The notes below the pieces were generated by a model that saw only the letters and a list, made by a program, of their open reading frames with translations, did not search any database and had not been told where the DNA came from. Shown piece after piece: positions 1-37,956 of a stretch of 37,956 bases of DNA. The stretch covers positions 1 to 37,956 of the forward strand of contig CAMOJP010000009.1 of the NCBI GenBank assembly GCA_946617165.1, read 5' to 3'. Position 1 is the stretch's first letter. Each line of letters starts with the position of its first letter. The DNA is from an uncultured Bacteroidales bacterium. GTDB taxonomy: Bacteria > Bacteroidota > Bacteroidia > Bacteroidales > Paludibacteraceae. The translations under genes and the position numbers were made by a program.

Positions 1-554
1 TGCACACGGAAGAAGCCGGGCTTGATGCGCTTGGTAGCGAGGCGCTGGGGGTTCAACTGTACATAGCGTATCATTGTTTGGAGTTGCCCCTTATGGGATA
101 GTGGACGGATAAAGGGACGTTCGGTGAAGATAGACGGAGGAAACTTCAAAGAACCTTCGTTTGTTAACCCCGAATTTAATTCGGGACTAATTGACGAAGG
201 ATACGCTCTACCGAGCTTCTTAGCACCTTGCCAAAAGCCACGAATGACTGTGTTGAATGTCTTTTTCAAGGGACATTTAACATATATAATAGCGTGTAAA
301 TGATCCGGCATGAGACAGTACTGAAGAATACGGGTTTCAGAGTAGTACGTATGTAACTGGAGTAATTCATCAATAAGTGCATTTCCTAACTTTGTACGTT
401 GTATATATGCTTGTGCCGGGTCATCATCTGGTATCACTAGCGTCCCCAATAATGGCTCACGACTCGGCACAGTCAGCGTCACGTGGTATATTCCCACGCC
501 TTTCCAAGCTTCACCAGGCTCCTGCCATTTCCATGTATCCTGATATGAGTGCAT
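1..554 (-). CDS. REP-associated tyrosine (Y1/HUH) transposase, truncated by the window edge
   Basis: This gene begins at the ATG at 554 and runs leftward off the window, so 184 residues are visible and the C-terminus is missing. The N-terminus (MHSYQDTWKWQEP) is followed by WKGVGIYHVTLTV, the first strand of the Y1 transposase fold. The metal-binding HUH motif appears as MPDHLHAI near residue 98. IRYVQLNPQRLATKR near the end matches the conserved YI.LNP.R stretch of IS200-like and RAYT proteins. The catalytic Tyr is expected beyond this point or at the edge. An in-frame stop lies upstream of the ATG, which supports the start. RAYT proteins are domesticated relatives of IS200/IS605 transposases that act on short palindromic repeats. 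A palindrome lies inside this gene (separate entry). The family call is confident; whether the gene is intact cannot be judged. Confidence 0.85.
   Translation of the reverse strand, partial: MHSYQDTWKWQEPGEAWKGVGIYHVTLTVPSREPLLGTLVIPDDDPAQAYIQRTKLGNALIDELLQLHTYYSETRILQYCLMPDHLHAIIYVKCPLKKTFNTVIRGFWQGAKKLGRAYPSSISPELNSGLTNEGSLKFPPSIFTERPFIRPLSHKGQLQTMIRYVQLNPQRLATKRIKPGFFRV
155..199. repeat. 45-nt palindromic hairpin inside the transposase gene
   Basis: Two 22-nt arms surround a single central base at 177. The inner 8 bases (CCCGAATT, 169-176, and AATTCGGG, 178-185) and the outer 6 (CTTCGT, 155-160, and ACGAAG, 194-199) are perfectly complementary; the middle 8 are partly so. The length is 45 nt, a multiple of three, so the element keeps the transposase frame and encodes about 15 residues between the HUH half and the IRYVQLNP block. 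It resembles a REP/BIME-type unit, the usual substrate of RAYT proteins; that link is inference. Confidence 0.6.
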
Positions 555-648
555 ACTTGCTATGATTTGTCCGTTTCGGTAATTTTAGCCACCAACTCGC
601 AGCATGCCGCGCAATTATTGTTATAGAGTAGAGAAAAAGACTGGTTTT

Positions 649-1797
649 TTACGAATTGTTGAGATTGGAACTCCACTCGCGAGGCGTTAGTCCCGTCTCT
701 CGGGAAAAGGTGCGGCCGAAGACTGTAGAAGAAGAGAAGCCGCTTTGTTCCGCTACTTCTTGCATCTTTATGTCGGGATGTTCCTTCATAAGACGCATCG
801 CTTCATCTATGCGATATTTCGTTACAAACTGGTAGAAGTTGCAGTTATATTCCTTGTTGATGAGTTGCGAGAGATAGGTCCTGTTGAGGGGTAATACCTG
901 TCGTAAGTCAAGTAACTTGAAATCCGGGTTGAGATAGGGCTTCTCGTTTTGCATCCACTGCTCTAAAACAAGACGATAGGAATCGAATTGTTCATCGTTC
1001 GGCAGGGCGCCTTTTTCGTCTTCTATCGAGGGGAATTCGGTTTCCAACTGTTTCCACGGGTCCGGGCGGAAGAGAATCTGTTCCGTGCTGTATCCCAATA
1101 CAATGAGTAGCAGCAATTGTTGAACAACAGTATGTGCGGGCGACGGAAAAAAGGATACATACATAAAGAAGATAAATATGATGGACAACATGATGAAATA
1201 GAAGACTATCCATTCTGCATCTATATCCTTCATGGAAGAGTAGTGCTCTTCACACCACAAACGGTAGGCACGGAGATGTCTGGTCTGAAGGAATATAAGG
1301 ATAAAAATATATACGAAGTATAGCGCACGCAAATCAATCCCGACGAACCAGTCCAGCACCGCGATAAGTGGTATAGGGGCAAGCTGTGCGAGTGCCCGTT
1401 TGCCGTTGAGCCAGTGGGGACGCAGAATCTCTGTGGGGTAGATTAGTAACAGCCACCCCAGAAAAGCTCCTATGCTCACTTCCAAGCCCCATGCCCTCGT
1501 GGGGAGTGGAGCGTCAAAAAAGGTGTTCTTAATCTGTAAAACAAGGAAGAACGCCGCCACTATAATCCAGAACAGAAGCGAGATTGCCCACATCCTGCGC
1601 ACGCGTACACCGTCATAATGGTTCCAAAGCAAGAAAGCACCATAGAACGAAAGTACTATGATAGCGGCATTGAGCAAAGGATTGACGATGTCCTGCATAA
1701 TAAGCGTAGGAAAGAAAGAGAACAACCAGTGCGCTAATCCTATTATAACGCTCCAGCATAAACCGATAAGCAGCTCTCGTTTGTATAACTTAATCAT
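649..1797 (-). CDS. Membrane-anchored AraC-family transcriptional regulator
   Basis: The protein is 382 residues. About the first 205 are very hydrophobic and read as six or seven transmembrane helices, followed by a linker. The C-terminal 95 residues form an AraC-type DNA-binding domain: LLDLRQVLPLNRTYLSQLINKEYNCNFYQFVTKYRIDEAM carries the first helix-turn-helix, and MQEVAEQSGFSSSTVFGRTFSRETGLTPREW carries the second helix-turn-helix and family signature. This architecture is common in Bacteroidales, where the membrane part is thought to sense an envelope or small-molecule signal; the ligand is unknown. It is the last gene of a three-gene minus-strand unit, 9 nt after the stop of the two-TM protein gene, so it may regulate that unit. 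No clear terminator follows it. Confidence 0.85.
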   Translation of the reverse strand: MIKLYKRELLIGLCWSVIIGLAHWLFSFFPTLIMQDIVNPLLNAAIIVLSFYGAFLLWNHYDGVRVRRMWAISLLFWIIVAAFFLVLQIKNTFFDAPLPTRAWGLEVSIGAFLGWLLLIYPTEILRPHWLNGKRALAQLAPIPLIAVLDWFVGIDLRALYFVYIFILIFLQTRHLRAYRLWCEEHYSSMKDIDAEWIVFYFIMLSIIFIFFMYVSFFPSPAHTVVQQLLLLIVLGYSTEQILFRPDPWKQLETEFPSIEDEKGALPNDEQFDSYRLVLEQWMQNEKPYLNPDFKLLDLRQVLPLNRTYLSQLINKEYNCNFYQFVTKYRIDEAMRLMKEHPDIKMQEVAEQSGFSSSTVFGRTFSRETGLTPREWSSNLNNS

Positions 1798-1806
1798 GGG
1801 TCATGG

Positions 1807-3207
1807 TTATTGTTCGCAGCCCAGGTAGAACCAGAAGTTGGCGATTAGGTTCTGTTCAAAGCCTTTATGTATAGTATAAATACCCTTTTTACCGAGTGTC
1901 TTATCATTCGTCACACAGGTACACTCGAGTTCGGCTTTGTCGTACGCCGGGTTATACGATTTCGGTTCTTTTTCTTTGTGTGTCGGTCCTCCTTTAAGCT
2001 TGAGTGTTGACCATTTGACAACATGAATCGTTTCCACCTCGTCGATTTTCTCTTCCTCGAGTGGAAGGTGTCCGTGAGGCGGCTTATTGTTCTGATCTTC
2101 TATTTTCTTGTTATTCTCGTATGTCTTTTTGGCTTCGAAGTATTCTTCGGGTGTCATGTTGAGATTGACGGTATAGAAGAGTGTCGGTTTGCCTCCCTCA
2201 TAGATGTCGCGTGACAGTCCGAGGAACTTAATGGAGTCGATAGGCGGATTGGTGACGCGTATAGCTTTGCTGATAGCGAATTTGATACATCCTTTTTCGA
2301 CGTATTCTGAGGTAAGCTTGTCGATATAGGTGTTTGGGAAATGTTCTTTATCCATCTCGAGTCTGGTAGCGATAGAGGCAGTCACTTTGTGTTTGGCGAC
2401 AGTGGCGTTATTGCCTCTTTCGGGCAGGAGGAGGTATTTGTTTCCCTCTTTGTCATTGATGAATACGAGTGCGTTCACGCCGAGGTGGTTGGAGAGTCTG
2501 GAGCGGGAAAGCGGCACGAGGTGGTTGGTGTTCTCAAAGAGCGAACGTATAGTGACCCCGGATTTGAGTTCGTAGTCAAGTGCCCGGTTGGTGAGCAGAT
2601 GGGAGAGGTAGGTACTTCTCGCAGTCTTGATAACAGCTGTATCGTCGCCGGGCTGATGAATAACATCGATGAGCCGGACGGTTACACTATTGGCTGTTGT
2701 GCTCATCGTATGCGCCTCGTTGAGCGTGAAGAACTGGGATTTGATAAACGAGTCAAGGGAGAAATAGTTATCGGGGTCGTCCACCACTAAGAGCTTTTTG
2801 AATTCCCCGGTATGTAGGAGTTTCTCGCAATAGACGGTGAAGACGGTGTCATTTAGTTCGAACTGTTGCCGGTACTCCGTGCCATATTGGCGCCACATGT
2901 CGGAGTTCTTGTAACTCACCTTATTCTTGTCCTCATCACGATGGCTCACGAGAAAAATAAAGCGGTACATGAAATAAGCCAAAATAACGCCGACAACAGT
3001 TGCGATGAGGTTGACGAAGATTTCCGCAACAACGCTAAGTGCGGTTTGGTCTTTATAATAGTCTGTATAATAATAGCAGAAAGTGAAAACCAAAATAGCA
3101 AGGGTAGCCCCGAAGAGTACGCCGCCAACCACGACAAGGGATAGGATATAGAGTGCGTGACTTTTGCGATAGAGTTTGTTAAACCAAGATTTGATGTTGT
3201 CTTCCAT
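1807..3207 (-). CDS. Two-TM protein of unknown function with a possible Nudix-like cytoplasmic domain
   Basis: I do not recognise this 466-residue protein with certainty. Two strong transmembrane helices lie at about 19-45 and 58-87, leaving a soluble region of about 375 residues. The stretch from about 241 to 350 (HLGVNALVFINDKEGNKYLLLPERG, then VTASIATRLE and later KFLGLSRDIYEGGKPTLFYTVNL) has the strand pattern of a Nudix-like beta-grasp, but the REx2EExGU Nudix box is absent, so it would be catalytically dead or unrelated. The C-terminal part is rich in Lys/Glu/Pro (about 363-420) and includes a Cys-Thr-Cys. The gene starts 2 nt after the oxidoreductase stop and is probably co-transcribed with it and the AraC regulator. 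A role in nucleotide sensing at the membrane is conceivable but speculative. Confidence 0.6.
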   Translation of the reverse strand: MEDNIKSWFNKLYRKSHALYILSLVVVGGVLFGATLAILVFTFCYYYTDYYKDQTALSVVAEIFVNLIATVVGVILAYFMYRFIFLVSHRDEDKNKVSYKNSDMWRQYGTEYRQQFELNDTVFTVYCEKLLHTGEFKKLLVVDDPDNYFSLDSFIKSQFFTLNEAHTMSTTANSVTVRLIDVIHQPGDDTAVIKTARSTYLSHLLTNRALDYELKSGVTIRSLFENTNHLVPLSRSRLSNHLGVNALVFINDKEGNKYLLLPERGNNATVAKHKVTASIATRLEMDKEHFPNTYIDKLTSEYVEKGCIKFAISKAIRVTNPPIDSIKFLGLSRDIYEGGKPTLFYTVNLNMTPEEYFEAKKTYENNKKIEDQNNKPPHGHLPLEEEKIDEVETIHVVKWSTLKLKGGPTHKEKEPKSYNPAYDKAELECTCVTNDKTLGKKGIYTIHKGFEQNLIANFWFYLGCEQ

Positions 3208-3209
3208 TG

Positions 3210-4094
3210 TTATAGATTGTTATAGATGATGTCGTATATATGTTTAAGTGCTTGCTCTGTGGGAACTCGTTCGGGGAAGAGCCGGTAGAAGTTCGCATAT
3301 TGTTGTGTGAGGCGGTCAGTCAAAGACTGAAAGAGCAGTTCTCCGTTCAGATAGACCGCCTGTCTGGTGTGGTCGAGGACTATGTGCTTTCCGTCGGCTA
3401 TGATGAGTGTGCGCTTGTAGTTGATGTGTTTATTCCACGCGATGCGCATGTCAATCGTCGTATCGTTATAGTCAGCCGTTAAGTGTGAGGCAAACGGCAT
3501 GCCGTTTGTGTCCCGTTGGTGCGCGACGTGTATATTGGTCAGTTCGGGCACATGGGTCAGTAGCGGTGCTAAGGCGTTCGGTGCGCTGTCCAGCCAACTA
3601 CCTCCGAGGGACTTGAAACGCTCGATAATATGTCCGTGAGCATCGCAATAGGGGTCGTATAACTCGGTGTAGATGGCGTTGACATGCCTCATGGGCAGAT
3701 GGGAGATAAACCACAGCACTTCCTCGCCGTACAGGGTGTGACAAACGGCGATATACCTGCCGCGGAACTCGTCTGAGAAAAAGCGCACCCCCTGTTCAGG
3801 CGTGTCCGAAAGCGGCTTCTCGACAATAGGCGTCACGCCGTGAAGAATGCACTGCTCGGCGATAGTGTAGTGCGATGCAGGAGGCGTAGCGATAAGCGCA
3901 TAGTCAGGATGCAGCTCGTCAATCATTACGGTGTAATCTGTAAAGAACGGCAGACCTTGAAAAAGTTTGTCCTGCGCCGTTTCGGGATTGATATCACACA
4001 AACCGCAGAGCCGGAAACGTTCCGACTGCTCAAGGGCTCGAACATGATAGTGTGCTATCACTCCCAAACCAATAATGACTATATTTTTTTTCAT
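3210..4094 (-). CDS. Gfo/Idh/MocA-family NAD(P)-dependent oxidoreductase
   Basis: The protein is 294 residues with an N-terminal Rossmann fold (KKNIVIIGLGVIAHYHVRAL, GxGxxAxxH at 9-16). The family-defining EKP motif (VEKPLSDTPEQG, residues 91-102) holds the lysine normally involved in catalysis. The C-terminal part (about 115-290) has the alpha/beta substrate-binding domain, including GGSWLDSAPNALAPL, which fits the GG..D.g.H block loosely. Members oxidise or reduce sugars, inositols and related compounds; the substrate cannot be told here. At 294 residues it is shorter than the usual 330-380. It is the first gene of a minus-strand unit. Its promoter (4099-4129) sits so close to the ATG that the transcript would be leaderless or nearly so. 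Confidence 0.85.
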   Translation of the reverse strand: MKKNIVIIGLGVIAHYHVRALEQSERFRLCGLCDINPETAQDKLFQGLPFFTDYTVMIDELHPDYALIATPPASHYTIAEQCILHGVTPIVEKPLSDTPEQGVRFFSDEFRGRYIAVCHTLYGEEVLWFISHLPMRHVNAIYTELYDPYCDAHGHIIERFKSLGGSWLDSAPNALAPLLTHVPELTNIHVAHQRDTNGMPFASHLTADYNDTTIDMRIAWNKHINYKRTLIIADGKHIVLDHTRQAVYLNGELLFQSLTDRLTQQYANFYRLFPERVPTEQALKHIYDIIYNNL

Positions 4095-4098
4095 GCTG

Positions 4099-4129
4099 CA
4101 AAAATACTACAAAATATACATATACGCAA
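4099..4129 (-). promoter_or_regulatory. Bacteroidota promoter for the oxidoreductase unit
   Basis: On the minus strand, TTG (4129-4127), a 20-nt spacer and TATTTTTG (4106-4099) match the TTG-N20-TAnnTTTG consensus. The -7 box ends only 4 nt before the ATG at 4094, so the predicted transcription start falls at or inside the start codon. Confidence 0.7.
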
Positions 4130-4158
4130 GTTTTCGGGCATTTTTTTTACTCATAAAT

Positions 4159-4189
4159 TTGTGTATATGCAATTTTTGTAGTACCTTCG
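4159..4189 (+). promoter_or_regulatory. Second, partly degenerate promoter copy upstream of the structured element
   Basis: TTG (4159-4161), 20 nt, then TACCTTCG (4182-4189). It shares an exact 21-base stretch (4164-4184) with the promoter at 4397-4427. The -7 box departs from TAnnTTTG by one base (TTCG). If active, it would transcribe the structured element that follows. Confidence 0.45.
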
Positions 4190-4422
4190 GACGCCGCCTA
4201 CCTACGGCATTCCCCCGAATATACGTTCGTGTCCTGCCGGATATACGCCTGTAAAAAAGGTTTCATTAGATAAAACGTGGACTTGCGCCCACTACGTAAG
4301 CCGGTCTCTTAGCGCTGCTTGTGCAAGCACAGACACCGCTAAAAGACCTCCTTACGAGCGAAATATCGCTCCTTTTGTCTAAAAAAACTTTTTTATTTGC
4401 ATATATGCAATTTTTGTAGTAC
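4164..4422 (+). repeat. 21-bp direct repeat of promoter sequence flanking the structured element
   Basis: The 21 bases at 4164-4184 recur exactly at 4402-4422, 238 bp downstream. Each copy covers the spacer of a promoter and the first three bases of its -7 box. The intervening DNA is the structured element. A tandem duplication or insertion of a promoter-carrying cassette would give this layout. Confidence 0.75.
4186..4395 (+). ncRNA. Candidate structured RNA or MITE-like element with nested hairpins
   Basis: No gene covers this region, but it is full of inverted repeats. Hairpin A is 4186-4219 (TTCGG/CCGAA outer, GCCG/CGGC inner). A closing stem pairs TAAAAAAG (4252-4259) with CTTTTTTA (4388-4395) and TTAGATAAAA (4266-4275) with TTTTGTCTAA (4373-4382, one G-U). 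Inside are GTGG/CCAC (4277-4292), a long hairpin at 4296-4355 (GTAAG/CTTAC, GGTCT/AGACC, TAGCG/CGCTA, TGCTTG/CAAGCA) and GAGCGA-AATA-TCGCTC (4356-4371). The 3' side ends in a T-run. With a promoter at 4159-4189 this could be a small RNA of about 200 nt with its own terminator; a miniature inverted-repeat element is the alternative. I do not recognise it as a known RNA family. Confidence 0.5.
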
Positions 4423-4427
4423 TTTTG
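4397..4427 (+). promoter_or_regulatory. Promoter of the SDR gene, with a palindrome over the -33 box
   Basis: TTG (4397-4399), 20-nt spacer, TACTTTTG (4420-4427). TTGCATATATGCAA at 4397-4410 is a perfect 14-bp palindrome that includes the -33 TTG. The start codon at 4444 lies 16 nt beyond the -7 box, giving a very short leader. The same palindrome at the same distance from the -7 box occurs at 26522-26552. Confidence 0.75.
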
Positions 4428-4443
4428 TGCGGATTAAAGATTA

Positions 4444-5271
4444 ATGGATATGAAAGTTATACTGATTACAGGTGCAAGTAGCGGAATGGGCTACCAGACC
4501 GCCCGGATATTGGCGCAAGCCGGTCACCGCGTTTACGGTGCTGCCCGCCGTGTAGAAAAGATTGAGGAGTTAGCCTCTGAGGGTGTCCAGGCGTTGCGTT
4601 TGGATGTGACGGACGAATCTTCCATTGTGCGTGTTGTGGACGAAGTGATAGCACGCGAAGGCCGTATAGACGTGCTGATTAATAACGCCGGTTACGGCTA
4701 TTTCGGCGCTATAGAGGACGTGCCGATTGCGGATGCCAGACATCAGTTCGAGGTGAATATATTCGGCTTAGCCCGTATGACGCAGCAGGTGCTGCCTTAT
4801 ATGCGTAAACAAGGTTGCGGCCGTATTGTCAATATAGCGAGCGTAGCCGGGCATGTGACGCTTAATTTCGGTGGTTGGTATAACGCTACAAAATATGCTT
4901 TGGAAGCGTTCTCGGACGCCTTGCGGATGGAGGTCAAACCCTTTGGCATCGACGTGGTTATTATTGAGCCGGGTGCTATTCGTACAGACTGGGGCCTGAT
5001 TGCTGCCGACCACTTGCGTGAAAGCGCGCAAGGCGGAGCTTATCAAGAAAAAGCATCGCGTGTAGCTCAGGGGCTGCGACGTATCTATGAATCCAAAATC
5101 CCCACGAACCCCGCTGTTATCAGTAAGAAAATAGCTCATGCAGCCGTGTGCCGGTGCCCTCGGACACGTTATCGGACCGGCCGGGGAGCCAAACTGATGG
5201 TATTGGCGCACACGCTACTCCCCGCCAGATGGTGGGACGCGTTGGTGACGATGTCGATGAGTAAAATGTAA
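4444..5271 (+). CDS. Short-chain dehydrogenase/reductase (SDR)
   Basis: The protein is 275 residues of the classical SDR family. The cofactor motif TGxxxGxG is at 9-16 (TGASSGMG), NNAG at 80-83, the catalytic Ser near 133 (IVNIASVAG) and YxxxK at 146-150 (YNATK). ARR after the second strand suggests NADP(H) preference. The C-terminus (about 200-275) includes ISKKIAHAAVCRCPRTRYRTGRGAKLMVLAHTLLPARWWDALV, typical of oxidoreductases related to mammalian 17-beta-HSD/retinol-type SDRs. The substrate is not determinable. A second ATG at 4450 is an equally possible start. The winged-helix regulator starts 7 nt after its stop, so the two are probably one transcript. Confidence 0.9.
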   Translation: MDMKVILITGASSGMGYQTARILAQAGHRVYGAARRVEKIEELASEGVQALRLDVTDESSIVRVVDEVIAREGRIDVLINNAGYGYFGAIEDVPIADARHQFEVNIFGLARMTQQVLPYMRKQGCGRIVNIASVAGHVTLNFGGWYNATKYALEAFSDALRMEVKPFGIDVVIIEPGAIRTDWGLIAADHLRESAQGGAYQEKASRVAQGLRRIYESKIPTNPAVISKKIAHAAVCRCPRTRYRTGRGAKLMVLAHTLLPARWWDALVTMSMSKM

Positions 5272-5278
5272 TTGAACA

Positions 5279-5872
5279 ATGATTACCATTGACAGGGAGA
5301 AACACGTAGTACACAAGGACGGCGAGGTGGTTTGTCTCACCGGCTTGGAGTATGGGCTGTTGGCTTTTTTGACCTCTCGTGTCAACCGTGTCTGTACCCG
5401 GAATGAAATCTTAGACCACGTGTGGGGTACGCGCTTCCACTACGACACGGGCACGATAGATGTGCATCTGAATGCGCTTCGCCGCAAGCTGGGATTCAGT
5501 AGCAAGTACCCGATTGAGACTATTCGCGGCGTCGGTTTTATCTATCGAGTGGAGCATGCTGTCGCGCATTACACCATCGACCTACAGCAATTTATGATAG
5601 AGTGGCTGAATAAACATGAGATAGACCTCGTCTCTGCAGGCTTAGTGGCTCAACTGCAACTTACTCCCTTCGTGAACGAACTCACTATTGAGCCGGACGC
5701 TCTGGAGCGGCTGTTAGATAGCGCTTTGGCAGCTCTGTTACCCGGCGCCCGGCCTGGTGTGATAAAGATAGCTTCCCGCTTGACACTTAATTCCTTCTCT
5801 CTGACGCTTGATATCAATGGTATGGTGAACGAATTACGTATCCCTGTTAATAGCGAAATACACCAATCTTAA
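5279..5872 (+). CDS. OmpR/PhoB-type winged-helix protein without receiver, with a histidine-kinase-ATPase-like tail
   Basis: The 197-residue protein opens directly with an OmpR/PhoB winged helix (about 1-95): LTGLEYGLLAFLTSRVNRVCTRNEILDHVWG, then IDVHLNALRRKLG and IETIRGVGFIYRV, all standard for effector domains. The receiver domain that normally precedes it is absent and there is no room for it, because the SDR gene ends 7 nt upstream. The C-terminal 95 residues are unusual: IEPDALERLLDSALAALLPGARPGVIKIASRLTLNSFSLTLDINGMVNELRIPV reads like the N-box helix and following strands of a histidine-kinase ATPase domain, but without G-boxes. This may be a degenerate dimerisation module; that part is inference. 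Possible targets are the neighbouring SDR or the barrel gene downstream. Confidence 0.7.
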   Translation: MITIDREKHVVHKDGEVVCLTGLEYGLLAFLTSRVNRVCTRNEILDHVWGTRFHYDTGTIDVHLNALRRKLGFSSKYPIETIRGVGFIYRVEHAVAHYTIDLQQFMIEWLNKHEIDLVSAGLVAQLQLTPFVNELTIEPDALERLLDSALAALLPGARPGVIKIASRLTLNSFSLTLDINGMVNELRIPVNSEIHQS

Positions 5873-5905
5873 GAAAACCTTAATTATTTTTTAAGAATTA
5901 TACAG

Positions 5906-5913
5906 TACCTTTG
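5906..5913 (+). promoter_or_regulatory. Possible -7 box (TACCTTTG) for the small barrel gene
   Basis: TACCTTTG matches TAnnTTTG 16 nt before the ATG at 5930, but no TTG lies 20 nt upstream. An AT-rich hairpin (TTAAG/CTTAA) followed by a T-run sits just before it, at the end of the regulator gene, and may be a weak terminator. Confidence 0.4.
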
Positions 5914-5929
5914 CAGCGCGTTAGATAAT

Positions 5930-6580
5930 ATGCGGACAAAGGTATTGATATTATTATTGTCGCTATGCTGTTCAGTGACAGCCCAAGTGCGTGAAGGTAT
6001 AGAAAAAACGCATGTGTATCAGGGTTTTTCCGGTGGCATGATGCTTCATGCCGGATATTTGTTTGGTCGTGATAGTCATGCTCCGGTCTCTTCCGACGGG
6101 CAGAGTATAAGACCTCAAGGAGGAACGTTTGGTATTGGCGGCGCGCTACGTGTGCACTTGTGGCAACATTTGCGTGTGGGATTTGAGGGGTTTGTATCCA
6201 CAATGCCCAGTGGTTTAACGGATCGTTATAATCTATTAGCGAGCGGCAGTTACTTGCGCACGGGTTGTGGGGGCGTATTGGCGGACTGTTGTTGGCGCTT
6301 GGATAAAGCGTGGCCATATATCGGCGGGACGATAGGAGGAGGTTCTTTAAAAGGCTTATATATTTTAGAAGGGGATCAAAATAGCTGGGTCCCCGATTCG
6401 TATAGTATATTCCATAAAGAGTCGTTCTTTTATGTCGGGCCGTACGTAGGATGTGATTACTGTATTACACGGAAAGTCCACATCACACTGAGACTGGATT
6501 GGATGTTGGCGGTGCATAAGAACGAGTTGGTGCTGCCTACGGGACCGCGTGTATATTTCGGATTTATGTTTTGTCACTAA
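5930..6580 (+). CDS. Small outer-membrane beta-barrel protein
   Basis: The 216-residue protein starts with a signal peptide (MRTKVLILLLSLCCSVTAQ, cleavage about 19). The rest alternates Gly/aromatic-rich strands typical of Bacteroidota outer-membrane barrels, for example GFSGGMMLHAGYLFG, GTFGIGGALRVHLWQHLRVGFEGFV and VHITLRLDWMLAVH, ending in an aromatic strand (RVYFGFMFCH). The size fits an eight-stranded barrel. A few Cys residues (TGCGGVLADCCWRL, GCDYC) are unusual for this class and could form disulfides. The DUF4491 gene follows by 10 nt. The specific function is unknown. Confidence 0.7.
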   Translation: MRTKVLILLLSLCCSVTAQVREGIEKTHVYQGFSGGMMLHAGYLFGRDSHAPVSSDGQSIRPQGGTFGIGGALRVHLWQHLRVGFEGFVSTMPSGLTDRYNLLASGSYLRTGCGGVLADCCWRLDKAWPYIGGTIGGGSLKGLYILEGDQNSWVPDSYSIFHKESFFYVGPYVGCDYCITRKVHITLRLDWMLAVHKNELVLPTGPRVYFGFMFCH

Positions 6581-6590
6581 ATAGAGAATA

Positions 6591-6902
6591 ATGAATATAG
6601 TAGGATTAATTTTAGGAGCGGGTGCATTTGCGTGTATAGGAATTTTCCACCCGTTGGTTATCAAAGCGGAGTATTATTTTGGCGTCCGTTCGTGGTGGGC
6701 TTTTTTAGGTGTCGGTTTATTAGCGGTCTGCGGTTCGCTGTTGGTGGAAAATACCTATGTATCTATCTTTTTGGGCATATTCGCTTTCTCCGCCTTTTGG
6801 GGTATCGGAGAAGTGTTTAAACAGCGTGATCGCGTGCGAAAAGGGTGGTTCCCTATGAACCCTAAACGCAAGGCGGATTATGGTCCGACAGAAAAAAAAT
6901 AA
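6591..6902 (+). CDS. DUF4491 family small membrane protein
   Basis: The 103-residue protein has three hydrophobic segments (about 3-22, 33-50 and 56-73) and ends in a basic tail (QRDRVRKGWFPMNPKRKADYGPTEKK). The pattern MNIVGLILGAGAF.CIGIFHPLVIKAEYYFG and the late W.FPMNPKR motif are characteristic of DUF4491, a family widespread in Bacteroidales with no known function. The C-terminal tail is probably cytoplasmic by the positive-inside rule. The gene lies 10 nt after the barrel gene and just upstream of the promoter for the mlaE operon. Confidence 0.75.
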   Translation: MNIVGLILGAGAFACIGIFHPLVIKAEYYFGVRSWWAFLGVGLLAVCGSLLVENTYVSIFLGIFAFSAFWGIGEVFKQRDRVRKGWFPMNPKRKADYGPTEKK

Positions 6903-6910
6903 CCAAAAAG

Positions 6911-6941
6911 TTGTATAATCCAAAATTTTGTTGTACCTTTG
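6911..6941 (+). promoter_or_regulatory. Promoter of the mlaE-to-O-antigen-ligase operon
   Basis: TTG (6911-6913), 20-nt spacer and TACCTTTG (6934-6941) match the Bacteroidota consensus exactly. A TTG at 6939 that opens the reading frame lies inside the -7 box and cannot be a start, so translation should begin at 6954 or 6972. Confidence 0.75.
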
Positions 6942-6971
6942 TCGGCTGAATTTATGCACCAACCATTTCGT

Positions 6972-7712
6972 ATGAAACTAATAGAGCACATCGGAGAGTA
7001 TTTTATGCTGATGGGTCGGGTGTTCCGTTTGCCCGACCGTCAGCGCATGTTTTGGCGTCAATTTGTTTTGGAATTGGATAAGCAAGGTTTGCAGTCAATC
7101 TTGATTACTTTAATCGTCAGTGTGTTTATGGGTGCTATTATGACGATGCAAACGAAACTCAATACCAGCAACCCGTTGCTGCCGGTATATACGACAGGAT
7201 TAGTGACTCGTGATTGTATATTATTGGAGTTCTCCAGTACGATATTGTGTCTGCTTTTAGCCGGAAAGGTCGGTAGTAATATTGCCTCGGAGATAGGTAC
7301 AATGCGCATCACGGAGCAGATAGACGCTTTGGAGATTATGGGTGTTAACAGTGCCAATTATTTGATATTACCCAAGGTGATAGCTTTTATGGTGATGATG
7401 CCTTTGCTTGTGACGCTGTCTATGGCGATTGGGCTGTTCGGCGGCTATATCATCAGTTCTGTGACAGATATCATGACGGCCAGTGAATATCTTATAGGTA
7501 TCCAATATGCATTCGTCCCCTTCTACGTGTGGTACTCTTTTATTAAGACAATTATTTTTGCCTTTGTCATAGCGAGTATGTCCAGTTACTATGGCTACTA
7601 CGCATACGGAGGTGCGCTTCAGGTGGGCCGAGCCAGTACCAAAGCTGTCGTTAACTCAAGTATAGTAATTCTCCTTTTGGATGTTGTTTTAACCAATTTG
7701 ATGCTCAATTAG
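6972..7712 (+). CDS. mlaE: MlaE-family ABC transporter permease (phospholipid transport)
   Basis: The 246-residue integral membrane protein matches the MlaE/YrbE permease family: EHIGEYFMLMGRVFRLPD at the N-terminus, SVFMGAIMTMQT, the conserved GKVGSNIASEIGTMRITEQIDALEIMGVNSANYLILPK block (about 100-140) and five or so hydrophobic helices. The E(I/L)GTM..TEQIDAL motif is the coupling segment that contacts the ATPase. It works with MlaF and an MCE-domain protein (MlaD) to move phospholipids between inner and outer membranes. I chose ATG 6972 because homologues begin at this point; ATG 6954 is possible. The ATPase gene follows after 1 nt, but no MCE protein gene is in this operon. Confidence 0.9.
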   Translation: MKLIEHIGEYFMLMGRVFRLPDRQRMFWRQFVLELDKQGLQSILITLIVSVFMGAIMTMQTKLNTSNPLLPVYTTGLVTRDCILLEFSSTILCLLLAGKVGSNIASEIGTMRITEQIDALEIMGVNSANYLILPKVIAFMVMMPLLVTLSMAIGLFGGYIISSVTDIMTASEYLIGIQYAFVPFYVWYSFIKTIIFAFVIASMSSYYGYYAYGGALQVGRASTKAVVNSSIVILLLDVVLTNLMLN

Positions 7713-7713
7713 T

Positions 7714-8469
7714 ATGATACAAGTTAAAAACATAGTTAAACAGTTTGAAGGAGTTACCGTGCTTAATAATATAAGTGCTGATTTTCGAGATGGCGAGGTG
7801 AACATGATTATCGGTCAGTCCGGTTCAGGAAAAACCGTACTTATGAAAACGATGCTGGGCTTACACATACCGGATGCGGGGCAGATATTATTGGAGGACA
7901 AAGACCTCGTCCGATTTAATGAGAGCCAGATGCGTCAATACCACCGTGAAGTGGGTACGCTCTTTCAAGGAGCTGCTTTGTTTGACTCTCAAACCGTATT
8001 GGAGAACGTTCTGTTCCCGTTGGAGATGTTTACCCGCCTTTCCGATGCCGAGATGCGCGAACGTGCAATCTTTTGTCTTCGCCGCGTCAACATGCCGGAG
8101 CATACGTTCAATCTTATGCCAAGTGAGATTAGCGGCGGTCAGCAGAAACGCGTTGCTATAGCACGTGCTATTGTTCTCAATCCTAAATACCTGTTCTGTG
8201 ATGAACCTAACTCCGGTTTGGATCCAAAGACAAGTCTCGTTATAGATAAGCTGATACAGGACATTACGCAGGAGTATAATATCTGCACTATTGTTAATTC
8301 TCATGACATGAACTCTATTATGGAGATAGGGGACAATATCATTTTCCTAAAAAACGGTATCAAAGAGTGGCAAGGTACGCGGCACGATATTTGTAATAGT
8401 AATAGTGAGGCGCTTGATGATTTTGTTTTTGCGAGCGAACTGTTCAAGAAATTAAAAGCAAAGGGTTAA
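7714..8469 (+). CDS. mlaF: MlaF-type ABC transporter ATP-binding protein
   Basis: The 251-residue ATPase has Walker A GQSGSGKT (about 35-42), Q-loop LFQGAALFDS, signature SGGQQKR (about 140-146) and Walker B YLFCDEPNSGLDP, followed by the H-loop in VNSHDMNS. LFQGAALFDSQTVLENVLFPL is characteristic of the MlaF/Ttg2A subfamily, as is DEPNSGLDP. It is the motor for the adjacent permease, in an ABC system that transports phospholipid across the periplasm. The stop of mlaE and this ATG are 1 nt apart, indicating translational coupling. Confidence 0.92.
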   Translation: MIQVKNIVKQFEGVTVLNNISADFRDGEVNMIIGQSGSGKTVLMKTMLGLHIPDAGQILLEDKDLVRFNESQMRQYHREVGTLFQGAALFDSQTVLENVLFPLEMFTRLSDAEMRERAIFCLRRVNMPEHTFNLMPSEISGGQQKRVAIARAIVLNPKYLFCDEPNSGLDPKTSLVIDKLIQDITQEYNICTIVNSHDMNSIMEIGDNIIFLKNGIKEWQGTRHDICNSNSEALDDFVFASELFKKLKAKG

Positions 8470-8487
8470 TTTATAAATTCAAACAAT

Positions 8488-8832
8488 ATGAAAAAAGTGG
8501 TTTTGTTAATGGCCGTGATGGCATTGTCCGTATTAGGTGTTAAAGCACAGCAACCAGCTAAAGTTCCGGCCTACAAAGGTGTAATTGAGCGTGTACAACC
8601 TAATGGAGATACCCTGCAGATATATCTGCGTGGTGATGAAAGGATGCACTTCTCTATGACCTTGGATGGTTGGCAGATTAAAGAAAACGAATCCGGCTAT
8701 ATTTGCTATGCTCAGCAGAAACGTGATGGTTCTATTATCGCCAGTAAAAAAGTAGCGCATAATGAGGCAGACCGCACAAAATGTGAAAAACGGTGGCTCA
8801 AACGCAAAGGTATTAAAAAAGTTGTGGCATAA
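8488..8832 (+). CDS. Secreted stand-alone prodomain-like protein, paralogous to the M6 peptidase N-terminus
   Basis: The 114-residue protein has a signal peptide (MKKVVLLMAVMALSVLGVKAQ). Its mature start VPAYKGVIERVQPNGDTLQIYLRGDERMHFSMTLDGWQI aligns residue for residue with the N-terminal propeptide of the next gene (VPAYRGPMKHVQSDGTELTLYQHGDESFHYFTNESGQWL). It then continues with KENESGYICYAQQKRDGSI and a basic tail (KCEKRWLKRKGIKKVVA) and contains no peptidase domain. It therefore looks like a free prodomain that could act as a chaperone or inhibitor of the neighbouring protease; that role is inference. It is 12 nt upstream of the peptidase gene. Confidence 0.75.
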   Translation: MKKVVLLMAVMALSVLGVKAQQPAKVPAYKGVIERVQPNGDTLQIYLRGDERMHFSMTLDGWQIKENESGYICYAQQKRDGSIIASKKVAHNEADRTKCEKRWLKRKGIKKVVA

Positions 8833-8844
8833 TAAGGTGAAAGC

Positions 8845-10437
8845 GTGAGAGGAATAGTTTGTACGATAGTAACTCTTTTGATGGGAGCAGTTGTATTAGC
8901 TGTTCCCGCCTATCGTGGTCCGATGAAACACGTGCAATCTGATGGCACGGAACTGACTCTTTATCAGCATGGTGATGAGTCTTTTCACTACTTTACCAAT
9001 GAATCCGGTCAGTGGCTTCAGGCAGACGAGAATGGCGATTATCGAATTATTCCCGCTTTGAGTGAGGAACAAATCCGGTTACGTCGTGCGGAAAGCGGAT
9101 TCGCTACCCGTGAGTTAAGAAGATCGCCCTCTGCTACTTCCGCAACAGGTGTGGACCGCGTGCTCTCTCCTCGCGGACCTGTGATATTGGTTAACTATAG
9201 TGATGTCCAATTCAAAAGTACATTATCTCAGATGCAAAACTGGGCGATGGGTTCAGGTTCTGTTCATGATTACTTTAACGACGTGTCCTACGGTCAGTAT
9301 GACCTGCAATTGGATGTTTTTGGTCCCGTGACACTAAACAAACCTTGTTCTTATTATGGTGAAGATCAAGGTGGTGAAGGGCAAGATGCTCATGCTAATG
9401 AATTAGTCGTTGAAGCGTGTAAATTGGCTATCGCCCAAGGTGCAGACTTTAGTGAGTATGATGACGATCAGGATGGTTACGTGGATTGGGTTGTGATAAT
9501 TTTTGCAGGCAAAGGGCAGGCGGATGGAGGTGCCAATTATACGATTTGGCCTCATCAATATGATTTGCACTACTCCGGTTCTGCTTTTAAACTGAATGGT
9601 AAAACGATAGACCATTACTGTATCCTCAACGAACTAAATGGTCAAACAGGAAATTTGGTAGGAATAGGAACTTTTGTTCATGAGTTTAGCCATATTATGG
9701 GTTTGCCGGATTTCTACGAAACAACAGGTAGTGGTACTTGGAAGACCTTAGGCATGTGGGATATTATGGATTATGGTCCATATAATAACGACGGCAATAC
9801 ACCTCCTGCATATTCTGCGTACGAACGTTGGTTTATGGGGTGGTTAAAACCTGTCTTACTTAAGAAAACCGCGACAGTGACACTTAACGATCTCAATAGA
9901 GAAAAGTCTGCCGGTTATATTACAGAGCGCGGACAAAGTATTAGCAATAGTTTGCGTCCTTATCCTACAACGTTTTATATGCTTGAGAATCGCCAACAAA
10001 AAGGTTGGGATACTTATCTGCCGGGACACGGGCTGTTGATTACCAAGATTAATTACAGTTACATGGGGTGGTGCTATAATAATGTCAATAATACCTCTTC
10101 TAAATTAGGAGTAGATATTGTTGAGGCGGATGGCTATGCTCCGTCCTATAGCAAATTGAATCCTGATAATGGTTATTTCGGTAAGCCGTCAGACGCTTAC
10201 CCCGCCGGAGCAACATCATTCACAGCCGTTCCTGCTTATCAGGTAACGAATATCACGGAACGCGGATCCAGGATTATATTTGATATCAACGGAGGCGGAG
10301 ATCCTATTCTTATTGAAGAATCTATAGAACAGACAGCAGCCTCAAAAAAGAGCAGCATTAAATGGTTGCGTAACGGACAAATCGTCATACAGCAGGGAGA
10401 TGAATTATATACAATACAAGGTAATCGAATTAACTGA
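8845..10437 (+). CDS. Secreted M6-family metallopeptidase
   Basis: The 530-residue protein starts at GTG with an SD-like AAGGTG 6 nt before it. A signal peptide (about 1-20) leads into a propeptide (about 20-95), then the M6 catalytic domain from about 105 (VILVNYSDVQF, SYGQYDLQLDVFGPV, DQDGYVDWVVIIFAG). The zinc site is HEFSHIMGLPDFYE, with H279, E280, H283 and D289. The C-terminus (WLRNGQIVIQQGDELYTIQGNRIN) has the short IRNGQ..I..G...Y...G form seen at the end of many Bacteroidales secreted proteins and may be a type IX secretion tail. M6 peptidases degrade host or environmental proteins extracellularly; the target is unknown. Its stop overlaps the next ATG by 1 nt. Confidence 0.92.
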   Translation: MRGIVCTIVTLLMGAVVLAVPAYRGPMKHVQSDGTELTLYQHGDESFHYFTNESGQWLQADENGDYRIIPALSEEQIRLRRAESGFATRELRRSPSATSATGVDRVLSPRGPVILVNYSDVQFKSTLSQMQNWAMGSGSVHDYFNDVSYGQYDLQLDVFGPVTLNKPCSYYGEDQGGEGQDAHANELVVEACKLAIAQGADFSEYDDDQDGYVDWVVIIFAGKGQADGGANYTIWPHQYDLHYSGSAFKLNGKTIDHYCILNELNGQTGNLVGIGTFVHEFSHIMGLPDFYETTGSGTWKTLGMWDIMDYGPYNNDGNTPPAYSAYERWFMGWLKPVLLKKTATVTLNDLNREKSAGYITERGQSISNSLRPYPTTFYMLENRQQKGWDTYLPGHGLLITKINYSYMGWCYNNVNNTSSKLGVDIVEADGYAPSYSKLNPDNGYFGKPSDAYPAGATSFTAVPAYQVTNITERGSRIIFDINGGGDPILIEESIEQTAASKKSSIKWLRNGQIVIQQGDELYTIQGNRIN

Positions 10438-11198
10438 TGAAGATAATTTCTTATAATGTAAATGGTATCCGAAGTGCAATCGCCAAAGGCTTATTGGAGT
10501 GGTTGCATGAAGAAAATCCGGATGTGTTCTGCGTTCAAGAGAGTAAAGCACAACCGGATCAGATAGATGTGCTCACGATGCAATCTTTAGGATATCATAG
10601 CTACATTCACTCTGCGGTGAAGAAAGGATACTCCGGTGTATGTATCTTTTCCAAACAGGAATCGGACAAAGTAGTTGCCGGTATGGGTATCCCCCGTTAT
10701 GACAACGAAGGACGTGTGTTGCGAGCGGACTTTGGTGATATTACGGTGGTATGCGTATATATCCCAAGTGGTACTACCGGTGACGAAAGACAAGACTTTA
10801 AGATGGACTTCTTGGAAGACTTCATTAAATGGGTGACGAATTTGCGTAAGGAACGTGAGAATGTGATTGTCTGTGGCGACTATAACATATGTCACAAACC
10901 TATAGATATCAATCATCCAGAGCGTCAAATAGGTGTAAGTGGTTTTTTGCCGGAAGAGCGAGCTTGGATGGACAGATGGGAAGCCACCGGACTTGTGGAC
11001 TCTTTTAGAATGTTTGACTCTTCCCCCGAGAAATATAGCTGGTGGAGTTACCGTTTCGGTGCACGTGAACGCAACGCAGGATGGCGTATTGATTACGAGT
11101 GGGTAAGTGAGCCACTTAAAAATAGAGTACAATCTGCACGAATTTATAACGAGGTCGTTCATAGCGACCACTGCCCGGTTGGATTATGGATAAATTAA
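10437..11198 (+). CDS. xth: Exodeoxyribonuclease III (AP endonuclease)
   Basis: The 253-residue protein is a complete ExoIII/EEP-fold enzyme. Motifs in order: [14 protein letters not shown] at the N-terminus, VQESKAQ (catalytic Glu), [22 protein letters not shown] (Asp/Asn), and SDHCPVGL at the C-terminus (Asp-His pair). [11 protein letters not shown]-like stretch [11 protein letters not shown] matches the substrate-binding region. It cleaves DNA at abasic sites and degrades 3' ends in base excision repair. It overlaps the metallopeptidase by 1 nt and lptB by 13 nt, which places a DNA repair enzyme inside an envelope operon. Confidence 0.95.
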
Positions 11199-11938
11199 GA
11201 ACCGAACACTTGTTTAAGAAATATGGTAAGCGTACCGTTGTAAATGACGTAAGCATCTACTTGGAGCAGGGCGAAATAGTTGGTTTGCTCGGTCCTAATG
11301 GCGCAGGTAAAACGACCACTTTCTACATGACAGTAGGGCTTATTACGGCAAATAGCGGTAAAATTTTCCTTAATGACCAGAATATTACAGACCTGCCGAT
11401 GTATCGTAGGGCGCAGTTAGGTATAGGTTATCTTCCGCAAGAGGCAAGTGTATTTAGAAAAATGTCCGTAGAGGATAATATTCGCGCGGTATTGGAGATG
11501 ACGAAATTCACCAAGGATTATCAAGAGCAGAAATTAGAGCAACTCATTCAGGAGTTTAATCTCAATCATGTTCGTCATAACTTGGGTGACCGATTGAGCG
11601 GTGGCGAACGCCGTCGTACTGAGATTGCCCGTTGCTTAGCCATTGAACCTAAATTTGTAATGCTTGACGAACCTTTTGCCGGTGTAGACCCAATTGCCGT
11701 ACAAGAGATACAAGATGTTGTTTGGCGTCTAAAGAGCAAGAACATTGGTATTTTGATAACCGATCACAACGTGGATGAGACCCTAATGATTACAGATCGC
11801 GCTTATCTGCTATTTGAGGGAAAGATTCTCTTTCATGGTACGCCGGAAGAATTGGCCGCTAATCCAATTGTCCGCAAAAATTATTTAGGTCGTGATTTTG
11901 AATTGAAGAAAAAGACCCATATCACAGCTAATGAGTAA
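11186..11938 (+). CDS. lptB: LPS export ABC transporter ATP-binding protein LptB
   Basis: The 250-residue ATPase has Walker [10 protein letters not shown] (about 37-45), Q-loop [18 protein letters not shown], signature LSGGERRR and Walker [14 protein letters not shown] followed by [19 protein letters not shown] and the [10 protein letters not shown] form are diagnostic for LptB rather than LivF-type ATPases. It powers extraction of LPS from the inner membrane and its transfer to the outer membrane with LptFG, LptC and LptA, none of which is in this window. It overlaps xth by 13 nt and the next glycosyltransferase by 8 nt. Downstream genes fit LPS assembly. Confidence 0.95.
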
Positions 11939-12629
11939 TTTATATGTCATAATGCCTGTCAAGGATTCGCTTACTACGGCTCAGCAGGCTATCAATGCCA
12001 TTATAGAAAGTGGTCATACCCTTACGGTCTATGATGATAACTCTACACCTGAAAATGCTGCGTTGTTAGATGTGTGGAGTAGGAAACAAGGCTTCGAGGT
12101 CATCCATTTATGTGATAAGACGAATCATCCCTCACCAAACTACCGATGGATATTGATTGAAGCTCAGCGAAAATGTATAGAGAATGGACAACATCTAATC
12201 ATTGTGGAAAGTGACGTCATCGTAGCTCCCAAAACCATAGATACGTTATTGGAAGCCGTCTCATCCCGAGAGGTAGGTATGGTGGCAGCAGTTACACATA
12301 GTGTAGATGGTGATATAAATTTCCCTTACGAATATGCTCGTCGTATCAAAAAGGATGGATTATGCCGTAAACGATTCTCCTTCTGTTGTACGCTGCTAAC
12401 GAATTCCTTTCTGCATGCTTATGACTTTGAACAACTGAATCCGGAGAAAAATTGGTATGATGTACATATAAGTCATATGTCCGTTAATTTGGGTTTTGAG
12501 AATATCTTACAGGTTAGCAATCCAGTGATTCATAAACCACATTCCTCTCGTCCGTGGAAGCAACTCAAATATACTAATCCGTTTCTATATTACTGGCGTA
12601 AGTTTACAACTCGAAAAGACCGTATATGA
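11931..12629 (+). CDS. GT2-like glycosyltransferase
   Basis: The 232-residue protein has a GT-A nucleotide-sugar fold: [21 protein letters not shown], then [18 protein letters not shown] (the DDxS pattern near 35) and [23 protein letters not shown], where ESDV stands in for the DxD metal site. The C-terminal half ([23 protein letters not shown]) is not recognisable to me. It is shorter than most GT2 enzymes and lacks the usual ED acceptor motif, so the activity may differ. It overlaps lptB by 8 nt and the next gene by 4 nt, which points to LPS or surface glycan synthesis. Confidence 0.7.
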
Positions 12630-14038
12630 ATGCTCTTGTCTCAGTCATAGTTCCGGCTTATAATGCATCTGCTTGGATAGAGGAGGCTCTACTATCTATT
12701 ATAGAGTCTGACTATCGTCCGATTGAAGTTATTGTGATGGATGACGGAAGCAAGGATGATACCCTCTCTAAGGTGGAAGCTTTTGCCGCTCAACATGATG
12801 AAGTAAGAGCATATAGTCAATCGAATAGCGGCCCGTCTGCAGCACGCAATCATGCGATACGACTAAGTCATGGGAAATATATTCTACCCGTAGATGCAGA
12901 CAATAAGGTGGATAGCCGCTACATCAGTGAGGCAGTAGCAGTCCTGGAGTCTCGGCAAGAGGTGAAGGTCGTAAGCTGTCGCGCAGATTTCTTTGGAGAT
13001 AAGACAGGAGAGTGGAAGGTGCCTCCGTTCAGTAAGCAGCTTTTAGCTCGTAAGAATATGATAGATACTTGTGCCATGTATCGCCGAAGTGATTATGATG
13101 AGACTTCCGGATATATGGAACATTGTGTGGCCCGTGAGGACTGGGATTTTTGGCTATCAATGTTTGAACGGGGTGGAGAGTTTGTCCGCCTGCCTGATAT
13201 TCGTTTGCACTATCGGGTACGTAAAGGCTCGAAGCGAGAAACTGATCGGAACTTGAAACATCAAGTAGTAGATAGTATCAATGCCCGTCATGGCGCATAC
13301 GTGGAGCGGTATTTAGGCGGTCCGCTACATTATCATCGCTCTTGGAGCAGATTTATCAATTTATTCCGAACGGTGAGACAAGTAGGTGTTTTCACACGGT
13401 GGTTAGACGGCGAAATCTTTTTTGCACGGCGTAATACCTTACGCAGAATTGATAATGTTGTGGTCAAACAATTTGCAACCCCCACATTATTGCGTGGTAT
13501 ATGGTATGGATTATTCGGTAAAACTAAAGCTCGTCGTAGTTATGAGTATGCGATGCGTATGGAAGGTTTAACACCTAAACCGATAGCCTATCGCGAGGTA
13601 CGGATAGCCGGTGTATTGCGTGAGAGCTGGTACGCTTCCAGGGAATCTGAATGTAGTTATACTTTTAACGACCTGATAAGTGCTCCTCAATTTCCTCATC
13701 GCGAGAATATATTGGAATCCATCGGTCGTTTTACCGCTACGTTGCACCAATCCGGTATATTGCATCGCGATTATTCGGGCGGTAATATCCTTTTCAATGA
13801 AGATGGAAGTCGTGTGGAAGTAATCGACCTTAATCGAATTAAATTCTACAATAAACTTAGCCAAAAGCAGCGACTTCGGAACTTCGAACGGCTGAACATT
13901 GACCGTGACGCTTTATACACAATTGTGAGTGCTTATGCAGATGCTATGAACGAAGATGCAGAATACGACTGCAATTATGTTATCAATCACCGCTGGTATA
14001 AGCATGTCAAACAAGGCATAACGCATTTAGATGACTAA
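12626..14038 (+). CDS. Fusion of a GT2 glycosyltransferase and an LPS-kinase (Kdo/WaaP-like) domain
   Basis: The 470-residue protein has two halves. Residues 1-215 are a GT2 glycosyltransferase: VSVIVPAYNASAWIEEALLSI, VIVMDDGSKDDTL (DDGS near 39), ILPVDADNKVDSRY (metal site near 90) and AREDWDFWLS (ED acceptor motif near 171). Residues 235-470 look like a protein-kinase-fold sugar kinase of the Kdo/WaaP type: VVVKQF (Lys281), Tyr-Glu in RRSYEYAMRM, LHRDYSGGNIL (H380-R381-D382, N387) and EVIDLNRIKF (D401). All kinase-like catalytic positions are present. It would add a sugar and phosphorylate a core or O-antigen sugar of LPS, the second step being inference. It overlaps both neighbours by 4 and 8 nt. 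Confidence 0.8.
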   Translation: MNALVSVIVPAYNASAWIEEALLSIIESDYRPIEVIVMDDGSKDDTLSKVEAFAAQHDEVRAYSQSNSGPSAARNHAIRLSHGKYILPVDADNKVDSRYISEAVAVLESRQEVKVVSCRADFFGDKTGEWKVPPFSKQLLARKNMIDTCAMYRRSDYDETSGYMEHCVAREDWDFWLSMFERGGEFVRLPDIRLHYRVRKGSKRETDRNLKHQVVDSINARHGAYVERYLGGPLHYHRSWSRFINLFRTVRQVGVFTRWLDGEIFFARRNTLRRIDNVVVKQFATPTLLRGIWYGLFGKTKARRSYEYAMRMEGLTPKPIAYREVRIAGVLRESWYASRESECSYTFNDLISAPQFPHRENILESIGRFTATLHQSGILHRDYSGGNILFNEDGSRVEVIDLNRIKFYNKLSQKQRLRNFERLNIDRDALYTIVSAYADAMNEDAEYDCNYVINHRWYKHVKQGITHLDD

Positions 14039-15326
14039 ATTTGAGACATATCAATCCACGCTGGGACGCATTAATTATGTGCTCTTCTTAATAGCCGTAG
14101 CATCACTTCCTTTCCCGCAAATAGTAGAACGTTATGCTTTAGTTGCATGGTTGATAGGCTGGGTGTTAGAGTTGCGGTGGCTTAAGGTTAAAGATTATCA
14201 ACTGTCAGTTAGCAATTTGCGCCTTTCTTGTCCGCTATTATTATTTGGTATATGGTATGTTTGGCGGGCTCTATCCGGTTTATGGAGTCCCGATCAGCAT
14301 GCCTGGAGTTTTATGATGGAGCGTTATCTGATGTTTGGATTGCTTGTCCCTGTAGCTATATATGGTGTGAACGAGTGTTATGATTGGCGTATGATAGGTA
14401 AGGTGTTGGTTATCAGTTGTGCGGCTGCACTCCCCTTTTATATATTACTGATGACGGCGTTATACTATCATCCGGATTGGGCGTTTGCGATGGGCTATAA
14501 AGAGTGGATAGGTGAAGGTATCAACTGGTGGGATTGCTTCGTGGTGAATAGTTCTTTTATCAAGCATCGTCTATTTTTATGCACGATAGAAATCATTGCA
14601 GCCGTTGTCGCAACTCAGATATGGCAGGGTAAACCTCATATATGGTTACCTATAGTACTAACAATGTTGAGTTTGATAGTCTTTACAGGTTCCCGACAGA
14701 GTATATTAACTTTAGCTGCAGTAATAATAATTTATGCAATCCTACATATTAAAGGTCGTTACCGTTGGCTATATGGCGCAGGAATAGTAATAACCGGACT
14801 ATGTATTGGCATTGCTATCTTGTTTATGCATCCGCGTATGCGTGCTATGTTAGCTGATGGGATTTCTTTGGAACAATTGCAGGTACACGAGCCGCGTGTT
14901 GGCATATGGAATATTGCGCTTAGCAGCCCTAAAGATTATGTTTGGTTTGGTTTAGGAGGCGGTCAAAGTCATGCATATATGATGGCTAAATACGATGAAT
15001 ATCAAATGGGATACTTCAAATACAAGCAATATCACGTCCACAATCAGTACTTAGAAGAATGGATTGAATTAGGGATATTCGGAGTGATATTTTTTGTGAT
15101 TGCTTGGATATCAATTATCTATTGTTCCCGTGGAATTGGGCGGCAGACAGCAATCTATTTTGTAACGATTTGTATGCTTTGTATGCTAACTGATTGCCTT
15201 TGGGGCAAGTTCGATGGTATTGCAATATGGGCGGTGCTAATGCTCTACATCTATCTTCAATCCCGTGCTGATCATTTAGAGCAGAGCCGGGATAATATCG
15301 CTTCGCAGCAGGAAAGTATATCTTGA
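14031..15326 (+). CDS. O-antigen ligase/polymerase (Wzy/WaaL) family membrane protein
   Basis: The 431-residue protein carries about ten hydrophobic helices spread over the length with a longer periplasmic segment around 300-345 (RMRAMLADGISLEQLQVHEPRVGIWNIALSSPKDYVWFGLGGGQSH). The R-x-G-x-W and HNQYLEEWIELGIFG stretch (about 330-360) is the classical O-antigen ligase/WaaL signature, with the conserved His. FTGSRQSIL is the conserved SR..l segment before it. It is likely to transfer or polymerise glycan onto lipid A-core. It ends the nine-gene operon; its last 55 nt overlap the 3' end of the opposing phosphatase gene. Confidence 0.85.
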   Translation: MTKFETYQSTLGRINYVLFLIAVASLPFPQIVERYALVAWLIGWVLELRWLKVKDYQLSVSNLRLSCPLLLFGIWYVWRALSGLWSPDQHAWSFMMERYLMFGLLVPVAIYGVNECYDWRMIGKVLVISCAAALPFYILLMTALYYHPDWAFAMGYKEWIGEGINWWDCFVVNSSFIKHRLFLCTIEIIAAVVATQIWQGKPHIWLPIVLTMLSLIVFTGSRQSILTLAAVIIIYAILHIKGRYRWLYGAGIVITGLCIGIAILFMHPRMRAMLADGISLEQLQVHEPRVGIWNIALSSPKDYVWFGLGGGQSHAYMMAKYDEYQMGYFKYKQYHVHNQYLEEWIELGIFGVIFFVIAWISIIYCSRGIGRQTAIYFVTICMLCMLTDCLWGKFDGIAIWAVLMLYIYLQSRADHLEQSRDNIASQQESIS

Positions 15327-15727
15327 TAGGCGGACTCAAAGTCACCTGTATACCACGGGTCTGCTACATCTCTATTTTCGTTTATCCAATCCATCATTAA
15401 GGAGACTTTATGCATGCTGTCTTCGCCGATAATGCGTGATAGCCATCGTAAATTGGAGTGGTCAGCGCATATGATGTAATCATAATCAAGATAGTCTTTT
15501 TGTGTTATCAGGCGTGCGGCGTGGAAATCGAACGGAATACCTTTCTCCCGTAGTTTACGTTTAGCAGGAGGATAGATATCATTCCCTATCTCCTCTGTGG
15601 ACACCGCAGCTGAGTCAATTTGAAACGTGTCTCTTAAACCATTTTTGTGGCAAAGGTGCTTCAAAATAAACTCTGCCATAACTGATCTGCATATATTACC
15701 GTGACAAATAAATAAAATCCTAGTCAT
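15272..15727 (-). CDS. Low-molecular-weight protein tyrosine phosphatase
   Basis: I take the ATG at 15727, which gives 151 residues and leaves 2 nt after the acyltransferase stop; a longer start would extend into that gene. The P-loop CHGNICRS (C8, R14, S15) is at the N-terminus and the general-acid Asp lies in DPWYTGDF near 117. The protein has the compact LMW-PTP length. It removes phosphate from tyrosine, often on capsule-related kinases (Wzc-type). It is the last gene of the long minus-strand unit beginning at grpE and overlaps the O-antigen ligase gene on the other strand by 55 nt. Confidence 0.92.
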   Translation of the reverse strand: MTRILFICHGNICRSVMAEFILKHLCHKNGLRDTFQIDSAAVSTEEIGNDIYPPAKRKLREKGIPFDFHAARLITQKDYLDYDYIICADHSNLRWLSRIIGEDSMHKVSLMMDWINENRDVADPWYTGDFESAYQDILSCCEAILSRLCSK

Positions 15728-15729
15728 TT

Positions 15730-16602
15730 TTATTTGCTGTTGCGTGAAAACTTCCATCTGTTATGAGACCAGAGCCACTGTTCGGGTTGTTCGATGATAT
15801 TTTTTTCGAGTCGGCGTGCGAACTGCTCGGTGATATAGTTCTCGGGCGTGTTCGGTGCATCGTCGGTAATTAAGTCCACCCGCGCCACATAATGTCCGCG
15901 TTTTGGACAGGTCATGTGGACATAAGTTACGACATAGTCAAATTTTTTAGCCAATAACTCACCTCCGTCTAAGAAGGCAGTATCTTGATGTAGAAATGTA
16001 GTCCAATAGTGGGCATTGCGGGGAGTCGGTTTCTGGTCGGATATGAGTCCGAGCGTGAAATGAGCATCAACTTTCTTGAGTTGAACTAAATGGCGCAGCA
16101 GATTGTTTTTCTCAATCCCGCTATTGGCTCCACTACGCTTTTCCCGTACGGCTATCATCGCCTTGTCCGAACTGGAACTTTTGAGTTTGCGGTACACGTT
16201 GTAATGCTGCATTTCCGGACGTTTGAACCGATGTTGCACCTCTGCTGTCCATTCCCAGTTCCCGAGATGACCAAGCATGAAGATGACACCTCCTTTGCGC
16301 TGTGCCCATTGTTCCACTTTGTCCACGTTAATTGATTCGAAATGCTTGAGCATATCTTGTTCTGTGGCACGGTAGGACCAGATAACTTCGGCAAAAATAT
16401 CTACGAGGTGATGGTAATAGCGTTTTTCTATTACCTTGCGCTCTGTGTTCGATTTATCTGGAAAACTGAGACGGAGATTTTTACGAACGATCTTTTTGCG
16501 ATACCCAAGAATGTAGTACATAAGCGGATAAGTAAAAATATCGCCGAGGAAATAAAGTACCCGTAGCGGCAAGAGGCTTAATATGGATATGCAGAATTTC
16601 AT
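15730..16602 (-). CDS. LpxL/HtrB-type lipid A acyltransferase
   Basis: The 290-residue protein has an N-terminal hydrophobic segment (MKFCISILSLLPLRVLYFLGDIFTYPLMYYILGYRKKIVRKNLRLSFP) of the LpxL/M family, which includes the conserved NL..sFP stretch. The catalytic HX4E motif is at H112-E117 (GHLGNWEW). Later motifs GLISDQKPTP and the F.DGGELLAKK region match the family. It adds acyl chains to lipid A or related lipids at the inner membrane. It starts inside the preceding transferase gene with a 4-nt ATGA-type overlap (16599-16602). Bacteroidales usually have several paralogues, so I give no gene symbol. Confidence 0.9.
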   Translation of the reverse strand: MKFCISILSLLPLRVLYFLGDIFTYPLMYYILGYRKKIVRKNLRLSFPDKSNTERKVIEKRYYHHLVDIFAEVIWSYRATEQDMLKHFESINVDKVEQWAQRKGGVIFMLGHLGNWEWTAEVQHRFKRPEMQHYNVYRKLKSSSSDKAMIAVREKRSGANSGIEKNNLLRHLVQLKKVDAHFTLGLISDQKPTPRNAHYWTTFLHQDTAFLDGGELLAKKFDYVVTYVHMTCPKRGHYVARVDLITDDAPNTPENYITEQFARRLEKNIIEQPEQWLWSHNRWKFSRNSK

Positions 16603-18404
16603 TGTTTAGTGAGTTGAGTCATTATATATTGTGTAAAAGCTTTTGCTTTGTATGTTCGGTCAGCAGAAGGACTGCTTTCCAGGATGGGCTTGTCCACCAC
16701 AGCATCAATAATAGTAGTTCCTGTAGAATCAATAAAGGCGAAACCATCCACAAAATGATAATAGGCAAAGGCATTGTTTTTAGAGGCCAAAATATCTTTG
16801 GCAAATACAAAATCCGATGCGTCAAGATGCATTTGGTGTAGCAATGTCGGCACCCAATCAATCTGTGAACAAAGAGTTGATATTACACGTGGCTCTTTGA
16901 CTGCTCCTCCGGTAAAAATGATAGGGATACGATAACGAAGTGTGTCGTAATTGGTGATGCCTTCAGGATATGGATAACCATGATCTGCGACAAGGACAAC
17001 CAATGTGCTGTCCCATGCCGGACTAGTTCTCAACGTATCCACAAATGCTCCGAGGCAGCTGTCGGTATAGGCTATAGAATTGAGATAAGAGTGCGAGTAA
17101 TGATGATAATCGACCTCAAAAGGTTCATGTGATGAGAGACTAAGGACTACGTTGAAAGTCCGTTCATCCGTTACTTGGCGTTGAACAATATCGTGTGCAG
17201 CGTAGTCAAAGAGTATATGATCCGGCACACCCCATTTGCTCATTCGTTGTGACATTGGGAAATCGTGGTCGCAAACACGTTGCTCAAACCCACCAGTGAC
17301 TAAATATGAGCGCATATTGGTGAAGTCTTCATCTCCGCCATAGTAAAACTTGAGGTTATACCCATTGGCTTTGAGTACTTGTCCGACTTGTGGCAATTGT
17401 TGTGATTTTGATGGAATCATCATGACAGAAGCATTCGCGCATCCGGGGAAGGCTCCAAGTACGGCCATCACACCGCGATCCGTCCGATAACTATTCGCAA
17501 AAGCTCGATTGAAAAATACTCCTTCTTTTGCGAGGTTTTGCATGTTGGGCATTACGTCCCACGCATTGGATGAAAAGCTTTCGAGAATACAAAGCACGAT
17601 ATTCGGGCGAGTGGTTGTGAGAAGTGGTTCTGTTGTGACGCAAGAGTCGCCTAACATACGCTTAACATATGCTGCGCATTCGTCATCAGACATATAGGTA
17701 TATCGCTTGGTATCCAATCTGTTTTCTGAGAGTGATTCTACTATATTGAAAATAGGATTAATTGCTGCCAGATTAAGCATTCGATTGTCGGAGTAATAGA
17801 CTCGCCCTGTGTTCATTGTAGAGACGGTAAAACTTCCACGAATAGGAAGAAAAAGTAAGGCAGTCAGCACAACCATTACAACCGTTGCCGTTATCTTTCT
17901 TTTGATACTCATGTGCTGTGCAGGCTCTTTATGAAGCAAATATCGATAAACGAACCACCAGCCTGTGAAAAGTAGTGCAAAAGCTAGCGCTCCCAAGCTC
18001 CACAACCACCACGGCGCACAGGCCAGAACTTCTTTGGGTGATTGAAGGTATGCAAAGAGGTCTTTATCCAGGTGATATCCCCAACTAGGGAATGCCCCAT
18101 TATCACCAAGAACGACCCATAAAGAGATAGTGAGTAGTATGCCTGTGACGACATCAGTTATTTTTTCTATTATAGACCATTTTACCCATATGCTTGCAAC
18201 GAGCAAAAGGCCGAAGATAATAGTTATATATGCCGCGGTTGACAAGTCCAATGGTAAGCCGTGCCACGGAACAAGAAACCAGTCTGACCACGAGACTTCG
18301 CCCAATAAACTATGTTGGCATAGCATGAAAAGCGGCTTCTGTACAATGAAGAACACTATCCAAAATAGATAATATGTGAAGAATAACTGTATTCTATCTT
18401 TCAT
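16599..18404 (-). CDS. LTA-synthase-like membrane sulfatase-fold transferase
   Basis: The 601-residue protein has about five N-terminal transmembrane helices (within 1-190) and an extracytoplasmic alkaline-phosphatase-superfamily domain from about 265. Metal and nucleophile motifs are visible: NIVLCILESFSS (E275), SYRTDRG (T308, the likely nucleophile), SSHEPFE (H426) and VLVADHGYPYPEG (D474, H475). Members transfer phosphoglycerol or phosphoethanolamine to lipids or glycans; in Gram-negative Bacteroidales the product is not defined here. An envelope role is supported by the LpxL gene that overlaps it by 4 nt downstream and a TonB-receptor-like gene upstream. Confidence 0.85.
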   Translation of the reverse strand: MKDRIQLFFTYYLFWIVFFIVQKPLFMLCQHSLLGEVSWSDWFLVPWHGLPLDLSTAAYITIIFGLLLVASIWVKWSIIEKITDVVTGILLTISLWVVLGDNGAFPSWGYHLDKDLFAYLQSPKEVLACAPWWLWSLGALAFALLFTGWWFVYRYLLHKEPAQHMSIKRKITATVVMVVLTALLFLPIRGSFTVSTMNTGRVYYSDNRMLNLAAINPIFNIVESLSENRLDTKRYTYMSDDECAAYVKRMLGDSCVTTEPLLTTTRPNIVLCILESFSSNAWDVMPNMQNLAKEGVFFNRAFANSYRTDRGVMAVLGAFPGCANASVMMIPSKSQQLPQVGQVLKANGYNLKFYYGGDEDFTNMRSYLVTGGFEQRVCDHDFPMSQRMSKWGVPDHILFDYAAHDIVQRQVTDERTFNVVLSLSSHEPFEVDYHHYSHSYLNSIAYTDSCLGAFVDTLRTSPAWDSTLVVLVADHGYPYPEGITNYDTLRYRIPIIFTGGAVKEPRVISTLCSQIDWVPTLLHQMHLDASDFVFAKDILASKNNAFAYYHFVDGFAFIDSTGTTIIDAVVDKPILESSPSADRTYKAKAFTQYIMTQLTKQ

Positions 18405-20752
18405 AATTCTACGCTTAATGTTGCCAAGATACCGGTTGGTACGTTCAATATAACTGAGGCCCTGTTTGCATAAGGTATATCCTGCGTAAAAGCCAATTCT
18501 GCTAAATCGTTGCTGAAATCCCAGACGTTATATCCTTCAATGCGCAGCCTCATATCCGTCTCTTTTACACTCCATCGTGCTTGCACGTGCAAGTCACACA
18601 TGAAAACCGCACCATGTCGCGATCCGAAATTACCATCGGTGGGATTGGTACCTCTTGAATCCAAAGGACGAATCTGTACGTCCTTGCCGTCGAGTCCGTA
18701 GGTATAGGCGGTGAATGGTTTTCCATCGGTCCACTTAAAGGTAAAGCCAGCTTGTACCCATTTGCATATATTATACGACAGATAGAAACGCGCCACAAAA
18801 CCTTTATCCAGATCCATGCGTCCGACGCCGGGATACTTGCCGTTAGGGTTATGCACCACCTTGGTTGTGTTGGGATTGGCGGTTGATTCTGATAGGATGC
18901 CGAGGGTGTTGCTGTTGGGACCGTTGCCCAAACCGGTATATCCTGCGGCCTGCATAGATTGCCAACTGAATGAGAGCATCACTTTCTTTCCTGTATAGGT
19001 GTAGCGGGAAAGCTGCGAGAAGAAATATGGAGAGTTCATCAGCGGATTATTGCCAAATGGTGGTGCAGTGCCGACTTCAAATCCGTCTTCTGCCGCATAG
19101 GTATGCCAAACATTGAAGAACTTCTTGTAGCTGTTTTGCAGAACTATTTCGTGGAGACCATCCTGCTTGTCGCGAAAAGCAAAACGGATAGGGATGTTAA
19201 CTTCGATGTAGGAAGTCTGAGGTAGGTTTTTCTTGTAAGAATGATATTTGCCTCCTGTAGTAAAAGCAAGGTTATTCGTGCCGGCATAATAGACATTGCT
19301 ATTAAGATAATCCGCCGAGAAATAACGGATATAGTCCATTGTGTATGGCAAGCGATTATAATCCGCCGTGATCCCAATCTCGAACCAGCGGCAAGGATGA
19401 AAATCGAAGTTAGCTCCTGCTTGCGCATAAGGGGATACTTTGCTTTTATTATGCCTCAAGAGCATAGCATCCAGTGTAAAGTCAATATGTCCGTTAACAT
19501 CCACCCATGGAGCAATGGTGTAATGGGCTTTGAGGCCGATAGTGTTCTCCAAGAGGCCGGCATTGAATGCGTTGGATGTCCACTCGTAACGATAGATATC
19601 GGTTGGTGTAGCATCCACCGGCGATTGCAGATAAAGTGTGTTGGAAAATGATGCTTGGCTGGGACGGAAAAGAATGAGTGAGTTATAAGCATCTACAAAA
19701 ACGGATAGCCAATGGAGCACGGGTTGTTCATAGTTAACTGCCCAACTGAGCAAATGTGTTTTGCCGTCAGGCACCCACGGTTCAAAACTCTCGCCATCCT
19801 GATCAATGATATTGCGTCGGAATGCGATGTTGTCGTGCTGTACCACATTACTCTCCCATGTGAAACCTGTTGTCAAGAAGTCTCGTTTGGCATAAATGGT
19901 TCCGCTGTAGTTTTTAAGGTCATACACTTCGTTATGATTAAATAGATGCTCACTTCCAGCATCGGTTCTGCCAGAGAAATTTAGGCGGTATCCTAGACGT
20001 TTGAAAGCCACGTTGGGTTTCATAGGCAGATAGCCGTCTGCTTGTGCTATATAGTACGGCGCTGTATAGAAAGGGTCGTCTAATAGCAAACCGCATTGAT
20101 CCTGTTTGGTAATGAGTCGTTGCCCATAAGCAGCGTAGAGATGCTGACGATATGCATTACCTTCCTTGTCATGAAATGTATATGCTGCGTCTATAGTACC
20201 TGCACCTTTTTGATGTCGACGGGCGGTGATGTGTTTGTAGGTATCGGCGCTTTGCACGGCAGAACGATGAAAGAGATTGATAATCTCGGTTGTGCCCGCT
20301 GCAGGTGCTCCGTTTCCGACTTGGCCAAAGTTATATGAAGCCTGCACGTAGTCGCGTGACATACTATCGTGCTCGAAAAAGATTTGTCCTGTATGGATAT
20401 TGATGTCCATTCCGTATTGCTCCATGTTTGGCACATAATGTGTATTTCCTGCCTGAAAGCGGTCATCCACCCGCATGCCGTCAATATAGTACCTATTATT
20501 GGTGCACGGTAATCCATCGACAGCAATGGATAGGCGGTCTGGTAGCCACCATTGTCCGGTTGTCAAGTTTTCTACAATAGTGTGATCATTGAGGGCTTCG
20601 AGGTAATAAATGAGGTCACTGCGATGATACCACTCACGAAAGAACTCCGCCGGAACGGAATCCATACCTACCATGGATGTGTGGGTTATTGTAGCGGCAT
20701 GAGATGACAAAGTCAAAGCCGCGAGCAGGACTATCAGAATCTTCTTAATCAT
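18401..20752 (-). CDS. TonB-dependent-receptor-like outer-membrane protein
   Basis: I take the ATG at 20752 (783 residues), where a good signal peptide begins (MIKKILIVLLAALTLSSHA); an upstream ATG at 20785 would add 11 residues within the previous gene. The segment LSIAVDGLPCTNNRYYIDGMRVDDRF through MDINIHTGQIFFEHD..SRDYVQASYN resembles a TonB-receptor plug domain. Beyond it are long strands ending in FTQDIPYANRASVILNVPTGILATLSVEL, a plausible barrel terminus with a final aromatic-poor strand. No carboxypeptidase-like N-terminal domain or SusD partner is adjacent, so it is not a SusCD pair. The start overlaps the preceding barrel gene by 8 nt. Confidence 0.75.
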   Translation of the reverse strand: MIKKILIVLLAALTLSSHAATITHTSMVGMDSVPAEFFREWYHRSDLIYYLEALNDHTIVENLTTGQWWLPDRLSIAVDGLPCTNNRYYIDGMRVDDRFQAGNTHYVPNMEQYGMDINIHTGQIFFEHDSMSRDYVQASYNFGQVGNGAPAAGTTEIINLFHRSAVQSADTYKHITARRHQKGAGTIDAAYTFHDKEGNAYRQHLYAAYGQRLITKQDQCGLLLDDPFYTAPYYIAQADGYLPMKPNVAFKRLGYRLNFSGRTDAGSEHLFNHNEVYDLKNYSGTIYAKRDFLTTGFTWESNVVQHDNIAFRRNIIDQDGESFEPWVPDGKTHLLSWAVNYEQPVLHWLSVFVDAYNSLILFRPSQASFSNTLYLQSPVDATPTDIYRYEWTSNAFNAGLLENTIGLKAHYTIAPWVDVNGHIDFTLDAMLLRHNKSKVSPYAQAGANFDFHPCRWFEIGITADYNRLPYTMDYIRYFSADYLNSNVYYAGTNNLAFTTGGKYHSYKKNLPQTSYIEVNIPIRFAFRDKQDGLHEIVLQNSYKKFFNVWHTYAAEDGFEVGTAPPFGNNPLMNSPYFFSQLSRYTYTGKKVMLSFSWQSMQAAGYTGLGNGPNSNTLGILSESTANPNTTKVVHNPNGKYPGVGRMDLDKGFVARFYLSYNICKWVQAGFTFKWTDGKPFTAYTYGLDGKDVQIRPLDSRGTNPTDGNFGSRHGAVFMCDLHVQARWSVKETDMRLRIEGYNVWDFSNDLAELAFTQDIPYANRASVILNVPTGILATLSVEL

Positions 20753-21671
20753 GGGCTTTAGGCTTCTTGTATTGGAGGATATCAATGTAATAGGCCAGTC
20801 CTACGCGCAGTTGATGGAAGGGATAATCTTTGATGCCGTACTGATAAGTGACGAAAGGCTCAAAGCCTTTAGCATGACCGCTTACCTGAATTTTGATTGT
20901 CATGGGGCGGTCGCCATCTTTTTCCCAACCCATATAGCCACCCCATGTGGCACGTAGGGATATATATTGCGCTTTGGCAAAGAGTTGCACACCATATAAC
21001 AAGGCATCATTCTGACGGCTGTTGTCGGTCTGCCAGCATAGGAAGCCAAGACTTCCGGCGAGACGTAATTCGACGAGTGTGTTTTCGGACTTTTGACTTT
21101 CGACTTTAGCTTCCCGACTAATAAACACCGATTTGCCTACCGCTAAATCAAACCAATAGCCAGGATCATCAAAGTAGCGCGCTTTGTCGAAACTGCCGCC
21201 ACTGGCGGTTTTGAGTGCCGCACGCAAAGCAATATCCGGTGTATATTTGCGTGCTTTGAGCAGTTGGATATCAGTGGAGACATAGACATCGCCGGCTTCG
21301 TGCCCGCTAATAGGCTCGTTATCTTGGATACGGCATGTGTGTTGGCGCTCGGTTGTCATACGATACCACTCCATAATAGGCATCCATAGACTGAGGTTCA
21401 CTCGGTCAGTCCAAAGCGGGATATTGATTTTGGCAAAGATATCCGCCGTTTGATCTTTCTGAAACCCAAAGTAACCATCTGCTGCAAGTTCTACTCGCAA
21501 AGCCCCTTGTACACGTCCGTCTAACATATCGGGTACGGGTAAAGCGTTAGGGCCGAAATAGGCAGGTGCAATACCTGTACTTTCGCTTAACTTGGGCGCA
21601 ACAATAGGTACCTCGGCAGCCAAAGGCGTAAGGACTATCGTAAATAATATGAACAGCCAGATTTTTCTCAA
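20745..21671 (-). CDS. Outer-membrane beta-barrel protein of unknown function
   Basis: The 308-residue protein has a signal peptide ([20 protein letters not shown]). Its body consists of amphipathic strands, for example FAKINIPLWTDRVNLSLWMPIMEW, DIALRAALKTASGG, LLYGVQLFAKAQYISLRATWGGYMG and HQLRVGLAYYIDIL near the end, as in an outer-membrane barrel. I do not recognise the family. A 4-nt overlap with the previous gene and an 8-nt overlap with the next suggest it works with the TonB-receptor-like protein. A short low-complexity run (SREAKVESQKSENTLVE) sits in a presumed loop. Confidence 0.65.
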   Translation of the reverse strand: MRKIWLFILFTIVLTPLAAEVPIVAPKLSESTGIAPAYFGPNALPVPDMLDGRVQGALRVELAADGYFGFQKDQTADIFAKINIPLWTDRVNLSLWMPIMEWYRMTTERQHTCRIQDNEPISGHEAGDVYVSTDIQLLKARKYTPDIALRAALKTASGGSFDKARYFDDPGYWFDLAVGKSVFISREAKVESQKSENTLVELRLAGSLGFLCWQTDNSRQNDALLYGVQLFAKAQYISLRATWGGYMGWEKDGDRPMTIKIQVSGHAKGFEPFVTYQYGIKDYPFHQLRVGLAYYIDILQYKKPKAHD

Positions 21672-22768
21672 CGGTAGGATAGTGTTCTCAGTTTAGCGCC
21701 TCGTCTGCGTTCCGAGAGCCGCTCGGACTTAGTGAGTTTGGTATATTGCAACAATGGCTCCAGACTAAAACGGCAAACCACTTGCTGTTGATGGCTTAAT
21801 CCGTAACCATCTAAATATAGCAAGTTCCATCCGGCGTATGCTGTGACAAACGAACGGCGGATGAGGTAGAAGAATATATCCGTGCGGTTATAAATACGTG
21901 ACTGGTAGCGTGGGTCACCTTGATTAAGCAGCGGTCCGTAACCGACATACAGTGGTAGTTGATTATCTCCAAAATAGAACTCATTGCGTACGCCGATAAA
22001 GCGCCAACCTAAATAAAAGTCCGCATGAAAACCATGGCAGAAATGTTGTTCTTCTCTTCTGCGGTCACGTTGGAAGGAACCGATATATCCTACCTGCAGG
22101 CTGAGGCTGTCCAGTGGTGTCAAATAACCCAAACTCACGCCCGCCAAGGGATTGATAACGATATCATCGCACACACCGGGTATCTGCGTTGAGTGACTGA
22201 GGTGATTGAGTTGGGCGGTACCGCCGGTGAAAAACCATTTATACTTGAACTTACCTGAACCGACAATGCGGAACGCCTCGCGTGTATCATTGCTCATCAT
22301 GCCCCGCCAGTCGCATAATAAATCCGCATAACCCCACTTGCTGCGGTATTGGAAGAGCACACCTTGTATGTTCGGATAAACGAAAGCAATCGAGTCGCTA
22401 CGCAGATAATCGGGTAAAGCCTCTGTCAAATAGTCGTACGGCACAAAACCAAAATTGAGTCGGAAGCCTTTGGCATCAAACTGATAATAAACAGTCGGAG
22501 TTACAAAGCAATCGCGCCACTTGGAGCCAAATGGTTGCACGTAACTTGCACCTGCTATTAGTTTGTGTGTACCACCGATAGAATCATTAAATCCGACACC
22601 AATAGTAGGGGTTAAACGCACTCCGAAAAGTGTCTGGGAGGGCTCATACGGATGGTGTATCTCGCGATTGTCAAAGTTCGTTATGAAATCTACGTCATAC
22701 AAAAACTTTTGGGCACTGGCTACACCGGCACCCAAAAGCAAAAGACATATTATGAGCGATTTTTTCAC
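21668..22768 (-). CDS. Outer-membrane beta-barrel protein of unknown function
   Basis: The 366-residue protein has a signal peptide ([20 protein letters not shown]). Gly/aromatic-alternating strands run throughout, such as [82 protein letters not shown] and [15 protein letters not shown]. The last 20 residues are basic ([19 protein letters not shown]), which is odd for a barrel end and may lie outside the membrane fold. The ATG overlaps the dnaJ stop by 4 nt, linking the gene tightly to the chaperone pair. The family is not recognised. Confidence 0.65.
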
Positions 22769-23931
22769 GAGAATAAGTTCTTAAAGAAATTCTTCTTGTC
22801 GGCACTTCCCGGCACAATATTCGGACTATTTTGTAGTTGTTCAATCAGTTTCTTCTCGTCCTTATTTAGTTTCTCGGGGATATACACGCCCACATTAATA
22901 AGCAGATCTCCTGTACCATATTGGCGTGCATATTGGTCAATGATTGGTAGTCCCTTGCCACGCATTCTGAGGACTTTGCCTGGTTGCGTACCCGGAGTAA
23001 TTGTTATTTTAACATCGCCCGTGAGAGTAGGTATCTGCACTTGTCCGCCTAAGACAGCGGTAGGCATGTCTAATAGCAGGTTATATATCAAATCGTTACC
23101 ATCACGAACGAGGTCTTTATGTTCTTCCTCCTCCACCAATACAAGTAAATCACCGGGAACTCCCCCGCGTGGAGCAGCGTTACCTTTGCCCTGTACAGGT
23201 ATCTGCATGCCTCCACTTACACCTGCTGGAATCTTTATCGTTATGATTTCTTCGTCGCGAACTACACCCTCTCCGCCGCAATGGGTACACTTGTTCTTGA
23301 TGATTTTACCTTCACCGTGGCAAGTCGGGCATGCCTCTTGCACTTGCATCATGCCGAAGATACCGCGTTGGGTGCGAACAACCCTACCAGTTCCTTTACA
23401 AGTTGGACAGGTCTCGCCGCTACTGCCATCAGCACTTCCTGTGCCGTGACAATGTTTACACTCCACGAGTTTCTTCACTTTAATCTTCTTCTCAACACCG
23501 GTGCTTATTTCTTCAAGGGACAGTTTGACTTTAACGCGTAGGTCTGTACCACGACGTACACGTTGACCGCTACGATTGCTGCTGCCTCCGAAGAAGGACG
23601 AGAAACCTCCTCCGCCACCCATTCCCCAACTCTCGAACAAATCCCCGAATTGAGAGAAGATGTCTTGCATAGAGAAATCTCCGCCACTGAAACCTCCGGC
23701 GCCGGACATGCCGGCAAAACCGAATTGATCATAGCGTTGGCGTTTTTGCGGGTCACTGAGTACTTCATAGGCTTCAGCAGCCTCCTTAAATTTCTCTTCT
23801 GCTTCTTTATCGCCCGGGTTCTTGTCAGGGTGATATTGTATCGCTTTCTTGCGGTACGCCTTCTTGATTTCTTCGGCTGTGGCTGTCTTGGCCACACCTA
23901 ATACTTCATAATAATCTCTTTTTTCTGCCAT
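22765..23931 (-). CDS. dnaJ: Chaperone DnaJ
   Basis: The 388-residue protein is a full type I J-protein. The J-domain is 5-70 with HPD at 34-36, followed by a Gly/Phe-rich region (about 72-120). Four CxxCxGxG zinc motifs lie at 158, 175, 201 and 215 and the C-terminal peptide-binding domains follow. It stimulates DnaK ATPase activity and holds unfolded clients. The DnaK gene is not in the window. It follows grpE after 24 nt and overlaps a barrel gene downstream by 4 nt. The start ATG gives the canonical N-terminus [13 protein letters not shown]. Confidence 0.97.
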
Positions 23932-23955
23932 AATGACTTACCTTTCCTCTTTCTG

Positions 23956-24513
23956 CTATTCCCCAACAACTACTTTGGCAAAACGAATAACCTTGTCGCC
24001 AAGCTTATAGCCCTTCTGCGTACAGTCTATAATCTTACCTTTTTTATCTTCACCTGCTGCGAAAGTCGTAATAGCTTCATGCTCGTCTGTTGAGAATTCG
24101 GCATTCTCAGTATTAATTGCCTTAACGTTGTGTTTCTCAAGGAAAGTTAGAAACTTCTGATAAATCAATTGTAATCCTGCACGTAAGGATTCAACATCCT
24201 CATACTTGTCAGCCGCTTCTATGGAACGCTCAAAATCATCAACAAGGGGAAGCATATCTTTGAATATCTTCTCTCCCGCTGTCTCAATGAGTTCTAATTT
24301 TTCCTTGTTGGTGCGACGGCGATAGTTGTCAAATTCTGCTATCTGACGCAATTTAGAATCCTCTAATTCGGCAATCTTTGCCTCCAATTCTTCTATTGTC
24401 GGCTTCTGTTCTTCAACTGCTTGCTTGTTGTCTTGCACTTGCTCCTGCTCCAAAAGTTGTTCTTGTTCTTGCTCTTGTGCAGTCTGTTCTTCTATTTGTT
24501 CTTTTTTACTCAT
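23956..24513 (-). CDS. grpE: Nucleotide exchange factor GrpE
   Basis: I choose the ATG at 24513, giving 185 residues and a start MSKKEQ; the frame extends further upstream but with a basic leader that homologues lack. The N-terminus (about 1-45) is a Gln/Glu-rich coil, followed by a long coiled coil (about 40-85) and the conserved EFDNYRRRTNKEKLE motif. The C-terminal beta-wing region has GYKLGDKVIRFAKVVVGE, the family signature. It exchanges ADP on DnaK. A sigma-54-like promoter and a palindrome lie upstream (24571-24614). Confidence 0.96.
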   Translation of the reverse strand: MSKKEQIEEQTAQEQEQEQLLEQEQVQDNKQAVEEQKPTIEELEAKIAELEDSKLRQIAEFDNYRRRTNKEKLELIETAGEKIFKDMLPLVDDFERSIEAADKYEDVESLRAGLQLIYQKFLTFLEKHNVKAINTENAEFSTDEHEAITTFAAGEDKKGKIIDCTQKGYKLGDKVIRFAKVVVGE

Positions 24514-24570
24514 AATCACTTGTGATTTTCTTCTATAGCGGTAATACCGCACTCTTTCTACTCGCTTTGT

Positions 24571-24586
24571 CTCAAATTCCGTGCCA
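24571..24586 (-). promoter_or_regulatory. Sigma-54-like promoter upstream of grpE
   Basis: On the minus strand the sequence TGGCACGGAATTTGAG fits TGGCACG-N4-TTGCW, with exact -24 TGGCACG and correct spacing, but A replaces the conserved C of the -12 element. The ATG at 24513 is about 58 nt downstream. No TTG-N20-TAnnTTTG promoter was found there. Activity is inferred. Confidence 0.45.
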
Positions 24587-24597
24587 TAGTATATCGG

Positions 24598-24614
24598 ACT
24601 GACAATTTGTCAGT
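24598..24614. promoter_or_regulatory. 17-bp palindrome, candidate operator or activator site for grpE
   Basis: ACTGACAATTTGTCAGT is a perfect palindrome apart from the central base. It sits just upstream of the sigma-54-like element and overlaps the end of ruvB. It could bind a regulator of the chaperone operon. It is not the CIRCE element. Confidence 0.5.
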
Positions 24615-25627
24615 TAGAAGAGAGAACCCTGTTGTTGAACGGGTGATTTACCAAGGTGTCTATAGGCCAATTCTGTCGCCTCACGACCACGGGGCGTTCG
24701 CTTGATAAAGCCTTCTTTGATAAGATAAGGTTCATACACGTCCTCAATCGTTCCTGCATCTTCTGACATGGCAGTGGCAATAGTGTTCAAACCTACCGGA
24801 CCACCCTTGAATTTGTCAATAATTGTACATAGCAATTTGTTATCCACTTCATCCAAACCGAAAGTATCTATATTCAGTGCCTCAAGTGCGTAACGGGCGA
24901 TGTCTAAATCAATACGTCCGTCGCCTTTGACTTGTGCAAAATCGCGAACACGGCGCAATAGCGCATTGGCAATACGAGGTGTTCCGCGACTTCGACGGGC
25001 AATCTCACCGGCCGCTTTGAAGTCTATATCTATACCTAATAATCCTGCGGAACGGATAACAATGCCGGCTAAGATATCGGCATCGTAGTACTCAAGGTGG
25101 CAGTTGATACCAAAACGGGCACGCAGTGGCGATGTAAGCAAACCAGAGCGGGTTGTCGCACCAATCAAGGTGAATTTGTTGAGGTCTATCTGGATCGTAC
25201 GGGCGGAGGGACCTTTGTCTATCATGATATCTATCCGGTAGTCCTCCATCGCTGAATAAAGATACTCCTCTACTATAGGACTTAAACGGTGAATTTCATC
25301 TATAAAAAGGACGTCGTTCTCCTCGAGCGAAGTAAGCAGACCGGCCAAGTCACCCGGCTTGTCAAGCACTGGACCTGAAGTGACCTTAAAGCCTACTCCT
25401 AATTCGTTGGCAATGATATTACTCAGCGTAGTCTTTCCTAAACCCGGAGGACCAAAAAGCAGTACGTGGTCCAACGCTTCACGGCGCATCTTGGCGGCCT
25501 CCACAAAAATACGCAGATTACTTACAATCTTGGCTTGTCCGGCAAAGTCGGCAAAACGTAGCGGACGTAATGCGTTATCTTGCTCTTTTTCGGACATCTG
25601 TTGTCTTATGTCAAAATCATTTTCCAT
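24614..25627 (-). CDS. ruvB: Holliday junction branch-migration helicase RuvB
   Basis: The 337-residue protein has all RuvB hallmarks: [12 protein letters not shown] near the N-terminus, Walker [10 protein letters not shown] at 59-67, Walker B FIDEIH at 109-113, [19 protein letters not shown] (sensor and Arg-finger region), and the C-terminal winged helix with [40 protein letters not shown]. It drives branch migration with RuvA and RuvC during recombination; they are elsewhere. It overlaps the upstream ABC ATPase gene by 11 nt. Confidence 0.97.
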
Positions 25628-26279
25628 CAGTCTTACTACGGAATAAGGTCTCTAAATCGTTTATTTCACTAATTGGACTGTCTGCTTTTATCTCGCCGTG
25701 GTCAAGAATCAAAACGCGGTCACACATCTCGCGTACTTCTTGGAGTACGTGGGTCGATAGAATCACCATCCTGTCGCGGCCTAATTGACGAATTAGGGTA
25801 CGGATCTCAACCAGTTGATTAGGGTCTAAACCTGTTGTCGGTTCGTCTAACACAAGTAAATCCGGGTCATCCAATAAAGCTTGAGCCAATCCGACACGCT
25901 GACGGTATCCTTTACTTAACTGCCCGATTCGTTTATGAGATTCTGGCGTCAAACCAACACGCTGAATTAGTATCTCTACTCGCTCTTCCGAATGAGCAAC
26001 TTTGCCTAAACGGGCCATAAACAGCAGATATTCTCTGATATACATCTCGTCGTACAACGGATTGCGCTCCGGCAGATAGCCGATGCGGTCGGGCACTTCT
26101 ACAAGCCCCTCTGCACGGGTTAGGCCTACAATAACTTTCATCAGCGTGGATTTACCGGCACCGTTGGGACCCAATAAACCGAGAACTTCCCCGTCTTGCA
26201 TAGTAAACGACACGTCGCTTAGAACGTGTTGCTTGCCATAATATTTGTTGATATGTTCTAAACGCAACGCCGTACTCAA
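25617..26279 (-). CDS. GldA-like ABC transporter ATP-binding protein
   Basis: The 220-residue ATPase carries Walker [10 protein letters not shown] (37-45), Q-loop [26 protein letters not shown], signature [16 protein letters not shown] and Walker [17 protein letters not shown], with the H-loop in [23 protein letters not shown] is characteristic of the GldA/ABC-2 type ATPases of Bacteroidota. GldA proteins are usually near 300 residues, so the C-terminal extension is absent. A membrane permease partner is not adjacent; a small coiled-coil gene precedes it (overlap 4 nt), and ruvB follows (overlap 11 nt). Confidence 0.8.
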
Positions 26280-26491
26280 TTCTTTATCTTGCCTACGATG
26301 GCACTCACAATCTTGCCGCCTATAGACATCAGTACGCCAAGTCCTGCTGCCTTAAGGACATTCTTCTTCAACTCTTTCGTCTGTTGCTCAACCATCTTCT
26401 GTGCTGCAGCTTGTTGGTCTGCTGCTTGCTGATGGGCTTTCTTCAATTGTTCCTCAGCCTCTTGCTCAATTGTGTTCTTTAATTCTGCCAT
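26276..26491 (-). CDS. Small coiled-coil protein with a hydrophobic C-terminal segment
   Basis: I take the ATG at 26491, giving 71 residues (MAELKNTIEQEAEEQ...). Residues 1-45 are an Ala/Gln/Glu/Lys coiled coil (KKAHQQAADQQAAAQKMVEQQTKEL). Residues 46-66 form a hydrophobic Gly-rich helix (LKAAGLGVLMSIGGKIVSAIVG) and the tail is KIKN. It could be a small membrane-tethered protein. It is the first gene of the unit with the ABC ATPase and ruvB, with a 4-nt overlap. I do not recognise the family. An ATG at 26524 is possible but falls next to the -7 box, so 26491 is preferred. Confidence 0.65.
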   Translation of the reverse strand: MAELKNTIEQEAEEQLKKAHQQAADQQAAAQKMVEQQTKELKKNVLKAAGLGVLMSIGGKIVSAIVGKIKN

Positions 26492-26521
26492 ATTGTATTG
26501 TTTTAAATGAATAAAAGTGCG

Positions 26522-26552
26522 CAAAAGTAGTGTTTTTTTTGCATATATGCAA
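26522..26552 (-). promoter_or_regulatory. Promoter with a palindromic -33 region for the small-protein/ABC/ruvB unit
   Basis: On the minus strand, TTG (26552-26550), 20 nt and TACTTTTG (26529-26522). TTTGCATATATGCAAA at 26538-26553 is a perfect 16-bp palindrome that covers the -33 TTG. Its core and its distance to the -7 box match the promoter at 4397-4427. Confidence 0.75.
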
Positions 26553-26554
26553 AC

Positions 26555-26590
26555 AAAAAGTGCAGAAACGAAGATTTTTCTGCACTTTTT
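26555..26590 (-). terminator. Strong rho-independent terminator after ddh
   Basis: A 14-bp perfect stem (26555-26568 with 26577-26590) has an 8-nt loop and ends in runs of A and T on both sides, so it could work on both strands. It follows ddh on the minus strand by about 20 nt and separates it from the next promoter. Confidence 0.85.
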
Positions 26591-26610
26591 TGTTATTTAT
26601 CAATGAGCAC

Positions 26611-27468
26611 TTACACTAATGCCTTGATGAGTTCGGCTTTTTCGCCGCACAATAAATCAATAGGAGCAATCTCTATCATAGTGAATACACCATATTGTTC
26701 GCGGGCTTTCATCTTGTAGGCTGCACGGGCTGATGCTACTAACACTTGTCCTGTCAAAGCCGGATTATTGATGCTCATGTTGAACTCAAAACGTTGATTG
26801 TGAGTGGTGCCGCTTACACCGCTGCGCACCAGATTAACGCCATGCGCTACGTTATTCAGTTCAGCTACGCTTGGAACGGATATTACATGAGTCTCGTCGT
26901 GAGCAAAATAATCATCTGCAAGAATAGCTTCTTCTACGCTCTTGAAGTCCGCTTCCGGCTCCAACTCAATATATACCATGCGACGGTGAATACCCGTACC
27001 GAGGGGAATGGTCATTGACAACGCATCCTTTACTCCTTTAATCGCTTTGGCGGCAACGGTATGCCCCATGGAACGACCCGGACCGAAATTGGTGTATGTG
27101 ATACCTTCCGGCGCAATAGCGGAGAGAAGTGCGCGAACCATTGAGTCTGAACCCGGATCCCAACCAGCGGCGATGATGCTGACAGTCTTATTGGCTTTGT
27201 CCTGCGGATCCAGGAGATGGCGTACTTCGTTTATGCGCGTGTGGATATCAAAGGAGTCCACAGTGGCTATACCTTGTTTGATGACGCGTTCTGCATAAGC
27301 CGGTGTCTCGCGAGTCGGCGTGCAGAGCACAGCTACGTCTGCGTTGATAGTATCTATGTTGTCATTGTGGTGATAGATACCTGCTAACTCCATGTCCGGT
27401 GCCGTTTTAACGGCTTCTTCTACGGCTCGTCCAATATTGCCGTAACCGATAATAGCGATTTTAATCAT
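26611..27468 (-). CDS. ddh: meso-Diaminopimelate dehydrogenase
   Basis: The 285-residue enzyme starts at the ATG at 27468 (MIKIAIIGYGNIGRAVEEAV, Rossmann GxGxxG); an upstream TTG is less likely. Motifs AVLCTPTRETPAYAERVIKQGIATVDSFDIHT and AAGWDPGSDSMVRALLSAIAPEGITYTNFGPGRSMGHTVAAKAI match the family closely. It reductively aminates tetrahydrodipicolinate directly to meso-DAP with NADPH. A second route through DapL and DapF is encoded nearby. It follows glmS by 33 nt and ends before a strong terminator. Confidence 0.95.
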   Translation of the reverse strand: MIKIAIIGYGNIGRAVEEAVKTAPDMELAGIYHHNDNIDTINADVAVLCTPTRETPAYAERVIKQGIATVDSFDIHTRINEVRHLLDPQDKANKTVSIIAAGWDPGSDSMVRALLSAIAPEGITYTNFGPGRSMGHTVAAKAIKGVKDALSMTIPLGTGIHRRMVYIELEPEADFKSVEEAILADDYFAHDETHVISVPSVAELNNVAHGVNLVRSGVSGTTHNQRFEFNMSINNPALTGQVLVASARAAYKMKAREQYGVFTMIEIAPIDLLCGEKAELIKALV

Positions 27469-27501
27469 AATTGACAATGATTAATGATTAATGAATATTT
27501 T

Positions 27502-29346
27502 TTATTCTACAGTAACTGATTTTGCTAAGTTGCGTGGTTGGTCCACATCGCAGCCCTTCACGACAGCAATATGATAAGCGAGAATCTGCAACGGAATGAC
27601 CGTCAGCAGTGGTGTGAGACATTCTTCGGTCTCCGGCACTGTGATGGCGAAATCTGCCATTTCACGCACCTGCTTATCTCCTTCTGTTACGACAGCGATA
27701 ACACGACCTTGGCGGGCTTTGATTTCCTGGATATTAGAAACAATCTTCTCGTATGTGCCGCAATGAGGTGCTACTACTACAACAGGCATCTGGTCTGTGA
27801 TAAGGGCAATAGGGCCATGTTTCATCTCGGCTGCCGGATAACCTTCGGCGTGTATGTAGCTGATTTCCTTCAGTTTAAGCGCTCCTTCCAGAGCAACAGG
27901 ATAATTATATCCACGGCCGAGATAGAGTGCGTTTTGGGTTTCGATAAATGTCTTTGCGAACTCCGCAATGGCATCGCTCTGCTCCAAGATATGTGCAATC
28001 TTTTGTGGGATGAGGTTCAGCTCGCTAATAATTCGCAAGTACTTGTCGTACCTGATAGCGCCTTTTGCATGTCCAATGCAGACAGCCAGCATCGTGAGTG
28101 CGGTTACCTGACCCGTGAACGCTTTGGTGGATGCAACGCCGATTTCCGGTCCTACGTGGGTATAACAACCGCTGTCCGAAACACGCGGAATAGATGCACC
28201 GATGACATTACAGATGGAGAAGATAAACGCTCCTTTAGACTTGGCGAGTTGGATGGCCGCGAGTGTGTCTGCCGTTTCACCCGATTGCGAGATGGCGATG
28301 ACAACGTCATCCTTGTTGATAACGGGCTTGCGGTAACGGAACTCGGACGAATACTCCACCTCAACGGGTATATGCGCGAACTCCTCAATGGCATATTTGG
28401 CGATGAGACCTGCGTGCCACGATGTGCCGCACGCGGTGATAATGATGCGCGGGGCCTTGAGAAAACGTTCTTTGTTATCAATGAAACCGGACAACGCGAT
28501 GTTGTTCATATCCACATTCACACGACCTCGCATCGAATCTGCCAAAGTGCGTGGTTGCTCAAAAATCTCCTTGAGCATGAAGTGCGGAAAACCGCCTTTC
28601 TCAAGCTGCGAAAGCGTCATCTCCAACTTCTTGATTTCCGGCGTTTTAGGCACATTGTGGATAGTGGTTATCTCAATGTCTTTGCCCAATTCAAGGCACA
28701 CAATCTCTTGGTCCTCAACATAAACGACCTGGTCGGTATATTCGACAATCGGTGTGGCATCGGAAGCAAGGAAAAACTCGTCTTTACCAATACCGATAAC
28801 CAGCGGACTTCCTTGTCTGGCGGCAATAATTCTGGTAGGGTTGTTGCGGTCCAAAACGGCGATAGCATATGCGCCAACAACCTGTTGCAGAGCAAGTTGC
28901 ACAGCCTTCTTTAGGTCTACGTTATCTGTGCGTTTTGTGTACTCTATGAGTTGGATAAGCACTTCCGTGTCTGTGTCCGACTTGAAGGTGTAACCATGCT
29001 GCATCAAACCTTTCTTGAGTACGATGTAGTTTTCAATAATACCGTTATGGATAATGGCGAGTTCCTCCGACTCGGAGTAATGCGGATGGGCATTGACTTG
29101 ATTGGGCTCTCCGTGAGTGGCCCAGCGAGTATGGGCAATGCCGATATAACCCGATGTATCCTTGTCGGCAACTGCTTGTTCAAGGTCGGCCACCTTACCT
29201 TTGGCCTTGTAAACATTGAGTTGGCCATGGTCATTGATAAGCGCAACGCCGGCGCTGTCATAACCGCGATATTCCAAACGGTGCAAGCCTTTAATCAAAA
29301 TCGGATAGGCTTTGCGTTTACCGATATATCCTACTATTCCACACAT
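27502..29346 (-). CDS. glmS: Glutamine--fructose-6-phosphate aminotransferase (isomerizing)
   Basis: The 614-residue enzyme begins MCGIVGYIG, with Cys2 as the nucleophile of the glutaminase domain (about 1-235). HTRWATHGEPNQVNAHPH and HNGIIENY confirm the amidotransferase. Two SIS domains follow (about 290-430 and 460-600), with ACGTSWHAGLIAKY, ISQSGETADTLAA and the C-terminal PRNLAKSVTVE. It makes glucosamine-6-phosphate from fructose-6-phosphate and glutamine, the first step toward UDP-GlcNAc for peptidoglycan and LPS. It has its own promoter at 29363-29393. I see no glmS ribozyme upstream. Confidence 0.97.
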   Translation of the reverse strand: MCGIVGYIGKRKAYPILIKGLHRLEYRGYDSAGVALINDHGQLNVYKAKGKVADLEQAVADKDTSGYIGIAHTRWATHGEPNQVNAHPHYSESEELAIIHNGIIENYIVLKKGLMQHGYTFKSDTDTEVLIQLIEYTKRTDNVDLKKAVQLALQQVVGAYAIAVLDRNNPTRIIAARQGSPLVIGIGKDEFFLASDATPIVEYTDQVVYVEDQEIVCLELGKDIEITTIHNVPKTPEIKKLEMTLSQLEKGGFPHFMLKEIFEQPRTLADSMRGRVNVDMNNIALSGFIDNKERFLKAPRIIITACGTSWHAGLIAKYAIEEFAHIPVEVEYSSEFRYRKPVINKDDVVIAISQSGETADTLAAIQLAKSKGAFIFSICNVIGASIPRVSDSGCYTHVGPEIGVASTKAFTGQVTALTMLAVCIGHAKGAIRYDKYLRIISELNLIPQKIAHILEQSDAIAEFAKTFIETQNALYLGRGYNYPVALEGALKLKEISYIHAEGYPAAEMKHGPIALITDQMPVVVVAPHCGTYEKIVSNIQEIKARQGRVIAVVTEGDKQVREMADFAITVPETEECLTPLLTVIPLQILAYHIAVVKGCDVDQPRNLAKSVTVE

Positions 29347-29362
29347 ATTGTATAAATTTGGC

Positions 29363-29393
29363 GCAAAATTACAAAGAATTTTCTAACTATGCA
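29363..29393 (-). promoter_or_regulatory. Promoter of glmS
   Basis: On the minus strand, TTG (29393-29391), 20 nt and TAATTTTG (29370-29363), an exact consensus match. It overlaps the last codons of dapL, so glmS can be transcribed independently of the upstream genes. Confidence 0.75.
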
Positions 29394-30550
29394 AGATTTT
29401 TTATCCTTTTTAACGCTTCTTCGCAATCTTTACGGTCGGAGAAAGCGGAAAAACGTACATATCCTTCACCCGCCGGTCCAAATCCTACGCCCGGCGTACA
29501 TGCCACTTGGCATTGGTTAAGCAGATAGTCGAAGAATGTCCAAGAGTCCATGTTTTGTGGCGTTTTGCACCAAATATATGGTGCATTGATGCCGCCATAG
29601 ACCTGATAGCCAAGAGCTTGCAATCCGTTGCGAAGCAGTCTGGCTGTTTGTTTATAATAATTCACATTGGCTTGTGCCGCCTTTTTGCCTTGCGGCGTAT
29701 AGGTTGCTTCAGCCGCCCTTTGCGAGACATAAGCCGTTCCGTTATACTTGGTACACTGGCGTCTAAGCCACATGGCTTGAAGGCCGGTTTGTTTAGGCAC
29801 GATCGTATAACCGCAACGAACGGAAGTGAAACCGGCTGATTTGCTGTAACTGCGCACCTCAATAGCCACTTCCTTCGCGCCATCTATTTCATAGATACTA
29901 CGCGGGATGTCTGGGTCTTCTATATAGGCTTCGTAGGCTCCATCGTAGATAATGATACTATGATTTTGGTGGGCATAATCCACCCACCGTTGCAGCTGTT
30001 CGCGTGTCAGCACTGTTCCTGTAGGGTTGTTGGGATAACACAGGTAAATGATATCCGCTGGTTCCTTAGGTAAATCGGGCACGAAAGCATTGTCAGCCGA
30101 GCAAGGCAGGAAAGTGATGGTTCTTCCTGCCATGAGACTTGCATCCACATAGGCAGGATAAGACGGGTCGGGTATAGCCACGCGGTTATGTTGGTCAAAC
30201 AGTTCGCTCAGGTTGCCCAAGTCGCTTCCTGCACCATCGGAAACAAATACTTCATCCAAGTCTAGTTGGATGCCACGTGGGGCATAGTCGTTATCTATAA
30301 TGGCTTTGCGTAACCATGGATAGCCTTCCTCCAGACAGTAGCCGCGAAAGGTTTCTATATGCCCTAATTCCTCAACGGCTTGATGCATTGCGTCAATAAT
30401 AGGTGCGGGTAGAGGTAATGTGACATCGCCAACGCCTAAACGCAGAATGTGTGCCTGCGGATGCATTATTTGATATGTCTCAATGCGGTGCTGGACTTCT
30501 GAAAACAGATAGTTGTTCTGCAGATGTTGAAAAAAAAGGTTCGAGCGCAT
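29387..30550 (-). CDS. dapL: LL-diaminopimelate aminotransferase
   Basis: Starting at ATG 30550 (387 residues), which has a good SD (GGGAGGAA) 7 nt before it. It is a fold-type I PLP enzyme with RLGVGDVTLPLPAPI, GYCLEEGYPWLRKAI, FVSDGAGSDLGNL, YPNNPTGTVL (PLP-Asn) and the Schiff-base Lys237 in RSYSKSAGFTSVRCGY. It is slightly shorter than the roughly 410 residues usual for DapL. It converts tetrahydrodipicolinate directly to LL-DAP. It lies 2 nt after dapF, which epimerises its product. Confidence 0.92.
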   Translation of the reverse strand: MRSNLFFQHLQNNYLFSEVQHRIETYQIMHPQAHILRLGVGDVTLPLPAPIIDAMHQAVEELGHIETFRGYCLEEGYPWLRKAIIDNDYAPRGIQLDLDEVFVSDGAGSDLGNLSELFDQHNRVAIPDPSYPAYVDASLMAGRTITFLPCSADNAFVPDLPKEPADIIYLCYPNNPTGTVLTREQLQRWVDYAHQNHSIIIYDGAYEAYIEDPDIPRSIYEIDGAKEVAIEVRSYSKSAGFTSVRCGYTIVPKQTGLQAMWLRRQCTKYNGTAYVSQRAAEATYTPQGKKAAQANVNYYKQTARLLRNGLQALGYQVYGGINAPYIWCKTPQNMDSWTFFDYLLNQCQVACTPGVGFGPAGEGYVRFSAFSDRKDCEEALKRIKNLA

Positions 30551-30552
30551 AA

Positions 30553-31317
30553 TTATTCCTCCCAATTATAAGTGCCTCTGAAGACCTCTGTTGCGGTTCC
30601 TGTGAGGTATAGGATACCTTTTTTGTCGCGTTGCACATCCAAATCGCCGCCGCGCAGGTGAACGGTTACATGGTTGTCAGTCAGTCCTTTATCCATGGCT
30701 GCTGCAGCAGAAGCGCATGCGCCGGTTCCGCATGCCATGGTTTCGCCAGTTCCACGTTCGCACACGCGCACCTTTATCTCATGACGATTGAGGACATATA
30801 CGCACTCTATATTTGCTTTTCTACGTAGTTCTGCCCATTGAGAACCGATTTGTAGTTCTTCAAACTTTGAATCGAACTGGTCCGTTGTATCTACTATGAA
30901 CACTTCATGGGGATTGCCTGTGCTTATGCCTATTTCGACAGTCACTTGTTCGACTTTATTTTGTGTATTCGTTTGTAGAGTCAAGCGCTTTACCCCTGCG
31001 AGTGTTTCCAAGGTTATGTTTCTGCCACAAAGTCCCTGTTCGTATGCATATTTAGCTATGCATCGTGACGCATTTCCGCACATCTCAGCTTCGCTTCCGT
31101 CAGCATTAAACATGCGCATGCGTAGGTCTGCACAAGTGCTTGGCAGAATGAGAACCAGTCCGTCTGAGCCTACGCCCCAATGTCTATCGCTCATTCGGCG
31201 AGCCAACACGGATGGGTTTATATTGGCTATGATATCGGCAGTCTCTTTCCGGGTGGCGTCTATGTACACATAGTCGTTACCCAAACCATGCATTTTGATA
31301 AACGGAATAGTCTTCAT
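30553..31317 (-). CDS. dapF: Diaminopimelate epimerase
   Basis: The 254-residue enzyme has the two catalytic cysteines in EMCGNASRC (C80) and MACGTGACA (C196), as well as FIKMHGLGNDYVYID and the GSDGLV segment. It interconverts LL-DAP and meso-DAP. It begins 1 nt after the end of glnN and is followed by dapL, so LL-DAP synthesis and epimerisation are coupled. It has the usual length of about 250-280 residues. Confidence 0.96.
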   Translation of the reverse strand: MKTIPFIKMHGLGNDYVYIDATRKETADIIANINPSVLARRMSDRHWGVGSDGLVLILPSTCADLRMRMFNADGSEAEMCGNASRCIAKYAYEQGLCGRNITLETLAGVKRLTLQTNTQNKVEQVTVEIGISTGNPHEVFIVDTTDQFDSKFEELQIGSQWAELRRKANIECVYVLNRHEIKVRVCERGTGETMACGTGACASAAAAMDKGLTDNHVTVHLRGGDLDVQRDKKGILYLTGTATEVFRGTYNWEE

Positions 31318-31318
31318 T

Positions 31319-33508
31319 TTAATGGATGAACATCAATTCACGATATTTAGGCAGCGTCCACAACTCGTCATCAACAATCATTTCCAGGTCATCTACGTGT
31401 TCGCGGATTGCGGCCATAACTGGCAGGACATGGTCGTGATAAGCAATGGCTTTGTCGCGTTCTGTCGGACTCTCATGGTTGGCTTTGTGTCGTGCTGTAG
31501 TCATTTTTTCCACCTTCTCGATGATGGCTGCGGCATGATGTTCGATGCGGCGAATGATGGAGTAGTCTTGCTCATTGAGGCTGCGCACTTCGTCTTCTGC
31601 AAAGACTTGTTTGACAGCCAGAACGTTCTGCAGGAGCATGGTTTGATAGCGTTTAGCGGCAGGCAGAATATGGTTGATAACGAGATCACCAAGCACGCGG
31701 CTTTCTATTTGTAACTTCTTTGAATAGGTCTCCCACTTTACTTCGCAGCGGCTCTGTAGTTCCGCTTCAGTAAGAACTTCCGTTGTCTTGAACATGTTGA
31801 TGACGTCGGGATTGAGGTAACGGTCGAAGATGAGTGGTACACTTGTTTCGCAATCCAGGCCGCGTTTAGCAGCTTCGGTTTTCCATTCATCAGAATACCC
31901 GTTTCCATCAAAACGTATCGGTTTGGAGGTGACGATATATGATTTAATGACTTTGAACAACGCGCGCTCTTTTGGTTCGCCCTTTTCGATGAGTTTATCC
32001 ACTTCTGCTTTGAATTGGAACAATTGGTTTGCAACGGCAGCATTCAGTGCCAACATCGCAGCGCCGCAGTTAGCCGAAGAACCTACGGCGCGGAACTCAA
32101 AGCGGTTGCCGGTGAAGGCAAATGGTGAAGTACGGTTTCGGTCGGTATTGTCCAACAGAATCTCCGGAATATTGGCAACACCAAGTTTCATTTCCTTCTT
32201 GGCATTGATGATAATACCTTTTTCGGCAGAAGCATGCTCTAATTTATCCAGGACTTCGCTTATCTGTTTGCCGAGGAAGACCGAGATAATTGCAGGAGGA
32301 GCTTCATTTGCGCCGAGACGATGTTCATTCGTAGCGCTGGCAATGGATGCTTTCAGTAGACCGTTATACTTATATACTGCCATCAGTACATTGACGAGGA
32401 AAGTAACGAACTGTAGGTTTTGATATGGGTTTTTACCCGGAGCAAGCAAATTAATGCCTGTATTGGTCTGCATCGACCAGTTACAATGTTTACCGCTACC
32501 GTTAACGCCTGCAAATGGTTTCTCATGCAGCAGTACGCGGAAGTGATGCTTACGCGCAACGCGTTCCATAATAGACATGATGAGCAGGTTATGGTCATTG
32601 GCTAAGTTCACATCCTCAAAGATGGGAGCCATCTCAAACTGGTTAGGTGCCACCTCATTATGGCGAGTGCGAATAGGAATTCCTGCGCGCAACGCATCAA
32701 ACTCCAAATCCATCATAAAATTGCGCACGCGCTCAGGGATAGCACCGAAATAATGGTCCTCAAGCTGTTGGTTTTTGGCTGACAGATGTCCCATCAAAGT
32801 GCGTCCGGTCAGTAACAAGTCAGGCCGTGCGTCATATAGCGCTTCGTCCACAAGGAAATATTCCTGTTCCCAACCTAGATTGGCGTGCACGTGGCGGACT
32901 TGCTTATCGAAGAACTGACACACTTCGCGTGCAGCTTTACATAGTGCAGCCGTCGAGCGAATAAGTGGCGTTTTGTAGTCCAACGCTTCGCCTGTGTATG
33001 CCACAAATACAGTTGGAATACAGAGCGTGTCGCTGATGAGAAAAACGGGTGACGATGGATCCCAAGCTGAATAACCTCTTGCTTCAAAGGTGTTGCGGAT
33101 ACCTCCTGAAGGGAAAGATGAGGCATCCGGTTCCTGTTGATAGAGCGCGTCACCAGTAAATTCTTCCATCAGCAATCCGTCTTTGTTCAGCGTAAAGAAA
33201 GCATCGTGCTTCTCCGCCGTACCGCCCGTCAATGGCTGAAACCAGTGCGTGTAATGTGTTGCGCCATGATCCATGGCCCATTTGCGCATGCCAATAGCTA
33301 CTGTATTGGCGATGTCACGGTGTATAGTACGACCGTTATCTATGTCGTCAAATAACTGGCTAAGTACATCCTCCGCGATATACTCTTTCATTCGTTCGCG
33401 GGTAAAAACATCCGCGGCGAAATAATCTTTCACTTTTCCTTCCGGTTTAGAAGGAACTACCGGCAAATGCGATGTTGCCTTGTTTAATGCTTCGAAACGA
33501 TTGTTCAT
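31319..33508 (-). CDS. glnN: Type III glutamine synthetase
   Basis: The 729-residue enzyme is the large GSIII form found in Bacteroidota. It contains ATHYTHWFQPLTGGTAEKHDAF, ELEQEYF-like WEQEYFLVDEALY, RHNEVAPNQFEMAPIFE, KPFAGVNGSGKHCNWSM and NRTSPFAFTGNRFEFRAVGSSANCG, covering the ATP and metal sites. It makes glutamine from glutamate and ammonia and supplies GlmS downstream. A consensus promoter (33597-33627) lies 89 nt upstream, and the leader includes two small hairpins (33541-33555 and 33563-33574), which could be regulatory. Confidence 0.97.
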   Translation of the reverse strand: MNNRFEALNKATSHLPVVPSKPEGKVKDYFAADVFTRERMKEYIAEDVLSQLFDDIDNGRTIHRDIANTVAIGMRKWAMDHGATHYTHWFQPLTGGTAEKHDAFFTLNKDGLLMEEFTGDALYQQEPDASSFPSGGIRNTFEARGYSAWDPSSPVFLISDTLCIPTVFVAYTGEALDYKTPLIRSTAALCKAAREVCQFFDKQVRHVHANLGWEQEYFLVDEALYDARPDLLLTGRTLMGHLSAKNQQLEDHYFGAIPERVRNFMMDLEFDALRAGIPIRTRHNEVAPNQFEMAPIFEDVNLANDHNLLIMSIMERVARKHHFRVLLHEKPFAGVNGSGKHCNWSMQTNTGINLLAPGKNPYQNLQFVTFLVNVLMAVYKYNGLLKASIASATNEHRLGANEAPPAIISVFLGKQISEVLDKLEHASAEKGIIINAKKEMKLGVANIPEILLDNTDRNRTSPFAFTGNRFEFRAVGSSANCGAAMLALNAAVANQLFQFKAEVDKLIEKGEPKERALFKVIKSYIVTSKPIRFDGNGYSDEWKTEAAKRGLDCETSVPLIFDRYLNPDVINMFKTTEVLTEAELQSRCEVKWETYSKKLQIESRVLGDLVINHILPAAKRYQTMLLQNVLAVKQVFAEDEVRSLNEQDYSIIRRIEHHAAAIIEKVEKMTTARHKANHESPTERDKAIAYHDHVLPVMAAIREHVDDLEMIVDDELWTLPKYRELMFIH

Positions 33509-33540
33509 GTGCTTTTTAATCTAATAAATTCATATTTTTA

Positions 33541-33574
33541 GCGTCAAAACGACGCGATTTTTCGATTTTAATCG
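33541..33574 (-). promoter_or_regulatory. Two short hairpins in the glnN leader
   Basis: GCGTC/GACGC (33541-33555, 5-nt loop) and CGATT/AATCG (33563-33574, 2-nt centre) lie between the promoter and the start codon. They could form RNA structure in the leader or protein sites; neither has a strong T-run, so termination is unlikely. Confidence 0.35.
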
Positions 33575-33596
33575 GATTAAATTTTATTTTCGACCG

Positions 33597-33627
33597 CAAA
33601 AGTACAATAAAATATTGAAACGACCAA
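33597..33627 (-). promoter_or_regulatory. Promoter of glnN-dapF-dapL
   Basis: On the minus strand, TTG (33627-33625), 20 nt and TACTTTTG (33604-33597), an exact consensus match. It diverges from the rpsF promoter, with an 11-bp periodic repeat between them. Confidence 0.75.
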
Positions 33628-33663
33628 ATAAATTTGCTAAAAAGTACAAAAAAATATATTTTG

Positions 33664-33729
33664 GCGTAGTATTAGCGTATCTTGGGCGTATGTTATGCGT
33701 ATCCTTAGCCTATTCTTTGCTGATTTTGA
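33664..33729. repeat. Six-unit 11-bp phased repeat in the glnN-rpsF divergent region
   Basis: Units begin at 33664, 33675, 33686, 33697, 33708 and 33719, exactly 11 bp apart. The first four start GCGTA (three are GCGTAT), the fifth GCCTAT and the sixth GC. An 11-bp period places each unit on nearly the same face of the helix. It lies between the two divergent promoters and is not coding. Confidence 0.7.
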
Positions 33730-33767
33730 CGATTTTTGCTAGAAAATGCATTTTTTTATAAAAAAAT

Positions 33768-33798
33768 TTGTGTATTCCAAATAAAAGCAGTACTTTTG
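33768..33798 (+). promoter_or_regulatory. Promoter of the rpsF ribosomal-protein operon
   Basis: TTG (33768-33770), 20-nt spacer and TACTTTTG (33791-33798). The leader to the ATG at 33884 is about 80 nt, much longer than for other genes here, which leaves room for regulation. Confidence 0.75.
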
Positions 33799-33808
33799 CG
33801 CGCTTTTT

Positions 33809-33844
33809 GTCGAGCGGTTCGACACCCATTAAGCCGTTCGGGTC
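33809..33844 (+). promoter_or_regulatory. Possible S6:S18-binding leader structure of rpsF
   Basis: GTCGA/TCGAC (33809-33823) and an alternative hairpin GAC-a-CC...GGTC (33821-33844) with CCG in its loop resemble the conserved CCG-bearing element by which S6:S18 represses its own mRNA in many bacteria. The match is by eye only. Confidence 0.3.
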
Positions 33845-33883
33845 AAGAAGCATAGTACAAATTAATTAAAAAACAAATTATTT

Positions 33884-34246
33884 ATGTTAAATCATTACGA
33901 AGCCGCTTTCGTTCTTACTCCCGTTTTGTCTGAGCCACAGATGAAGGAAGCGGTAGCAAAATTCGAGAAACTTCTCACAGAGAATGGCGGCACCATTCTT
34001 GGTCACGAGGAGTGGGGTCTGCGCAAACTCGCATATCCTATCCAAGGCAAGACTACGGGATTCTATGCTTTGCTTCAATTTGATGTAGAACCTGCTGTTA
34101 TCGCAACGCTCGAAACTGCATTCCGCCGTGACGAACGCATTCTGCGTTTCCTCACTACTCGTCTCGACAAGTATGCTTACGAGTATTCAGAAAAACGCCG
34201 CCACAACAAAACGGCTAGTGTTGAACCTAAAGTAGAGGAGGCTTAA
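33884..34246 (+). CDS. rpsF: 30S ribosomal protein S6
   Basis: The 120-residue protein shows the S6 pattern: [60 protein letters not shown] and [19 protein letters not shown]. It binds 16S rRNA with S18 in the 30S platform. It is the first gene of rpsF-rpsR-rplI-rpmE, 2 nt before rpsR. The C-terminal tail ([18 protein letters not shown]) is the acidic/basic extension common in S6 and varies between species. Confidence 0.97.
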
Positions 34247-34248
34247 TC

Positions 34249-34512
34249 ATGGCACAAGAAGAAGTTCGCTACCTGACTCCACAACAGAATCAGGACAAAA
34301 AGAAAAAGTACTGCCGTTTCAAAAAAAGCGGTATCAAGTACATCGACTACAAGGATCCAGAGTTCCTTAAAAAGTTCCTCAACGAGCAAGGTAAAATCCT
34401 GCCTCGTCGTATCACCGGCACTTCGTTGAAATTCCAACGCAAAGTCGCTCAGGCTGTAAAAAAAGCACGTCACTTGGCTCTGCTGCCTTACGTAACCGAT
34501 ATGATGAAATAA
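34249..34512 (+). CDS. rpsR: 30S ribosomal protein S18
   Basis: The 87-residue protein contains [65 protein letters not shown], the full S18 core. It partners S6 in the 30S platform. A single Cys in KYCRF is retained from the zinc-less Bacteroidota form. It starts 2 nt after rpsF. Confidence 0.98.
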
Positions 34513-34540
34513 TGTGTAACCCCTAAAAACGAAAACTATT

Positions 34541-34981
34541 ATGCAAGTCATTTTGGTACAAGACGTAGCTAACTTAGGCTACAAAAACGATATCGTCAAA
34601 GTTAAGGAAGGGTACGGACGTAACTACCTCATCCCTAACAAACTGGCTGTCATCGCCAACGAAAGCAATGTAAAACAACTCAACGAGAACCTCAAACAAC
34701 AGGCTAAAAAACTCGCACAACAACTCGCAGACGCACAACAACTCGCAGAGAAACTCGCTGCTACTGTTATCAACGTCGCTGTGAAAGCTAACGAGGACGG
34801 AAAAATCTTCGGTACCGTTACTACTGCGCAAATCGCTGAAGCACTCAGCGCACAAGGATTTGACATCGACCGCAAGATTATATCTATCGAACCTGTTAAA
34901 GAACTCGGTGAGGCTGTCGCTACTGCACGCCTGCACAGAGAGGTTAAAGCTGAAATAAAACTCAACGTAGTTGCTGAATAA
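34541..34981 (+). CDS. rplI: 50S ribosomal protein L9
   Basis: The 146-residue protein begins MQVILVQDVANLGYKNDIVKVKEGYGRNYLIPNKLAV, the conserved N-terminal domain. A long Lys/Gln/Ala helix (LKQQAKKLAQQLADAQQLAEKLA, about 45-75) connects to the C-terminal domain (DGKIFGTVTTAQIAEAL). It binds 23S rRNA near the L1 stalk. It lies 28 nt after rpsR. Confidence 0.97.
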   Translation: MQVILVQDVANLGYKNDIVKVKEGYGRNYLIPNKLAVIANESNVKQLNENLKQQAKKLAQQLADAQQLAEKLAATVINVAVKANEDGKIFGTVTTAQIAEALSAQGFDIDRKIISIEPVKELGEAVATARLHREVKAEIKLNVVAE

Positions 34982-34999
34982 TTAAAAACAATTGAAATT

Positions 35000-35254
35000 A
35001 TGAAACAAGGAATTCATCCGGATAACTACCGCGTTGTAGTTTTCAAAGACATGTCGGACGGCACACAATTCTTCAGCCGTTCTACAGCTGCTACTAAAGA
35101 CACCATCGAGATAGATGGACAACAATATCCGCTCATCAAACTCGAAATATCTAACACCAGCCACCCATTCTATACAGGTAAATCCAAACTCGTGGATACT
35201 GCTGGTCGTGTAGATAAATTCATGTCTCGTTACGGCGATCGTAAAAAGAAATAA
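35000..35254 (+). CDS. rpmE: 50S ribosomal protein L31 type B
   Basis: The 84-residue protein ([29 protein letters not shown]..., then [37 protein letters not shown]) is the type B form, which lacks the CxxC zinc motif of type A. It is the zinc-independent version, usually the only one in Bacteroidales. It lies 18 nt after rplI and precedes a strong terminator. Confidence 0.97.
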
Positions 35255-35290
35255 TCACAACGATTACTTCACAATTTACGTATCTATAAC

Positions 35291-35320
35291 AAAAAGAGTC
35301 CGGCTCACCGGACTCTTTTT
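35291..35320 (+). terminator. Rho-independent terminator after rpmE
   Basis: A 13-bp perfect stem (AAAAAGAGTCCGG paired with CCGGACTCTTTTT) has a 4-nt loop (CTCA) and a T-run. It ends the ribosomal-protein operon and, being symmetrical, could also serve the opposing DUF486 unit. Confidence 0.95.
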
Positions 35321-35360
35321 CTATAACCTATAACCTTTAATCTTTAATCTTTCACCCTTT
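35321..35360. repeat. Degenerate heptamer repeat at the end of the DUF486 gene
   Basis: On the minus strand the sequence runs GGGTGAAA-GATTAAA-GATTAAA-GGTTATA-GGTTATA-G, a period of about 7. It begins in the last codons and stop of the DUF486 gene and ends at the terminator. A similar tract lies at 35729-35774. Confidence 0.6.
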
Positions 35361-35726
35361 AAATCCAAATACGAAATACACTGCTGCCACTAAACATAGT
35401 GCCGCAACAATATGATTCCACTTCAGTTGCATATGAAAGGCTATCATCGAAAAGGCAATAAACACGATAAGCGTTATCACTTCCTGAATCACCTTCAACT
35501 GCATTATATTGAACGGACCGCCGGTGCCTTCAAAACCGATACGGTTTGCCGGCACTTGTAAGCAATACTCGAAAAAAGCAATGCCCCACGAAAAGGCGAT
35601 AACGGCTATAATAGGCCATTTCTGAAACCATGAATACTCTGCCATCTTAAGATGTGCATACCACGCCAGCGTCATAAATATATTGGACGCTATCAATAAT
35701 CCTACTGTCTGTAATGCTTGTATCAT
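35352..35726 (-). CDS. DUF486 family small membrane protein
   Basis: I take the ATG at 35726 (124 residues, MIQALQTVGLLIASNIFMTLAWYAHLKM), where the family typically begins; an upstream ATG at 35753 would add nine residues encoded by the repeat. Four hydrophobic helices fill the length. NIFMTLAWYAHLK, WGIAFFEYCLQVPANRIG and the I..EVITL.VF.AF....F motif match DUF486, a small relative of DMT transporters of unknown function. Heptamer repeats flank both ends of the gene. Confidence 0.85.
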   Translation of the reverse strand: MIQALQTVGLLIASNIFMTLAWYAHLKMAEYSWFQKWPIIAVIAFSWGIAFFEYCLQVPANRIGFEGTGGPFNIMQLKVIQEVITLIVFIAFSMIAFHMQLKWNHIVAALCLVAAVYFVFGFKG

Positions 35727-35728
35727 AT

Positions 35729-35774
35729 CCTTTAACCTTTCACCTATAACCATTTCTCCTATAACCCTTTAACC
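35729..35774. repeat. Degenerate heptamer repeat between the ttcA-like and DUF486 genes
   Basis: On the minus strand GGTTAAA-GGGTTATA-GGAGAAAT-GGTTATA-GGTGAAA-GGTTAAA leads into the DUF486 start. It starts in the last codons of the ttcA-like gene. Shared words (GGTTATAGG, GGTGAAAG) with the repeat at 35321-35360 show a common origin. Confidence 0.6.
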
Positions 35775-36520
35775 GGCAAGTACTCCCGCTTGATATTTTC
35801 CATTGCTGCCCACATGCTGTCTCGTACGTCCGAGTTCAGTTCCGAGAGCATACCTATTATATTTTTCGTGCGCGCACGCGATGACTCATGTTCGTAGGGA
35901 CATAACTTCACTTGTTTCCGGTAGCCCGCCAACTCAGCATAACGGCGTATCATCGCTTCGTCGCATAAACATAAAGGACGTATAATACGTAGGGGCATCT
36001 TATCCAACTGAAGCATCGGAGGCATTGTAGAGATATTACCGCCATATACCATATTCATCAGTAATGTCTCTAAGATGTCGTCACGATGATGTCCTAACGC
36101 AATCTTGTTGCAATTCAGGTCGCGCGCAGTATCAAATAGCGCTTTGCGGCGATACCACGAACATAGAAAACAATGGTTCTTGTTGCGATGGCTCGCAGGC
36201 TGCTCGTCGTAGCGCGTCGTCTTATGGATAAACGGCACTCCAAATTCCGAGCAATAAGACCGCATGTACTCCACGTCCGTTAGGTAACCGATATTATCTA
36301 CAGACACATAGACAGCCGTTACCCGGATAGACGGCTTGTAGATCTTGGCTTGGCGACCTAATAACTCGGTCAGCAGCAACGAGTCTTTGCCGCCGCTCAA
36401 TCCTATGAGTACGTGGTCACCATCTTCCAACAGACCGTAATTGGCACACGCCATATGGAAACGACGGTTCAATCGCCCGCGTGCTTTATCCAGTGCTATC
36501 TCTTCTGCTGTTCGTTTCAT
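35759..36520 (-). CDS. ttcA: TtcA-like tRNA 2-thiocytidine biosynthesis protein
   Basis: The 253-residue PP-loop ATPase has the pyrophosphate loop VLIGLSGGKDSLLL (SGGKDS at 42-47) and a CxxC pair NHCFLCSW (C117, C120), with a third Cys in LCPYEHE. GHHRDDILETLLMNM is the conserved metal-binding helix. TtcA adds sulfur to cytidine 32 in certain tRNAs using an Fe-S cluster. It is shorter than the E. coli enzyme (about 310). It has its own consensus promoter (36529-36559), and the end of the gene falls in a heptamer repeat. Confidence 0.88.
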   Translation of the reverse strand: MKRTAEEIALDKARGRLNRRFHMACANYGLLEDGDHVLIGLSGGKDSLLLTELLGRQAKIYKPSIRVTAVYVSVDNIGYLTDVEYMRSYCSEFGVPFIHKTTRYDEQPASHRNKNHCFLCSWYRRKALFDTARDLNCNKIALGHHRDDILETLLMNMVYGGNISTMPPMLQLDKMPLRIIRPLCLCDEAMIRRYAELAGYRKQVKLCPYEHESSRARTKNIIGMLSELNSDVRDSMWAAMENIKREYLPVKGL

Positions 36521-36528
36521 TCCGAGTG

Positions 36529-36559
36529 CAAAAGTACTGCTTTTATCTTAAATGTGCAA
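36529..36559 (-). promoter_or_regulatory. Promoter of the ttcA-like gene
   Basis: On the minus strand, TTG (36559-36557), 20 nt and TACTTTTG (36536-36529). The -7 box is 8 nt from the ATG at 36520, implying a leader of a few bases at most. Confidence 0.75.
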
Positions 36560-36566
36560 GAAAAAT

Positions 36567-36597
36567 TTGCATATGTCGTTAAAAAAACGTATCTTTG
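36567..36597 (+). promoter_or_regulatory. Promoter of the BspA-like gene
   Basis: TTG (36567-36569), 20 nt and TATCTTTG (36590-36597). It diverges from the ttcA promoter; the two -33 boxes are 7 bp apart, so a regulator bound there could affect both. About 60 nt separate the -7 box from the GTG start. Confidence 0.75.
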
Positions 36598-36658
36598 CAG
36601 TCTATTTCCAAGGATGACCATTTAATACAATAAATAATAATCTTAAATACACTTTGTT

Positions 36659-37956
36659 GTGAAGAAACTTCTACTCGTTGCCCTTGCCTTGCTTGGAGGT
36701 CTGGCGGGCGTACAAAAAATCAATGCCGCTACGTTGTATGCGGTATTAAGTTCTGACAAAACCACGGTTACGTTCTATTACGACGATAAACGCAGTGAAC
36801 TCGGCGGAAAAACGATGTGGGAATCAGATATTTACAGGGGTAATGAGAACAAAATTACAACGGTTACTTTTACGTCCTCTGTCAAATCTGCACAACCAGC
36901 TACAGGTTATCACTTCTTCTATAATCTCTACAATTTGACGACTATTAATAACTTGAGTTATCTCAAGACATCCGAAATGGTTAATATGGAAGGAATGTTC
37001 TATAATTGCGCTAAGCTAACCAAACTCGATATCAGTCACTTTAATACCGACAAGGTGAAATATATGAAACAGATGTTTGCCGAGTGTCGTGCATTAGAGA
37101 CACTTACATTACCATATTATATTAATAGGGCATCTACCGTAACGGATATGAGTAGTATGTTCTACAATTGCAAGGCATTGAAAGAAATCAATGGAGGAGA
37201 GCGTTTTTACACATCCTCTGTGACAGATTTGGCTTATATGTTCTACGCTTGCCAAAATTTAGACATGACAAAATTAGTGGCTGACTTTAGTACGGGCAAT
37301 GTGACGGATATGGATTACATGTTCTATGGATGTAAAAAGTTAACTACAATTAATCTTAACGCAAATGGTGACTATTGGAATAAAAGTAGCCTTAAAAATG
37401 TTAGTAATATGTTTTGCAACTGCTCCAACCTAAAAACGATATACTGCAATGAGGACTGGAGTAAATTATCTATTACAGATGGTTGGGCGATGTTTGATGG
37501 TTGCACAAGCCTTGTAGGCGGAAAGGGCACTACTTCCGGCGGTTCCGGATTAGCTATGGCGCACCCGGACAACTCCCTCGTACCCGGATACTTTACCGGA
37601 GAGGAGACTTACACCAACCAACTCTACAAGGTAGTAGTTGGGGACATACTTCACGTTCGATATGATAAAGAGTCGACTTTAATGGGAGGTATAAGTATAA
37701 ACTATAATCTTAACGAGGATGATAGAAACGCTGTAAAAACGATAAAAATAGACCCTGCCGTTGCTAATGCTCAAATTACAAATATAGATTACGCCTTCTA
37801 TAACTTATCGAATATGACAAAGGTGGAAGGATTACAATACATCAAGACGGCATCTGTTACGAGTATGAAATACCTCTTCTATAATGATGCCAAGTTAGAG
37901 AGCATCGATTTGCGGAGCTTCGATCTCGCGGGAGCAGACTGCTCAAGTATGTTTAG
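36659..37956 (+). CDS. BspA-like (DUF285) leucine-rich surface protein, truncated by the window edge
   Basis: The gene starts at GTG 36659 (432 visible residues) with a signal peptide (MKKLLLVALALLGGLAGVQKINA). From about residue 95 it has repeated units MF..C..L..L.l..f.t..v..M with seven MFxxC copies (MFYNC, MFAEC, MFYNC, MFYAC, MFYGC, MFCNC, MFDGC). A linker (about 280-330: SGGSGLAMAHPDNSLVPGYFTGEE) leads into a second array. This is the DUF285/BspA family of surface proteins, often secreted and involved in adhesion. The C-terminus lies outside the window. Another repeat of the N-terminal fold (YAVLSSDKTTVTFYYDD versus YKVVVGDILHVRYD) shows an internal duplication. Confidence 0.9.
   Translation, partial: MKKLLLVALALLGGLAGVQKINAATLYAVLSSDKTTVTFYYDDKRSELGGKTMWESDIYRGNENKITTVTFTSSVKSAQPATGYHFFYNLYNLTTINNLSYLKTSEMVNMEGMFYNCAKLTKLDISHFNTDKVKYMKQMFAECRALETLTLPYYINRASTVTDMSSMFYNCKALKEINGGERFYTSSVTDLAYMFYACQNLDMTKLVADFSTGNVTDMDYMFYGCKKLTTINLNANGDYWNKSSLKNVSNMFCNCSNLKTIYCNEDWSKLSITDGWAMFDGCTSLVGGKGTTSGGSGLAMAHPDNSLVPGYFTGEETYTNQLYKVVVGDILHVRYDKESTLMGGISINYNLNEDDRNAVKTIKIDPAVANAQITNIDYAFYNLSNMTKVEGLQYIKTASVTSMKYLFYNDAKLESIDLRSFDLAGADCSSMF

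Follow-up and report, generated by a model that had tools for sequence, protein, structure and literature searches.

The Locus and Its Two Promoters

The window analysed here, that is, the whole stretch of 37,956 nt on contig CAMOJP010000009.1 (GCA_946617165.1, a 1.6 Mb MAG of an uncultured Bacteroidales bacterium, Paludibacteraceae), contains a structured element between an oxidoreductase-like gene and a short-chain dehydrogenase (SDR) gene, the latter named from sequence motifs and from the naming in a preliminary description of this DNA, not from a family search. The layout is as follows.

4099–4129, minus strand: divergent promoter of the oxidoreductase-like gene 4094–3210 (sequence)
4158–4189, plus strand: promoter P1, with TTTG at 4158–4161, N20 and TACCTTCG at 4182–4189 (sequence)
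About 4184 to about 4421: whole element (sequence and folding)
4396–4427, plus strand: promoter P2, with TTTG at 4396–4399, N20 and TACTTTTG at 4420–4427 (sequence)
4444–5271, plus strand: SDR gene, presumed user of P2 (sequence motifs)

The preliminary description had reported two near-identical promoters sharing an exact 21-base stretch at a distance of 238 bp, and all of this is present: the copies, at 4157–4187 and 4395–4425, are 90% identical at that spacing and have the identical stretch TATATGCAATTTTTGTAGTAC in common. A 26-base degenerate promoter motif occurs at only two sites in the window, P1 and P2, where none was expected. The Bacteroidetes promoter consensus is TTTG / TAnnTTTG (PMC7366714), and both promoters conform to this housekeeping consensus at the standard spacing, the boxes being separated by exactly 20 bases; the -7 box of P1, TACCTTCG, is one base off TAnnTTTG. 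P1 points rightward, into the element. Judging from the sequence, P1 is the probable target promoter, its -7 box being completed by the first bases of the element, while P2 would be built from the right end of the element plus the TTTG of the target and presumably drives the downstream SDR gene. Additional inverted repeats at the locus are accounted for by the divergent promoter of the oxidoreductase-like gene, an ordinary neighbour.

The Fold of the Element

When positions 4186–4395 were folded as RNA, the energies were -72.4 kcal/mol for the plus strand (z -6.7) and -85.3 kcal/mol for the minus strand (z -6.2), and none of 200 dinucleotide shuffles matched them; with DNA folding parameters, the core alone reached z-scores of -6.5 (plus) and -7.7 (minus). 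The real sequence thus folds far better than shuffled controls on both strands. Folding recovered the previously proposed closing stem (4252–4275 with 4373–4395), the three hairpins that it encloses and the hairpin at 4186–4219, and it extended the structure beyond the initial bounds by adding to the outer stem a pairing of 4241–4248 with 4401–4408. The components, assigned by folding except where stated, are these.

4184–4249, plus strand: leader module, with the stem TTCGG/CCGAA (4186–4190 with 4215–4219) around a variable hairpin
4222–4248, plus strand: leader motif TACGTTCGYGTCCTGCSGGAYATACRC, found genus-wide and including the hairpin GTCC-TGCC-GGAT
4241–4408, minus strand: structured core, a four-way junction of 168 nt (folding and covariance model)
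4241–4248 with 4401–4408: extension of the outer stem, its right side within the P2 spacer
4252–4275: left arm of the outer stem, pairing with 4373–4395
4277–4292: hairpin 1 (GTGG/CCAC)
4295–4356: central imperfect hairpin, with mismatches at regular spacing
4323–4328: tip of the central hairpin, GCAAGC (G-CTTG-C on the bottom strand)
4357–4370: hairpin 3 (AGCGA/TCGCT)
4373–4395: right arm of the outer stem, T-rich

Copies in the Source Genome and in the Genus

The source MAG contains four copies at unrelated loci, including that of the window, which are about 87% identical over the core and have different flanks. The other three, near-complete, stand before mfd on contig 51, an alpha/beta-hydrolase-like gene on contig 16 and an unknown gene on contig 10, these neighbours being named from their translations and not by family search. 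Elements with other core families are also present, bringing the number in this genome to roughly 11. Three different leader hairpin types stand on near-identical cores (L002, L003, L004 and window 4184–4249), and therefore leader and core modules exchange. Searches of plasmids and viral contigs gave no match for the feature, and in Rfam no family scored above the gathering threshold, a permissive threshold yielding only chance microRNA-like matches.

BLAST against 36 genomes of the same genus found the leader of the window with other cores behind it, and found no match for its core. Scanning genome contigs for the exact leader gave matches confined to Bacteroidales/Paludibacteraceae MAGs, and those with a stated source point to ruminants. 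With up to three mismatches allowed, the leader motif was present in 56 of 178 genomes of the genus, with up to 11 copies each, and the reversed motif used as control had no match in the genus genomes. The sample comprised 118 elements, 107 of which carry a promoter (TTG-N16 to 22-TAnnTTTG) at the right end; the cores of these 107, selected for ending in a promoter, fell into 13 clusters with mutual similarity undetectable by blastn at E 1e-4. The commonest -7 box among these selected elements was GTACCTTTG (56 of 107). About 60% of the cores measure 155–171 nt, and nearly all clusters with full-length cores share the four-way junction, made of the outer stem, a hairpin, a long mismatched central hairpin and another hairpin. 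The tip of the central hairpin is usually GC[AG]AGC across clusters, and a promoter ends the element. Two single-member clusters (L018 and L230) are short and lack the four-way junction. A second size class lies near 255 nt, its members (L054 307–580, L207 and L085) differing in a central hairpin that is GC-rich and much larger, while the ends are unchanged.

Several arrangements depart from the plain order of leader and core. At L066 (5452–5684, G160:C7 293452–293684), three head-to-tail leader units of 103 bp, each with its own TTTTTGTTGTATCTTCGG junction, precede a single core, and similar clusters were seen at G150:C65, G151:C47 and L214. At position 1501 of L130, the core is missing and the leader is joined straight to the promoter end, possibly representing a minimal unit. 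In G093, G150 and G135, several copies are found a few hundred bases or less from the end of a contig, and the repeat therefore probably breaks MAG assemblies of this genus.

The family thus consists of short, protein-free, promoter-bearing repeats of gut and rumen Bacteroidales, located in front of genes and previously undescribed, no description having been found in Rfam or in the literature searched.

Selection on the Fold and the Strand Kept Foldable

Cross-family alignment with MAFFT and RNAalifold proved unsuitable, because the stems of unrelated families fall out of register, and an alignment within one subfamily was used instead, together with a covariance model. Among the 26 members of the subfamily that was sampled best, double compensatory changes affect 26 of 49 pairs, 95.4% of cells are paired, compared with 35–59% in slid controls, and no shuffle attains any of the covariation measures. 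The covariance model R1, derived from this subfamily with the window family left out, finds the window at 4241–4407 on the minus strand (43.2 bits, E 1.5e-7) and recovers nearly every complete core tried from other, sequence-unrelated families; the four copies of the window family contribute three further double changes. The search of the genome and its relatives proposed in the preliminary description has thus produced both covarying homologues and repeat copies. The fold is selected, and one architecture is kept while the sequence diverges.

A second line of evidence concerns the strand. Stem mismatches were counted without allowing GU pairs and as an average over the two strands; the single mismatches, read on the top strand, were AC 117, CT 85 and CC 37, versus GT 29, AG 3 and GG 2. 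AC, CT and CC are the least stable mismatches, and their bottom-strand equivalents, GT, GA and GG, the most stable. A separate count on the bottom strand gave GU 70 versus AC 22. Of 69 cores, 67 had the better folding energy on the bottom strand, as did all 11 of the 11 clusters, the cluster-level sign being the safer number since the strand counts include related copies. Composition explains part of this bias, shuffled cores differing by -4.4 kcal/mol, which is smaller than the real difference. The types of mismatch and the energies therefore indicate that the strand kept foldable is the bottom one.

One reading of this bias is that the bottom strand encodes a structured RNA, which would be antisense to the promoter region and belong to a dispersed multi-copy RNA gene family. 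The strong covariation and the GC-GU-AU wobble intermediates, typical of RNA helices, speak for it, as does the conserved tip, G-CUUG-C being a stable RNA tetraloop. Against it, no conserved bottom-strand promoter was seen in the elements. The lone candidate, in the right end, with YATTTTTT as -7 box 20 nt after a TTG, was rejected because this box covaries with its partner in a stem (C/T, A5 columns 21/150), and the candidate start falls inside the outer stem, itself conserved. We consider this RNA reading unlikely.

Position before Genes and Evidence for Mobility

Of the 38 elements whose flank was long enough, 37 have an ORF within 250 nt downstream. Left flanks commonly show TA, one or two bases and then the leader TTCGR, and a -33 TTG at promoter distance is found in 18 of 36 testable left flanks, versus six expected. 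Such a position would also suit an insulator, that is, a terminator plus promoter of benefit to the host, spread by recombination or gene conversion and not by a transposase; the T-rich stem followed by a promoter at the element end, and the swapping of leader types between near-identical cores, agree with it. However, the constant core size and the bottom-strand bias would be left unexplained, and recombination requires homology, which is absent from the flanks, so that an insulator is quite improbable.

The mfd gene occurs in nearly all of the genomes. Its promoter carries elements in the source genome and in G022, but a plain promoter or none precedes most of 30 orthologues; therefore, the element comes and goes. 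In the G022 copy (L118 1247–1500), the left half of the element enters the mfd coding sequence and there is no right end, which probably reflects a deletion or a chimeric assembly. The SDR gene has a different element in G004 and none in G026; its orthologues at 82% identity stand in other contexts and hence provide no empty site. No clean orthologous empty site was obtained by base-by-base alignment, as the intergenic DNA is too diverged.

The bases shared between the two sides of the element are at most TA/GTAC, which any promoter supplies. CTTCGG... at one end and ...GTWGTAC at the other do not form an inverted repeat, and the palindromic outer stem begins inside the leader. The suggestion of a MITE-like insertion that duplicated a promoter largely holds: the element is multicopy, dispersed and protein-free, as a classical MITE is, and has a promoter at its right end, but it shows neither classical terminal inverted repeats (TIRs) nor a clear target duplication. 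We conclude with high confidence that this is a real, dispersed and structured repeat family of the MITE/REPIN-like kind.

The Search for a Mobilising Enzyme

Candidate enzymes were sought in genomes that are incomplete MAGs, in which single absences carry little weight. The Y1 transposase (PF01797; IS200/IS605, RAYT) was absent from the source genome (G000, 80% complete) and from G093 (95% complete, 11 element copies), the IS110 transposase (PF02371; bridge-RNA elements) from 10 of 13 genomes, including G000, G093, G033 and G152, and reverse transcriptase (PF00078; retroelements and retrons) from 11 of 13 element-rich genomes. Integron integrase (TIGR02249) gave only sub-cut-off matches, likewise in all 14 control genomes. 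Being absent or inconsistent in element-rich genomes, none of these four fits as the mobiliser. The IS91/Y2 transposase (PF04986) had no match, but the controls were silent too. No protein-coding carrier was found among the 118 copies, and no element has an ORF. As for an autonomous version, the copies without a right end proved to be tandem units, truncations at contig ends, or degraded or atypical right ends, and L069, considered as an autonomous copy, runs into the neighbouring gene.

Interpretation and Comparison with Known Systems

We favour, as somewhat better than an even bet, the view that the feature in the window is one copy of a non-autonomous mobile DNA family whose members insert into ordinary promoters at the -7 box. 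On the mechanism of mobility, our confidence is moderate. The element would enter the -7 box of the target promoter, its left end (CTTCGG..., the leader) joining the left half of that promoter and its right end (...TTTGCRTATRTGCAATTTTTGTWGTAC) restoring a promoter before the gene, so that the insertion would not silence it; the folded single-stranded bottom-strand DNA would be handled by an enzyme supplied in trans. The more specific proposal, that a family defined by its single-strand fold and not by sequence specifically enters open -7 boxes as folded bottom-strand DNA, rebuilds the promoter and is moved by a recombinase, is speculative and, in our estimate, rather doubtful. The least probable reading is one that the preliminary description had envisaged, a small RNA on the top strand, some 200 nt long, that would run from P1 to the T-rich outer stem: P1 is a good, suitably placed promoter and a T run closes the structure, but the A-C, C-T and C-C stem mismatches are of the wrong kind for such an RNA and suit the bottom strand, which is the one kept foldable and folds better in nearly all cores, P1 varies across elements with its -33 box often missing, and Rfam offers no match.

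A mobile DNA family of this kind has several known relatives in form. REPINs, mobilised by RAYT, are non-autonomous intergenic REP sequences with imperfect ssDNA/RNA hairpins and a variable interior, forming a population in each genome (PMC8049555). The present element shares these traits, including an imperfect hairpin foldable as a single strand; unlike REPINs, it is much larger (about 240 bp with the leader), has a four-way junction and a right-end promoter, and is accompanied by no RAYT/Y1 transposase in the source genome or in G093. The BrickBuilt repeats of Porphyromonas gingivalis, also one of the Bacteroidales, are intergenic and MITE-like, with a leader, a tail and promoter activity, and possess IS5-like terminal inverted repeats and a body of 23-nt tandem repeats (PMC4596501). 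The likeness lies in the MITE-like intergenic nature, the leader and the promoter, whereas our element lacks such TIRs and has a conserved cloverleaf-like fold.

The Correia repeats of Neisseria are MITEs of about 100–150 bp that place promoters before genes, fold into hairpins and have terminal inverted repeats and a TA duplication. The MITE-like nature, the promoter placement and the hairpins are shared; the present element differs in its asymmetric ends, its proposed -7-box target and the lack of conservation of its core sequence. In integron attC sites, structure is conserved without sequence and the bottom strand of an imperfect hairpin is the folded substrate, a likeness that extends to all three traits, although no GTTRRRY/RYYYAAC boxes were recognised by eye, there are no cassettes and no integron integrase exceeded the cut-off. 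What is unusual for a repeat of the MITE/REPIN-like kind is the restoration of a promoter and the conservation of the fold and not of the sequence.

If this view is right, many promoters in a large genus of rumen and gut Bacteroidales bear a mobile folding element, which would inform the evolution of promoters there and would also bear on breaks in MAG assembly, many copies being at contig ends. Unrelated sequences sharing one fold would make the machinery that reads this fold a directly testable question.
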